Source of the DNA: Stutzerimonas stutzeri
GTDB lineage: Bacteria; Pseudomonadota; Gammaproteobacteria; Enterobacterales; Pasteurellaceae
Direction: 5' to 3'
Length of the DNA: 64,000 nt
Assembly (NCBI GenBank): GCA_901420285.1
Contig: CABDVE010000001.1
Coordinates: 1,054,001 to 1,118,000, forward strand
Shown: positions 1-64,000 of the stretch, in pieces
How positions within the stretch are numbered: position 1 is the stretch's first letter
Layout of the letters: each line of letters starts with the position of its first letter
Made by a program: the position numbers and the translations under genes
Notes under the pieces: generated by a model
Told to the model about the DNA's origin: nothing
Database searches by the model: none
What the model saw: only the letters and a program-made list of their open reading frames with translations

Positions 1-738
1 GGTCAAAAAATGATTACCGGCGACATTGATTTCACGGCTTAGACCCAGCCCATAACGAAAACCATGCGCTTTTTGTGGCAAAGATTCTTTGTCTTTTTTA
101 AAACGCAATTTACCTAACAAAATATCTTGTTGAGATGAGGCGTTATTCACGTTATCGGTTTGGGTATATTGCCATTCTACATCCGCTTTCCAGTCTTGGC
201 GTTCTTTCATGGAAGCCAAATAACGCTGAGCAAATTGTTGCATGGGTGGAGATAAATCTGACATTGCCCGCTCAAGTTCAATCGCTGCTTGGTGATATTG
301 TTTATTTTCAAATAGCATCACGCCCAAATCAAAACGTGGATAAGCCAGTTCCGGTTTGTCGTGAAGGATTTTTTGATAAAGCGCAATTGCACCGTTGTAG
401 TCACGCTCTGTCCTCAACATTGCCCCTAGGGCATAACGATATAGCGTAACATCGTACTGAGGTTGCGATTGATAAAGCGGCAACGTTTGTTTCAATATCC
501 CCCATTGTTGTTTTACCACACTATAGTTGATCAGTTTTTCCAATTTAGTTTGGGTATTGTCATTGGGTTCAAATGTCATCGGTGCTGAAAGTGCGGTGGA
601 TTTCTCCTGCGTTTTTATCTGTGGCTCTTCGGTTTTTGGCACAATATTCTTTTCAAAGAAAACAGGCTGTGGTGCTTGGAAGGTTTCGGCTTGAGTAGCT
701 AAGGGAAGTAGAATGATAAAATAGGGAAGTTTTTTCAT
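1..738 (-). CDS. Slam-type surface lipoprotein assembly modulator (N-terminal 246 residues, cut by window edge)
   Basis: The reading frame is open from the ATG complement at 736-738 to base 1. It starts with a signal peptide (MKKLPYFIILLPLATQA). Residues about 60-190 are helical TPR-like repeats (for example YRYALGAMLRTERDYNGAIA and FDLGVMLFENKQYHQAAIEL), followed by the start of a strand-rich region (WKADVEWQYTQTDN). This layout, periplasmic TPRs then an outer-membrane barrel, is that of Slam proteins (DUF560), which move lipoproteins to the cell surface. The neighbouring upstream gene on the same strand is a lipoprotein with a TbpB-like C-terminal domain, the expected client. The barrel lies outside the window. 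A plain TPR porin-like protein is the alternative. Confidence 0.82.
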   Translation of the reverse strand, partial: MKKLPYFIILLPLATQAETFQAPQPVFFEKNIVPKTEEPQIKTQEKSTALSAPMTFEPNDNTQTKLEKLINYSVVKQQWGILKQTLPLYQSQPQYDVTLYRYALGAMLRTERDYNGAIALYQKILHDKPELAYPRFDLGVMLFENKQYHQAAIELERAMSDLSPPMQQFAQRYLASMKERQDWKADVEWQYTQTDNVNNASSQQDILLGKLRFKKDKESLPQKAHGFRYGLGLSREINVAGNHFLT

Positions 739-753
739 AGTCGATTAGAAAGT

Positions 754-785
754 AATGCCGTTTAAACCGAAGTTCAAACGGCATT
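754..785 (-). terminator. Hairpin between the lipoprotein and Slam genes
   Basis: AATGCCGTTT (754-763) pairs with AAACGGCATT (776-785) about 20 bases after the lipoprotein stop and 16 bases before the Slam start. On the minus strand no T-run follows, so it looks more like an attenuator or mRNA 3'-end stabiliser than a full terminator. I infer that it lowers exporter output relative to the client. Confidence 0.5.
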
Positions 786-804
786 TTTATATTAAAGGAA
801 AAGT

Positions 805-2346
805 TTATTTTTGAATTTCACCACGTGTGCCGCCGAAGCCGACTGTATCTTTTCCATCAAGAGAGACTTTACCGCTAATTTCTTCCGCATTTTTACCAAA
901 GAAATCTAAAGAATAAGAACCTGATTTGTAACCTTGGGTTGCACTAGATGAAATACCAGAGCCTGAAATAGAACCCTGTTCTAATGTAATGTTATTTCCT
1001 AAGCCGGTAATAGTTCCTGAGCCTGTTTTATTTGCAAAATTAACATTGTAATCTAGTGCTCCATTATTTTCGGCATCAAATGCTTTACCACTATAATTAG
1101 CTGTTCCTTCTGTTGGAATCGCTTCTAATTTTGTTTTTAGACCAGTAATTTGTACATTCGATAGTTCATTAATACTAGAAAAATTACGAACACCTGATTT
1201 AGTATCTGCAACAATAATTGAATACGGTTGGTTATAGATTGCTTTGCCGGTAGTAATAGTTTCTCGTACTGAATAGCAATGTCCATTTATGCATTGAGAT
1301 GAAGAGCTACTTGATGTTGCATATTGGTTTTGCTTGAGTCCATTACCATATTGTCCATTATAAATTCCTTTAGCATTATTGATGATAAGTGTTTCAAGGC
1401 TAGCTTTTACAGTGTCTTCACTGGAACCTATATTGTTTTTAGCAAAATCAGTCGCTTGAGAATTATTAAGACCTTCAGCAATAGCAAGTTGGGTTAATTT
1501 TTTTACTTTGAGAGAGCGTTGTAAATTAGTTTTTGATACATTGTCTGCATTATTAATGTTATCTTGCGCAAATTGTTTTGCTTCTTCATCATTTAGCCCA
1601 CTATTTTTGGCTAATTCAATTAATTCAGCAGTTTTTTGTGCGATACGAGCTTCTTCGGCTTTACGAGCTTCTTCGGCTTTACGTGCTTCTTCAGCTTTAC
1701 GTGCTTCTTCAGCTTTACGAGCTTCTTCAGCTTTACGAGCTTCTTCAGCTTTACGAGCTTCTTCAGCTTTACGAGCTTCTTCAGCTTTACGAGCTTCTTC
1801 AGCTTTACGAGCTTCTTCAGCTTTACGAGCTTCTTCAGCTTTACGAGCTTCTTCAGCTTTACGAGCTTCTTCAGCTTTGCGTGCTTCTTCAGCTTTACGA
1901 GCTTCTTCGGCTTTACGAGCTTCTTCGGCTTTACGAGCTTCTTCGGCTTTACGAGCTTCTTCAGCCTTACGAGCTTCTTCAGCCTTACGAGCTTCTTCGG
2001 CTTTACGAGCTTCTTCAGCTTTACGAGCTTCTTCGGCTTTACGAGCTTCTTCGGCTTTGCGTGCTTCTTCAGCTTTGCGTGCTTCTTCAGCTTTGCGTGC
2101 TTCTTCAGCTTTACGTGCTTCTTCGGCTTTACGTGCTTCTTCGGCTTTACGAGCTTCTTCAGCTTTACGAGCTTCTTCAGCTTTACGTGCTTCTTCAGCT
2201 TTTTTGGCGTCTGCTACTTGTTGTTGGGTTTGTTCATTTTTAGCAGTCGGTTTGTTATCAACCGTGTTAGAGCCTCCACTACTGCTTCCACAGGCAGTAA
2301 GGGAAAATAAAATTGCTGCTGCAATGGTTGTATTTTTAAAGTTCAT
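805..2346 (-). CDS. Surface lipoprotein with a 31-copy KAEEAR helical stalk and TbpB-like C-terminal domain; likely Slam client
   Basis: The 513-residue product starts with a lipoprotein signal peptide and lipobox (LTAC, Cys19), then a Gly/Ser linker. Residues 49-234 are 31 uninterrupted KAEEAR hexapeptides, a charged sequence predicted to form one long single alpha-helix. Next are two related segments of about 40 residues (beginning ELAKNSGLNDEEA and QLAIAEGLNNSQA). Last is a Gly/Ser-rich strand domain (about 330-513) ending in GKVSLDGKDTVGFGGTRG, typical of the TbpB/fHbp-type barrel of Slam-dependent lipoproteins. The Slam gene follows on the same strand. I infer a surface protein whose barrel is held away from the membrane; its ligand is unknown. 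Frames open on the opposite strand here are a by-product of the repeat. Confidence 0.85.
   Translation of the reverse strand: MNFKNTTIAAAILFSLTACGSSSGGSNTVDNKPTAKNEQTQQQVADAKKAEEARKAEEARKAEEARKAEEARKAEEARKAEEARKAEEARKAEEARKAEEARKAEEARKAEEARKAEEARKAEEARKAEEARKAEEARKAEEARKAEEARKAEEARKAEEARKAEEARKAEEARKAEEARKAEEARKAEEARKAEEARKAEEARKAEEARKAEEARKAEEARKAEEARKAEEARIAQKTAELIELAKNSGLNDEEAKQFAQDNINNADNVSKTNLQRSLKVKKLTQLAIAEGLNNSQATDFAKNNIGSSEDTVKASLETLIINNAKGIYNGQYGNGLKQNQYATSSSSSSQCINGHCYSVRETITTGKAIYNQPYSIIVADTKSGVRNFSSINELSNVQITGLKTKLEAIPTEGTANYSGKAFDAENNGALDYNVNFANKTGSGTITGLGNNITLEQGSISGSGISSSATQGYKSGSYSLDFFGKNAEEISGKVSLDGKDTVGFGGTRGEIQK
1645..2202 (-). repeat. 31 tandem 18-bp repeats encoding KAEEAR
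   Basis: The tract is 558 bp, exactly 31 units of 18 bp. Protein units are identical, while third positions vary (Ala GCT/GCC, Glu GAA, Arg CGT/CGC and others), so sequence is held at protein level. A unit gain or loss keeps the frame, so stalk length may vary between strains. Confidence 0.95.
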
Positions 2347-2478
2347 GTAAGACCTCTGTAATAAATGTAGGATTAAAAAGCAAAAGAATTATAATTTTTC
2401 GCTAATTTGTGTACAATTAACCAATAATTACAGAAGGTTACCGAATTGCGGTAGTTATTTACCTTGCGAGAGTAGAAT

Positions 2479-2886
2479 ATGAAAATTAATGAAAAAATTC
2501 GTCAATTACGTGAACAACACCAATTATCTCAAGAAAATATGGCGGATAAATTAGGCATGTCGGTGACCGGTTATGCCAAAATTGAACGAGGTGAAGTGCG
2601 TTCAAATCTGCCACGTTTGGAGCAAATTTCTGAAGTGTTTGATATGGATATTTGCGAATTGCTTTCTTATGGGGAATCTGAAAAAGTTTATTTTAATAAT
2701 TCAGTCACAGAATCAACAAATTCAAATAATTTCTTATTCGCTGTCGGTAATGATAATTTAGAAAAAGCCATTCAACAATTGCAATTAATTATTTCTCATA
2801 AAGACGAGCTATTGGCACAAAAAGATAAAATTATTCTAGGCTTAGAGCGGGAAATTGCTTTGCTGAGAAATATGCACAAAGCATAG
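2479..2886 (+). CDS. XRE-family regulator with C-terminal coiled coil
   Basis: The 135-residue protein has a Cro/C1-type helix-turn-helix at about residues 4-60 (LSQENMADKLGMSVTGYAKI), an Asn/Ser-rich linker, and a heptad-like tail (about 92-130, KDELLAQKDKIILGLEREIA) suited to oligomerisation. It is divergent from the lipoprotein gene, with 132 bp between starts. The intergenic region has inverted elements (ggttacc...gggtagtt type near 2436-2465) that could be its operator. I infer control of the lipoprotein-Slam operon, itself, or both. A close paralogue lies at 42420-42815. Confidence 0.8.
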   Translation: MKINEKIRQLREQHQLSQENMADKLGMSVTGYAKIERGEVRSNLPRLEQISEVFDMDICELLSYGESEKVYFNNSVTESTNSNNFLFAVGNDNLEKAIQQLQLIISHKDELLAQKDKIILGLEREIALLRNMHKA

Positions 2887-2926
2887 TAACGAGCTGACAA
2901 TAACAAGAAAAAATAACTAAAAAGAA

Positions 2927-2968
2927 GACCGCACTTTGATCCTATCAATCAAAGTGCGGTCGTTTTTT
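2927..2968 (+). terminator. Inverted uptake-signal pair acting as terminator
   Basis: GACCGCACTTTGAT (2927-2940) and ATCAAAGTGCGGTC (2948-2961) form a 14-bp stem followed by CGTTTTTT. It ends the XRE transcript. Both arms contain the uptake-signal core. Confidence 0.9.
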
Positions 2969-2977
2969 ACGATGTTT

Positions 2978-3435
2978 TTACGCTGCGTGTTTTGGTTGTT
3001 TAAACACAGTGACTTCAGGCGCTTGGCCTGTGAATTTTTCTACTTGTACGATACAAGTATTTGGCGAGTTACCTTGTGCCAGTTTGGACGTGCCTTCGTC
3101 GCGGGTAAGCACGTTCGGGCAGCCGTTTTTGCACAATGGTTTTTCGCTTTCGCCTAAATCCATCGGGTCATACCACGCGCCTTCGTGAAGCGCCACCGTG
3201 CCTTTGATGATGTTTTCCGTCACCACGGCACCGGCAAGCACTTGTCCGCGTTTGCTGTGAATGCGCACGATGTCGCCGTCTTTAATGCCACGCGCTGCGG
3301 CATCTTCCGGGTGAATCATTACCGGCTCACGATCGTTGACCGCGTATTTTTGGCGTAGAGAAGTGTGCGCCAATTGGCTATGCAAGCGGTAATACGGATG
3401 CGGTGTTACCAAGGCGAGTGGATATTGCCCTGCAT
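2978..3435 (-). pseudogene. torZ: 3' remnant of a TMAO/biotin-sulfoxide reductase gene (torZ/bisC type)
   Basis: About 145 residues match the C-terminal molybdopterin-dinucleotide-binding domain of TorZ/BisC reductases: [16 protein letters not shown], then GDIVRIHSKRGQVLAGAVVT and a tail with CPNVLTRDEGTSKLAQG. The intact enzyme is about 800 residues, so the N-terminal three quarters, including the catalytic site, are absent. Homology can be followed slightly past the only Met, to LALVTP, where the frame is lost and sequence runs into a cytochrome fragment. Not functional as a reductase. Confidence 0.85.
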
Positions 3436-3591
3436 TTCATACCAAACATCTTTTTGAGGAACATGACAGTCGGCACACTCCGCACGAATGCCTTTTGCAT
3501 TAGAAAAATGGCTGGAACTTTCCCATTCTTCCTTAGGCTGATTCATAGAATGGCAACTGATACAAAATTCTTGCGAGCTGGTTTTGTGCAT
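3406..3591 (-). pseudogene. torY: Fragment of a NapC/TorY-type multihaem cytochrome c
   Basis: The 61-residue frame carries two haem-binding motifs, CISCH and CADCH, in the spacing of the NapC/NirT/TorY quinol dehydrogenases ([10 protein letters not shown] ... [13 protein letters not shown]). An in-frame stop sits two codons before the first Met, so the membrane anchor is missing. After the second motif the sequence runs into torZ-like coding in another frame. In Haemophilus torY lies just upstream of torZ, so one deletion removing the rest of torY and most of torZ, plus a frameshift, explains the locus. Confidence 0.8.
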
Positions 3592-3611
3592 GACAAATTA
3601 CGCTCCCCATA

Positions 3612-3656
3612 AAATAGCACCGCATTGAACTCTTGAAATAGCACCGCATTGAAACG
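3612..3656. repeat. Two direct copies of the AATAGCACCGCATTGAA motif
   Basis: Two copies in the same orientation, 26 bp apart, upstream of the torY fragment. This is the second high-copy motif of the window. The rest of 3592-3866 has no gene and holds the presumed pntAB promoter. Confidence 0.85.
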
Positions 3657-3866
3657 AATAAATTGGCCCGGGACAATGTTGTTTGCCGCATTTTCCTTCA
3701 TTTTTATGCAACCTATCGCAATATCTTGTAAAACCAGTTAAAAAAGCCTACCTCTTTTAAAGGGAACAGTGATAGAGTGAATGCCGCTTGACGTTTGTCA
3801 TTTACAGGAAAATGGGGCAGCCCATTTCGCAATCATCAACCCAATCATCAAACAGAGGGAAACAGT

Positions 3867-5399
3867 ATGTTAATTGGTGTACCAAGAGAGCTGCTTGATA
3901 ATGAAAGCCGTGTGGCGGCGACGCCGAAAACGGTTCAGCAGATCTTGAAATTGGGCTTTGACGTGATCGTGGAACACGATGCAGGTTTTAAAGCGAGTTT
4001 TGAGGATCAAGCATTTTTAGACGCGGGCGCGAAAATTGGCACGGCAGCTGAAATTTGGCAAGCGGATATTATCTTTAAGGTGAATCCGCCAACGGATGAA
4101 GAAATTGCCCAAATGAAAGAGGGCGCGACGCTTGTGAGCTTCATTTGGCGTATGCAAAATCCGGAGCTCATGAAAAAACTGACCACGAAGAAAATCAATG
4201 TACTTGCGATGGATGCGGTGCCGCGGATTTCACGTGCGCAAGCTTTGGATGCGCTTTCCTCTATGGCGAATATTTCCGGTTATCGTGCGGTGATTGAAGC
4301 CGCCCACGAGTTTGGCAGTTTCTTCACCGGTCAAATTACCGCGGCAGGTAAAGTCCCGCCGGCTAAAGTGTTGGTGATCGGTGCAGGCGTCGCGGGCTTG
4401 GCGGCAATCGGTGCGGCAAACAGCCTTGGTGCGATTGTGCGTGCTTTTGACTCTCGTCCTGAAGTGAAAGAGCAAGTGCAAAGTATGGGGGCAAGCTTCT
4501 TAGAAATCGATTTCAAAGAAGAAGGCGGCAGCGGTGATGGTTATGCGAAAGTGATGTCGGAAGAATTCAACCGTCGTGCAATGGCGCTTTATGCAGAACA
4601 AGCCAAAGAAGTGGATATTATTATCACCACCGCAGCGATTCCGGGTAAACCGGCGCCACGTTTAATTACCAAAGAAATGGTGGATTCCATGAAACCGGGT
4701 TCGGTGATTGTGGATTTGGCGGCAGCAACGGGTGGTAACTGCGAATATACCGAAGCCGGTAAAGTGGTGACCACAGAAAACCAAGTGAAAATTATCGGTT
4801 ACACCGATTTCCCAAGCCGTTTGCCAACGCAATCTTCTCAACTTTACGGCACAAACTTAGTGAATTTATTGAAACTGTTGTGCAAAGAGAAAGATGGCAA
4901 CATCAATATTGATTTTGACGATGTGGTATTACGTGGTGTGACCGTGGTGCGTGATGGGGAAGAAATTCCGCCAGCACAAATCCAAGTATCCGCTCAACCA
5001 AAACAAGAAGCAAAAGCGGCGCCGGCAGTCGAGAAAAAAGAAGCCAAACCGGCTGATCCGCTCGTGAAATACGGCGTAATGGCAGGTGTCGGCGTGTTGT
5101 TTCTGTGGTTAGCTTCTGTGGCACCGGCAGCCTTCTTATCACACTTCACCGTGTTTGTATTGGCTTGTGTAGTGGGTTATTACGTAGTTTGGAACGTCAG
5201 CCATGCACTTCACACCCCATTAATGGCGGTCACCAATGCGATTTCCGGTATTATCATCGTGGGTGCGTTATTGCAAATCGGTCAAGGCAACTTCTTTATT
5301 AGCGCACTTGCCTTTGTGGCAATTTTGGTGGCAAGCATCAATATTTTTGGTGGCTTCCGCGTGACACAACGTATGTTAGCAATGTTTAGAAAAGGTTAA
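3867..5399 (+). CDS. pntA: NAD(P) transhydrogenase subunit alpha
   Basis: Inner-membrane proton-translocating transhydrogenase subunit that binds NAD(H). The ATG at 3867 (AGAGGG at -14 to -9, then [20 protein letters not shown]) gives 510 residues, the E. coli length; a longer upstream extension has no support. The N-terminal AlaDH/PNT domain includes the dinucleotide fold [17 protein letters not shown]. An Ala/Lys linker (about 395-420) leads to four membrane segments at the C-terminus. It is followed by pntB after 10 bp, so the two form an operon. Confidence 0.97.
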
Positions 5400-5409
5400 G
5401 GAGCGCACA

Positions 5410-6834
5410 ATGTCTGAAGGTTTAGTACAGGCTGCGTATATTTTGGCAGCATTACTTTTCATCATGAGTTTGGCCGGTCTTTCTAAACATGAAACCGCCA
5501 AAGCGGGTTGCTGGTTCGGGATTGTCGGGATGACAATCGCCCTTATCGCCACCATTTTCGGGCCGCATTCAGAAGGCACATTCTGGATCATCATCGCAAT
5601 GATTATCGGTGGGGCAATCGGCGTACAACGCGCATTAAAAGTTGAAATGACCGAAATGCCGGAACTAGTGGCGATTCTTCACAGTTTTGTGGGTTTGGCT
5701 GCGGTGCTGGTAGGTTTTAACAGCTACGGTTTACATCACAATGCGGTGCTGCCGGAAGGGTTGGATGCGGTGGCGCAAGCGGCGTTTATCGCCGAACAAG
5801 CGGTGTTGAGCAACATCCACAATATAGAAGTGTTCCTCGGCATCTTTATCGGTGCGGTCACCTTTACCGGTTCCGTAGTCGCGTTCGGTAAACTTAGCGG
5901 CAAAATCAATTCAAAAGCGCTCATGTTGCCACATCGTCATAAACTCAATTTAGCAGCATTAGTGGTGTCTGCTTTATTGATGGTGGCGTTCTTAAACAAT
6001 CCGGATAATATTTTCCCGGTATTACTAATGACGGCGATTGCCCTTGCATTCGGCTGGCATTTAGTGGCGTCTATAGGCGGTGCGGATATGCCGGTGGTGG
6101 TGTCAATGCTTAACTCCTATTCCGGTTGGGCGGCGGCCGCGGCGGGTTTTATGTTGAACAACGACTTGCTTATCGTGACCGGTGCCCTGGTAGGTTCTTC
6201 CGGTGCGATTCTTTCTTACATTATGTGTAAAGCGATGAACCGTTCATTTATCAGCGTCATCGCCGGTGGTTTTGGTAACGATGTTCAAGTATCTTCCGAT
6301 GAAGAACAAGGCGAGCATCGCGAAACTACGGCAGAAGAGGTGGCGGAATTGTTGAAAAATGCCAATTCTGTCATTATCACGCCAGGATACGGTATGGCGG
6401 TCGCGCAAGCGCAATATCCGGTTGCCGATCTAACCGCGAAACTGCGCGAACGCGGCGTGAATGTACGCTTCGGTATTCATCCGGTTGCCGGCCGTTTACC
6501 GGGCCATATGAACGTACTGTTAGCGGAAGCGAAAGTGCCTTACGACGTGGTGCTTGAAATGGACGAAATCAATGACGATTTTGCCGATACCGATGTGGTA
6601 TTGGTTATTGGCGCCAACGACACGGTAAACCCAGCGGCGATGGAAGATCCGAACAGCCCAATCACCGGTATGCCGGTATTGGAAGTGTGGAAAGCTCAAA
6701 ATGTAATCGTCTTCAAGCGTTCGATGGCGGTGGGCTATGCCGGCGTACAAAATCCGTTGTTCTTCAAAGAAAACACGCAAATGCTTTTTGGTGATGCGAA
6801 AGAACGGGTAGAGGATATTTTAAAAGCGTTGTAA
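5410..6834 (+). CDS. pntB: NAD(P) transhydrogenase subunit beta
   Basis: The 474-residue product has about eight to nine N-terminal membrane helices that form the proton channel with PntA, then a cytosolic NADP(H)-binding domain (about 290-474) with [28 protein letters not shown] and [13 protein letters not shown]. It reduces NADP+ with NADH, driven by the proton gradient. GAGC precedes the start by 7 bp. An uptake-signal terminator follows at 6849. Confidence 0.97.
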
Positions 6835-6848
6835 AACGCGCTAAAAAC

Positions 6849-6882
6849 AACCGCACTTTAGGAGACTGAAGTGCGGTTTTTT
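6849..6882 (+). terminator. pntAB terminator made of paired uptake signals
   Basis: AACCGCACTT (6849-6858) pairs with AAGTGCGGTT (6869-6878), followed by TTTTTT. Confidence 0.9.
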
Positions 6883-6949
6883 ATGTCCGATTGAACGCAG
6901 GATTTTTTCATCAAATCGATCTGTTATTTCCAATACGCTGAGATCGCTC

Positions 6950-6992
6950 AACAGCACCGCATTGGAACGGCTTTGAATGCGGTGCTGTTTTG
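6950..6992. repeat. Inverted pair of the AGCACCGCATT motif
   Basis: AACAGCACCGCATT (6950-6963) and AATGCGGTGCTGTT (6976-6989) form a 14-bp stem with a 12-base loop and TTTT after it, between convergent pntB and the TRIC gene. It can act as a terminator in either direction. Confidence 0.85.
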
Positions 6993-7077
6993 AATAGAGA
7001 AAAATGAAAAGACTTAAGCTTTAGATAAATTCCACAGCCGCGCGGCACGCCGTAATTTCGGTTTTGTGTCATTACCG

Positions 7078-7740
7078 CTATTTCTTTTTTTTAGGTAATT
7101 TATCTTGTTCTTGTGGCGTGAGATCTTGATAGTTAAACACCGGTAAGCCCCATTCGAAACGAATCGCCAAAATGCGTAAGGTAAAGCTGCTTATTAAGGT
7201 GAGGAGTACAGCGAGATTGTGTTCCATTTGCAGCATACTGAAAGCGTAATAAATGAGCGTGGCGAACAAGGCAACGCTGGCGTAGAGTTCTTTTTGGAAT
7301 ACGAGAGGAATACGGTTGCAAAGCAAATCTCGTAATACACCACCGAAAGCTCCGGTGATACAGCCGGCAATACAGACGATTGTTAAGCTGTATCCCATAT
7401 CCATGGCGATTTGCGCCCCGATGATGGAATATACCACCAAACCCATGGCGTCCAACACTAAGAAAATGGTGCGAAAATAGCGCATAAAGTGATTAATAAA
7501 TGGCGCCACATATACAGTAATGACGGCTGCGGTCGCCACCATTAAAAAATATTCGGGATGTTTCACCCAGCCAAGCGGGTAGTGCCCAAGTAACACATCG
7601 CGCACCGAGCCGCCACCGATGGCGGTTACCGAAGCAATGATAATTACGCCGAAAATATCCATTTTTTCTCTACCGGCGGCTAAAGCGCCCGTCATTCCTT
7701 CGGCAGTGATACCGATAATGTATAAAACGCTGAGTAACAT
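7078..7740 (-). CDS. TRIC-type cation channel family membrane protein (YadS/YicG group)
   Basis: The 220-residue protein has about seven hydrophobic helices and two copies of the family repeat, seen as [19 protein letters not shown] (about residues 41-59) and [20 protein letters not shown] (about 126-145). The GGG/GGxLRD signatures mark the bacterial trimeric intracellular cation channel (UPF0126) family. It is a single-gene unit ending in a Lys-rich tail (KLPKKKK). Physiological role in this organism is not shown by context. Confidence 0.85.
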
Positions 7741-7862
7741 TTAATGTTCCTTGTGAAGCCTTGTTAAACATGCAAAGGTGCGATTAAAAGCGGGCTCATT
7801 CTACTTTAAAACAAGGCTGATTTTTAGCATAATGGCGCATTATTTTTGCATAGGTTTAGGTT

Positions 7863-8663
7863 ATGTCGGAACATTCTTCAACTTTTCGCGCGGCATTGCT
7901 TGCTGTACTGTCCATCGGTATGGTGCTGGCGGTGGATCTTTTTATGTTTTCCTTACAATTACAGCCACAAGCCATTCCACATTTGGCGGTGGGCGTGTTA
8001 ACGGCGCAATTGCTTTCTTTGTTGGTTTTTTATAAAGGCGAAATTTGTCCGGGGCAATGCGCTCGGTTGGTTAAAGTAAATTTGGTTTTTGCGCTTTACT
8101 GGATGGTTTGGTTGGTGATCAGTTTGTTACCGGCTTACCACTATACGCTGACCAATCTGATGAGTTTATGTGGCTTGTCCGTTGTTTATTTTATTTACAA
8201 ACAACCGAAAGCGCATAATTTGCGTAACGGCTTTTTACGCATGGCAGCGTTGGTGGCGGGCTTTGGTTTGTTAACTTATTTGATGTTATTCGGTATATTG
8301 CCATCGGGCGCCTTCGTCGAATATAACCCGCTTGCACCAATGCTCACCGGCGTGGTACTGGTGAATTTAACTTTAGTCATTGCGCGTAATCGTTTGCAAG
8401 GTTTTATCGCCTTATTGCCGCCTACGATGGTTCTCCTGCTTGCCTTTAATGCGGTGCTAATTTTCATCCTCATACTGCTCGGCGGCGAAAATGAACCGAA
8501 CGCTGAAGGTGTTTTTGCGTATGCCATTTATTTTGTCTGCCATTTTGCTATTGCGGCGATTTTGGTGATTCATAGCTTGCAAAAATGGACGTTAAGCACC
8601 AACAGCCTGTTTATCTTGCTTTTTATCGCCTCTTGTTTACCGCTTTGGATGTTGTTCGTTTAA
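7863..8663 (+). CDS. Multi-pass inner-membrane protein, function unknown
   Basis: The 266-residue product is mostly hydrophobic with about eight predicted membrane segments, with short polar loops (CPGQCARLVK near 60, KQPKAHNLRNG near 118, GGENEPNAEG near 205). I recognise no catalytic motif or named family. It stands alone, convergent with gyrA, sharing the strong terminator at 8726. The start at 7863 is preceded by only a weak AGGTT. It contains one AATGCGGTGCT motif in its coding region (8449). Confidence 0.7.
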   Translation: MSEHSSTFRAALLAVLSIGMVLAVDLFMFSLQLQPQAIPHLAVGVLTAQLLSLLVFYKGEICPGQCARLVKVNLVFALYWMVWLVISLLPAYHYTLTNLMSLCGLSVVYFIYKQPKAHNLRNGFLRMAALVAGFGLLTYLMLFGILPSGAFVEYNPLAPMLTGVVLVNLTLVIARNRLQGFIALLPPTMVLLLAFNAVLIFILILLGGENEPNAEGVFAYAIYFVCHFAIAAILVIHSLQKWTLSTNSLFILLFIASCLPLWMLFV

Positions 8664-8725
8664 TGGAAAAACAGAATCATTTTGCCGCTTGTGGATATGG
8701 TTTCAATGCGGTGCTATTTTAATAA

Positions 8726-8760
8726 ACCAAAAAGTGCGGGAAAATCCCGCACTTTTTGGT
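8726..8760. terminator. Bidirectional terminator between the membrane protein gene and gyrA
   Basis: ACCAAAAAGTGCGGGA and its complement TCCCGCACTTTTTGGT form a near-perfect 16-bp stem with an AAA loop, A-rich before and T-rich after. The arms hold a one-base variant of the uptake signal. Confidence 0.9.
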
Positions 8761-8766
8761 TTCAGA

Positions 8767-11406
8767 TTATTCTTCCGAATCTGCGTCTTCCGATACATCT
8801 TCATCGGCATCACAAACGCGTTCAAGGCTGACTACGTGTTCGTCGTCTGCGGTGCGAATTAAGCGTACACCTTGGGTGTTACGGCCTACAATGCCGACTT
8901 CGCTCACACGCGTACGAACCAAGGTTCCCGCATCGGTGATCAACATAATTTGGTCGGTTTCTTCCACTTGAGTCGCAGCGACTACTTTACCGTTACGCTC
9001 GCTGACTTTGATCGAGATTACCCCTTTAGTGTTGCGAGATTTGGTTGGGTATTCGCTTAATTGAGTACGTTTGCCGTAGCCATTTTGAGTTGCGGTTAAA
9101 ATTGCACCGTCATTTTTCGGAATAACCAAAGAAACTACTTTGTCGATATTGAGATCAAGGGTTTCTTCTGCATTATCATCGGACACCTCCTCAATTTCGA
9201 TCGCGCTTTCGTCATCGGATATTTCACTGGTAAGTGCCAGTTTAATGCCGCGCACGCCTGTTGCTAAACGTCCCATCGCACGTACTGCGCTTTCTGCGAA
9301 ACGCACCACGCGACCTTGCGCAGAGAACAACATAATTTCGTTACTGCCGTCGGTGAGATCCACGCCGATAAGCTCGTCTTCGTCACGTAAGTTAAGGGCA
9401 ATAATGCCGTTTGAACGCGGGCGGCTGAATTCGGTAAGGGCGATTTTCTTCACAATACCGCCGGCTGTTGCCATCACCACGAATTTATCTTCTTCATATG
9501 CGGAAACCGGCAGAATTGCGGTAATCCGTTCATTTTCTTGTAACGGCAAAATATTTACAATCGGACGACCGCGTGCGCCACGACTGGCTTGTGGAAGTTG
9601 ATACACTTTCAACCAGTATAAACGCCCGCGGCTAGAGAAGCAGAGGATCGTATCGTGGGTATTTGCCACAAGCAGTTTTTCGATGAAATCTTCTTCTTTC
9701 ATCTTCGTTGCGGATTTTCCTTTACCGCCGCGACGTTGTGCCTCGTAGTCGGTTAGTGGTTGATATTTCACGTAACCTTCATGAGAAAGCGTCACTACCA
9801 CGTCTTCTTGCGCGATAAGATCTTCCAAATCAATATCGCCGGAAGCGCTGGTAATTTCGGTGCGGCGCTCATCACCAAATTGACTTTTCACTTCTGTTAA
9901 TTCTTCGCGAATCACTTCCATTAAGCGTTCCGCGCTGCTTAAAATATGCAGAAGATCGGCAATTTTTACCAATAATTCTTGATACTCTGCAACGACTTCT
10001 TCAAAAGCAATGCCGGTTAAACGATGTAAGCGAAGCTCTAAAATTGCGTTTACTTGAGCCGGCGACAAATAATATTGCTCGCCTTGAATACCAAGGTTTT
10101 CTTCTAAATCATCCGGTTTTGCGGATATATCTAGTAAATTGATAATGTCGCTGTGCAGAGCCCAAGAGCGTGAACTAATGGCATTTGCCGCTTCTTCACG
10201 ATTTTTCGAATTACGAATGATAGAAATCATTTCATCGATATTCGAACGCGCCACCGCCAAGCCTTCTAAAATATGGGTACGTTCGCGCGCTTTACGAAGT
10301 TCGAAGATCGAACGACGGGTCACCACTTCGCGACGATGCAAGACGAAGGCTTCAATGATTTCTTTTAAGTTGAACAAACGCGGCTGACCGTGATCCAACG
10401 CCACCATGTTAATGCCGAACGTAACTTGCATTTGGGTAAGCGAGTAAAGGTGATTTAATACCACTTCGCCGACTGCATCGCGTTTGATGTCGATTTCAAT
10501 GCGGATCCCTTCTTTGTTAGAAAGGTCGGTGATATTGCTGATGCCTTCGATTTTTTTCTCGCGAATTAATTCTGCAATTTTTTCTACTAATTTCGCTTTG
10601 TTGACTTGGTACGGCAATTCAGACACGATGATTTGCTCGCGGCCTTTATCATTGGTTTCGACCGCTGCACGTGCACGAACATAAACTTTACCTCGACCGG
10701 TACGGTAGGCTTCCTCAATGCCTTTGCGACCATTAATTAACGCGGCGGTTGGAAAGTCCGGGCCCGGAATATGTTGCATGAGTTCATCAATCGTGATCTC
10801 GTTATTGTCAATATACGCCAAGCAGCCGTTTAATACTTCGTTTAAATTGTGCGGCGGGATATTGGTTGCCATCCCCACGGCAATACCGGAAGAACCGTTC
10901 GCCAAAAGCGCCGGAATACGGGTCGGCAATACGTCTGGAATCATCAATTCGCCGTCATAGTTAGGCGAGAAATTTACGGTTTCTTTATCCAAATCCGTTA
11001 ATAAGGCTTGCGTGATTTTTTGCATACGCACTTCGGTATAACGCATCGCCGCCGGCGCATCGCCATCGATCGAACCGAAGTTGCCCTGACCATCAACCAA
11101 CATATAACGAAGAGAGAACGGTTGCGCCATACGCACGATGGTGTCGTACACGGCAGAATCACCGTGCGGGTGATATTTACCGATTACATCACCCACCACA
11201 CGAGCCGATTTCACATATTTTTTATTCGCTGTATTGCCTTCGCGATCCATTGAGAACAATACGCGGCGATGCACCGGTTTTAAGCCATCACGCACATCGG
11301 GCAAAGCTCGTCCAACGATGACCGACATCGCGTAGTCGAGATAGGAAGATTTGAGTTCTTCTTCAATATTGACAGAGGTAATGGATGATTGGATTGAATC
11401 CGTCAT
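8767..11406 (-). CDS. gyrA: DNA gyrase subunit A
   Basis: The 879-residue protein is the DNA breakage-reunion subunit of gyrase. The start MTDSIQSS at 11406 has AAGGA 6 bases upstream and aligns with the family; a seven-codon longer frame does not. Visible features: [18 protein letters not shown] with Ser84 and Asp88 (E. coli Ser83/Asp87, the quinolone-resistance positions, both wild type), the active-site tyrosine in [10 protein letters not shown], the GyrA box QRRGGKG, and the C-terminal beta-pinwheel. The acidic tail ([14 protein letters not shown]) is also typical. It is preceded by a 70-bp leader after the degQ terminator. Confidence 0.98.
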
Positions 11407-11479
11407 TGATATTCCTTTTTCGCTCAAAAAAATTGCGCGAATTATAGCATAGCGGCATGATTTTCCCTAATTCTTCCCG

Positions 11480-11520
11480 TAAAAAACGGCATTTTAGTTT
11501 CATTAAAATGCCGTTTAAAA
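11480..11520 (-). terminator. Terminator after the DegQ-type protease gene
   Basis: AAACGGCATTTTA (11484-11496) pairs with TAAAATGCCGTTT (11504-11516), with T-rich sequence on the minus-strand 3' side. It separates the protease from gyrA. Confidence 0.8.
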
Positions 11521-11576
11521 ATAGTTTTAAAATTGACTGAATTTAACTGAATTCAATGCGGTGCTATTTGGCTACC

Positions 11577-12971
11577 TCATTGAACCAGTAAATAGAAATT
11601 ACTGTTGCCGCGCAAAATATTTAATGCAACGGCGGACGGTTTATCTTCCAACACTTTGCGCAAATCTTGCGTATTTTTCACCGCTTGACGATTTACGCCG
11701 ATGATAATATCACCCGCTTTCAAACCACGTTGGGCAGCCAAAGAATTCGGTTGTACCTTGCCGATTTCAACGCCTTTCACGCCTTTGCCGTTATAGTCGC
11801 TGAGTTCTGCGCCGTCTAAAGCTTGCAATTCGATTTTGCTTGCCCCCGCGGTTTTGCCGTCGTCCGCTTGTAATGTAACGTTTACATCTTGCGATTTGCC
11901 GTCGCGTAGATAAGTGAGTTCAATTTCTTTGCCCGCGCCGGTAGTCGCGATTTTGGCACGCATTTCCGCAAAGCTGGAAATTTTTTGTCCGTTCATTGCA
12001 GTGATGACATCGCCCGCTTTGATGCCGGCTTTTTCCGCCGCTGAACCCGGTAACACTTCGCTGACAAAAGCGCCTTGTTGCGCGTTGACATTGAAGGCTT
12101 TAGCGAGGTCCGCATTCAGCTCGCCGCCTTTAATACCAAGCAAGCCACGGCGCACTTCGCCGAATGCTAAAATTTGTTGCACGATGTTATTTGCCTGGTT
12201 GCTTGGAATCGCAAAGGCGATGCCCGCATTGCCGCCGCTCGGGGAGATAATTGCGGTGTTAATGCCGATCAATTCGCCGTTTAAATTTACTAAGGCGCCG
12301 CCGGAGTTACCGCGGTTTACCGCCGCATCGGTTTGAATATAGTTTTCGTAGGCACCGCTGTCGGAACCGGTCGAACGTCCCAATGCGGAAATGATTCCCG
12401 ACGTCACAGTTTGCCCTAAACCAAAGGGATTGCCGATCGCAACGGTAAAATCGCCCACGCGTAATTTATCGGAATCGGCAAATTTTAGGGCGGTTAGATG
12501 GGTCGGTTTTTCAATTTGAAGCAGCGCGATGTCCGATTGCTCGTCTTTACCCACTAATTTCGCTTTAAATTCACGTCCGTCTTGTAATGTAACGTTAATT
12601 TTATCCGCTTCGTTAATCACGTGATTATTGGTCAATACGTAGCCTTTATCCGCATCAATAATTACACCGGAACCTAAGCCGCGAAAGTTGCGTCCGCCAT
12701 CACGACGGCTACCGAATTGATCGGCAAATTGATCGCCGAAGAAGAATTTAAATTCTTCCGGGATGTCGTCCGGTAGGGCGGAGCGTCCGGTATTTTTGAC
12801 TTTGCCTTCCACGGAAATTGTCACTACCGCCGGTTGTACTTTTTCCAACATTGGCGCCAAGCTGTTTTGTTCGCTGATAAAACTCGGCAAGCTTGCTTGC
12901 GTGCTGAAAGAACTGCTTAAAACGCTTAAACCTAACACGATACCGCTTAATACGAAATGTCTTTTTTTCAT
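11577..12971 (-). CDS. degQ: Periplasmic serine protease/chaperone of the DegP/DegQ (HtrA) family
   Basis: The 464-residue precursor has a signal peptide cleaved near STQA (residue 26). The trypsin-like domain has the triad His117 (LTNNHVIN), Asp147 (QSDIALLQ) and Ser223 (GNSGGAL), then two PDZ domains (about 270-360 and 385-464) with GDVITAMNGQKI and GDIIIGVNRQAV. The family degrades and refolds misfolded envelope proteins. The linker after the N-terminus is shorter than in DegP, which favours DegQ. RBS GGAGAG precedes the start. An AATGCGGTGCT motif lies just past its stop. Confidence 0.93.
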   Translation of the reverse strand: MKKRHFVLSGIVLGLSVLSSSFSTQASLPSFISEQNSLAPMLEKVQPAVVTISVEGKVKNTGRSALPDDIPEEFKFFFGDQFADQFGSRRDGGRNFRGLGSGVIIDADKGYVLTNNHVINEADKINVTLQDGREFKAKLVGKDEQSDIALLQIEKPTHLTALKFADSDKLRVGDFTVAIGNPFGLGQTVTSGIISALGRSTGSDSGAYENYIQTDAAVNRGNSGGALVNLNGELIGINTAIISPSGGNAGIAFAIPSNQANNIVQQILAFGEVRRGLLGIKGGELNADLAKAFNVNAQQGAFVSEVLPGSAAEKAGIKAGDVITAMNGQKISSFAEMRAKIATTGAGKEIELTYLRDGKSQDVNVTLQADDGKTAGASKIELQALDGAELSDYNGKGVKGVEIGKVQPNSLAAQRGLKAGDIIIGVNRQAVKNTQDLRKVLEDKPSAVALNILRGNSNFYLLVQ

Positions 12972-13123
12972 AATCTCTCCAAGTAAATTTGTGTCAAAAA
13001 AGTGTCTCGTCTGACAAAGATATGAGGAAAATGTTCGGCAAAAACAAGGCGTTTGCTAAAAAAAATGCGGTCAATTTGATTTGACCGCACTTTGATCTGC
13101 CCCCAAAAAGTTGGACAGGTTAG

Positions 13124-13806
13124 TTAACTTAAATATTGAGCTCGGTATTGCACCGGGCTCAATCCTTTTAAATCGAGTTTAATTCGTTCTTGATTGTAAT
13201 ACACCAAATATTCTTCAATTTCAGCCTGTAATTCAGCGATTGAATGATAGCTCCGTGAATAAAAACACTCTGATTTTAGTATCGCAAAAAAACTTTCAAT
13301 CACCGCATTATCGTAGCAATTTCCTCGGCGGCTCATACTTTGAACCGCTTTACCCTCCAACATTTTCTCCCATTCCGCCGTGCCATACAATACACCTTGG
13401 TCGCTATGAATAATCGGGCATTCTGTCGGTTTAAGCCGACTAAGCCCTTGTTCTAACATCTTTTTTACCAATGAAAACTTCGGGCGTGTCGCAAAGTTAT
13501 AGGCAATAATTTCTCGGTTAGCCAAGTCCATCAACGGTGAAAAATAAAGCTTTTCTTGCGTAAAATGGAATGAATACCTAACTCGTTCATCAGCTTTAAC
13601 ACCGTTTTATGATTCAAATTAAAACCCATTTGGCGTAATTTAAACGTCATGGGGCGATAACCATCTCGTTTTCTGTTCTTTTTATACAGCGATAAGATAG
13701 CCTCTTTTACCTCGTGATAATTTCGCTTAATCTCTTTATAGTAAAAGCTTGAGCGAGGCATTTTAGCCATATGAAGTAAATCATTTAACGCATGGTCCGG
13801 CTTCAA
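13124..13806 (-). pseudogene. IS3-family transposase orfB, copy 1, disrupted by deletion
   Basis: Two pieces remain: an N-terminal part (KPDHALNDLLHMAKMPRSSF ... LGIHSILRKK) and, out of frame, a C-terminal part with IIHSDQGVLYG, RRGNCYDNAVIESFF and GLSPVQYRAQ of the DDE integrase fold. The intervening stretch containing the first catalytic Asp (QKWVTDVTEF in copy 2) is deleted, with short TTTCTTGCG-like repeats at the break. No active transposase can be made. Confidence 0.9.
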
Positions 13807-13810
13807 TCTT

Positions 13811-14179
13811 TCAATGATTTTTCTGTCGTTGTTTTTGACGGTCGAGCTTCTCCAACTCCTTTAGGTAAGCAATCTCCGCACGAGCCAAGGCGAGCTCTCG
13901 TTGTAACTTTTTAAACGCTTTAGGTGAAAAGTCTGTAGTTTCCGGGATTTCAATGTCTTTCTTTTTCATCTTTGGCTTCGCTATTTTCGGTGTTTGAAGG
14001 TTTGTATGAGGCGATTTTACGCCATCAAGCCCTCTTTCCCGAAATGCTTTTAGCCAATAAATGACGAGAGCGTGGGAAATTTTATGAAGTTTAGCCACCT
14101 CACGGATACCATAATCCTGTTCGGTAACAAGTTTGATAATTTTCAAACGAAATTGATACGAGTAGGACATAATCTGCAC
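13811..14179 (-). CDS. IS3-family orfA (helix-turn-helix protein), copy 1
   Basis: The product is about 120 residues: an N-terminal helix-turn-helix (FRLKIIKLVTEQDYGIREVA ... SHALVIYWLKAFRERGLDG) and a C-terminal leucine-zipper-like helix (KAFKKLQRELALARAEIAYLK). It binds the element ends in this family. The likely start is MSYSYQF at 14170. orfB lies in another frame just downstream, as expected where both are joined by frameshifting. Confidence 0.88.
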   Translation of the reverse strand: MQIMSYSYQFRLKIIKLVTEQDYGIREVAKLHKISHALVIYWLKAFRERGLDGVKSPHTNLQTPKIAKPKMKKKDIEIPETTDFSPKAFKKLQRELALARAEIAYLKELEKLDRQKQRQKNH

Positions 14180-14228
14180 CTCAAAATAGGTGTCCAGATT
14201 TTGGGATGCAGATCAAAGTGATTGAAAG

Positions 14229-14996
14229 TTATTTCAAAATAAACATCGGTGTATTGCTGATAGGATCACGATGAATGATGACATCCAAATCAAAAACATC
14301 CTTCAGTAACTCTTCGGTCATCACTTCATCGGGCGTACCTTGTGCCATTACTACACCTTTTTTCATGACGATTAAGTGATCGCAATAGCGACAGGCTTGG
14401 TTGAGATCATGCAACACCGTAATCACGGTTTTACCGTTTTGTTGCATTTGTCTCATCATGCCCATGAGTTCTGCTTGGCGGTTTAAATCCAGATAAGTAG
14501 TCGGCTCATCGAGTAGCACTAATTCAGCATCTTGCGCAAGAGTCATGGCTAAAAATACCCGTTGTTGTTGACCACCAGATAAATCAAAAACCAGCTGTTC
14601 GGCGAATTCGGTAGTTTGTGTTTGCGCCATCGCCCAAGTGACCAATTCTTCATCTTTTGGGCTGAGTTTGCCCCAAAGATTTAAGTAAGGCGAACGCCCG
14701 TAGGCGATCAATTCCCGCACTTTAATCCCTTCAGGTACCAAGTGTTGTTGCGGGAGAAAAGCCAATTCTTGGGCATATTCTTTAGGGCTTTTTTGCCAAA
14801 TATCTTGACCTTTATGGGTGATTGAACCTTCTTTCGGCTTAAGCAAGCGAGCCACCGCTTTTAATGTGGTGGACTTACAGCAGCCATTTGGGCCGATTAA
14901 TGCAATCACTTTATTTTTCGGGAATTTTAGCGACAGATTTTTAACCACGAGTTTATCTTGATAACCTAAAGATAAATTATTGATTTCAATGCTCAT
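14229..14996 (-). CDS. fecE: Iron(III) dicitrate-type ABC transporter ATPase, with altered Walker A motif
   Basis: The 255-residue ATPase closely resembles E. coli FecE, including VRELIAYGRSPYLNLWGKLS and HDLNQACRYCDHLIVM. It has the signature LSGGQQQRVFLAM, Walker B VLLDEPTTYLD and the switch His. The Walker A reads GPNGCCKST (residues 35-43): the glycine before the catalytic Lys is Cys40 (TGT where GGT is expected). The change would probably weaken or abolish ATP binding. Its start overlaps the fecD stop, so it is translationally coupled. IS copy 1 lies 14 bp past its stop. Confidence 0.92.
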   Translation of the reverse strand: MSIEINNLSLGYQDKLVVKNLSLKFPKNKVIALIGPNGCCKSTTLKAVARLLKPKEGSITHKGQDIWQKSPKEYAQELAFLPQQHLVPEGIKVRELIAYGRSPYLNLWGKLSPKDEELVTWAMAQTQTTEFAEQLVFDLSGGQQQRVFLAMTLAQDAELVLLDEPTTYLDLNRQAELMGMMRQMQQNGKTVITVLHDLNQACRYCDHLIVMKKGVVMAQGTPDEVMTEELLKDVFDLDVIIHRDPISNTPMFILK

Positions 14997-15979
14997 TATT
15001 TAGTTCTCATCAATAAATAGAAGAAATATGGCGCACCGATAATCGCAGTCAGAATACCCGCTGGTAGCTCAGTTGGTGGGTCAATCACCCGCGCCAAAAT
15101 ATCCGAAAGTTGTAATAAGAGGGCGCCAATAGTCAAGGCTGCCGGTAATAGGATGCGATGTCTGCCGCCGACTAAACGACGGGCAAGATGCGGAGCAACC
15201 AAGCCTAAAAAGGCAATTGGACCACAAATTGCCACGGCTGTAGTGGAAAGAGCTACCGCTAGCACTAAAACGCTAATTTGCACTTTATTTACGGTTACGC
15301 CCAAGGTGGAGGCTTTGTTTTCACCTAAACCAAGGGTATCGAGATCGCGACAGAAAATAAATGGTAAGGGCAGCAATACCACTAACCATGGCAATACCAC
15401 ATTCAAATAAGACCAGCTGCGCCCCCATAGACTACCGGTGAGCCATAACATAGCTGTGTTGATCTCGACCGGATTGGTGAGCATCAGATAATGACTAATG
15501 GCTGCCCACAATGCGGAAAGTGCGACCCCAATAATTGCCATTTTGATAGGGCGGAAGTTAAAGCCGCATACGATCCATAAAATGACAAAAGAGAGTACGC
15601 CGCCTAAAAAGGCAAAAATTGGCATCCAGTAAAATGCCAAGTTTGGCAAGAACATCAATACCGAAACGGCAACCAACCCAGCCGCATTGTTAATCCCTAA
15701 AATATCGGGAGAGGCAAGCGGATTGCGCACTACGCTTTGTACTAATACACCAGAAATTGCTAAAGCTCCACCCAATAAAATCGCTAATACTGCACGGGGT
15801 AGACGATATTCCATCAAGGTAAAATAGTTTTTATCATCGGGTTGAAAGGCCGCCCAAATTTCCTCAAAGGAAAGCGTGTAAGTGCCAAGGCGAATACTTA
15901 ATCCAAAGAGTAGTACCATCAAACTAAGCGTAATGACATAAAAGCCGATAGCGCGAAAAGATACATGAGAAGCTCGCAT
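14996..15979 (-). CDS. fecD: Iron(III) dicitrate-type ABC transporter permease
   Basis: The 327-residue FecCD-family permease has about nine to ten membrane helices. It has LPRAVLAILLGGALAISGVL (near 60-80), NPLASPDILGINNAAGLVAV, and the C-terminal GLVAPHLARRLVGGRH coupling loop that contacts the ATPase. It forms the inner-membrane channel with fecC. Both ends overlap neighbours by one to four bases (ATGA-type junctions), which shows one polycistronic operon. Confidence 0.92.
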   Translation of the reverse strand: MRASHVSFRAIGFYVITLSLMVLLFGLSIRLGTYTLSFEEIWAAFQPDDKNYFTLMEYRLPRAVLAILLGGALAISGVLVQSVVRNPLASPDILGINNAAGLVAVSVLMFLPNLAFYWMPIFAFLGGVLSFVILWIVCGFNFRPIKMAIIGVALSALWAAISHYLMLTNPVEINTAMLWLTGSLWGRSWSYLNVVLPWLVVLLPLPFIFCRDLDTLGLGENKASTLGVTVNKVQISVLVLAVALSTTAVAICGPIAFLGLVAPHLARRLVGGRHRILLPAALTIGALLLQLSDILARVIDPPTELPAGILTAIIGAPYFFYLLMRTK

Positions 15980-16968
15980 TAGTCTCTTCCTCTGGCAAAT
16001 AATACAAAGACTGGGGCACCGATTAAGGCAAGTACCGCACCAGCAGGCACTTCACTAGGGAAATTAACCGCACGGGCAATGGTATCTGCAGCCAGCATTA
16101 AAATTGCGCCGAGTAACATCGCCATGGGGAGCGATTTTCGCAAGTCATAACCAATCCAATAGCGGGCAAGATGGGGCACGAGTAAGCCAATAAAGGCCAC
16201 AGGGCCAGCAACACTCACACTAGAACCCACAATCAATAACGCCATGATGTTAGCGTACCAACGTAAACGGAAGAGATTGATGCCTAGTGAACGAGCGGAT
16301 TCATCGCTTAAATTGAGTAAGTTCAAACGGCTGGCAAAAAATAGGCAAAAAAGTGCGGTCAAAATAAAGAACGGAAATAACGTCAATAATTCATTCCAAC
16401 GGGCATGTGCAATGCCGCCAGCTAGCCAGCTCATAATACCGAAGGCATGATCTTCCGCGATAATGAGCACCAATTTCGTCAGCGCTGCACAAAGTAGTGA
16501 TACGGCAATCCCCGCTAAAATCACTCGGCTACGATCTCCACTGTTGTCTTTCCATCCGTTGCTGATCAGCATCACCACAAACCAACTCAGACCGCCACCG
16601 ATACTGGCCACTAAGGCAATACTATAACCAGAAAGAATCAAGGGGCTAAACGCACTGGCGGTCACCATGGCAAGACTGGCTCCCGAGTTCACGCTGAGTA
16701 GCGTAGGCGAGGCTAGTGGATTGCGCGTAATGGTTTGTAACAACGCCCCCGCCACTGCAAGATTGGCACCTAAAATCATGCCAACTAATGCTCGAGGTAG
16801 GCGTAAATCGGTTACCGTAATTTTGGCAATTTCATCGCCATCGGGGAGGAACGCTTGTAACGCTGCAAGCGGTCGAATTTCGATGGGATAATACAAAAAC
16901 AGGCTTCCCCATAATAGGAAAGCCAGAATGATAAGGGGAAGTCCCCAACGGAAAGTGGACTTCATCAT
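15979..16968 (-). CDS. fecC: Iron(III) dicitrate-type ABC transporter permease
   Basis: The 329-residue FecCD-family permease has the same motifs as fecD (LRLPRALVGMILGANLAVAG, NPLASPTLLSVNSGASLAMV, GLLVPHLARYWIGYD). It carries an uptake signal in its coding region (AAAGTGCGGTC near 16350), so the operon has been in a genome with this uptake dialect for some time. Its start overlaps the end of fecB. Confidence 0.92.
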   Translation of the reverse strand: MMKSTFRWGLPLIILAFLLWGSLFLYYPIEIRPLAALQAFLPDGDEIAKITVTDLRLPRALVGMILGANLAVAGALLQTITRNPLASPTLLSVNSGASLAMVTASAFSPLILSGYSIALVASIGGGLSWFVVMLISNGWKDNSGDRSRVILAGIAVSLLCAALTKLVLIIAEDHAFGIMSWLAGGIAHARWNELLTLFPFFILTALFCLFFASRLNLLNLSDESARSLGINLFRLRWYANIMALLIVGSSVSVAGPVAFIGLLVPHLARYWIGYDLRKSLPMAMLLGAILMLAADTIARAVNFPSEVPAGAVLALIGAPVFVLFARGRD

Positions 16969-17858
16969 TATTTTTGTTTCACGAAACCTTCAATTTGTTT
17001 TGCCATAATTTTGCTCGCTTCTAAGCCGCGGCCACGCGCCCACATGTCGGAGTCAACGCTGTAAACATGATTTGCTTTTACGGCAGGAATGGCTTTCCAA
17101 AGTGGCTCGGCTTCCCATTTGCGCGCAATACTTTCATCACGGTAATGGGCGATGAACAAGTATTCCGGTTTTTCCATTACTAATTGTTCAAGGTTGATTT
17201 CCACGAAAGCCTGATCGCTATTGAGTTTGGTTGGGGCAAAACCTAATGTCGTTAAGAAACTACCCACATAGCCATTGTCATTTTGGATATTAAATTTATC
17301 TTCTCGGGAAGTACCAAATGAGGCTTTTTTGCCTTGTACACCTAGATTTTTTGCAATGTTGGCAATGTAATCATTATGTTCATTGATCTTCGCTTTCATT
17401 TCAGCGCTTTTACCCACTAAATCACCAATTTTTTGTGCTGTTTCAAGGTTTTCTTGATAGCTTTCATGACGAGAATCGAACATCACCGTTGGCGCAATTT
17501 TTTTCAATTCTTCAAACACCGCTGTGTGACGGGAAGGATCGGCAATAATTAAATCAGGTTTGAGAGAAGCAATCACTTCAAGGCTTGGCTGAGAACGCGT
17601 GCCAACGGATTGCCATGCAGCAATTTTTTCGCGTACTTGCGGCAGAATACGATCGACTTTGTTATCGTCGGCCACACCCACTGGGCTTACACCGACTTGG
17701 GCTAACGCATCCACAAAAGAATATTCCAACGCCACAACACGGCTTGGGGTTTTATCAAGGGTAAATTCGCCCTTTGCATCTTTAATCGTGACGGCACTAG
17801 CAAATGCAGATGCCATCAATAATGCGGAAGCTAAAGTGGTTTTTAATAATTTTTTCAT
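16968..17858 (-). CDS. fecB: Iron(III) dicitrate-type periplasmic binding protein
   Basis: The 296-residue precursor has a signal peptide (to ASAVT). The body matches E. coli FecB: TPSRVVALEYSFVDALAQVG, GVADDNKVDRILPQV, WQSVGTRSQPSLEVIASLKP, SFGTSREDKFN and a WARGRGLEA tail. It delivers ferric citrate to FecCD. It is the first gene of the operon; no fecA receptor or fecIR regulators lie in the window, so outer-membrane uptake must be encoded elsewhere. RBS GAGGAC precedes the start. A different ferric siderophore cannot be excluded. Confidence 0.92.
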   Translation of the reverse strand: MKKLLKTTLASALLMASAFASAVTIKDAKGEFTLDKTPSRVVALEYSFVDALAQVGVSPVGVADDNKVDRILPQVREKIAAWQSVGTRSQPSLEVIASLKPDLIIADPSRHTAVFEELKKIAPTVMFDSRHESYQENLETAQKIGDLVGKSAEMKAKINEHNDYIANIAKNLGVQGKKASFGTSREDKFNIQNDNGYVGSFLTTLGFAPTKLNSDQAFVEINLEQLVMEKPEYLFIAHYRDESIARKWEAEPLWKAIPAVKANHVYSVDSDMWARGRGLEASKIMAKQIEGFVKQK

Positions 17859-17888
17859 GTTGTGTCCTCAATAATAAAAAGCGTTTGA

Positions 17889-17929
17889 ATTATACATTCA
17901 AACAACGTTATTGAGAATAGTTATATTTT
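17889..17929 (-). promoter_or_regulatory. Candidate fecBCDE promoter with Fur-box-like sequence
   Basis: On the minus strand a TATAAT hexamer (17889-17894) lies 31 bp before the fecB start. Upstream at about 17910-17926 is ATAACTATTCTCAATA, a partial match to the Fur consensus (ATTCTCA half strongest), overlapping the -35 position. A GTTTGAAT/ATTCAAAC inverted repeat flanks the -10. Iron repression is inferred. Confidence 0.5.
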
Positions 17930-17949
17930 AGATGTTTGGTCGGATTTCT

Positions 17950-18824
17950 CTATTTCGCCCGCATTCTAGCAAGCAAACTGACGGCAACAATAATGACTAA
18001 TGAACCAATCCAGAAATTTAGGCTTGGTACGTTATCCCAGAAGAACCAGTCACAGATGCTGGAAAAAATGACACCGGTAAAAGCAAAAGGCGTAATGACA
18101 TTCGCTGGCGCGTATTTAAAGGCGCGAGTGAGTAAAATTGGAAAATAAGACCGAATCCGCCCACCAAAAGCAGTAATGCAAATCCATGTAATGTTGGCAT
18201 TTTCCACTGTGCGATGAAAAAAAGTGGCAATAAAATTGAGCCTAATAAGTGAAAGTAAAACACGATATTTTTAGGTGAATTGTGTTTATTGAGCTCTTGT
18301 AAGCTGATAAATGCCATGGCTGCTAATACTGCCGCCCCCAAAGCGTAGCCTACATGGATAGGATTGATATTCATTGAGCCGTTGGTCAGCATAATGATGG
18401 ATACACCGACAAAACCCATAAAACTGCAAGCTAATACTTTTAATGGTGTTCTGACTTTGAAGAAAAACAGCAGTAAAGGCACAAAAAGTGCGGACGTATT
18501 CATCAATAAAATCGTAATGGAAATCGGCAAATATTTAATGGCGTAGAAGGTTAGCAACATACGGGCAATGCCGGCTAGATTGCGCAAAACGAGAAACTTC
18601 CATTGGGACATATCGACTTTGAAATCCCCATCTTTAATCAAAAAGGGCAAGAGAAAAACAAAATCAATAAAAAAACGGGAAAATAAAATTTCACTGGACG
18701 GTAATTCATCAGAGGCGTATTTTACAAAGACGCCCATTAAGGCAATGCTGATGTAAGCTAACACCATACAAACAACAGCTTTTTGATAATTATTGCGGAG
18801 ATGTATGTTTTGATCTACCCCCAA
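17950..18824 (-). pseudogene. EamA/DMT-family permease, frameshifted and capped by an IS end
   Basis: About ten membrane helices of a drug/metabolite exporter of the EamA type. The first frame runs to GGFGLIFQF near 18140 and then goes off into unrelated residues. The correct C-terminus continues in another frame (LLTRAFKYAPANVITPFAFT ... AVSLLARMRAK, ending 17950). One missing T in a run (18134-18137) accounts for it. The only start upstream of the first helix is a TTG inside the end of IS copy 2, so the native 5' end was probably lost too. Confidence 0.85.
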
Positions 18825-18841
18825 AAAGTTGGACAGGTTAG

Positions 18842-19650
18842 TTAACTTAAATATTGAGCTCGGTATTGCACCGGGCTCAATCCTTTGAAAGCAAGTTTAA
18901 TTCGTTTTTGGTTGTAATACACTAAATATTCTTCAATTTTAGCCTGTAATTCAGCAATTAAATGATAAGTCCGAGAGTAAAAGCACTCTGATTTTAATAT
19001 TGCAAAAAAGCTTTCAATCACCGCATTATCGTAGCAATTTCCTCGGCGGCTCATACTTTGAACCGCTTTACCCTCCAACATCTTTACCCATTCCGCCGAA
19101 CCATACAATACACCTTGGTCGCTATGAATAATCGGGCATTCTGTCGGTTTAATCTTACTAAGCCCTTGTTCTAACATCTTTTTTACCAATGAAAACTTCG
19201 GGCGTGTCGCAAAGTTATAGGCAATAATTTCTCGGTTAGCCAAGTCCATCAACGGTGAAAAATAAAGCGTTTCTTGCCCAACATGAAATTCCGTTACATC
19301 CGTTACCCATTTTTGATTGAGTGCCGTTGCTGTAAAATCACGATTCAGCAAATTCGGGGCAATATGCGATGTTTTTCCACGTTTTCCATGTCTTTTTTTG
19401 CGTAAAATGGAATGAATACCTAACTCGTTCATCAGCTTTAACACCGTTTTATGATTCAAATTAAAACCCATTTGGCGTAATTTGAGTGTCATTGGGCGAT
19501 AACCATCTCGGTTTTTGTTCTTTTTATACAGCAGCAAGATTGCCTCTTTTATCTCATGATAATTCCGTTTAACCTATTGGTAATAAAAGCTTGAGCGAGG
19601 CATTTTAGCCATATGAAGTAAATCATTTAACGCATGGTCTGGCTTCAATC
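18842..19650 (-). pseudogene. IS3-family transposase orfB, copy 2, with in-frame stop
   Basis: The integrase core is complete: QKWVTDVTEF (Asp), IIHSDQGVLYG (Asp) and DNAVIESFFAILKSE (Glu). Near the N-terminus, SFYYQ is followed by TAG where copy 1 has KE, so translation from the normal start stops early; the open frame begins only at 19537. Probably inactive unless the truncated core suffices. Confidence 0.85.
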
Positions 19651-19652
19651 TT

Positions 19653-20021
19653 TCAATGATTTTTCTGTCGTTGTTTTTGACGGTCGAGCGCCTCCAACTC
19701 CTTTAGGTAAGCAATCTCCGCACGAGCCAAGGCGAGCTCTCGTTGTAACTTTTTAAACGCTTTAGGTGAAAAGTCTGTAGTTTCTGGGATTTCAATGTCT
19801 TTCTTTTTCATCTTTGGCTTCGCTATTTTCGGTGTTTGAAGGTTTGTATGAGGTGATTTTACGCCATCAAGCCCTCTTTCCCGAAATGCTTTTAGCCAAT
19901 AAATGACGGCAGAATGGGGAATGTTATGAAGTTTAGCCACCTCACGGATACCATAATCCTGCTCGGTGACCAGTTTGATAATTTTCAAACGAAATTGATA
20001 AGGGTAGGACATAATCTGCAC
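19653..20021 (-). CDS. IS3-family orfA, copy 2
   Basis: Nearly identical to orfA of copy 1, differing at a few residues (for example NIPHSAV for KISHALV in the recognition helix, and EALDRQ for EKLDRQ). Likely start MSYPYQF at 20012. Confidence 0.88.
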   Translation of the reverse strand: MQIMSYPYQFRLKIIKLVTEQDYGIREVAKLHNIPHSAVIYWLKAFRERGLDGVKSPHTNLQTPKIAKPKMKKKDIEIPETTDFSPKAFKKLQRELALARAEIAYLKELEALDRQKQRQKNH

Positions 20022-20069
20022 CTCAAATTAGGTGTCCAAGTTTTGGGGTGCAGATCATTTTTTATTACA

Positions 20070-21653
20070 TTAATGTTCTCTTGTTTTGAAGAATGTCACA
20101 TCAGGATAACGTTCTTGCGCAAGGTTTAGATTTACCATTGTTGGCGCGATGTAAGTAAGGTTATCGCCACCGTCTAACGCCAAGTTTTGCTCGTTTTTAC
20201 GTTTAAACTCTTCAAATTTTTTCGCATCGCCACATTCCACCCAACGTGCCGTTGCCACGTTGACGGTTTCATAAATGGCTTCGACGTTGTATTCAGATTT
20301 CAAACGCGACACCACCACATCAAACTGCAACACACCCACCGCTCCAACGATTAAATCGTTGTTCAACAATGGACGGAAAACCTGCACGGCGCCTTCCTCG
20401 GAAAGCTGTACCAAGCCTTTTAATAATTGCTTTTGTTTGAGTGGATCTTTCAAACGAATACGGCGGAATAATTCCGGTGCAAAGTTCGGAATGCCCGTGA
20501 ATTTTAACTCTTCCCCTTGGGTAAACGTATCGCCAATTTGAATCGTGCCGTGATTATGTAAGCCGATAATGTCGCCTGCATAGGCTTCTTCCGCATGCGC
20601 ACGGTCACCCGCCATAAAGGTTAAGGCATCAGAAATCACCACGTCTTTGCCGATACGCACATGCTTGAGTTTCATGCCTTTTTCATATTTGCCGGACACG
20701 ACACGTAAGAATGCAACACGGTCGCGGTGTTTTGGATCCATATTGGCTTGAATTTTAAACACGAAACCACTGAATTTTTCTTCGTCAGCAGACACTTTAC
20801 GCGTATCTGCCTGGCGAGCTTGTGGCGCAGGCGCCCATTCGGTTAAGCCGTCAAGGAAATGATCCACGCCGAAATTCCCCAATGCGGTGCCAAAAAAGAC
20901 TGGCGTTAGTTCGCCATTTAGGAATAAATCCAAGTCAAATTCGTTGCTTGCACCTTTCACCAACTCCAATTCATCACGCAATTGTTGTGCCAAATCGTCA
21001 CCTACGGCGTTATCTAATTCCGGATTATTCAAGCCTTTTACAATGCGCACTTCTTGAATGGTGTGCCCTTGTCCGGTTTGGTAAAGATAGGTTTCATCTT
21101 TGTATAAGTGATATACGCCTTTAAACAATTTGCCGCAGCCGATAGGCCAAGTAATCGGTGCGCAGTGAATTTTTAATACATTTTCTACTTCATCCAATAA
21201 TTCCATCGGATCGCGAATATCACGGTCAAGTTTGTTCATAAATGTGATAATCGGCGTGTCGCGCAAACGGGCAACTTCCATCAATTTAATGGTACGATCC
21301 TCAACCCCTTTCGCGGAGTCGATTACCATCAAACAGCTGTCCACCGCCGTTAAAGTGCGGTAGGTATCTTCAGAGAAATCCTCATGTCCCGGGGTATCCA
21401 GCAGATTGACCAAACAGTCGTTGTATGGGAATTGCATCACGGAAGTGGTAATGGAAATCCCACGTTGTTTTTCCATTTCCATCCAGTCAGATTTCGCGTG
21501 TTGCGCGGAACCTTTACCTTTCACCGAACCGGCTTTTTGAATGGCGTTACCATAAAGCAAGACCTTTTCGGTAATGGTGGTTTTACCCGCATCGGGGTGA
21601 GAAATAATCGCAAAAGTGCGGCGTTTATTAACTTGTTCTAAAGGGTAAGTCAT
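20070..21653 (-). CDS. prfC: Peptide chain release factor 3
   Basis: The 527-residue translational GTPase recycles RF1/RF2 from the ribosome. The start [20 protein letters not shown] at 21653 fits E. coli RF3 (529); a longer upstream frame lacks homology. GTPase motifs are visible: [28 protein letters not shown] switch I region [12 protein letters not shown] and the RF3-specific C-terminal part follow. It is divergent from purC, sharing a 177-bp control region. IS copy 2 ends 14 bp past the stop. Confidence 0.97.
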
Positions 21654-21761
21654 TTTTTCTTTCTTTGGGCTACTAAAAATGGCGGCTATTTTCTCTGATT
21701 TTGAGATTTTGCTCAAACTAAATCGACGAAATTCTATGAATCGCATGGTTTTTTGAAAAAT

Positions 21762-21793
21762 AGCAAACGTTTGCTTAAAAAGTACGGTACAAT
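21762..21793 (+). promoter_or_regulatory. PurR operator and -10 element upstream of purC
   Basis: AGCAAACGTTTGCT (21762-21775) is a perfect palindrome matching the PurR core. A TACAAT -10 follows at 21788-21793, so bound PurR would cover the -35 region. Purine repression of purC is inferred from the known regulon. Confidence 0.85.
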
Positions 21794-21830
21794 ACGCGCC
21801 AGTTTTTACAACGATAAAAAGGTGCAAACC

Positions 21831-22697
21831 ATGACACAGCAAAATCTAAGTCTTAAAAAAATCTATTCCGGCAAAGTGCGGGATTTATATGAAATCGATG
21901 GTAAACGGATGTTGATGGTAGCGACGGATCGGTTGTCGGCATTCGATGTGATTTTAGATGAGCCGATTCCGCGCAAAGGCGAAATCCTGACACAAATTTC
22001 TAACTTTTGGTTTAACAAACTGGCGCACATTATGCCGAATCATTTCACCGGCGACAGCGTTTACGATGTGTTACCCAAAGCGGAAGCCGATTTAGTCAAG
22101 GATCGTGCGGTGGTTTGTAAACGTTTAACCCCGATTAAAATTGAATCGATCGTGCGCGGGTATTTAACCGGCAGCGGTTTGAAAGATTATAAACATACCG
22201 GCACCATTTGCGGTTTAGTTTTGCCAAAAGGGTTGGTGGAAGCCAGCAAATTGCCTGAGCCAATTTTCACACCGTCCAGCAAAGAAGAAATCGGTAATCA
22301 CGATATTAATATTAGCTATGCCGAGTGTGAAAACTTAATCGGCAAAGATTTGGCGGCACAGGTGAAAGAAAAAGCCATCGCCCTTTATACGGAAGCAGCA
22401 AAATATGCTTTAACCAAAGGCATTATTATTTGCGACACCAAATTTGAATTCGGTTTGGACGAAAACGGTACTTTAACTTTGATGGATGAAGTGTTAACGC
22501 CGGATTCCAGCCGTTTTTGGTCGGTGGAAACCTATAAAGAAGGTACCAATCCGCCATCTTTTGATAAACAGTTCATTCGAGATTGGTTAGAAAACAGTGG
22601 TTGGAACAAACAACCGCCAGCGCCGAAAGTTCCGCTAGATGTAATTGAAAAGACCGTGGCGAAATATCAAGAAGCCTTGGATCTTCTAACAAAATAA
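21831..22697 (+). CDS. purC: SAICAR synthase (phosphoribosylaminoimidazole-succinocarboxamide synthase)
   Basis: The 288-residue enzyme joins CAIR and aspartate in de novo purine synthesis. The ATG at 21831 (GGTG before it; [20 protein letters not shown]) is chosen over a frame that runs through the PurR operator. Motifs: [67 protein letters not shown]. It is of the longer type rather than the 237-residue E. coli form. Confidence 0.96.
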
Positions 22698-22820
22698 CAA
22701 TGAAATCTCTATTTATCGCAGGGATTTTTATAAACGAAACTCAAATTCACTGCTTTATAATAAATTCTCAATTGAAGTAGAAAATTGCTAGACAAGCAGG
22801 AAAGATACGGTTATATTTTT

Positions 22821-24218
<1,398 letters not shown>

Positions 24219-24227
24219 ATCAGAATA

Positions 24228-24275
24228 AAAAAATCCGCATTCAAGCTTAATAATTTGAATGCGGATTTTTTATTT
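24228..24275. terminator. argG/pgsA convergent terminator
   Basis: AAATCCGCATTCAA (24231-24244) pairs with TTGAATGCGGATTT (24255-24268); A-rich before and T-rich after, so usable from both sides. Confidence 0.9.
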
Positions 24276-24284
24276 ATATGCGTT

Positions 24285-24842
24285 TTATTTACCTACTTCA
24301 TCCAACATGCTTTCTTTTGCCGCGTTTAGGTATTGAATCATCGACCACACAGTTAAAATTACGGCCACATAAAGTAGAATGATGGCAAGAACTTCCATAT
24401 AGATGTTATAGCGCCATAATAAACCACCTAAAGCAAGCATTTGTGAAGTCGTTTTAACTTTACCTAGCCAGGATACAGCGACTTTGTTGCGCTCACCTAA
24501 TTCAGCCATCCATTCACGTAAAGCGGAAATAATAATTTCACGGGAAATCATTATAATCGCAGGAATAGTGATCCAGAAGGTATGCTGATACTCCACGATT
24601 AATACAAGAGCGGCGACTACCATTACTTTGTCGGCAACGGGGTCTAAGAATGCGCCGAAACGGGTTGTTTGTTTCCATTTGCGGGCAAGATAGCCGTCAA
24701 GCCAATCCGTTACGCCAGCAATAAAGAAAATAACCGTAGTAATGAATGGAGCCGATTCGATAGGAAGATAAAAAGCGATCACAAAGAAAGGGATCAAGAA
24801 CACTCGGAAAATAGTCAGAAAAATAGGAACATTAAATTTCAT
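24285..24842 (-). CDS. pgsA: CDP-diacylglycerol-glycerol-3-phosphate 3-phosphatidyltransferase
   Basis: The 185-residue inner-membrane enzyme makes phosphatidylglycerol phosphate. The CDP-alcohol phosphotransferase motif is complete: [11 protein letters not shown] followed by [10 protein letters not shown] (residues about 46-71), with the three Asp residues that bind metal. It has about four to five membrane helices, and [18 protein letters not shown] as the usual N-terminus. Confidence 0.96.
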
Positions 24843-24894
24843 AAAAGTGACCGCACTGATTATACGTGGCTTTATTCTAAAGGATCTTTAGCTA

Positions 24895-24920
24895 TAAAAA
24901 AAGCCACATAATGTGGCTTT
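24895..24920 (-). terminator. Terminator of the peroxiredoxin gene
   Basis: AAAGCCACAT (24900-24909) pairs with ATGTGGCTTT (24911-24920); on the minus strand a run of seven T follows. Confidence 0.88.
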
Positions 24921-24941
24921 CCTGTAAAGGTTAGATAAAGA

Positions 24942-25544
24942 TTAAAGTTTATCTGCGTTTTGTTTTAAGTATTTTGCAACGCCTTCAGGACTATCTTTCA
25001 TTCCTTCTTTACCTTTTTCCCACTGTGCCGGGCAAACTTCGCCGTGTTCTTCATGGAATTGTAAAGCATCAACCATACGTAACATTTCATCAATATTGCG
25101 ACCTAACGGAAGGTCATTCACAACTTGGTGACGAACCACTCCATTTTTGTCGATCAAGAATGAAGCGCGCAATGCAACGCCTGCTTCAGGGTGTTCGATA
25201 CCGTATGCTTGAGCAATTTCATGTTTAACGTCAGCTGCTAATGCGTATTTAACTTGGCCAATACCGCCGTTTTCAGTTGGGGTATTACGCCAAGCGTTGT
25301 GAGTAAATTGAGAGTCAATAGATACACCGACGACTTCTACGCCGCGTTTTTTGAATTCTTCATAACGGTGATCGAAAGCGATTAATTCTGATGGACATAC
25401 GAAAGTGAAGTCTAACGGATAAAAGAAGATTACCGCTGCTTTACCTTCAATGTGTTTTTTAAAATTGAAATTGTCAACGATTTCACCATTGCCTAAAACT
25501 GCAGATGAAGTAAAATCCGGGGCTTGATGAGTTACTAATACCAT
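24942..25544 (-). CDS. Typical 2-Cys peroxiredoxin (AhpC/TsaA family)
   Basis: The 200-residue thiol peroxidase reduces H2O2 and organic peroxides. The peroxidatic Cys50 is in DFTFVCPSE and the resolving Cys171 in GEVCPAQWEKG. The FFYPLDFTFVCPSELIAF block and C-terminal YLKQ tail are typical. I take MVLVTHQAPDF at 25544, because AAGGA is 9 bases upstream of it and only 3 from a Met two codons earlier. It is a single gene with its own terminator; the reductant is not encoded here. Confidence 0.95.
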   Translation of the reverse strand: MVLVTHQAPDFTSSAVLGNGEIVDNFNFKKHIEGKAAVIFFYPLDFTFVCPSELIAFDHRYEEFKKRGVEVVGVSIDSQFTHNAWRNTPTENGGIGQVKYALAADVKHEIAQAYGIEHPEAGVALRASFLIDKNGVVRHQVVNDLPLGRNIDEMLRMVDALQFHEEHGEVCPAQWEKGKEGMKDSPEGVAKYLKQNADKL

Positions 25545-25686
25545 AATCATAATTCCTTATATCAATAAGTTAATAAAAATTTTGCTAACGCAAAATACGC
25601 GCGGTATTGTAGAGAAATTAATCGTATTTTTATAGCAGTTTTTATCTATTACATTAATTAATATTATCTAATTAAAGGTGAAATAT

Positions 25687-26877
25687 ATGTCAACACAACA
25701 TTCATTAGCCACAACCTTGGTCCATGCCGGACGGAATAAACGTTTTTCCCAAGGTGCGGTGAATCCGGTGATTCAACGCGCTTCTTCACTCGTTTTCGAC
25801 AGTATGGCCGATAAAAAATATTGCACACAAAATCGTTATAAAGGCGAATTATTTTATGGGCGTCGCGGTACGCTTACGCATTTTGCTTTGCAGGATTTAA
25901 TGTGTGAAATGGAAGGCGGAGCCGGTTGTTACCTTTATCCTTGCGGTGCGGCGGCGGTGACCAATGCGATTTTATCTTTTGTGAAAAGCGGTGATCACGT
26001 TTTAATGAGCGGTGCGGCTTACGAACCGACACAAGATTTCTGCAATATCATATTGAAGAAAATGCAGATTGACACGACTTATTACGACCCGCTTATCGGT
26101 TCCGACATCGCAAAATTAGTTCAACCGAATAGCAAAGTACTTTTTCTTGAAGCGCCAAGTTCTATTACTATGGAAGTACCGGATATCCCGACAATTGTAA
26201 AAGCGGTACGCGCGGTCAATCCTGAGATCGTGATTATGATTGATAATACTTGGGGTGCAGGTGTGTTATTCAAAGCGCTTGAACATGATATAGATATTTC
26301 CATTCAGGCCGGTACAAAATATCTCGTGGGACATTCCGATGTAATGATCGGCACCGCATTGGCGAATGCTCGCACTTGGGATCAGCTACGCGAACATTCT
26401 TATTTAATGGGGCAAATGGTGGATGCAGATTCTGCTTATACCACTGCACGTGGCATTCGCACTTTAAACGTTCGTTTAAAACAACACCACGAAAGCGGCT
26501 TAAAAATTGCGCAATGGTTAAGCGCACAGCCGGAAGTGAAAGCAGTTTATCACCCAGCCTTACCAAGTTGTCCGGGACATGAATTTTTTCTACGTGATTT
26601 TAATGGTGCGAGCGGTTTGTTCTCTTTTGAATTAAACCGACGTTTAACTAATGAGCAAACAGCGCAATTTATGGATCACTTTAAACTCTTTACGATGGCC
26701 TATTCTTGGGGTGGTTTTGAATCCTTGATTTTATGCAACCAACCGGAAGAAATCGCTAAAATCCGCCCGAATATCAAACGAAAACTAACGGGTTCATTGA
26801 TTCGTGTGCATATCGGTTTTGAAGATCCGGAAGAATTAATTGCCGATTTAAAAGCCGGTTTTGAACGAATCGCCTAA
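25687..26877 (+). CDS. metC: Cystathionine beta-lyase
   Basis: The 396-residue PLP enzyme splits cystathionine to homocysteine, pyruvate and ammonia in methionine synthesis. The start at 25687 (AAAGGTG 5 bases upstream, [16 protein letters not shown]) matches E. coli MetC (395). It has [22 protein letters not shown] and the PLP-lysine motif [18 protein letters not shown]. The MetC group is favoured over MetB by overall likeness. No clear met boxes are seen in front of it. mpl follows in the same direction after a hairpin. Confidence 0.93.
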
Positions 26878-26897
26878 CTTCTTTTCCCATTTCTTCA

Positions 26898-26920
26898 GGG
26901 CTTGCGCAGCAAGCCCTTAT
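26898..26920 (+). terminator. Hairpin after metC
   Basis: AGGGCTTG/CAAGCCCT with a CGCAG loop and TTATTTACT after it; a modest terminator before mpl. Confidence 0.6.
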
Positions 26921-26982
26921 TTACTCAACCTATGAGTTGATTTATCATGCCTTTCCTTTTTTTCACATAAGAAGAAATCATA

Positions 26983-28338
26983 ATGAAACATATCCATATT
27001 TTAGGTATTTGCGGTACTTTTATGGGTGGCATAGCGATGCTTGCCAAACAAATGGGATACTCGGTGACGGGCTCGGATACTAACGTTTATCCGCCGATGA
27101 GTACGTTTTTACAAGAGCAAGGCATTGATATTATTCCGAATTATGATACGGCACAGCTACAACCGACGCCGGACATGGTGATTATTGGCAATGCGTTAAA
27201 ACGCGGTAATCCTTGTGTAGAATATATTTTAGAAAATAACTTGCCTTACACTTCCGGTCCCCAATGGTTGCACGACCATTTATTGCGTGATCGTTGGGTA
27301 TTGGCGGTATCCGGCACGCACGGCAAAACTACCACAACGGGAATGCTGACTTGGATTTTGGAAAAAAGCGGTTTAAATCCTGGTTTTTTAATCGGCGGCA
27401 TCGCCGGCAATTTTGGTGTTTCAGCGCGTTTGGGAGAAAGTCCATTTTTTGTCATTGAAGCGGATGAATACGATACGGCTTTTTTTGACAAACGTTCCAA
27501 ATTCGTGCATTACAACCCGAAAACCTTAATTATCAATAACATCAGTTTTGATCACGCAGATATTTTTGATGATTTAAAAGCGATTCAACGCCAATTCCAT
27601 CACATGATTCGCATCATTCCGGCGAGCGGTCGCATTCTTTCTTCCTCTGATGAACAAAGCGTGAAAGACACGTTAGCGATGGGCTGTTGGTCGGAGCAAC
27701 AATTCCTCGGTAAAAACGGGGAATGGTACGCCGAACGCATAACAACAGACGCTTCGCATTTTGCCGTGTTCCGACACGGTGAAAAAATCGCCGAAGTAAA
27801 ATGGAATATTGTCGGCGCGCATAATATGCATAATGCCTTAATGGCGATTGCGGCAGCGCACCATGCCGGTGTTTCTGTCGAAAGCGCTTGTCAGGCACTT
27901 GGCACTTTTATTAATGCGAAACGTCGTTTGGAAATCAAAGGCGAAGTAAACGGCATCACGGTTTACGATGATTTTGCCCACCATCCGGAAGCCATCCTCG
28001 CTACACTCACTGCATTGCGCGATAAAGTGGGCGGTGGCGTGCGTATTCTTGCTGTCCTGGAACCGCGTTCTAATACGATGAAAATGGGTGTGCAAAAAGA
28101 TGAAATCGCGCCGGCGTTAGGCCGAGCGGATATGGTTTTTATGTTGCAGCCGGAGAATATTCCTTGGGAAGTGGCGGAAATTGCCGCGCAGTGCGTGCAA
28201 CCGGCGTACTGGAGCGCCAATTTGGATAAATTGGCGGATATGATTGCGGCGGAAGCGCAACCAACCGATCATATTCTTGTTATGTCAAATGGTAGCTTCG
28301 GCGATATTCATCAAAAGATTTTGGATAGGCTCAGCTAA
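26983..28338 (+). CDS. mpl: Murein tripeptide ligase (UDP-MurNAc:L-Ala-gamma-D-Glu-meso-DAP ligase)
   Basis: The 451-residue Mur ligase reattaches recycled murein tripeptide to UDP-MurNAc. The N-terminal HILGICGTFMGGIAMLAKQM is diagnostic for Mpl. The ATP-binding loop is SGTHGKTTTTGML (about residues 109-121); Mur motifs EADEYDTAFF, GAHNMHNALMAIAA and YDDFAHHPEA follow. Length agrees with E. coli (457). metC-mpl adjacency is the Haemophilus order. Confidence 0.96.
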   Translation: MKHIHILGICGTFMGGIAMLAKQMGYSVTGSDTNVYPPMSTFLQEQGIDIIPNYDTAQLQPTPDMVIIGNALKRGNPCVEYILENNLPYTSGPQWLHDHLLRDRWVLAVSGTHGKTTTTGMLTWILEKSGLNPGFLIGGIAGNFGVSARLGESPFFVIEADEYDTAFFDKRSKFVHYNPKTLIINNISFDHADIFDDLKAIQRQFHHMIRIIPASGRILSSSDEQSVKDTLAMGCWSEQQFLGKNGEWYAERITTDASHFAVFRHGEKIAEVKWNIVGAHNMHNALMAIAAAHHAGVSVESACQALGTFINAKRRLEIKGEVNGITVYDDFAHHPEAILATLTALRDKVGGGVRILAVLEPRSNTMKMGVQKDEIAPALGRADMVFMLQPENIPWEVAEIAAQCVQPAYWSANLDKLADMIAAEAQPTDHILVMSNGSFGDIHQKILDRLS

Positions 28339-28479
28339 TTTTCTTCAACCGATGCAGTTGGAAACATAAACGTTTTTCGAAATTATACGCCTGAATCAAA
28401 ATCAGGTTCATTGAGCGGTTTCGGAGGCGGTTCTCGAATTTATTGGCGTTAAGTTACGGCCTTTTCGATGAGATCTCAA

Positions 28480-28521
28480 AACAGCACCGCATTGGAGCTG
28501 CTTCCAATGCGGTGCTATTTT
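28480..28521. repeat. Inverted pair of the AGCACCGCATT motif
   Basis: AGCACCGCATTGGA (28483-28496) and TCCAATGCGGTGCT (28503-28516) with a 6-base loop, then ATTTTG. It lies in the 296-bp gene-free gap between mpl and the next gene and could end mpl transcription. Nothing else is recognised in the gap. Confidence 0.88.
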
Positions 28522-28634
28522 GATACTCTAACGCGTCTTCTACAAGCGTTGAAATGACATAACAACCGTTTTACTCATTGAGTTACAAGGTTGGCGTTTT
28601 AATCAATTTTTACTTTTCAAAATAAGGAGAATTT

Positions 28635-29141
28635 ATGGCAGATCCGCATATTCAATCGCCTATGGATTTTTGGGACAATCTGACCGTTATTATTTATCGC
28701 ATCGGCTTCGTTGTTGCCGCGTTGAGTTTTTTGGCGCTTTCTTGGTATCCGCAACAGGCTTTGTTAGGAATTCTGATTGCCGCAACCTGTTGTGCGTCTT
28801 CATTGCATATTTATCTCAAACATTTTCGTTTAACCTTTCAATTCGCCACTTGGATTGGTTTGCTTTGCTATATTTTAGGCGCGCCTGAATTGGCATTCGG
28901 TGGTGCATTACTCACCTTAGGTGGGCTTTGTTTTAAAGAATATTTTTGCTTTCGCGTGCCACTATTAAACCTTCAGCCGGTTTTTGTTTTGTTATTATGG
29001 TTTAGTTGGGTGTTTGAAGGAGCAATATTAACGCGCGTTCTATCAATAATTGTCGGTGCGTTGTTGCTTTTATTGGCAATTCAAAAATGGCGCATGCCGT
29101 TGCATTTCGATATCGGCGATAAAACGAAATATCAAATTTAG
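28635..29141 (+). CDS. Integral membrane protein, DUF2301-like
   Basis: The 168-residue protein has about five to six hydrophobic helices, with a central GGALLTLGGLCFKEYFCFRV block and a conserved-looking polar tail (QKWRMPLHFDIGDKTKYQI). I believe this matches the DUF2301 family of uncharacterised membrane proteins, from memory only. RBS AAGGAG lies 5 bases upstream. It stands alone between mpl and the convergent guaA. No function can be assigned. Confidence 0.7.
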   Translation: MADPHIQSPMDFWDNLTVIIYRIGFVVAALSFLALSWYPQQALLGILIAATCCASSLHIYLKHFRLTFQFATWIGLLCYILGAPELAFGGALLTLGGLCFKEYFCFRVPLLNLQPVFVLLLWFSWVFEGAILTRVLSIIVGALLLLLAIQKWRMPLHFDIGDKTKYQI

Positions 29142-29149
29142 GAACCCGT

Positions 29150-29203
29150 CGGTAGCCATAATTAGGATGCTTGGCTTTGATGCTATTCACATATACCGTC
29201 AAA
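29150..29203 (-). pseudogene. Short scrap of an IS3/IS150-type transposase
   Basis: About 18 residues (VYVNSIKAKHPNYGYRR) resemble the conserved NYGYRR region near the N-terminus of IS150-type orfB. Homology ends at the stop of the neighbouring gene. Fragment only; could be chance. Confidence 0.4.
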
Positions 29204-29245
29204 AATGGGAAATAAGTAGCGTTTGTGTGAAAACGTCAGAAACAG

Positions 29246-29273
29246 ATAACCCCAGTATCTAACTGGGGTTATT
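29246..29273. terminator. Terminator between the DUF2301-like gene and guaA
   Basis: ATAACCCCAGT and ACTGGGGTTAT form an 11-bp stem with a 5-base loop between convergent genes. Confidence 0.85.
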
Positions 29274-29314
29274 GTACTTTTGGAACGATCAGAAACAATC
29301 TGAAATCTTTATTT

Positions 29315-30886
29315 TTATTCCCACTCAATCGTCGCAGGTGGTTTTCCACTTACGTCATACACCACGCGGGAAATGCCGTTTACTTCATTGATGATTCGGT
29401 TGGAGATTTTGCCGAGTAAGTCGTACGGCAGGTGCGCCCAATGTGCGGTCATAAAGTCGATGGTTTCAACAGCACGTAGGGAGACAACCCAGTCGTATTT
29501 GCGTCCGTCGCCCATTACGCCTACGGATTTCACCGGTAGGAACACGGTGAAGGCTTGGCTGACTTTGTAATACCAATCCGCTTTGTGGAGTTCTTCAATG
29601 AAGATTGCATCGGCGCGGCGCAATAAATCGCAGTATTCTTTTTTCACTTCGCCTAACACACGCACACCTAAGCCTGGGCCCGGGAATGGGTGGCGGTTGA
29701 GCATTTCAGCCGGTAAGCCTAATGCCAAGCCGATTTTACGCACTTCGTCTTTGAATAATTCGCGGAGCGGTTCTACTAAACCGAGTTTCATGTAATCTGG
29801 TAAGCCACCAACGTTGTGGTGGGATTTAATCACATGGGCTTTGCCGGTTTTGCTGGCGGCAGATTCAATCACGTCCGGATAGATCGTGCCTTGCGCCAAC
29901 CATTTCACGTTTGGCAATTTTTTCGATTCATCATCGAACACGTCCACGAACACTTTACCGATGATTTTGCGTTTTGCTTCCGGTTCATCCACACCGGCAA
30001 GTTCGCTTAAGAAACGATCTTCTGCGTTCACACGGGTGATGTTCAAGCCGAATTTGTTACCAAACATTTCCATCACTTGGTCGCCTTCGTTTAAGCGGAG
30101 CAAGCCGTTGTCCACAAATACGCAGTGTAAGTTTTTGCCGATGGCTTTATGTAATAACAGTGCGACAACGGATGAATCTACGCCACCTGATAAACCTAAA
30201 ATCACTTCGTCGTTGCCCACTTGTGCTTTAATGCGTGCGACGGCATCCTTGATGATATTTTCTGCCGTCCATTTGGTTTCGCAGCCACAAATGTTCACTA
30301 CGAAGTTGGTTAACAATTCCAAACCGCTTTTCGTGTGGGTGACTTCCGGGTGGAACTGCACGCCGTAGAAACGACGGCTTTCATCCGACATTGCCGCAAT
30401 AGGGCAGGTTGGTGTTGTACCGGTAACAACAAAGTTATTCGGCAAGCGGGTCACTTTATCGCCGTGGCTCATCCAAACGTCTAATTTCGGCCCGGAAGCG
30501 GTCAAATTATCGTTAAGATTGGCAAAAAGTGCGGTCGAATTTTCAAGAGAAACCGACGCATAGCCGAACTCGCGGTGGTCCGAAGTCTCGGTTAAACCGC
30601 CAAGCTGCATCGCCATCGTTTGCATACCGTAGCAAACGCCTAACACCGGCACGCCTGCATTGAACACATATTCCGGCGCGCGCGGACTGTTGGCTTCCGT
30701 GGTGCTTTCAGGACCGCCAGAAAGAATAATCCCCGTTGGGTTAAATTCACGAATTTGTTCTTCCGTTACATCCCACGCCCAAAGTTCGCAGTACACCCCA
30801 ATTTCACGCACGCGGCGTGCAATGAGTTGTGTGTATTGTGAACCAAAGTCGAGGATCAGAATTTTGTGGTGGTGAATGTTTGTCAT
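29315..30886 (-). CDS. guaA: GMP synthase (glutamine-hydrolysing)
   Basis: The 523-residue enzyme converts XMP to GMP. An N-terminal class I glutamine amidotransferase domain has the nucleophile in [10 protein letters not shown] and a His/Glu pair in FHPEVTHT. The ATP-pyrophosphatase loop is [16 protein letters not shown] (about residues 230-245), and the C-terminal dimerisation domain ends PPATIEWE. guaB lies upstream on the same strand but separated by two genes, unlike the guaBA operon of enterics. Confidence 0.98.
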
Positions 30887-30909
30887 TTTTTACCTTATAG
30901 AAAGTAAGA

Positions 30910-31578
30910 TTAATGTGAATGTAATTGTTTAATAATCGCTAAAATTTCCAGCATATTTTTACCGCAATATTCCGCGTGGGATTGGTCGATATGCATACGT
31001 TTTTCTTCATAAGCAATCACGGGAATACCGGCTGCTTGAGCGGCTTGAATGCCGAAAAAAGAATCTTCAATGGCGACCGCACTTTGGGCTTCTACGCCGA
31101 GTTTTTCCAAGGTGTAGCGATAAATTGTCGGATCCGGTTTGCTGCGTTCAAATTGTTCGCCGCTCACGATAAAATCAAAGTGCTGAATAATATCACATTC
31201 CGTCAGAATGTTTTGAATATGTTCCAAGCGAGAAGAGGACGCTACCGCCAGTTCAATGCGGTGCTGTTTGGCGAACTCAATGATTTTCAGAATATCCGCA
31301 CGGAAAATGGAACGATAATCCACGGTGCTGAAAAGCTGTTTGAAGAAGTCAAAATAGCGTTGTTTGATTTCTTCCAACGGCAGGGATGAACCACTTAATT
31401 TTTTCACGATTTCAGGAATTTCGCTCAAGCTTTTGCCGACCACTTCTGCTCGCTCTAAGGGCGTTAAAGTGCGGTTATGTTCTTTAATGGATTCGATGAA
31501 TTGGGCTTGTAAGTCGTATTCTAAAAATTCTGTATCGACAATCACGCCGTCCATATCGAAGATGATAGCTTGTAGCAT
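30910..31578 (-). CDS. HAD-superfamily phosphatase/phosphomutase-like hydrolase
   Basis: The 222-residue protein has the haloacid dehalogenase motifs: DMDGVIVDTE (motif I, nucleophile Asp), AVASSSRLEH (motif II), KPDPTIY (motif III Lys) and AIEDSFFGIQAAQAAG (motif IV), with a four-helix cap. It is in the beta-phosphoglucomutase-like subgroup; substrate unknown. It lies 23 bp upstream of guaA on the same strand and may be co-transcribed. Confidence 0.88.
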   Translation of the reverse strand: MLQAIIFDMDGVIVDTEFLEYDLQAQFIESIKEHNRTLTPLERAEVVGKSLSEIPEIVKKLSGSSLPLEEIKQRYFDFFKQLFSTVDYRSIFRADILKIIEFAKQHRIELAVASSSRLEHIQNILTECDIIQHFDFIVSGEQFERSKPDPTIYRYTLEKLGVEAQSAVAIEDSFFGIQAAQAAGIPVIAYEEKRMHIDQSHAEYCGKNMLEILAIIKQLHSH

Positions 31579-31649
31579 TGGGTTTCCTGTTTGTAAGCGG
31601 TTGGATTTTGCAAAAGTTTTGCGAAAATTGACCGCTTTTTGATTGTGAG

Positions 31650-31982
31650 TTAAGGTTTCATTCCAACAGTGATGTCTGTTTCACCATTTTTATCAGCGAC
31701 CATTTGTACGTTAAATTTTCGAGTTTGATCACATCCTGTAGCAGTCCAAGTTTCATAACTTGCTTTAGGTGTTACTCCATCTGGTTGAAATACTACCTTA
31801 TCAATTTCGGTATGAATGGAAGATACTCGACATGATGTATCGTAAAAGAATAGTTTGCCTAAATATTGTTCTACATCTGACTTTAATGTGTTATCGGCGA
31901 TAGTATTGCCTGAATAAGTCGTTCCCAGAATAGAGCAGGCAGTTAATAAACCTAGAAAGGTAACGATAAGTAATTTCTTCAT
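31650..31982 (-). CDS. Small putative lipoprotein
   Basis: The 110-residue product starts MKKLLIVTFLGLLTACSIL at 31982 (GGAAAAAA upstream), with lipobox LTAC and Cys16. The mature part has two further Cys (CRVSS and TGCDQT) that could form a disulfide, and a predicted strand-rich fold. I do not recognise the family. It lies between guaB and the HAD gene on the same strand. Confidence 0.75.
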   Translation of the reverse strand: MKKLLIVTFLGLLTACSILGTTYSGNTIADNTLKSDVEQYLGKLFFYDTSCRVSSIHTEIDKVVFQPDGVTPKASYETWTATGCDQTRKFNVQMVADKNGETDITVGMKP

Positions 31983-32070
31983 GTTTTTTTCCTTTAGAGT
32001 GAACTTCAAAACTTTTACAAAATCAACCGCACTTTAAATAACAAAAGGTGGGCTAAAGCCCACCCTACGG

Positions 32071-34574
<2,504 letters not shown>

Positions 34575-34707
34575 TAAACGTTTAACACGAGCTGCGAAGT
34601 GTAAGCTTAAGTGTATGAAAACGCTTATTCAAATTTATCGGTAATAGAATAGATTTTAGGCATTTGAATTATTTTTAAGCAGTCGATACTTTTTTGTTGA
34701 TTTTCGT

Positions 34708-34736
34708 TTGACAGCATTTCGTAAATCGGTAAAATA
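34708..34736 (+). promoter_or_regulatory. Promoter of the tRNA cluster
   Basis: TTGACA (34708-34713) and TAAAAT (34730-34735) with 16-bp spacing, 28 bp before the first tRNA. Confidence 0.8.
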
Positions 34737-34763
34737 CGCGCCGTTGTTTAGCAATAAGCAAAT

Positions 34764-34839
<76 letters not shown>

Positions 34840-34843
34840 ATTT

Positions 34844-34930
34844 GCCCGAGTGGTGGAATCGGTAGACACAAGGGATTTAAAATCCCTCGCCTTTCGAGGC
34901 GTGCCAGTTCAAGTCTGGCTTCGGGCACCA
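34844..34930 (+). tRNA. tRNA-Leu (TAA)
   Basis: An 87-nt class II tRNA: acceptor GCCCGAG paired with CTTCGGGC, anticodon TAA within GGATTTAAAATCC, long variable arm (TCGCCTTTCGAGGCG), T-loop GTTCAAGTC, encoded CCA. Confidence 0.97.
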
Positions 34931-34980
34931 TTTTAAAGATTATCTATCCTTTAAAATTCCTCATTTAATATCAAGCCTTA

Positions 34981-35056
34981 GGGTCGTTAGCTCAGTCGGT
35001 AGAGCAGCGGACTTTTAATCCGTTGGTCGAAGGTTCGAATCCTTCACGACCCACCA
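34981..35056 (+). tRNA. tRNA-Lys (TTT)
   Basis: A 76-nt cloverleaf: GGGTCGT acceptor pairing with ACGACCC, anticodon TTT in GGACTTTTAATCC, T-loop GTTCGAATC, encoded CCA. The 185 bp after it up to rlmL hold no gene. Confidence 0.97.
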
Positions 35057-35241
35057 ATCTTTATTGTCATCCTCTAGATTTTCAACACAATATTAACCTA
35101 TCTTAAAAAAGATGAAGGCTTATTCATTCTTTGTCGATTTAGATGCTTTCGTTTGTCTTCGTCTGGCGAAAGCCGATTTAAATTAACCAAGTTGAAACTT
35201 ATGCTATAATCCGCGCCGATTTTTTCCTACCGAGAATCTAC

Positions 35242-37368
35242 ATGAAACACCTATTTGCCACCACTTCTCGTGGTTTTGAAGAACTCCTAAAAGTTGAACT
35301 CACTGAGCTTGGTGCGCAAGATGCAAAAGTCGTGCAAGGCGGAGTGCATTATCAAGCGGATGATGAAACGCTTTATCGTACGTTACTTTGGTCGCGCTTA
35401 GCGTCGCGCATTTTAATTCCGTTAATTGAAACCAAAATTTACAGTGATCTTGATCTTTATGCCGCCGTATCGGGCTTTAATTGGTTGACTCAGTTTGATG
35501 AGCGCGTGACATTTTTCGTGGATTTTAACGGTACGAATCAGGAAATTCGCCACACTCAATTCGGCGCGATGCGTGTGAAAGACGGCATCGTGGATTATTT
35601 TGAACGTCGTGGGCGTGCTCGTCCAAATGTGGATAAAGCGCAGCCGGATATTCGTATTCATGCCTATTTAAATCGGGATGAGGTGGTGATTTCGCTCGAT
35701 TTAAGTGGTGATGCGTTGCACATACGCGGTTATCGTGAAGATACCGGCAAAGCGCCGTTGCGTGAAACGTTGGCAGCGGCGATAGTGTTGCGTTCCGGTT
35801 GGCAAAAAGGCACGCCGTTAGTGGATCCGATGTGCGGTTCCGGTACGTTGCTAATTGAAGCGGCCCAAATGGAAGCACAAATTGCGCCGCAGTTGTATCG
35901 TCTGCATTGGGGCTTTGATTTTTGGCAGGGACATAATCAGACGGCGTGGGAAAAAGTGAAAGAGGCGGCTTTAGCGTTGGCGGAAGCGGAAAAACAACGT
36001 GAAAATCCACCGCACTTTTACGGTTTCGATTTGGATCATCAGGTGTTGCGAAAAGCCAAACAAAACGCTAAAAATGCCGGCGTAGAGCATTTAATGCAAT
36101 GGCAACAGGGCGATGTGGCAGCGATTAAAAATCCAAGCCCGAACTTGGCGGGTACGGTGATTTGTAATCCGCCATACGGAGAACGTTTAGGCACCGCACC
36201 GGCATTGATTGCCTTATATTCTGTATTCGGGCAACGTTTGAAACAACAGTTTGCCGGTTGGAACCTGTCTATTTTCAGTGGCGAGCCGAGCTTGTTGGAT
36301 TGCCTGCGTTTGCGTTCCCATCGTCAATTTAAAGCGAAAAACGGTCCATTGGATTGTGTGCAGAAGAATTACCAAATTGCCAAACGGGTGGAAAGTGCGG
36401 CTGAATCTGAGCGCACTTCTTTACCTGAGGTAGCGGTGGATTTTGCGAATCGCCTGCAAAAAAATATCAAGAAAATTGAGAAATGGGCGAAGCAACAAGA
36501 GCTAGACGCTTATCGCTTATATGACGCGGATTTGCCTGAATATAATTTGGCGGTAGATCGTTACGGCGATCATATTGTCGTGCAGGAATACGCCGCGCCG
36601 AAAAATATTGATGAAAATAAAGCCCGTCAGCGCTTGTTGGATGCGGTGAACGTGACCTTGAAAGTAACGGGCGTGGAAACCAACAAATTAGTTTTGAAAG
36701 TGCGCCAAAAGCAAAAAGGCACTAATCAATATGAAAAACTGGCGAACAAAGGCGAATATTTTTATGTGAACGAATACGGCGCGAAATTGTGGGTGAACCT
36801 GACGGATTATTTGGATACAGGCTTGTTTTTGGATCACCGTCTAACCCGCAAAATGTTGGGTGAAATGGCGCAAGGTAAGGATTTCCTGAATCTGTTTGCG
36901 TACACCGGCTCGGCGACGGTGCACGCGGCGTTAGGCGGTGCGAAATCTACCACCACTGTAGATATGTCGAATACGTATCTCAATTGGGCGGAACAAAATT
37001 TATTGCTTAACGATATTGAAGGCAAACAGCATAAACTCATTCAAGCAGATTGTTTGCAATGGCTAGAAAAATGCGATTGCCGGTTCGATTTAATTTTTGT
37101 GGATCCGCCGACGTTCTCCAATTCCAAACGTATGGAAGCTAGCTGGGACGTGCAACGGGATCACATTAAGTTGATGACGAATTTAAAATGTATTTTGCGT
37201 CCGAACGGCACTATCGTGTTTTCTAACAATAAACGTGGCTTTAAAATGGATTTTGCGACACTGGAAGAACTTGGGTTCAATGCGGTGCTCATTTCGCATA
37301 AGACGTTACCGTTGGATTTTGAACGCAATAAACAAATTCATAATTGCTGGTTAATTACGAAAAAATAA
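35242..37368 (+). CDS. rlmL: 23S rRNA bifunctional methyltransferase RlmKL
   Basis: The 708-residue fusion enzyme methylates G2445 (RlmL part) and G2069 (RlmK part) of 23S rRNA, going by E. coli. An N-terminal THUMP domain is followed by the RlmL methyltransferase with [14 protein letters not shown] and the catalytic NPPYGERLG. The C-terminal RlmK domain has [19 protein letters not shown] and [12 protein letters not shown]. The length fits E. coli (702). One motif copy (AATGCGGTGCT, 37281) codes for NAVL near the end. Confidence 0.97.
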
Positions 37369-37455
37369 CGTGAAGGGATTTCGGAGAGAAATCCCTTTTT
37401 TCAAGGCATCGATAAAAAGGCAAGTAATTCGTTTTGAATTATTGCGTAATAGTGC

Positions 37456-37507
37456 TTGCTTATTAAACAAAAATCCGTATTATAGCCGTCTATACGTCAA
37501 TACATCT
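37456..37507 (+). promoter_or_regulatory. metK promoter with three tandem met boxes (MetJ operator)
   Basis: Three adjacent 8-mers, AGCCGTCT, ATACGTCA and ATACATCT (37484-37507), match the met box AGACGTCT at 7, 6 and 6 of 8 positions. They follow directly on a -35 TTGCTT (37456-37461) and -10 TATTAT (37479-37484) spaced 17 bp, so MetJ-SAM would block promoter clearance. Confidence 0.85.
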
Positions 37508-37526
37508 AAATTCAATGAGGAAAACT

Positions 37527-38681
37527 ATGTCTAGTTACTTATTTACTTCCGAGTCCGTGTCAGAAGGACATCCTGATAAAATCGCCGATCAAATTTCCGA
37601 TGCGGTGCTCGATGAGATCCTAAAACAAGACCCAAAAGCCCGCGTGGCATGCGAAACTTATGTGAAAACCGGTATGGCGCTGGTGGGTGGCGAGATTACC
37701 ACTTCCGCTTGGGTGGATATTGAAAATCTAACTCGTAAAGTGATTTGTGAGATCGGCTATGAGCATTCTGATATGGGTTTTGACGGTCATTCTTGTGCGG
37801 TGTTAAATGCCATTGGTAAACAATCGGCAGACATTAATCAAGGCGTGGATCGTGAGAATCCGTTGGATCAAGGAGCAGGCGACCAAGGTATTATGTTCGG
37901 TTACGCAACGAATGAAACCGACGTGTTGATGCCGGCAGCAATTACCTATGCGCATCGTTTAATGGAAAGACAAGCGCAAGTACGTAAAAACGGCACCTTG
38001 CCATGGTTGCGTCCGGATGCGAAAAGCCAAGTTACCTTGAAATATGAAAACGATAAAATCGTCGGCGTGGATGCGGTGGTACTTTCCACTCAACATGCGG
38101 CAGAAATCGCGCAAAAAGATTTGCACGAAGCGGTGATGGAGGAAATCATCAAGCCGGTATTGCCGAGCGAATTGCTTTCAAAAGACACTAAATTCTTTAT
38201 TAATCCGACCGGTCGTTTCGTTATCGGAGGCCCGATGGGCGACTGTGGTTTAACCGGTCGTAAAATTATTGTAGATACTTATGGCGGCGCGGCTCGTCAC
38301 GGTGGTGGTGCATTTTCCGGTAAAGACCCATCAAAAGTGGACCGTTCTGCCGCCTATGCCGCACGTTATGTGGCGAAAAATATCGTTGCAGCCGGCTTAG
38401 CGGAGCGTTGTGAAATTCAGCTTTCTTATGCCATTGGTGTGGCTGAGCCGACATCCATCATGGTGGAAACGTTCGGTACGGGTAAAGCAGCGAATGAACT
38501 ATTAGTCGCGTTAGTGCGTGAATTCTTCGATTTGCGTCCTTACGGTTTAATCAAAATGTTGAATTTAATTCAACCGATTTATCGCGCAACAGCGGCTTAC
38601 GGTCACTTCGGTCGTGAACAATTCCCGTGGGAAAAAGTCGATCGTGCGGAAGAATTACGCGCCGCAGCCGGGTTAAAATAA
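37527..38681 (+). CDS. metK: S-adenosylmethionine synthetase
   Basis: The 384-residue enzyme makes SAM from methionine and ATP. I chose the ATG at 37527 (GAGGAAAAC just before, [20 protein letters not shown]) because it gives the E. coli length. Motifs [12 protein letters not shown] (methionine/ATP) and the P-loop-like [19 protein letters not shown] are present. MetJ sites are upstream and a terminator directly downstream. Confidence 0.98.
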
Positions 38682-38698
38682 CCTCTTATATATGAATC

Positions 38699-38730
38699 AA
38701 AAACCGCTAATCTAGCGGTTTTTGTTTTTT
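38699..38730 (+). terminator. metK terminator
   Basis: AAACCGCTA (38701-38709) pairs with TAGCGGTTT (38713-38721) with a CTAT-type loop of three bases, then TTGTTTTTT. Confidence 0.9.
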
Positions 38731-38739
38731 CTAATTTTT

Positions 38740-39249
38740 ATGCTTTCACCACAAACACAATTTCGACATTTAAAAATGCAGGTTCAGCGTAAGTTGGCGG
38801 AATCTTTACGTCTTGCGGAAAGTTATTTCAAACGCGAATTTCCGATGCCGACGGTTGGTTATGATTTACGCGGAATGAAAGCAGGCGTCGCATATTTACA
38901 AAAAAACGAAATTAAATTTAATCGCACTTTACTGGTGGAAAATAGCGAAGAATTTATCCGTCAAGTGGTGCCACATGAATTGGGGCATTTAATTACCTAT
39001 CAAGTTTTTGGTCGCGTAAAACCGCACGGACAAGAATGGCAAAGGGTAATGAATCAAGTTTTTCAATTGTCGGCGGATACTTGTCATCAATTTGACGTGC
39101 GGAACGTGCAAGGTCAAACCTTCGAGTATCATTGTGCTTGCCAAACGCATTTATTAAGCGCTCGTCGCCATAATCGAATTTTAAAAGAAGGCGTAGAATA
39201 TTTATGTCGAAAATGTAAGGGAAAATTGGTTTTTATCGGTGAAAATTAA
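38740..39249 (+). CDS. sprT: SprT-family zinc metalloprotease-like protein
   Basis: The 169-residue protein has the zinc-protease motif HELGH (in [13 protein letters not shown]) with a downstream His in KPHGQEW, and a C-terminal zinc ribbon ([11 protein letters not shown] ... [10 protein letters not shown]). The ATG at 38740 is preferred, since an in-frame TTG six codons earlier lies in the metK terminator's T-run. RBS is weak. Function in bacteria is not established; the eukaryotic relative Spartan handles DNA-protein crosslinks. Confidence 0.9.
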
Positions 39250-39311
39250 TTGTAGTTATGCTACATTTTAGGCGGTTTAATTAATTCGACTAAAGAATAA
39301 AGGAGTCTCAC

Positions 39312-39824
39312 ATGAAAAAGTCTGTTTTAGCCATAATTATTGGTGCTTTTGCGATAGCTTCCAGCGCTAACGCGGGCGTTTATGCGGAAGGTGATGTTGG
39401 CCTTTCAAGAACTTCGGCGAATGGCAATCACAAAACCAAAGTAGAGCCGCGAGTTGCCGTAGGTTATCAATTGGGGAACGTGCGCGTTGCCGGTGATTAC
39501 ACTCATCACGGTAAAGTTGAAGGTGCGAAAATTCAAGGTTTAGGGGCATCTGTACTTTATGATTTTGATCTAAATTCCCGCGTTAAACCTTATGTTGGTG
39601 CACGTGTCGCCGCAAACCGATTCAAATATGACGATCGCGCGGAGCAACGTTATAAAAGTTCTTCCGACACCAAATTAGGCTATGGTGTAGTTGCCGGTGC
39701 AAAATATAATTTAGATGAAAAATGGTACGCAAACGGCGGTGTGGAATATAACCGTTTGGGTAATTTTGACGATACCAAAGTAAATAACTACGGGGCAAAG
39801 GTCGGTGTTGGTTATAAATTCTAA
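39312..39824 (+). CDS. Opacity-type small outer-membrane beta-barrel protein
   Basis: The 170-residue precursor has a signal peptide (MKKSVLAIIIGAFAIASSANA) and alternating strands such as VEPRVAVGYQLGNVRVAGDY, LGASVLYDFDLNS, KPYVGARVAANRF and GYGVVAGAKYNLD, with a C-terminal aromatic (GVGYKF), the barrel-assembly signal. It fits the eight-stranded Opa/OmpX-like porin family. RBS AAGGAG is 7 bases upstream. Role unknown; adhesion or immune interaction is typical. Confidence 0.88.
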   Translation: MKKSVLAIIIGAFAIASSANAGVYAEGDVGLSRTSANGNHKTKVEPRVAVGYQLGNVRVAGDYTHHGKVEGAKIQGLGASVLYDFDLNSRVKPYVGARVAANRFKYDDRAEQRYKSSSDTKLGYGVVAGAKYNLDEKWYANGGVEYNRLGNFDDTKVNNYGAKVGVGYKF

Positions 39825-39910
39825 TTTCTTTTCCGAAGTGCGGTTTAACTGCTAAATGATTTAGCTCCTCCACCACGCGGAAATTATCGACGCGGAAATT
39901 ATGATCGTAA

Positions 39911-39954
39911 AATAGCACCGCATTGGACTGATTCCAATGCGGTGCTATTTTTAG
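39911..39954. repeat. Perfect inverted pair of the motif, terminator-like
   Basis: AATAGCACCGCATTGGA (39911-39927) and TCCAATGCGGTGCTATT (39933-39949) form a perfect 17-bp stem with a 5-base loop, then TTTT. This is the best-formed of the four inverted pairs and lies after the opacity gene. An uptake signal is at 39835. Confidence 0.92.
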
Positions 39955-40092
39955 CATTCAATTCATGTTTAGATTCGGCAACTTTTTTGTGTATTTACAA
40001 CATTGCATCGTTTCCACATTTTTCTCTTGAAAATTTCTTTTTCATTCTTATATCTGTGGCGTTCAATTTTAATTTGCCATAAAAGGAAAAAA

Positions 40093-41976
40093 ATGATGTC
40101 ACAAAATCAAGAAACCCGTGGCTTCCAATCGGAAGTCAAACAACTTCTCCAATTAATGATCCATTCTTTGTATTCCAACAAAGAAATTTTCTTGCGCGAG
40201 CTGATTTCCAATGCCTCCGATGCGGCGGATAAACTCCGTTTCAAAGCCCTTTCCAATCCCGATTTATATGCCGGCGATGGCGAATTACGCGTGCGTATCA
40301 GCGCAGATGCGGAAAAAGGCACCTTGACTATCAGCGATAACGGCATCGGGATGACTCGTGAACAAGTGATCGATCATTTGGGCACGATTGCGAAATCCGG
40401 AACAAAAGAATTTTTGACCGCACTTGGGCAAGATCAAGCAAAAGATAGCCAGCTTATCGGCCAGTTCGGCGTGGGCTTTTATTCTGCTTTTATCGTTGCC
40501 GATAAAGTGACGGTGAAAACCCGTGCAGCAGGCGAGCCGGCTGATAAAGGCGTGCTTTGGGAATCTGCCGGCGAAGGTGAGTATTCCGTGGCGGATATTG
40601 AGAAAAAATCCCGTGGTACTGACGTGATTTTACATTTACGCGAAGATGAAAAAGAATTCTTAAACGATTGGCGTTTGCGTGAAATTATCGGTAAATATTC
40701 CGATCATATCGGTTTGCCGGTGGAAATGCTGACCAAAGAATATGATGACGAAGGCAAAGAAACCGGTGAAAAATGGGAAAAAATCAATAAATCCGATGCC
40801 TTGTGGACGCGTTCCAAAAACGAGATTTCCGACGAGGAATACAAAGAATTTTATAAACACATCAGCCACGATTTTGCCGATCCACTTTTATGGGCACATA
40901 ACAAAGTGGAAGGTAATCAGGAATATACCAGCCTGCTTTATGTGCCAAGTAAAGCGCCTTGGGATCTATTCAATCGCGAGCACAAGCACGGTTTAAAACT
41001 TTATGTGCAACGCGTGTTTATCATGGATGATGCGGAGCAATTCATGCCGAATTATCTGCGTTTTATGCGTGGTTTAATCGACAGCAATGATTTGCCGTTA
41101 AATGTATCCCGTGAAATTTTGCAGGATAACAAAGTGACAGCAGCATTGCGCAAAGCTTTAACCAAACGTTCTTTACAAATGCTGGAAAAACTGGCGAAAG
41201 AGGATGCGGAAAAATACCAACAATTCTGGAAAGAGTTCGGTTTAGTCTTGAAAGAAGGGCCGGCAGAAGATTTTGCCAATAAAGAAGCCATTGCGAAATT
41301 ATTGCGTTTTGCTTCAACCCACAATGACGGAGCCGAACAAACCGTGTCATTAGAAGACTATGTTGCCCGCATGAAAGAAGGTCAAAAAGCCATTTATTAC
41401 ATCACGGCAGACAGCTATGTGGCGGCAAAAAATAGCCCGCACTTGGAATTGTTCAACAAAAAAGGCATTGAAGTGTTGCTGCTTTCCGACCGCATTGACG
41501 AATGGATGTTAAGCTACTTAACGGAATTTGACGGCAAACCGTTGCAAAGTATCACCAAAGCCAACTTAGATTTAGGTGATTTAGCAGATAAAGAATCCGA
41601 CGCGCAAAAAGAACAAGACGAAGCCTTTAGTAGCGTGATTGAACGCGTGAAAACTTTGCTTGGCGATCGTGTAAAAGATGTACGCGTGACCCATAACTTA
41701 ACAGATACGCCTGCCGTGGTGTCCACCGACAATGACCAAATGACCACGCAAATGGCCAAACTTTTCGCCGCTGCAGGTCAACCGGTGCCGGAAGTGAAAT
41801 ATACGTTTGAATTAAATCCGGAACATCACTTGGTGAAAAAAGTCGCCGACATTGCCGATGAAGCGGAATTTGCCGATTGGGTAGAATTGTTGCTAGAGCA
41901 AGCCATGCTTGCGGAGCGCGGTTCGTTAGAAAATCCGGCGGCGTTTATTAAGCGAGTTAATAAGTTATTGGGATAA
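40093..41976 (+). CDS. htpG: Chaperone HtpG (Hsp90)
   Basis: The 627-residue ATP-dependent chaperone starts at the first of two adjacent ATGs (AAGGA 6 bases upstream). The N-terminal GHKL ATPase shows [21 protein letters not shown] and [13 protein letters not shown]; the middle domain has [13 protein letters not shown]; the C-terminal dimerisation domain ends [15 protein letters not shown]. coli HtpG is 624. The last 65 bp of the gene are repeated, diverged, at 42897-42963. Confidence 0.97.
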
Positions 41977-41984
41977 TAATGAAA

Positions 41985-42014
41985 AAATGCCTTAGCGCAA
42001 TTGCTAAGGCATTT
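41985..42014. terminator. htpG terminator (bidirectional)
   Basis: AAATGCCTTAGC pairs with GCTAAGGCATTT around GCAATT. An A-run on the left makes it also a terminator for the small gene on the minus strand. Confidence 0.85.
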
Positions 42015-42079
42015 CCATAAGTGGATTTACAATATTCTTGTCTAATTGTAAGTAAGAAAAATGTAAACGGTTGTTTTGT

Positions 42080-42235
42080 TTATCTTCCACCTGGACGACG
42101 ATCTGCGGCGCGATCTCCACAGGCAGAACCATCTTTGGCGTACTGCCAACTATGATCACATCTTCCTGCATTAGCAAAAGAAGAAAATGTACCTAAAGCA
42201 AAAGTTGCTAATAAAATCATTGCGATTTTTTTCAT
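42080..42235 (-). CDS. Small secreted protein, 51 residues
   Basis: An intact frame from the ATG at 42235 to TAA at 42080, with GGAG about 7 bases upstream. It encodes a clear signal peptide (MKKIAMILLATFALGTFSSFANA) and a mature peptide of 28 residues with two Cys, GRCDHSW at the start, KDGSACGDRAAD in the middle and an Arg/Gly end (RRPGGR). The two Cys could form one disulfide. I recall similar short hypothetical proteins in other gammaproteobacteria, without known function. It diverges from the XRE gene at 42420. Confidence 0.8.
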   Translation of the reverse strand: MKKIAMILLATFALGTFSSFANAGRCDHSWQYAKDGSACGDRAADRRPGGR

Positions 42236-42419
42236 ATATACTCCAAGAATTAATTAATCATAACGTATGAATAATGCACGACATAAGTCAGTGTTTCGGT
42301 TAGAATCACCCTAGACATTATTCGTAAAAAATTATAATTATCTGAGTTTTATAGGAAAGATTGTGATTGTTATGGCATTCTATACAACTTGTTACTTGAC
42401 AAAATGATAGGGGAGAAAT

Positions 42420-42815
42420 ATGGGCGTTAATGAAAAAGTAAGATTATTTCGAGAATTAAATCAATGGTCCCAAGAAGAAATGGCTGAAAGAATGAATATG
42501 TCTGTAACAGGATATGCAAAGATTGAACGAGGAGAAACTAATTTAAGTTTACATAAATTGAAACAGATTGCCGCAGTTCTTCAAATTGATTTAATTGATT
42601 TGGTTTCTCCTAATGATAATGGAGTTATTTTGGTTGGTGGTGAGAATAACCAAAATCATTTTCGTAATAATTATTACGGTAGTCAGTCTGCTGAGTTTGA
42701 AATTGAAAAGTTAAAACTAGAATTGAAGCATAAAGATGATCTGTTAAAGCAAAAAGAAAGTGAATTGGATAGCTTAAAAGAATTAATAACCTTGTTAAAA
42801 CAAAATATTAAGTAG
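42420..42815 (+). CDS. XRE-family regulator with coiled coil, paralogue of 2479-2886
   Basis: The 131-residue protein has an HTH (WSQEEMAERMNMSVTGYAKIERGET) very close to that of the first regulator, an Asn-rich linker (ENNQNHFRNNYYGS) and a Lys/Glu/Leu coiled coil (about 95-131). RBS GGGGAG lies 6 bases before the ATG. It faces away from the secreted-peptide gene, so it may regulate it. It is in a cassette between duplicated htpG and arsC ends; low GC compared with neighbours. Confidence 0.8.
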   Translation: MGVNEKVRLFRELNQWSQEEMAERMNMSVTGYAKIERGETNLSLHKLKQIAAVLQIDLIDLVSPNDNGVILVGGENNQNHFRNNYYGSQSAEFEIEKLKLELKHKDDLLKQKESELDSLKELITLLKQNIK

Positions 42816-42823
42816 ATAAAAAT

Positions 42824-42963
42824 ATGATTACTGTTTATGGCATTAAAACTGCGACACTGTGAAAGAACCTGCCGACAAAGCCAACGATTTGCTGGAACTG
42901 GAGCGCGGTTCATTAGAAAATCCGGCGGCGTTTATTAAGCGTATCAATAAGTTATTGGGTTAA
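42824..42963 (+). pseudogene. Chimeric scrap: arsC start joined to htpG end
   Basis: Bases 42824-42865 copy the start of arsC (compare 43726-43767; one base missing in the AAAA run breaks the frame). From about 42866 the sequence resembles the end of htpG, and 42897-42963 is nearly identical to 41910-41976 ([18 protein letters not shown] then TAA). The order arsC-start then htpG-end is the reverse of the ancestral one. Confidence 0.88.
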
Positions 42964-42969
42964 TGATGT

Positions 42970-43007
42970 AAAAAACGCCTTAGTGTCAAGCTGAGGCGTT
43001 TTTTTAT
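42970..43007. terminator. Terminator after the chimeric scrap / antitoxin gene
   Basis: AAAAACGCCTTAG and CTGAGGCGTTTTTTT with a loop of about six bases. It resembles the htpG terminator and was probably duplicated with it. Confidence 0.8.
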
Positions 43008-43008
43008 A

Positions 43009-43350
43009 TTAAAAATCCAGTTGTTCCGCTTTAATACCCAACGCCGTCGCGACTTTAGTTCGCATTGTTTGGGTTAACTGCTCCGCATTTTCATGTTGTG
43101 AGTAAGCGGATTGACTGATTCCCATTCGAGCAGCCACTTCTGATTGCGTCAATCCCAAATATTCACGCCATGCTCGTGCTGCAGAATAGTTATGATCAAA
43201 ACTGAGATCGACGACTTCAGCCGGCACACCATCATCAAGGCTTAAATGAGATTGCTCAAATTTCAGTTGAAATTCGTGGTAAGGGACGAGGACATAAGTC
43301 GGCATGCCTTGTAAGTCATTGATAATCTGATAATTAGTATGTGTTTTCAT
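43009..43350 (-). CDS. HigA-type XRE antitoxin
   Basis: The 113-residue protein has an N-terminal extension and a C-terminal HTH (LGLTQSEVAARMGISQSAYSQH). It overlaps the upstream toxin gene by 17 bases, in toxin-first order as in HigBA-type modules. It should neutralise the toxin and repress the operon. Family-level assignment only. Confidence 0.85.
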   Translation of the reverse strand: MKTHTNYQIINDLQGMPTYVLVPYHEFQLKFEQSHLSLDDGVPAEVVDLSFDHNYSAARAWREYLGLTQSEVAARMGISQSAYSQHENAEQLTQTMRTKVATALGIKAEQLDF

Positions 43351-43594
43351 CTCGTTTTTTCACCTCTTCAATATGAATAACATAAACCTCACCATCGGCA
43401 CCTGTATTAAAAAAGACACGATAATTGCCTACTCGCAGACGGTATTGGTACAGGTGGTTGGTGAGCGATTTTATATTTTGGCAATTGGGAAAAGCGGATA
43501 ACCCACGGCATTTCTCACGGATTTGTGTGGCCTGTTCCCGTTGAATTTTTTTGAGTTGTTTAATTGCCTTTGTTTTATAAATCACTTGATACAT
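43334..43594 (-). CDS. RelE/ParE-superfamily toxin (HigB-like)
   Basis: The 86-residue basic protein has the fold's signatures: YKTKAIKQLKKIQREQATQI (helices) and YRLRVGNYRVFFNTGADGEVYVIHIEEVKKR (strands, with the RVGNYRV core and the terminal Arg). Such toxins usually cleave mRNA at the ribosome. It is paired with the antitoxin downstream. The module sits in the second htpG-arsC cassette. Confidence 0.87.
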   Translation of the reverse strand: MYQVIYKTKAIKQLKKIQREQATQIREKCRGLSAFPNCQNIKSLTNHLYQYRLRVGNYRVFFNTGADGEVYVIHIEEVKKRDENTY

Positions 43595-43725
43595 TTAAGC
43601 GTCCTTGCTTCAAGATTATAAGTATTTTATAAGTTATTTATAATTAAAGATAGTGTTTTCAAGTTAAGATTTCGCTTGATTTACGCTACAATTTCTCAGC
43701 GATTAATTATTATTGAGGAAATTTT

Positions 43726-44070
43726 ATGATCACCGTTTACGGCATTAAAAACTGCGATACTGTGAAGGAAGCATTGAAATGGCTTACGGATCACAACATC
43801 GAACATAAACTCTATGATTATCGAGTGGAGGGGGTAGATACCGCTTTTTTACAGCAAGCCGAAGCGCAATTTGGTTGGGAAAATTTGGTGAATAAACGCA
43901 GCACAACTTGGCGCAATCTTGATGAGAACGTGAAAAAAACGTTGTCAAAAGCCACCGCACTTTCTGTGCTTGCCGAGAATCCTACACTGATTAAACGCCC
44001 GATTATTTTGCAAGAGGGGAAGGCATTGATTGGTTTTGACGAAAAAGAATACCAAACTTTTTTTGCCTAA
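43726..44070 (+). CDS. ArsC/Spx-family reductase-like protein (YffB type)
   Basis: The 114-residue thioredoxin-fold protein begins MITVYGIKNCDTVKEALKWL, with a single Cys10 in place of CxxC, and has the family blocks NKRSTTWR and LIKRPIILQEGKALIGF. This is the YffB/ArsC-like group, not a proven arsenate reductase. In Haemophilus it lies between htpG and dapE. The start is preceded by GAGG. An uptake signal follows its stop, in the dapE leader. Confidence 0.9.
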   Translation: MITVYGIKNCDTVKEALKWLTDHNIEHKLYDYRVEGVDTAFLQQAEAQFGWENLVNKRSTTWRNLDENVKKTLSKATALSVLAENPTLIKRPIILQEGKALIGFDEKEYQTFFA

Positions 44071-44097
44071 AGTGCGGTGATTTTTTCAGGAGTTTTT

Positions 44098-45231
44098 ATG
44101 AACGAAAAAGTGGTTTCTCTGGCGCAAGATTTAATCCGCCGTCCCTCTATTAGCCCGAATGACGAAGGCTGCCAGCAACTGATTGTAGAACGTTTAGAAA
44201 AATTAGGCTTTCAAATTGAATGGATGCCGTTTAACGACACCTTAAACTTGTGGGCAAAGCATGGTTCGGGGGAGCCTGTGATTGCTTTTGCCGGGCATAC
44301 GGATGTGGTGCCGACGGGCGACGAAAGCCAATGGACGTATCCGCCCTTCGAGGCAAAAATTGTGGACGATGTGCTTTACGGGCGTGGCGCAGCGGATATG
44401 AAAGGTTCGCTGGCAGCAATGATTGTGGCGGCGGAAGAGTATGTGAAAACCCATCCGAATCATCAGGGCACAATCGCGTTATTGATCACTTCTGATGAAG
44501 AAGCCGCCGCTAAAGATGGTACAGTGCGCGTGGTGGAAACGCTGATGGCGCGCGGTGAAAAAATTACCTATTGCATGGTGGGCGAGCCGTCCAGCTCAAA
44601 AACCTTGGGCGATGTGGTCAAAAATGGCCGTCGCGGTTCGATTACCGGTAACCTCTATATTCAAGGCGTTCAAGGCCATGTGGCATATCCCCATTTAGCG
44701 GAAAATCCGATTCACAAAGCGGCTCCCTTTCTGCAAGAACTGACAACCTATCAGTGGGACAACGGCAATGAATTTTTCCCGCCAACCAGCTTGCAAATCG
44801 CCAATATTCACGCCGGTACGGGCAGCAATAACGTGATTCCGGGCGAGCTTTACGTGCAATTTAATTTGCGTTATTGCACGGAAGTGACGGATGAAATCAT
44901 CAAGCAAAAAGTCGCCGAAATGTTGGAAAAACACGGTTTGAAATATCGCATTGAATGGAATCTTTCCGGCAAACCGTTTTTAACCAAACCGGGTAAATTA
45001 TTGGATTCCGTCACGTCTGCCATTGAACAAATTACGGGCGTGACACCGCAAGCAGAAACAGGCGGTGGTACGTCGGATGGACGTTTCATTGCGCTGATGG
45101 GCGCAGAAGTGGTGGAATTCGGCCCGCTCAATGCCACCATTCATAAAGTGAATGAATGTGTGAGCGTCTCCGATCTTGGTAAGTGCGGTCAGATTTATCA
45201 TCAAATGCTCGTGAATTTATTGGGTAACTAA
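44098..45231 (+). CDS. dapE: Succinyl-diaminopimelate desuccinylase
   Basis: The 377-residue M20-family zinc enzyme makes LL-diaminopimelate for lysine and peptidoglycan. The ATG at 44098 (CAGGAG 6 bases upstream, [20 protein letters not shown]) gives the length known for H. influenzae DapE. Metal ligands are seen in [26 protein letters not shown] and the late NATIHKVNE. The next gene starts one base past its stop. Confidence 0.97.
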
Positions 45232-45912
45232 ATGAAATTAACTCCAGAAATGCTCACCGGTAAATCGCGCACGCATTTAATCCATTTACCGACGCCACAT
45301 TCGCCAAATCATTTTTTACAGACGGAAGCGGCAAAAGCCTTTCAAGGCTTACAACAAAGTGCGGTCAAAAATGGCTTTAATTTACAGCCCGCCAGCAGTT
45401 TTCGTGATTTTGCGCGCCAACAACTTATTTGGAACGGCAAATTTAACGGTGAACGTAAAGTGCATGATGATTTCGGCACCGCATTGGAGTTAGGTCAGTT
45501 GGACGATTGGCAAAAATGCTTGGCGATTTTGCGTTGGTCTGCCTTGCCAGGGGCGAGCCGTCATCATTGGGGCACGGAAATTGATATTTTCGATCCCGAT
45601 TTATTGCCGCAAGGGCAGACGTTGCAACTTGAGCCTTGGGAATATGAAAAAGGCGGTTATTTTTTTGAATTGAGTGAATTTCTCACGGAAAATCTACCGC
45701 ACTTTGATTTCGCGCTGCCGTTTATGCAGATGCCGAAAAATAAAAAAATCGGGCGCGAGCCTTGGCATATTAGTTATTTGCCGTTGGCGGAACAGGCGGC
45801 TAAACAATTTTCGTCAGAGATTTTAATCTTGTCTTGGCAAAATGAAGAGATTGGCGGGAAAACAGCACTGCTAGAAAATCTTGAGCAGATTTTTGCCGAA
45901 TATATCGTTTAA
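45232..45912 (+). CDS. M15/VanY-type D-alanyl-D-alanine carboxypeptidase family protein
   Basis: The 226-residue protein has LAS-peptidase motifs: PASSFRDFARQQ, SRHHWGTEIDIF (zinc His and Asp) and REPWHISYLP (catalytic Glu and zinc His). It has no signal peptide that I can see, which is unusual for a wall enzyme and may mean a cytoplasmic or export-independent role. It is translationally coupled to dapE. It carries two uptake signals and one AGCACCGCATT motif. Confidence 0.87.
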   Translation: MKLTPEMLTGKSRTHLIHLPTPHSPNHFLQTEAAKAFQGLQQSAVKNGFNLQPASSFRDFARQQLIWNGKFNGERKVHDDFGTALELGQLDDWQKCLAILRWSALPGASRHHWGTEIDIFDPDLLPQGQTLQLEPWEYEKGGYFFELSEFLTENLPHFDFALPFMQMPKNKKIGREPWHISYLPLAEQAAKQFSSEILILSWQNEEIGGKTALLENLEQIFAEYIV

Positions 45913-46064
45913 TAAAAAAACATCCGACAACATCTAAGGCTTCAATGCGGTGCTAATTCGCATGTTCGTTGCAGATTTCCAATTATAGGCTTTCCCAATG
46001 AGGTGGTGGAAACCGCATTAGGCTTTGTGGAAGAAGCTTAGTCGAAGTATAAGCGTGATGCCAA

Positions 46065-46106
46065 AATAGCACCGCATTGGAACTGGCTCCAATGCGGTGC
46101 TGATTT
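46065..46106. repeat. Inverted pair of the AGCACCGCATT motif
   Basis: AGCACCGCATTGGA (46068-46081) and TCCAATGCGGTGCT (46088-46101) in the 288-bp gap between the peptidase gene and convergent rapZ; likely shared terminator. A single further copy is at 45943. No gene is seen in the gap. Confidence 0.88.
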
Positions 46107-46200
46107 CACTCTTCGTTGTGAGTCTTCAGTGTCGCTTTTGTGGCGAAGGCACGAATAAATTAATTTGTTGATTTATAAAGGATTTAGCCTATTTTTTATT

Positions 46201-47067
46201 TTAGGCTTGTGTCTTACTTTTTTGCCGTTCAAGAGATTTATGCTGAATCTGTACGTTTTTCCCTTTGGCTTGAAAATATTCGCCGATTTGTTGGGCGATA
46301 TACACGGAGCGGTGTTTGCCTCCGGTGCAACCAATCGCAATGGTTAAATAGCTGCGGTTGTTTTTTTCCAACATCGGCAACCATGTTTCAATGTAGTTTC
46401 GGGTGAGATAAATAAATTCGTTCACTTCCGTATGGCTGTTCAAAAAATCTGCGACCGGTGCATCTAAGCCGGTCATCGGACGAAGTGCCGGATCCCAGTG
46501 CGGGTTCGGTAAAAAACGCACATCAAACACATAGTCCGCATCAAGCGGAATACCATATTTGAAACCGAAAGATTCTACGATAATTTTGAGCTCTTTATCC
46601 GTGTTGCCGCGTAAAAATTCACGTAAGCGCTCTGCCAAAGTGTGGGTAGAAATATGCGTGGTATCAATAATCAAATTTGCGTGTTGAACCAGCAGTTCGA
46701 GTTGTTGATATTCGGCATCAATTGCAGCTTCAAGAGAAAGATCTTTACTGGAAAGCGGATGCAAACGGCGCGAATCGCTGTAACGACGGATCAGTGTACT
46801 ACGGTCGGAATCTAAGAAAATAATTTTAGTGGCGTACTGTTGCTGAATATCATTTAGAATTTGATTCAACGAATGAGTCGAATCGGGCAAATTGCGAATA
46901 TCCAGACTGATAGCCACCGCACTTTGAGTTTTAGCGAGAATATCGGCAAGTTGCGGCAGTAAGTCTAGAGGGAGATTATCCACACAGTAATAGCCCATAT
47001 CCTCTAATGCGCGTAATGCCACAGATTTTCCGGCGCCGGAGCGGCCGCTGATAATGATAATTTCCAT
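46201..47067 (-). CDS. rapZ: RNase adapter protein RapZ
   Basis: The 288-residue protein has an N-terminal kinase-like P-loop ([20 protein letters not shown]) and the C-terminal RNA-binding domain with [18 protein letters not shown]. In enterics it presents the sRNA GlmZ to RNase E and so controls glucosamine-6-phosphate supply. It follows ptsN by 22 bp. The gene for NPr (ptsO), usual next in this operon, is absent here. Confidence 0.96.
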
Positions 47068-47089
47068 AAAAACCTCTCAAGATATGCGA

Positions 47090-47593
47090 TTAAGCGGTTT
47101 GTTTCTCGTCGGAAACTGTCGATTTTTCAGTTTGATCGGCAATTTCAAAAATTTGCCAAATTTCATTCGTATTTTGAGCCGAACGTAATTGTTTCAGAAA
47201 GTTTTTGTCGGCGAGTTTTTCCGTTAAATCGGAAAGCACCGGAACATAATTTTGGCATTGTTCTTCCGGCACCAGTATGGCGAAGATCAAATCTACCGGT
47301 TTACCGTCCGGCGCATCATAATCAATCGGTTGTGCCAATTGCATAAAAACAGCGATGGGGGCATTAGTGGTGCCGCTCGGCATTTTTGCTTTCGGCATGG
47401 CAACACCGTTGCCAAGGCCAGAATTGCCGAGTTTTTCACGGTTAAATAAACATTCAAAACAAGCTTGTTCGCCTTTGTCACAATGCATTTGTTCCGTTAC
47501 GAAATTTGCAATGGATTCGAAAAGTCGTTTTTTGCTGGAAAAGCAAACGCCCTGACGGATATTTTCAGGGCGAAAGAGTTCGGTTAATTTCAT
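47090..47593 (-). CDS. ptsN: PTS IIA-like nitrogen-regulatory protein lacking the phosphohistidine
   Basis: The 167-residue EIIA-Ntr domain protein has the family frame (ECLFNREKLGNSGLGNGVAM ... DLIFAILVPEE). At the active site, where the family reads PH.K, it has MPKAKMP: the codon is AAA, giving Lys68 in place of the His phosphorylated by NPr. It therefore cannot be phosphorylated in the usual way. With ptsO missing from the locus this fits a regulatory protein that works unphosphorylated. It lies 2 bp downstream of lptB. Confidence 0.92.
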   Translation of the reverse strand: MKLTELFRPENIRQGVCFSSKKRLFESIANFVTEQMHCDKGEQACFECLFNREKLGNSGLGNGVAMPKAKMPSGTTNAPIAVFMQLAQPIDYDAPDGKPVDLIFAILVPEEQCQNYVPVLSDLTEKLADKNFLKQLRSAQNTNEIWQIFEIADQTEKSTVSDEKQTA

Positions 47594-47595
47594 CT

Positions 47596-48321
47596 TTATA
47601 ATTTAAATTGTTCACCGAGATACACGCGTTTCACGTGTTCGTCATTCATCACTTCTTGCGGTGTACCGGTGGCAATAATTTTGCCTTCGCCTACAATATA
47701 AGCACGTTCGCACACGTCTAGGGTTTCACGCACATTGTGGTCGGTGATTAATACGCCCAAACCGCGATTGCGTAAATCAGTGATGATTTTCTTAATGTCG
47801 GTGACAGAAATCGGATCAACGCCGGCGAAGGGCTCGTCTAACAAAATGAATTTTGGGTTTGCCGCCAGTGCGCGCGCGATTTCTACACGACGCCGTTCCC
47901 CGCCGGAAAGCGCTTGCCCAAGGCTGTCACGAATGTGACCGATATTAAATTCTTCGATTAACTCATCCGCTCTTTCTCGGCGTTGCTCAGGCGTAAGATC
48001 TTTACGGATTTCTAATACCGCCATTAAGTTATCGTAAACGCTTAAGCGACGAAAAATAGAGGCTTCTTGAGGTAGATAACCGATCCCACGTTGCGCGCGA
48101 CTATGCATCGGAAGGAAACTAATATCTTCACCGTCAATGACGATTTTGCCTTCGTCTTGACGAACCAATCCCACAACCATATAGAAAGTAGTCGTTTTGC
48201 CTGCACCGTTCGGTCCGAGTAAGCCGACGATTTCATTGGAATGTACTGTCAGGCTGACATCGGAAACCACTTTGCGGCTTTTATAACTTTTCGCGAGAAA
48301 TTCCGCATGTAAAACAGACAT
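47596..48321 (-). CDS. lptB: LPS export ABC transporter ATPase
   Basis: The 241-residue ATPase powers extraction of lipopolysaccharide from the inner membrane by LptBFGC. It has Walker [10 protein letters not shown], signature [15 protein letters not shown], Walker [14 protein letters not shown] and the H-loop ITDHNVRE. It follows lptA by 3 bp in an lptC-lptA-lptB-ptsN-rapZ operon. Confidence 0.97.
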
Positions 48322-48324
48322 CGA

Positions 48325-48840
48325 TTATTTCGTCCCTTTTTGTTGTAATTGGGCTGGAATCAGCAGTGTTTGTACGCGAGATTTACCGCCGTTAGCCTTT
48401 AACTGCTGTTTTTTCACATCATAAGTAATGCGTTCGCCGTTAATTTTGCTATCAAGCTGTTTTAACTCCGCATTGCCGGTTAGTGTTAAGAACTCGCTAC
48501 CAAGATCGTAGTGCACTTTGTTCGCTTTACCGTCCACCGGTTTGCCATCGTCCATGAGTTGGTGGAAGGTCACCGGATTGCCGAATGCTTCCACGGTTTC
48601 TTTGTTGCCGGAATTTGTTGCGGGACGGGTGATCACCACTTTATTGGCGTTAATTAAAATTGAACCTTGAGTAATCACTACATTATCGGTGAATGTTACT
48701 ACGCTGCTTTCCATGTCTAGGGATTGATTATCCGACACGATATTAATTGGTTGATTGGAATCCTCTCTTAAGGCGAAAGCAGAAAGGGAAGTCATCATCA
48801 AAGTGGAAATGAGAAGAAGTTTACGGTTTGCTAATTTCAT
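48325..48840 (-). CDS. lptA: LPS transport periplasmic protein
   Basis: The 171-residue precursor has a signal peptide (to SAFA) and an OstA-type beta-jellyroll (INIVSDNQSLDMESSVVTFT, GSILINANKVVI, AELKQLDSKINGERITY). It forms the periplasmic bridge for LPS. Its start overlaps lptC by 20 bases. Confidence 0.95.
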   Translation of the reverse strand: MKLANRKLLLISTLMMTSLSAFALREDSNQPINIVSDNQSLDMESSVVTFTDNVVITQGSILINANKVVITRPATNSGNKETVEAFGNPVTFHQLMDDGKPVDGKANKVHYDLGSEFLTLTGNAELKQLDSKINGERITYDVKKQQLKANGGKSRVQTLLIPAQLQQKGTK

Positions 48841-49426
48841 AATATGTTTTTACTTGTTCCTTTAAGGTTGCCGCTTGCTGGCGTAAATTTCCGACCATTT
48901 TTAAACCGGTGGAATTAAAATTTTGTCCATTAATTTTAACGGCTTCGTCCGATGTAATATCTTGTGTTTTTAAATTTACCGTCGCCGATTCAGTTTCAAT
49001 ACGTTGCAGACGGGAAGCCGGCGTCAAACTTTCCACTACCACATCGCCTGTTAGATAAAGCATCTCGTCTCTGGTGAGCACCGCATTCAGTGCGCTTAAT
49101 TTCCAACTTTGCGTCTCCGGTAATTTAGCCGACTCATTTTTTGGCACGGAATTATCGGCGGGAAAATCGAACAGATAAACCAACGGCGCAGTAAAGTTAG
49201 TTTTACCGTTTTGGCCGAAATGTTCCACTTTCTCGGAAAAGGCTAAATATTGTTTTTTACCTTCCGGTGAAAAAACGGTGGTTTCCATCTTATTACCGAT
49301 ATAATCCGGGCTGTCCGGTGTTTTAACCAAGCTTTGCAAATCGCTGTCGTCTTGATTAAGCGAATAATACCAACCTAGTAAACACAGCGAGGCGAGACCA
49401 AGAACGCTATTCCAACGAATATTCAT
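48821..49426 (-). CDS. lptC: LPS export system protein LptC
   Basis: The 201-residue protein has one N-terminal membrane anchor (VLGLASLCLLGWYYSL) and a periplasmic LptC domain (YLAFSEKVEHF, DEMLYLTGDVVVESL, LKTQDITSDEAVKINGQNF). It passes LPS from LptBFG to LptA. First visible gene of the operon; its leader contains a GCCGGCCGG-like stretch. Confidence 0.95.
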   Translation of the reverse strand: MNIRWNSVLGLASLCLLGWYYSLNQDDSDLQSLVKTPDSPDYIGNKMETTVFSPEGKKQYLAFSEKVEHFGQNGKTNFTAPLVYLFDFPADNSVPKNESAKLPETQSWKLSALNAVLTRDEMLYLTGDVVVESLTPASRLQRIETESATVNLKTQDITSDEAVKINGQNFNSTGLKMVGNLRQQAATLKEQVKTYYEISKP

Positions 49427-49505
49427 AAAAAATGTTTAAATCCTGTTCAAAAGAGTGACAAACCATACTTTTTACGGTTAAACCCAAAGACGCCGGCCGG
49501 TAGGG

Positions 49506-50042
49506 TTAATCTGTCAGCATCAACGTTTTTAATATTTGATAAATTTCACGATAAGCTTTGGAAGGCTTGTTTTGCGCTTGTTCCTTTTGCGCGGCACGTA
49601 TTAAATTACGTAGTTGTTGGCGATCTGCTTTCGGATAATCGTTCAATAAGTTGGTGAGTGCTGCATCGCCTTTTTCCACCAATTCGTCGCGTACTTTTTC
49701 CAATTTATGCAACATCGCTTGTTGTTGATTATGTTTATTTTCAATTTTGGCAAGGGCTTCACGAATTGGCTCCACATCCATACCGCGTAATAATTTACCG
49801 ATATACTGCAACTGGCGGCGGCGCGCTTCTTTTTGCAAGCGTTGAGCTAGTTCCACTGCATCCAGTAAAGAGTCGTCAAGCGGCATTTTAGTCAGATTGG
49901 CTTTGGTTAAGTTCACCAGTTTTTCACCGAGTTGTTTGAGCTCCTCCGCATCACGTTTGATTTCGCTTTTACTGACCCAAATGATTTCTTCTTGCTCTTC
50001 ATCTTCCCAATCAAAAACGTCTTTCTTTTTGCCTTTTGCCAT
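49506..50042 (-). CDS. darP: Ribosome biogenesis factor DarP (YjgA family)
   Basis: The 178-residue highly charged helical protein begins [16 protein letters not shown] at 50042 (AAGGA 6 bases upstream), followed by [20 protein letters not shown] and an [15 protein letters not shown] block, all typical of YjgA. In E. coli it promotes 50S assembly. Its divergent neighbour pmbA is the common arrangement. Confidence 0.93.
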
Positions 50043-50129
50043 GTCATTCCTTTTTTGAAATTTGGCGCGCATTTTAGCATAAACTTTGGAAATAAGATAA
50101 AATGCGACAAATTTTTACTGGGGTAAACT

Positions 50130-51485
50130 ATGAGAACAGCTGAAAATCAGACCGCACTTTTGAAGGCGCAACAACAAGATTTACGCGATGCGGTGAGTTT
50201 TGCTCTTGAGACTGCGCAAAAAGCGGGCGCAACGGCGGAAGTGAGCGTTACTAAAGTGAGCGGTTTGTCCGTTTCTACCCGTTTGCAGGAAATCGAAAAC
50301 GTCGAATTTACCAATGATGGCGCGCTAGGTATTTCCGTTTATCTAGGACAACAAAAAGGCAATGCATCAACTTCTGATTTAAGCGAACGCGCAATTAAAA
50401 ATGCAATTGAAGCTGCATTGGCGATTGCCAAATATACTTCTCCTGACGATTGTGCGGGCTTAGCCGAAAAAGAATTGATGGCATTTGAGGCGCCAGATTT
50501 AGCACTGTATCATGCTGCCGAAGTGAATGTGGAACATGCTGCGGAACTGGCGAGACTCGCCGAGAGCACCGCATTGGAAGCAGATGAACGCATTGTGAAC
50601 AGTAATGGCGCGAGCTTCAATTCGCACTGCGGCGTGCGTGTGTACGGCAATACGCACGGGATGCTGCAAAGTTATTTGTCTAGCCGTTATTCATTGTCTT
50701 GTTCTGTCATCGGCGGCATGCAAGATGCCTTAGAAAACGATTATGAATATACGGTCTCGCGCGAATTCGACAAATTGTGTTCGCCGATTTGGGTGGGTAA
50801 AAATTGTGCGGAAAAAGTACTGGCACGCTTAAATCCGCAAAAACTCAGCACGCGTGAAGTGCCGGTGATTTTCTTAAATGATGTGGCGACCGGCCTTATT
50901 TCTCACTTTGCCGCGGCAATTAGTGGCGGCAGTTTGTACCGTAATTCGAGTTTTCTGTTAGATCAATTGGGCGAACGATTATTACCGAGTTGGTTTAACC
51001 TTAGTGAACGCCCGCATTTATTACGTCGCTTGGCATCGACGCCATTTGATAGTGAAGGCGTGCGCACACAAAATATGGAAATCGTACAAGATGGCGTGCT
51101 GCAAACCTATTTATTAACCCATTACAGCGGTAAAAAACTTGGTATGCAAAGTAACGGGCACGCCGGCGGTATTCATAACTGGTTGGTACAACCTAATTTA
51201 ACTGGCGGATTAAGTGCTCTTTTGCGCGAAATGGGCAGCGGTTTGTTAGTCACTGATGTGATGGGGCAGGGGGTGAATATCGTAACCGGCGATTATTCCC
51301 GTGGTGCTTCCGGTTTTTGGGTAGAAAACGGTGAAATTCAATATCCCGTAGCAGAAATCACCATCGCCGGACGATTGCAAGATATGTTGAAAAATATGCT
51401 TGCTGTTGCCGACGATATTGAGCATCGCTCAAACATTCAAACCGGTTCGATTTTATTGGATAAAATGAAGATTTCGGGAAATTAA
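50130..51485 (+). CDS. pmbA: Metalloprotease TldE/PmbA
   Basis: The 451-residue subunit forms the TldD-TldE heterodimer that degrades unfolded peptides and matures microcin B17 in E. coli. Visible are the N-terminal SVTKVSGLSVSTRLQEIENV block and the C-terminal GASGFWVENGEIQYPVAEIT signature. TldE itself lacks the zinc site. A uptake signal lies just after the start codon. tldD is not in the window. Confidence 0.95.
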   Translation: MRTAENQTALLKAQQQDLRDAVSFALETAQKAGATAEVSVTKVSGLSVSTRLQEIENVEFTNDGALGISVYLGQQKGNASTSDLSERAIKNAIEAALAIAKYTSPDDCAGLAEKELMAFEAPDLALYHAAEVNVEHAAELARLAESTALEADERIVNSNGASFNSHCGVRVYGNTHGMLQSYLSSRYSLSCSVIGGMQDALENDYEYTVSREFDKLCSPIWVGKNCAEKVLARLNPQKLSTREVPVIFLNDVATGLISHFAAAISGGSLYRNSSFLLDQLGERLLPSWFNLSERPHLLRRLASTPFDSEGVRTQNMEIVQDGVLQTYLLTHYSGKKLGMQSNGHAGGIHNWLVQPNLTGGLSALLREMGSGLLVTDVMGQGVNIVTGDYSRGASGFWVENGEIQYPVAEITIAGRLQDMLKNMLAVADDIEHRSNIQTGSILLDKMKISGN

Positions 51486-51493
51486 TTTAAAAT

Positions 51494-51512
51494 TGAGAAT
51501 AATTCTTATTGA
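51494..51512 (+). promoter_or_regulatory. Fur box overlapping a strong promoter
   Basis: TGAGAATAATTCTTA (51494-51508) matches the 7-1-7 Fur consensus TGATAATNATTATCA at all but three positions. It abuts a perfect -35 TTGACA (51509-51514). The -10 TAGTAT is at 51531-51536 (16 bp spacing). Confidence 0.8.
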
Positions 51513-51542
51513 CAATAAGTTCTTTTCTGTTAGTATGGGTGC

Positions 51543-51642
51543 ATCTGTTCAGTAGCGATTGCAGATTGCTCCGACAGGTAGAGTAGAAAGTAAATTCGTT
51601 AGGGTTAAAAAGGCTGAAAGTTTAAACTTCAGCCTTTTTTTT
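51543..51642 (+). ncRNA. Candidate Fur-repressed small RNA
   Basis: Between pmbA and hpt, a consensus promoter with a Fur box is followed by about 60 bases with no reading frame and a strong terminator (AGGCTGAAAGTTT/AAACTTCAGCCT at 51611-51634, then eight T). The predicted RNA is about 100 nt, ending well before the hpt RBS. This is the architecture of RyhB-like iron-sparing RNAs, and of Fur-controlled RNAs reported in Haemophilus and Aggregatibacter; I cannot say whether it is one of those. It could also be a leader of hpt with an early terminator. Confidence 0.72.
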
Positions 51643-51691
51643 GTAAAATGTCCACCAGATGATTGCTCTCATTACCTAAAAAGGAAATAAA

Positions 51692-52231
51692 ATGAAAAAA
51701 CATCATGTTGATGTGTTGATTTCGGAAGAGGACGTAAAGTCACGTATTGTTGCATTAGGCGAAGAAATTACGGCTTTTTATCAAGCAAAACAAATTAATA
51801 AACTCATTGTGGTAGGATTACTACGCGGTTCGTTTATGTTTATGGCGGATTTAGTACGCGAACTGAAATTGCCCATTGAAATTGAATTTATGACTACATC
51901 GAGTTACGGTAGCGGAATGATGACCAATCATGATGTAAGAATTAGCAAAGATTTGGAAGGTGATATTCGTGGCGAACACGTACTTATTGTGGAAGATATT
52001 ATCGACACCGGCTATACGTTGGAAAAAGTACGTGAAATTTTGAATTTACGCGAGCCGGCAAGTTTGGCTATTTGTACTTTACTGGATAAACCGTCGCGCC
52101 GCGAAGTGCAGGTGCCGGTGGAATGGGTTGGTTTTGAGATTCCCGATGAATTTGTGGTGGGCTACGGTATTGATTATGCACAACGTCATCGTCATCTTGG
52201 CTATATCGGCAAAGTTATTTTAGAAGAATAA
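51692..52231 (+). CDS. hpt: Hypoxanthine phosphoribosyltransferase
   Basis: The 179-residue purine salvage enzyme turns hypoxanthine (and guanine) into IMP/GMP. The PRPP-binding motif is [18 protein letters not shown] (about residues 98-115), and the C-terminal [20 protein letters not shown] is typical. RBS AAGGAA is 7 bases upstream. Confidence 0.96.
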
Positions 52232-52245
52232 TGTGAAAATGGAGA

Positions 52246-52284
52246 ATAAAAAAATGCGCTTAAAAATTAAGCGCATTTTTTTAT
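52246..52284. terminator. hpt / ydcH-like convergent terminator
   Basis: AAAATGCGCTTAA and TTAAGCGCATTTT form the stem, with A-run before and T-run after. Confidence 0.9.
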
Positions 52285-52294
52285 TCAAATATCC

Positions 52295-52513
52295 TCATTC
52301 AGCCGCTTTTTTTCTTAAATAAGCATAAAGTTCGTCTTTAATCCGTAATTTCTCTTTTTTCAAAATCTCAATTTCTGTATGAGTTGCAAGTTGAATGTTT
52401 TCTTCTTTGCTTTTAATTTCATGATCCAATTCGTTATGTTTTTCAAATAAACGATCAAAATAGGCATCGGTATTTTTAAGTTTAGTGATTAAATCTCTAA
52501 ATTCGGGAAACAT
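52295..52513 (-). CDS. YdcH-family (DUF465) small coiled-coil protein
   Basis: The 72-residue protein starts MFPEFRDLITKLKNTDAYFD at 52513 (AGGAG 8 bases upstream), followed by FEKHNELDHEIKSKEENIQL and LKKEKLRIKDELYAYLRKK, the DUF465 pattern. All helical and charged. Function unknown. Confidence 0.87.
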   Translation of the reverse strand: MFPEFRDLITKLKNTDAYFDRLFEKHNELDHEIKSKEENIQLATHTEIEILKKEKLRIKDELYAYLRKKAAE

Positions 52514-52682
52514 GGGCAAGCTCCTGTGCTAGTTAAAACTGGCTTCACTTTACTCCTTTTACAAAAAATTAACAGAATGAAATCTTAAAATTTTGAACCG
52601 GATCACAAAATAAAGTGGCTTGATGGGGACAAGCAAAAATGATTAATGCATGCTGTATATTTTATAAAATCCTTGTTATTAA

Positions 52683-54053
<1,371 letters not shown>

Positions 54054-54084
54054 TTGCCGGTAAAATAAAAATGCGGTGAATTCT

Positions 54085-54457
54085 GATCTGCACTCCAAAA
54101 GTTGGATTCAACAACCAACAATTGAGGTGCAGATTTTTTATGGGTAAATATCACACAACAGAATTTAAATTATGAATTCTCCAACCGATTTTGAATGGAA
54201 ATATGAGTATCAGAGAAGCCACAGGTTTTTACAATATTCCTTCTAACGCATATGTGGCAATGGAGCATTTTGGGGCAACTAAAGACGGAATGTTTATGAC
54301 AAGGAATTTAAAACAAAAGAGAAAATAGTAGAAGCAGTGAAGGATTATTTGGATTACTATAACCACCGACGAATTCAACTGAAATTAAAAGGACTGAGTC
54401 TGATACAATATCGTTGTCAGTCCTTGAATTAATCGTCCGGATTTTTGAGGTCAGATC
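54085..54457 (+). mobile_element. Remnant of a third IS3-family copy
   Basis: Ends match the other copies: GATCTGCACTCCAAAAGTTGG at the left and, inverted, GATCTGACCTCAAAAATCCGG at the right, again between GATC sites. It is in the opposite orientation. Only 373 bp remain, with an orfA-like beginning (MGKYHTTEFK) and an orfB end (KDYLDYYNHRRIQLKLKGLS). It is more diverged than copies 1 and 2, so probably an older, related element. Confidence 0.85.
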
Positions 54458-54509
54458 AAATTTGACTGCACTTTTGCATTGTTACAGTTAATAAAAAACG
54501 GAGCACATT

Positions 54510-55985
54510 ATTCTTACTTATATCAAAAATTTGTTCGGCAAAAAGAAAAAAGCCCAATCTCAACAAGCTCAAAAACAACCTAGCCAAACAAAAATGTCTT
54601 CTAGACGAGCCGAGCAAACATCAAAAGCACCATATGTCGATAAAAAATCGACCAAACCAACTGCTCGTTTTGACAAGCACGTTATTAACGCCTCACATTT
54701 CAATATTCACCCGCAACGTTTTAGTCGCAATGCGCTGACCGTAGTGGATAAATTACAACGCCAAGGTTTTGAAGCCTATATTGTCGGCGGCTGTATTCGT
54801 GACATATTGCTCGGCAAACATCCGAAAGATTTCGACGTAGCGACCAACGCGCGTCCCGAACAAATTCAACAAATTTTCCAACGCAAATGTCGGTTGATAG
54901 GACGCCGTTTCCGCTTAGCGCATATTATGTTCGGCCGCGATATTATCGAAGTCGCGACCTTCCGCGCCAGTCACAGTGATGCACTAGGCGAACATCAAGC
55001 CAAACGAAATGATGACGGTATGTTGCTGCGCGATAACGTGTACGGCAACATCGAACAAGATGCCGAACGGCGCGATTTCACTGTCAACGCCCTTTATTAT
55101 GACCCGCAAAATAATACGCTGCGCGACTATTTCAACGGCATTGAAGATCTGAAAGCCGGCAAATTGCGCTTAATTGGTGATCCGGTAACCCGTTATCAAG
55201 AAGATCCGGTGCGAATGTTGCGTTCCATACGCTTTATGGCGAAACTCGATATGTTCCTTGAAAAACCAAGCGAACAACCGATTCGTGAACTGGCTTATTT
55301 ACTGAAAAATATTCCGCCGGCGCGTTTATTTGATGAAAGTTTAAAATTATTACAAGCCGGTCAAGGTCTGAAAACCTATCGTTTATTGCGTCAATACGGA
55401 TTGTTCGAACAACTCTTTCCGGCTCTCGTGCCTTATTTTACGGAAAAAGAAGACAGCTTCGCCGAACGTCTGATCAGCACCGCATTGACTTCTACTGACG
55501 AGCGCATAGCGGATAAATTACGCATTAATCCGGCATTTTTATTCGCCGCATTTTTCTGGTATCCACTACGCGAAAAAGTAGAAGTATTAAAAAATGAAGG
55601 TGGTTTAAACAATCACGACGCGCACGCACTAGCCGGTACAGAAACTTTAAATTTATTCTGTCGCACCCTTGCCGCACCGCGTCGCCACACCGCAACAATT
55701 CGTGAGATTTGGTTCTTACAATTGCAGTTGCAAAAACGCACCGGCGCCGCGCCAATGCGCACGATGGAAAATCCAAAATTCCGCGCGGCATTCGATTTAC
55801 TTATGATGCGCGCCGATATTGAAGGTGGCGATACGGTGGAGCTGGCGAAATGGTGGCACGAATTTCAGCTCAGCAACGGCGAGCAACGTACTCAACTGGT
55901 CAAAGAACAACAACGTTTGCACCCACAGCCAAAGAAAAAATACTTTCGCCCGCGTAAACGCCCTAAACAGAAACCGACGGAATAA
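54510..55985 (+). CDS. pcnB: Poly(A) polymerase I, with ATT start codon
   Basis: The enzyme adds 3' poly(A) tails that promote RNA decay. It has the nucleotidyltransferase core YIVGGCIRDILLGKHPKDFDVATNA, RRFRLAHIMFGRDIIEVATF, DAERRDFTVNALYYD and GDPVTRYQEDPVRMLRSIRF. No ATG, GTG or TTG start has an RBS: the first TTG (54531) has none. Seven codons upstream is ATT (54510) with GGAG 6 bases before it, giving Ile/Met-Leu-Thr like E. coli pcnB, which is known to start at AUU with Met-Phe-Thr. That yields 491 residues with a Lys-rich tail. Confidence 0.93.
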   Translation: MLTYIKNLFGKKKKAQSQQAQKQPSQTKMSSRRAEQTSKAPYVDKKSTKPTARFDKHVINASHFNIHPQRFSRNALTVVDKLQRQGFEAYIVGGCIRDILLGKHPKDFDVATNARPEQIQQIFQRKCRLIGRRFRLAHIMFGRDIIEVATFRASHSDALGEHQAKRNDDGMLLRDNVYGNIEQDAERRDFTVNALYYDPQNNTLRDYFNGIEDLKAGKLRLIGDPVTRYQEDPVRMLRSIRFMAKLDMFLEKPSEQPIRELAYLLKNIPPARLFDESLKLLQAGQGLKTYRLLRQYGLFEQLFPALVPYFTEKEDSFAERLISTALTSTDERIADKLRINPAFLFAAFFWYPLREKVEVLKNEGGLNNHDAHALAGTETLNLFCRTLAAPRRHTATIREIWFLQLQLQKRTGAAPMRTMENPKFRAAFDLLMMRADIEGGDTVELAKWWHEFQLSNGEQRTQLVKEQQRLHPQPKKKYFRPRKRPKQKPTE

Positions 55986-55989
55986 CCCT

Positions 55990-56466
55990 ATGGCCATAGC
56001 TTATATCGCTCTCGGAAGCAATTTGCATACGCCGCTTGAACAACTTAAACGCGCGCTCAACGCGCTGGCGCAATTGCCGCAAACCCAATTGATGGCGGTC
56101 AGTTCGTTCTATCGAAGTAAGCCGCTCGGCCCACAAGATCAACCCGATTATCTCAATGCGACAGTTGAAATCAGCACCGCATTGAGCCCGCTTGCCTTGC
56201 TGGACGAACTGCAACGAATTGAGAATGAACAAGGCCGCGTACGCTTACGGCGGTGGGGCGAACGCACGTTGGATTTGGATATTTTGCTTTACGGCGATGA
56301 AATCATTCAAACCGAACGACTCACCGTGCCGCATTATGATATGCATAATCGGGAATTTGTGATCGTACCATTGGCGGAAATTGCACCGAATCTGATTTTG
56401 CCTAACGGGCAAAAACTCGCCGAATTGGCCGATCGTTTCACTGTTCATCAAATGGAAAAATGTTAA
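55990..56466 (+). CDS. folK: HPPK (6-hydroxymethyl-7,8-dihydropterin pyrophosphokinase)
   Basis: The 158-residue enzyme catalyses pyrophosphate transfer in folate synthesis. It starts MAIAYIALGSNLHTPLEQLK, 4 bases after the pcnB stop, and has SSFYRSKPLGPQDQPDYLNA, RWGERTLDLDILLYGD (metal-binding Asp pair) and VPHYDMHNREFVIVPLAEI. Coupled to pcnB as in E. coli. It contains one AGCACCGCATT motif. Confidence 0.97.
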   Translation: MAIAYIALGSNLHTPLEQLKRALNALAQLPQTQLMAVSSFYRSKPLGPQDQPDYLNATVEISTALSPLALLDELQRIENEQGRVRLRRWGERTLDLDILLYGDEIIQTERLTVPHYDMHNREFVIVPLAEIAPNLILPNGQKLAELADRFTVHQMEKC

Positions 56467-56482
56467 CTAAAAAAAAAGACCG

Positions 56483-56511
56483 CATTGAAGCCCCGTTCCG
56501 CGGGGCTTCAA
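56483..56511. terminator. GC-rich hairpin after folK
   Basis: TTGAAGCCCCG and CGGGGCTTCAA around TTCCG form an 11-bp stem; A-rich on the left but no clear T-run on the right, so it may act mainly for the minus strand or as an RNA-stabilising structure. Confidence 0.6.
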
Positions 56512-56593
56512 TGTGAAGGTTGCAATGCCAAGACTTTAATGGAATGTTGTTTGCGCTCGCCACCTAAACCGCTTTTAAACCGCTTTCCCAAAC

Positions 56594-57436
56594 TTAATCT
56601 AATTCCACCTCGATCCACAGTGGCGCATGATCAGACGAGTGCACTTTTTCAGTTTTAGCTGAAATCACCTTCAATCCTCGCACAAAAACATAATCTAACG
56701 GATGAGCTAAAAATCGCACCCGTTCATCGGGAGAAAACCTTACTTCTTGCAATCCCGCCGCCATCGCAAATTCATCGATAATCTGTTTTCGCTGCGTATT
56801 CCAAGCATTAAAATCACCCGCCAAAATAACGGCACCTTGATGTTTTCGAATCAGCGTAAAAACTTGTTCCAACTGTCTCCGATAGTTCGTCGGGCGCCAT
56901 TCAAAATTAATTAAATGCACATTAATCACTAATAATTCGCTGCCGTTTTTAAGCGGAAACGTCATCGCACCGACCGCTTTCGGAACACGGATCCACGGCT
57001 CGCGTCGGGCAAAACCGCAGTAAGTTTGCGGTACAAAACGCGCAAAAGTTTTCACGCCGAAAAGCTGATCTTGATAAGCAAAACCCGACACCAAAAGTGT
57101 GGCGGGAAATCCCGCAATCACTTGCTCATGCGCAGCCTCTTGTAATAAAACGAGATCCTGCTCTTGCGAAAAGCGGGCTAAATCCGGTTGCCAACCTGCA
57201 TCAGCGCCTTTATGAATATTCCAAGTCAGCATTCGGAAACGTTTCTGATCTAAAAATAGCACCGCATTGGAGCCGGTAAAACATTCCGTACCGTTCGCTT
57301 TAAATTCATTTTGCAGCGGCATTTCCGTTTGAATTCGAGCGGGTACAAAAATCTGTAACTGGCTGAACGCATAAACGCCATAGGCAATGCTTGCCGTTAG
57401 CAAAATTGCCAAAATTTTATTGCGCTTTTTCATCAT
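56594..57436 (-). CDS. Endonuclease/exonuclease/phosphatase-family protein (YafD-like)
   Basis: The 280-residue protein has an N-terminal membrane anchor or signal (ILAILLTASIAYGVYAF) and the EEP fold: LTWNIHKG, VLLQEAA (metal Glu), VINVHLINFEWRP, ILAGDFNAWN and HSSDHAPLW. This resembles E. coli YafD. Substrate unknown; the anchor suggests an envelope location. Confidence 0.87.
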   Translation of the reverse strand: MMKKRNKILAILLTASIAYGVYAFSQLQIFVPARIQTEMPLQNEFKANGTECFTGSNAVLFLDQKRFRMLTWNIHKGADAGWQPDLARFSQEQDLVLLQEAAHEQVIAGFPATLLVSGFAYQDQLFGVKTFARFVPQTYCGFARREPWIRVPKAVGAMTFPLKNGSELLVINVHLINFEWRPTNYRRQLEQVFTLIRKHQGAVILAGDFNAWNTQRKQIIDEFAMAAGLQEVRFSPDERVRFLAHPLDYVFVRGLKVISAKTEKVHSSDHAPLWIEVELD

Positions 57437-57542
57437 TTTATTGTTCTTAAATTTAATTTCTAAAATCTACTCTTCGTTCGGCGATAAAAAAGGCGGCCGA
57501 AAAACCCTTGTCTTCCGGCCGCACAGTTATGTTATTTTGCCG

Positions 57543-59471
57543 CTACTTCTTCTCATCGCCCATTTGATATAAGCGATTTTTATATAAATAACTGCCTAAC
57601 AAAGCATACGCCAACGCTTCTTTTTTCATCGCGACCGGCACGTCTTTTTCAGTAAGATTTTCGCTCGCTTTGTCGTAATGATAGCCTTTGGCACCACCGC
57701 CTGCGGTTTGAATAACAACATCATAGTTGCCTTTCATTAACGCTTGTGTTTGGTCAAACTGCATTAACGCGCGATCCGGATTGACATTTTGAGTCAAATC
57801 AAATCCCATCATCGGATAATTGCCGCTTACGCCCGCCAAAGAAAGTAAGGTAGTCGGCATATCAATTTGGCTGACCAAGCGATTGTCGCGACGCGGTTCG
57901 ATACCACCGCCTAAAATTAAGGCCGGAATATGAAAATGCTTAATCGGCATTAAAGAGGCACCCGCTACGCGTGAATCATGGTCGGCAATCACCAAGAAAA
58001 TGGTATTGTTCCAGTAATTAGATTTTTTCGCCAATTCAAAGAAATGCCCCACGGCGTAATCGGCATATTTCGCACTGTTGTTGCGGGTTGCTTTCGGTTG
58101 TTCGTACAGTTCGATTTTGCCGTCCGGAAATTCAAACGGATCGTGGTTGCTGGAACTGAATACTAAACTGAAAAACGGTTTGCCTTCATCATGTAATTTA
58201 CTGAAGGTTTCGTTGGCTTTGTCAAATAAATCTTCATCACTCACTCCCCAAGTGGCGGTGAATTTCGGATTTTGGTAGTCCTGTTGATCAATAATGGTTT
58301 GAAAACCGTTGCCGTAGAAGAAACTCGCCATATTGTCAAAATGCTTTTCGCCGCCGTAAATAAAAGACGTGTCGTAGCCTTGTTTAGCTAACAATTCCGC
58401 AATGGTAAAAAAGTTGCGTTGCGCGTTATTAAGCTTCACCACGGCACGTGCCGGAGTTGGCGTGAAACCTGCGGTTACGGCTTCAATACCGCGTACAGAG
58501 CGCGTTCCTGTCGCATAAAGGTTCTCAAATAACCAGCCTTCTTCAGCCAATTTATCAATATTCGGTGAAAGTGGTTTGCCGCCTAAAGTGCCGATAAATT
58601 GCGCACCGAGACTTTCTTGCAACAAAATTACGATATTTTTTGGCTTGCCTTGATAGGTTGCGCGATTTTTCGTTAAGGTTGGGAATTTGTCGGAAATGTA
58701 ATCGCTTTGCGGACGGCCACGACTTTCCTTCAGGATACGCAACATTTCGTCGTGCTCCATTTTGCCGTACATTTCGGAGGATTTTTCTTCGTCTTTAAAT
58801 TGTTGTGCAGCGTAAAGTACCGAATAACCGGAATTCAACACCAACGAATTGACCAATGCATCAGAGGAAAAAGCCACCATCGCCGGGTTAATGCCTCGAT
58901 GTTGGAAACTGGAACGCGCACCGATAAACGCCACGGCGATTACCAATAAAGCAATAAACGGACGAACTTTCCAGCTCATCGTACGTAAATTTTTTACAGC
59001 CCAAGCGGATAATTTCCAATAAATTAGCGCCGCGATAACAGTACTGAGTAGGCTAAACAGCACCGCATTGAAGTGCCCTTCCATCAGCATATTGAACACT
59101 TCTTTCGGATAAATTAAGTATTCGATGAACAGACGATTTGGACGAAAATCGTAAGTTTCAATAAAAGCCGGCGTAGCAATTTCCATAAAAAGAATAAATA
59201 CGCTGCCGGCGGTTAACCACACCCGAAGGATTTTTGTCCAAAGGCGACTAGGGTGAAATAGCACGCTAAACAATGCCGGTACGCCGAATAAATAGCAAAG
59301 CGCCACAATATCGATACGCAGGCCTTGCAAAAAAAGTTCCGTCCAGCCGTTGACGGCGGATACACGATCCGCTTGCCAAAGGGATAATCCGAGGCGGGAT
59401 AAGGTAAAAATCAGTAAGTTGATCAACACGAAAATGAAGATCGGGAATAATGGGGAACGATTGCTTTTCAT
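57543..59471 (-). CDS. Sulfatase-fold membrane phosphotransferase (LTA synthase/phosphoglycerol transferase family)
   Basis: The 642-residue protein has about five N-terminal membrane helices and a periplasmic alkaline-phosphatase/sulfatase domain from about residue 270. Landmarks: NIVILLQESLGAQ (metal Glu), ENLYATGTRSVRGIEAV (nucleophile Thr region), FSLVFSSSNHDPFEFP and VIADHDSRVAG (metal Asp-His). Such enzymes move phosphoglycerol or phosphoethanolamine onto surface glycans; the acceptor here is unknown. Downstream of the Sel1 and YwiC-like genes on the same strand. Confidence 0.88.
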   Translation of the reverse strand: MKSNRSPLFPIFIFVLINLLIFTLSRLGLSLWQADRVSAVNGWTELFLQGLRIDIVALCYLFGVPALFSVLFHPSRLWTKILRVWLTAGSVFILFMEIATPAFIETYDFRPNRLFIEYLIYPKEVFNMLMEGHFNAVLFSLLSTVIAALIYWKLSAWAVKNLRTMSWKVRPFIALLVIAVAFIGARSSFQHRGINPAMVAFSSDALVNSLVLNSGYSVLYAAQQFKDEEKSSEMYGKMEHDEMLRILKESRGRPQSDYISDKFPTLTKNRATYQGKPKNIVILLQESLGAQFIGTLGGKPLSPNIDKLAEEGWLFENLYATGTRSVRGIEAVTAGFTPTPARAVVKLNNAQRNFFTIAELLAKQGYDTSFIYGGEKHFDNMASFFYGNGFQTIIDQQDYQNPKFTATWGVSDEDLFDKANETFSKLHDEGKPFFSLVFSSSNHDPFEFPDGKIELYEQPKATRNNSAKYADYAVGHFFELAKKSNYWNNTIFLVIADHDSRVAGASLMPIKHFHIPALILGGGIEPRRDNRLVSQIDMPTTLLSLAGVSGNYPMMGFDLTQNVNPDRALMQFDQTQALMKGNYDVVIQTAGGGAKGYHYDKASENLTEKDVPVAMKKEALAYALLGSYLYKNRLYQMGDEKK

Positions 59472-59529
59472 AGAGTTTGTTTCTTGTTAAAAATGGCGTC
59501 CTTTCGGTCGCCGATGACTTCCGCACGCA

Positions 59530-60210
59530 TTAACGAAGACGGAATAAACGTTGCCGCGCAGTGGCTTTAATGCCTTCCGGCACATCTGCGGACACTAAAA
59601 TTTCACGGTAAATCAACGAGGCGAGACGTTTATTGGCGGTCGTGCCAATCCCCTCGTCGTAGTAAATCGCCAAACGAAGCTTCCCTTCCGGATTACTTAA
59701 ATCGGCGGCTTTTTTCACCCATTCGAAAGATTTGGCTTTGTCTTGTTGATTAAAATAAATTTCCGCCAACATCAGCATCGCGTCTAAATCTTTCGCTTTG
59801 GCGCTGGTTTCGAATAATTTGATTGCTTGCGAAACATTTTTTTTCACATAACCACCGTTGTAATACATCACTGCTAAATTATTAATCGCACGAATGCTGC
59901 CGTGTTCGGCCGCCTCACTAAACCACCAATAGGCTTTTTCCTGATCTTTCGGCACGCCACGACCAAGATTGTAAAGCATACCGAGATTGCCTTGCGCCAA
60001 CACGTTACCTTCTAAAGCAAGTGGTTGAATAATGTCAAACACCGATTTCCAATCTTGCTTGTTAGCAAAATCCTGCGCCAAACTCATGCGCTGTTGCTCC
60101 GTTAATTCCAATGCGGTGCTGTTTGAGCCGTTCAATGATGGCGTCTGCGCTGCAAGGGAAAGGCCGGAAACACTTAAAAGTACGCTACAAATAAAAGAAA
60201 TTTTTTTCAT
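59530..60210 (-). CDS. Sel1-repeat (TPR-like) periplasmic protein
   Basis: The 226-residue precursor has a signal peptide ([15 protein letters not shown]) and Sel1 repeats: [40 protein letters not shown] and [20 protein letters not shown]. Such repeats mediate protein contacts. It starts 2 bases after the stop of the YwiC-like gene, so the two are co-transcribed. One motif copy (60111) lies near the start. Confidence 0.85.
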
Positions 60211-60212
60211 AT

Positions 60213-60929
60213 TTATAAGGTTTCGAGTAAAAGAAAAATAAAGAATACGGCGCTAACAGCAAATTCTGTGAGACCGACTTGCTTAACGGAAAGTTTTTTG
60301 CGCGGTAAATAAACGGCGCGTAACCAAGCGACAAAAAATGCCGCGGCCAGATAATATTGTGCAGTTGCTGCAAAATATGTGACGAGAAACGAATGAAAAA
60401 CGATGGAGGCACGCAAATATTTCGGATTTTTACGTTCGCGCATCACAGATTTTACATAAAGCGTGGTACCAATAAAAAAGAGTGCGGGATAAACCGCAAC
60501 CCACCAAATTTTGGTATCCAAAGCGCGCTCGGAAAAGTAATAAGCGCCCATGCCGGCAAGGGCAAAAATAACGATTCCTGCTAAATCATTTAGTAAATTG
60601 CGTTCGTCTTTTTGTTTGGTGTAATAAATATTTACCGCGACAAACGGCAACATGGCAAACATAAAATACAAAATGCGCCAATTGTAAAATAATGCGGGTA
60701 AAGCGAATATCAGTGTGGCAATGGCGTAGATTAACGTCCATTTACGATATTCCGCCAAATTTTTGCCTTTGAACAAACTTAAGAAAGGATAGGTCATCAA
60801 ATAAAGGGAAAACCACGCCAGAAGCAGAAAGAAATGCGCCCAAACAGGGTTTGTCAAAAGCATACCGTAAAGAAAGGGTAATAATGCCATTACGATGGCG
60901 CCGTGTTGATTGGAAATAAGTAACTTCAT
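60213..60929 (-). CDS. YwiC-like membrane protein
   Basis: The 238-residue protein has about eight helices and begins [20 protein letters not shown], the usual QHGA start of the YwiC-like family. Also present: [11 protein letters not shown] and [17 protein letters not shown]. Function unknown. Confidence 0.82.
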
Positions 60930-61040
60930 ATTAGCATTTGTTGAGAATAATTATCGCGCATTCTACTCTAGTAAAGTAAGATTTACAAAGACTTCACCGG
61001 CTCTTAAAATGCGCTAAATTAACACTTGAAGGAGAAAATG

Positions 61041-61391
61041 ATGTCAATTCGACGTATTCGAGCAAGCGCCCGTTTTTGTGAAGTATCCGTTCATAACGGC
61101 GTCGCCTATTTTGCCGGACAAGTGCCGGAAACGACGGTTGAGCAAAATGCTTACGCGCAAACCAAAGAAGTACTTGAACTAATTGATAACTTGTTAGTAG
61201 AAATCGGCTCGCATAAAAGTCGCATTTTAAATGCGCAAATTTTTTTGGCGAATATGCAGGATTATGCCGAACTGAATCAGGCTTGGGACGAATGGGTCGA
61301 TTGCGCAAATCCGCCGAGTCGCGCCACAGTAGAAGCGAAACTTGCCGATCCGCGCTGGAAAGTGGAAATTGTGATTAGTGCTGCGGTTTAA
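61041..61391 (+). CDS. RidA-family protein (YoaB type)
   Basis: The 116-residue protein has the YjgF/RidA pattern: VHNGVAYFAGQVPE, EIGSHKSRILNAQIFLANMQDY and PPSRATVEAKLADPRWKVEIV with the conserved Arg. RidA members hydrolyse reactive enamine/imine intermediates. Two adjacent ATGs exist; the second (61041) has AAGGAG at the better distance (6 bases). Confidence 0.9.
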   Translation: MSIRRIRASARFCEVSVHNGVAYFAGQVPETTVEQNAYAQTKEVLELIDNLLVEIGSHKSRILNAQIFLANMQDYAELNQAWDEWVDCANPPSRATVEAKLADPRWKVEIVISAAV

Positions 61392-61476
61392 ATGTGAAAT
61401 TTGTGATCCGCGCCAAAGAAAGAAATATTGAGTTGGCGTAAAATTCACCCGTACAAACAACCATAAGGAGTAAATT

Positions 61477-61878
61477 ATGCAACTTTGGACAACCGAAATG
61501 TGGCAAGCAGCAAGTATCGGTTTAATCATCGGTATGCTTATCGGCTATTTAATCGTGCGCTTCACTAAAGGCTCGATTAAACATCAAATGCAAACCAAAA
61601 CAGAGCTCAAAAACGTGAAAGCGCAACTTGAAGCGCAAAATGTACAACTTGAAAAACACTTCGCCGAAAGCGCCGAATTGTTCAAAACGCTCATCGGCGA
61701 TTATCAAAAACTCTATCGCCACTACGCTCATTCTTCTGACACCCTGCTCGGCAAAAATCCAAAAGGCTTGTTTACCCAACAATTAGTTACGGCTGCCGAT
61801 AAACCGCAAGAAGAACCGCCTCGCGATTATTCCGAAGGCTCTTCAGGCTTATTTAAACCGAACGAAGAAAAAGCATAA
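61477..61878 (+). CDS. zapG: ZapG/YhcB cell-division-associated membrane protein (DUF1043)
   Basis: The 133-residue protein has one N-terminal membrane helix (AASIGLIIGMLIGYLIVRF) and a cytoplasmic coiled coil (about 30-90), with LIGDYQKLYRHYAHSSDTLL typical of the family. In E. coli it links division and envelope synthesis. RBS AAGGAG 7 bases upstream. Confidence 0.92.
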   Translation: MQLWTTEMWQAASIGLIIGMLIGYLIVRFTKGSIKHQMQTKTELKNVKAQLEAQNVQLEKHFAESAELFKTLIGDYQKLYRHYAHSSDTLLGKNPKGLFTQQLVTAADKPQEEPPRDYSEGSSGLFKPNEEKA

Positions 61879-62120
61879 CTTTTCCGGTATTATGTAGCAG
61901 TTGCACAAAAAACCTAAACCGCAATCTTAACCGCAGTAAAATTTCCAATGCTCTTATCTCTAAAAACAGGGTTAAGGGCATTTCTTTTATCTCATTTTAG
62001 CTGATTTTCCCACGAATTACACAAAATTTCCTTACCGCAGACGTAACCAATCCGCTCAACCTTGTAAAAGGTAAGCAACTTTCCCTGATATGAATCGGAA
62101 TGTTATTTGGCGATTAAAAG

Positions 62121-63243
62121 TTAAGCTGCAAGTTCATACTTCATCATCTCATTGAGATTTTTGAAGTAGGACTGGGAAATTTCTTCGGGACTGAAAGCTG
62201 TCATACCGATAAGCTCTTGCGTGCGATGATTTCCTTGCCAATAGCCTACCCATTCCTTTGAATGGCAATACCCATAAGTAACGTTTGAGAATGTCACTGA
62301 ATAGGTCGCTATTGGATTTTTGGCGGTTATCTAACATAAAGGCCGCTTGATTAGCATAATGTAGAGCATATTTATTATCGCATTTATGGTGAACGCCACG
62401 ATGTAAATCACGGAAACGAGCATTAAGGGATTCGGCTAAATTGTTGTTAATACCTTTTGCACTGTAACATTCTTTATGATTAACACTCCAGCGAGTGTAA
62501 TGGAAATCTAACCCTTTATAGGCTGAATTTTCATCACATATAATATCGCTGCCTTGTTTCACGAATTGATGATTTAATGCCAGAACGGTTTTGGCATTTT
62601 CAGTATAGTCCATAGCCATGATGGTTCTATTTGAATCCCATAGATTTTCATCATTAGAAGCATGTTGATTTAAGCTAATGATGCAACGTTTTGTTTTTCT
62701 AAACTTACGATATGTCTTTCCATCTTTATTGCTTTCTCTTTGTTTATAGGCATTTTTACAATAGTTTGTTTTACATAATTTGAAATTAATCCCCCCATCT
62801 TTGTGAATTTCACCTTGTAGTGGGCTTAAATCACGAGTTTTGAATAAGGCTTCACGCAATTTATGGCAAAAGACAAATGCAGTTTTGTAGTTGATATTTA
62901 AATGTCTGCTAAGGCTGATTGCTGAAATGCCTTTGACTTCATTCGCAAAGAGTAGAATCGCAGCTAAAATATCAACGAAAGGCAATTTGTGAAAAGCAAA
63001 TGCGGTATTGGTGATAATGTAGAAATGACGTTTGCAATGCTTGCAGCACCAACGTTTACGAGAAGTGAGAAAATAAGCATTGTGGCGGATTCCGCAATGT
63101 GGACATACTACGTCCGTAATATCATTAGGATTTCCCCAGCGGTTGGCTTTTAAAAGTTGGAAGGCTTCCTCTTCGTTTAAGCGAAAGATTTGTTTGAGAT
63201 TTAAATTCTTAAATTTACTTGAAAGCAGATAATGCTACGCCAT
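62121..63243 (-). pseudogene. IS1595-family (ISXO2-like) transposase, broken by a stop and a frameshift
   Basis: From the ATG at 63243 the third codon is TAG, after which an open frame continues with no further ATG. It encodes LKQIFRLNEEEAFQ, a zinc finger (CPHCGIRHN ... CCKHCKRHF) and the DDE domain (IHKDGGIN, CDENSAYKG). Near 62250 the frame shifts; the true end (ELIGMTAFSPEEISQSYFKN ... KYELAA) is in another frame and stops at 62121. I could not find the terminal repeats. The 240 bp between zapG and this gene hold nothing I recognise. Confidence 0.85.
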
Positions 63244-63740
63244 AAGTATTCCTTGTGTGTACAAGGTACTCAAAGCATTTTACTAAACGCTAGGCATAAA
63301 AAATCATCTATCAAAATAGGTCAGCTCAAAGCGTTTAATGCTCCGAATGCTGGCTACATAAAAGGCGATATAAATCGCAAAAATGACAAAGGCATAACCT
63401 CCGAATGCAATGCACTTTGTTTAAGATAAACATCAAAATGTCTATTAGTAGTTGAAAGTTGCAGATTCAAAGCAGGTTGGAATATAAGAAAAATTTAATA
63501 GGAAATCAATATGAATACAGAATGTTTTTTTGATGTAACATTATGATTGATTTAGGTGATCGCCTAAACGCTCACCATTAAGTTGGAATAGCCGTTTGCA
63601 CAGCATTTGGGATAAGACCTATTCGCCCGCACTCACACAGTCACGTGTTTGTCGCGAGTTTTAGCAAAAAACTTATTTTGGACTGTTGAATTAATGAACA
63701 CTACACACATTGCGTAGCTCTCTTACAAAATGGTAATCAA
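63244..63740. other. Gene-poor, AT-rich stretch
   Basis: No convincing gene. The open frame on the plus strand at 63232-63429 has no RBS, homology or codon character. A short GC-richer island lies at about 63555-63660 with stops in all useful frames; it may be mobile-element debris. Confidence 0.4.
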
Positions 63741-63778
63741 AACAATATATCTTATAATCTTTTATAAGATATATTGTT
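63741..63778. repeat. Perfect 17-bp AT-rich palindrome
   Basis: AACAATATATCTTATAA (63741-63757) and its exact complement (63762-63778) with loop TCTT. It overlaps the last codons and stop of the gene to its right. Stem is nearly all A/T, so a poor terminator; could be a protein-binding or recombination site. Confidence 0.85.
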
Positions 63779-64000
63779 GGCATTGTCTATTCGAAGAAAT
63801 TCTTGTGGTGATGTTGAATTACTATTCTTATGATATGATGCTTTTCGAATAACTTTTATATTGCAGATAGCTATATAATTATAAATGTAGTCAGAAAATG
63901 GGGCTTCTCTATCCCAATTCTTATTTTTACAATAATTTGCTATCAGATGATTTATGTATTGAAATATACATTCCGCTCCTATTAACTGCTGGGTAATTTC
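63752..64000 (-). CDS. C-terminal 82 residues of an unknown AT-rich gene (cut by window edge)
   Basis: The frame is open from base 64000 to a TAA at 63752. It encodes a polar, Asn/Ile/Tyr/Lys-rich sequence (AECIFQYINHLIANYCKNKN, then KASYHKNSNSTSPQEFLRID). AT content and amino-acid use differ from the housekeeping genes, which suggests acquired DNA. I do not recognise the family. Confidence 0.55.
   Translation of the reverse strand, partial: EITQQLIGAECIFQYINHLIANYCKNKNWDREAPFSDYIYNYIAICNIKVIRKASYHKNSNSTSPQEFLRIDNANNISYKRL

Follow-up and report, generated by a model that had tools for sequence, protein, structure and literature searches.

The window analyzed here (64,000 nucleotides, G000:C1:1054001-1118000, from a 1.93-Mb Pasteurellaceae genome) opens on two genes of the same strand: one for a lipoprotein and, with its start 66 bp downstream, one for a Slam-type exporter that continues past the window's edge (Table 1). 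Obtained in full beyond that edge, Slam is 473 aa long and combines an N-terminal TPR domain (PF24575, 78.6 bits) with a complete barrel domain (PF04575, 213.3 bits, positions 1-288 of 288), as expected from the original prediction of a Slam-type gene next to the lipoprotein. It is the only PF04575 match over the cut-off in the whole genome (one other, at 17.3 bits, lies below the cut-off of 22), and the lipoprotein is the sole genome-wide match to PF01298 (TbpB_B_D) at E up to 1; with a single Slam over the cut-off and a single TbpB_B_D match, the two probably form an exclusive exporter-client pair. Divergent to the lipoprotein gene lies a gene for an XRE-type HTH regulator; of 18 further client regions, 6 likewise have it next to the Slam-client pair. 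Long open reading frames on the plus strand across the repeat of the lipoprotein gene were set aside as by-products of the repeat.

Table 1. Features of the Slam-client locus (nucleotide positions are those of the window, residues those of the lipoprotein)
Feature	Position	Strand	Basis
Slam exporter gene, N-terminal 246 of 473 codons in the window	1..738	-	continues past the edge; L003:5317-6738
Hairpin of 14 pairs with a UUCG loop, from the gap between the lipoprotein and Slam genes	754..785	-	z -6.2
Putative surface lipoprotein gene	805..2346	-	513-aa ORF; Pfam/NCBIfam matches, AF2 models
FHBP_C / TbpB_B_D region, proposed Slam-recognised barrel	808..1122, residues 409-513	-	Pfam, PDB sequence matches
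fHbp-like head, about 180 residues	residues about 333-513	-	family profiles
Two three-helix modules of ~40 aa	1351..1644, residues about 235-332	-	AF2 and family HMM
31 exact KAEEAR units, 186 aa, putative single alpha-helix	1645..2202, residues 49-234	-	18-bp tandem repeat
Linker, 29 residues	residues 20-48	-	between Cys19 and the stalk
Lipid attachment Cys19, lipobox LTA-C19, then Gly20		-	read from translation
Signal peptide	residues 1-18	-	translation
Promoter-like TGTACA-16-TATAAT upstream of the lipoprotein gene	2388..2415	-	hexamer scan
Operator-like dyad TACCG-AATTG-CGGTA between HTH and lipoprotein genes	2439..2453	.	alignment
XRE-type HTH regulator gene, 135 aa	2479..2886	+	divergent to lipoprotein gene

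The lipoprotein had been described beforehand as bearing a lipobox, 31 perfect KAEEAR repeats, two further helical repeats and a TbpB-like barrel, and all but the last of these can be recovered as stated: the lipobox LTA-C19 stands in an open reading frame of 513 aa, exactly 31 consecutive units make up the 186 residues (Tandem Repeats Finder: 18 bp x 31.1, 95% match, score 943), and residues 234-332 are helices in the AF2 model (block pLDDT 64-91 up to residue 323), with a family HMM identifying the two blocks as copies of one module. No Pfam family matches this three-helix module above its cut-off. As for the barrel, a C-terminal domain of the barrel type is borne out by family profiles, but the closest family is fHbp and not TbpB: PF08794 (FHBP_C) matches residues 409-494 at 76.4 bits (E 3.2e-21, cut-off 28.1) and PF01298 matches residues 410-505 at 27.4 bits (cut-off 26), while an HpuA profile match remains below its cut-off and NCBIfam slam_lipo (NF041636) reaches 78.1 bits against a cut-off of 80. 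A sequence search of the PDB recovers fHbp chains over residues 364-503, with a best E of 3.8e-8. The AF2 pLDDT of the head is below 50 almost throughout in both models (the 280-residue C-terminal part and the full protein, three sequences each), and the fold assignment therefore rests on the family profiles. Structural searches with the C-terminal model, by Foldseek and VIA-align, gave generic matches only, with no fHbp chain among the best 50 matches listed by either program, and were set aside given the low pLDDT of the query head. Judged by these profiles, the head resembles fHbp more than it does TbpB in particular.

The KAEEAR array is present in six versions at the DNA level. The 25 departures from the consensus are without exception synonymous and fall at four third positions, although synonymous changes account for only 12 of the 54 possible single changes of the unit; if the four variable sites had at minimum four independent origins, the chance that all were synonymous is about (12/54)^4 = 0.002. 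As every difference between the units is synonymous, the stalk sequence looks to be under selection. Neighboring units also tend to be alike (lag-1 identity 0.959, where shuffles give 0.932 and 1 in 2000 is as high), which is the mark of local duplication. The original prediction that the 18-bp unit lets length vary in frame is upheld by two proteins that share the architecture of the window lipoprotein: that of H. seminalis has 30 hexads (28 exact KAEEAR and 2 IAEENR, with the unit variants in a different order) and that of R. pneumotropicus has five, three of them exact KAEEAR. Repeat number thus differs between species; the single conspecific genome searched is without the gene.

The sequence features expected of a single alpha-helix (SAH) are found in this stalk: it is rich in A, E, K and R, has no hydrophobic seam and is dense in opposite-charge pairs at i+3/i+4. 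With respect to such pairs KAEEAR is one of 12 orderings that share the top score out of the 180 possible for its letters, and a hydrophobic moment of about 0, taken over 18 residues, leaves it no hydrophobic face. The full-length AF2 model (three sequences) has helices at residues 36-155 and 164-248, with block pLDDT of 75-93 over residues 51-250 except for 47-68 at 141-170; AF2 tends toward helix for charged repeats of this kind regardless, which weakens the support that the modeled helix gives. No meaning is attached to the break in the model at residues 156-163. The sequence is, then, well suited to the single alpha-helix of 28 nm that had been proposed, but that length is a contour length and an upper bound: the contour is 27.9 nm, and if the persistence length is the roughly 15 nm given for SAHs (PMC5347031, excerpt), the rms span would be about 21 nm.

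The intergenic sequences offer several candidate control elements. A hairpin follows the client stop in all four loci examined, with differing loops; lying on the client strand without a good T run, it may thin transcription into Slam and is possibly an attenuator. The promoter-like element comes from a scan that did no better than chance, with 6 found where 4.7 are expected; its two hexamers can both be made out in four of six aligned relatives (L048, L049, L050, L051). The dyad is perfect at the corresponding position of 5 of 7 aligned loci and, in L051, has changed in both arms in a matching way, making it a candidate operator. An RNA thermosensor has been reported for lph of H. influenzae (PMC8084184, excerpt); when such an element was sought in the window, the 5' region folded no better than shuffles.

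The pair occupies a variable chromosomal site. The complete genome of a conspecific (G129) is without the 4.4-kb cassette, and the flanks at L003 1658-5262 and 9641-10000 lie 115 bp apart in it. A molybdopterin reductase and a NapC-type cytochrome, present as long open reading frames in R. pneumotropicus, survive as different scraps in the window genome and in G129, from which it can be surmised that the site was probably rebuilt more than once. Facing pairs of the uptake-signal core, a 9-mer which we take to be of the Haemophilus type, bracket the cassette (L003 5251/5276 and 8928/8952), and two single copies lie inside Slam; the pairs are compatible with natural transformation, without being proof of it.

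The modules and head (280 aa) found matches in 54 of 140 genomes of the family, its own included. From these, 58 regions with the strongest matches (the window included; weaker matches were not taken, nor was G082, which is nearly the same as G074) yielded 59 client open reading frames. The distance from the lipidated Cys to the conserved C-terminal ~150 residues ranges over the 59 clients from 68 to 623 aa, with a median of 186, where the Cys positions come from a simple text pattern that may err in single cases and the values for L057 and L088, which end at contig ends, are minima. By thresholds of our own choosing, charged helices of at least 40 residues occur in 25 of the 59 clients and of at least 100 residues in 14, and proline-rich stretches of at least 20 residues in three. 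Long stalks had been held to be unusual among Slam clients, on the view that linkers are short; for those of this family this cannot be sustained, given the 25 sampled relatives with charged helices and the 94 N-terminal residues of P. multocida PmSLP-1 that are predicted to be disordered (PMC12080921, excerpt). Perfect tandem units, at least three in number, are found in the stalks of 15 of the 59 clients, and their types are diverse: the hexads KAEEAR, KAEETR and EEAKKA, charged units of 12, 13, 15 and 16 residues, and two that contain proline. The 16-residue unit of G005 (L053) forms a perfect array of 224 aa, which exceeds the 186 of the window. In terms of charge pairing, the 12-, 13- and 16-residue units do well against permutation (fractions 0.000 to 0.029) and the hexads come near the floor that their length allows (0.044-0.072), whereas the 15-residue units of five relatives are not above permutation (0.13-0.16) and the proline-containing units have no charge pairing. 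The three-helix module recurs in 13 of the 59 clients in one to five copies, some of them weak.

A Slam related to that of the window was found in 36 of the 58 regions by phmmer with the window Slam at E 1e-10, a search that for this reason misses distant Slams. It accompanies 24 of the 25 clients with a charged helix of at least 40 residues (window included; one of the 24 Slams, in L071, is split over two frames) as opposed to 12 of the 34 others, a contrast for which closeness to the query and the missed distant Slams are confounders. Over the 35 loci with an unbroken Slam, that is, leaving out L071, Slam identity correlates no more than moderately with client identity (Spearman 0.41 for the last 95 residues and 0.37 for the head piece, taken as the ~50 residues before them; 0 of 2000 permutations as high), and there is hardly any correlation with stalk length (0.11, p 0.057). 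Close Slams with like clients do occur (identities of 0.99 and 1.00 for L088/L095, and of 0.93 and 0.83 for L075/L081), as do very similar Slams beside dissimilar clients: the window and G022 (L056) have a Slam identity of 0.93 with a head-piece identity of 0.38; the window and G074 (L070), 0.90 with 0.34; G005 and G001 (L053, L075), 0.96 with 0.40, the one stalk being a helix of 16-residue repeats and the other a coiled-coil-like sequence followed by modules; and G091 and G094 (L067, L069), 0.96 with 0.43, the N-regions being of 268 and 68 aa. Since nearly identical Slams adjoin very different clients, stalk and head appear to be exchangeable on one exporter.

For the window genome, a gene compared across genomes, which we take to be gyrA, is 98% identical to that of G129 (the same species), 83-84% to those of three congeners and two genomes of the genus Haemophilus, and 74% to that of G022. 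The Slam DNA, on the other hand, shares 92.0% identity with G022 and 70.5% with H. seminalis, and the client is closest to H. seminalis (80% aa identity over 280) and dissimilar to that of G022. The histories of Slam and client thus differ, and a transfer of Slam between genera would be the simplest account of these similarities. A recombination junction inside the barrel, considered on the strength of one long blastn match, was rejected: compared segment by segment with G022, residues 420-499 reach an identity of no more than 0.63-0.77, as against 0.92 in Slam.

On balance, the locus can with good confidence be seen as a dedicated Slam-client pair in which the head is carried on a stalk formed by a single alpha-helix. 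The lipoprotein would be exported, lipidated at Cys19 and carried to the outer membrane—an Asp at +2 signals Lol avoidance, and here the residue is Gly—where the adjacent Slam would recognize the C-terminal barrel and flip the protein to the surface. Residues 49-234 would form one monomeric, salt-bridged alpha-helix followed by two small helical bundles, a semi-flexible tether that would keep the fHbp-like head at a distance of some 20 nm from the outer membrane. The head would most likely capture a soluble host protein, such as a complement regulator, and stalk length would be altered by unequal recombination of the 18-bp units. Of the parts of this scheme, gene order, the repeat, the domain families, the purely synonymous variation and the lack of the locus in a conspecific genome are observed directly, and we infer the surface exposure, Slam dependence, ligand, reach, strain-level length variation and helical state in solution.

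The same charged helix might alternatively span the periplasm in the manner of the TolA helical domain, with the head kept inside. The periplasm is about 28 nm wide, which speaks for such a periplasmic lipoprotein, as do the TolA-like composition of the stalk and a weak tolA_full match (10.4 bits, below its cut-off); yet the fHbp-like C-terminal domain and the dedicated Slam neighbor, together with relatives that keep the head behind a preceding region of anywhere from 68 to 623 aa, ill-suited to a fixed gap, render this highly improbable. An unlikely reading, though less so, is that the stalk is a disordered or dimeric coiled-coil spacer. Its hexads, in place of heptads, without a hydrophobic seam and with a near-optimal order for salt bridges, argue against this, and designed heptad repeats rich in A, E and K form single helices, even if the most Arg-rich designs aggregated (PMC5347031, excerpt). 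In its favor, charged repeats are often mistaken for disorder or for coiled coil (for the latter, PMC5347031, excerpt), and the disorder predicted for PmSLP-1 offers a precedent (PMC12080921, excerpt).

Whether the repeat has any role at all can also be questioned: the blocks of identical units attest to recent local duplication and three related proteins range from 5 to 31 hexads, as might be seen if the array were a tolerated by-product of neutral slippage. Its purely synonymous divergence, the occurrence of unrelated units at the same place in relatives, and the H. seminalis array of similar length with a different order of variants make this unlikely. With regard to the head, the TbpB_B_D match over its cut-off and the HpuA match below its own would fit a TbpB/HpuA-like co-receptor in metal or heme uptake in place of a complement binder. 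This is rather unlikely, since the translations of the open reading frames beside the pair, as we read them, include no TonB-dependent receptor and the best sequence matches are to fHbp.

Taken across the family, the dedicated pair with its helical stalk suggests a broader proposal, for and against which the chances seem evenly balanced: that Slam clients of the Pasteurellaceae form a class of lipid-anchored, extendable surface proteins, in which a near-constant Slam serves exchangeable clients whose stalks, unrelated in origin, were recruited repeatedly and determine how far an fHbp-like head extends, while clients, stalks and Slams have all been shuffled among genera. On that proposal, and with the same even odds, the stalks would comprise single-helix repeats of 6, 12, 13, 15 and 16 residues, proline-rich rods, coiled coils and chains of three-helix modules. 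This interchangeable-stalk pattern outweighs the single object as a result. A near-constant exporter with swapped heads and stalks makes it possible to test directly if selection acts on reach beyond LPS or capsule, and the differing heads and stalk lengths beside nearly the same Slam make the pattern relevant to vaccine work on Slam clients. If the stalk is truly a single helix, it would be a very regular natural SAH, of 31 identical hexads, and Slam would have to pass or tolerate a charged helix of 186 residues ahead of the barrel, which bears on how cargo is moved. Searches of the open-licence literature yielded no mention of the KAEEAR motif and, among the papers listed, no report of a single-helix stalk carried by a Slam client or of stalk types being exchanged next to one Slam.

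Among known systems, Neisseria fHbp shares the FHBP_C domain and gives the PDB sequence match over residues 364-503, and the first ~330 residues of the window lipoprotein have no counterpart in the fHbp PDB matches; we know of no helical stalk or modules in fHbp. Within the Pasteurellaceae, protein H (PH, lph) of H. influenzae is likewise a lipoprotein, there binding factor H; compared here by its description, it is homologous to Slam-dependent SLPs and has a Slam in its gene cluster (PMC5449769, excerpt). Closer in layout is PmSLP-1, a Slam-client pair with a handle, a C-terminal barrel and a long N-terminal region, which binds factor I and whose display is Slam-dependent (PMC12080921, excerpt). 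It differs in having Slam upstream rather than downstream of the client and a predicted disordered N-terminal region of 94 residues where the window has a perfect repeat of 186; in a further paper on PmSLP (PMC10075479), passages on linkers or repeats were looked for and none was found. That the C-terminus targets Slam while the N-terminus varies with function has already been proposed (PMC12080921, PMC8406197, excerpts).

Beyond Slam clients, a parallel might be struck with the Periscope Proteins, in which near-identical tandem repeats, open to recombination in length, set the distance of a binding head. The repeats there fold as domains, and the Gram-negative cases include inverse autotransporters (PMC8201768, PMC9704523, excerpts), whereas the window stalk is a predicted single helix on a lipid anchor, its 6-residue unit presumably being too short to fold as a separate domain. 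In composition and charge pairing the stalk resembles the SAH domains (PMC5347031, excerpt), which have been studied mostly in proteins of eukaryotes, myosins among them, and are here predicted as a hexad repeat on a bacterial surface. Slam-client pairs are an established kind of system, of which the window client is probably a long-reach variant.

The YjbR-domain gene beside Slam, judged by sequence identity, shows an apparent signal of transfer resembling that of Slam itself, because its DNA identity lies above that of the comparison gene, which we take to be gyrA, in one comparison and below it in the other: 88% against 74% for G022, a genome of a different genus with a near-identical Slam, and just 93.5% against 98% for G129, a conspecific genome lacking the client-Slam cassette. 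Some client-Slam pairs are adjoined by a gene for an XRE-type regulator, and this regulator, together with a conserved dyad, may control display.

Among the homologous client lipoproteins of other Pasteurellaceae, the stalk takes various forms. The longest client among the relatives sampled (801 aa; region L061, genome G039) has an N-region of 623 aa that includes 81 residues of charged helix and gives five matches to the profile of the three-helix module, three of them above 20 bits. The clients of L060 (G048) and L074 (G136) carry proline-containing tandem repeats where others have helix, and these are possibly extended rods; no Slam was detected within the fetched region L074. In L071 (G095), the Slam at 2706–4112 reads in two frames (281 + 187 aa); the exporter may be broken, or the split may stem from a sequencing error. 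The adjoining client has 190 residues of charged helix.

Features of the client-Slam locus and its relatives
Feature	Position	Remark
YjbR-domain gene	L003 (region around the locus) 4451-5233	downstream of Slam
XRE-type regulator gene	window 2479-2886	adjoins some client-Slam pairs
Conserved dyad	window 2439-2453	in upstream region common to regulator and client
Molybdopterin reductase / NapC-type cytochrome sequence	window 2978-3591; L047 about 2842-2956; L108 2032-5640	
~24-bp repeat	window 3612-3663	core like AATAGCACCGCATTGAA; adjoins client-Slam locus
Proline-containing tandem units, L060 and L074 clients		VQPQPQPNPKPD; PKPISEEKKDM

The ~24-bp repeat is also scattered across G129, the one conspecific genome searched, with dozens of matches as single copies and short arrays. 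The small second contig of the window's genome (3313 bp) has matches of at least 99% to 11 Haemophilus plasmid records, one of which contains at least 80% of it. Near the locus lie remnants of two genes, one for a molybdopterin reductase and the other for a cytochrome of the NapC type, the retained scraps differing between this genome and G129; in R. pneumotropicus, both genes are long ORFs.
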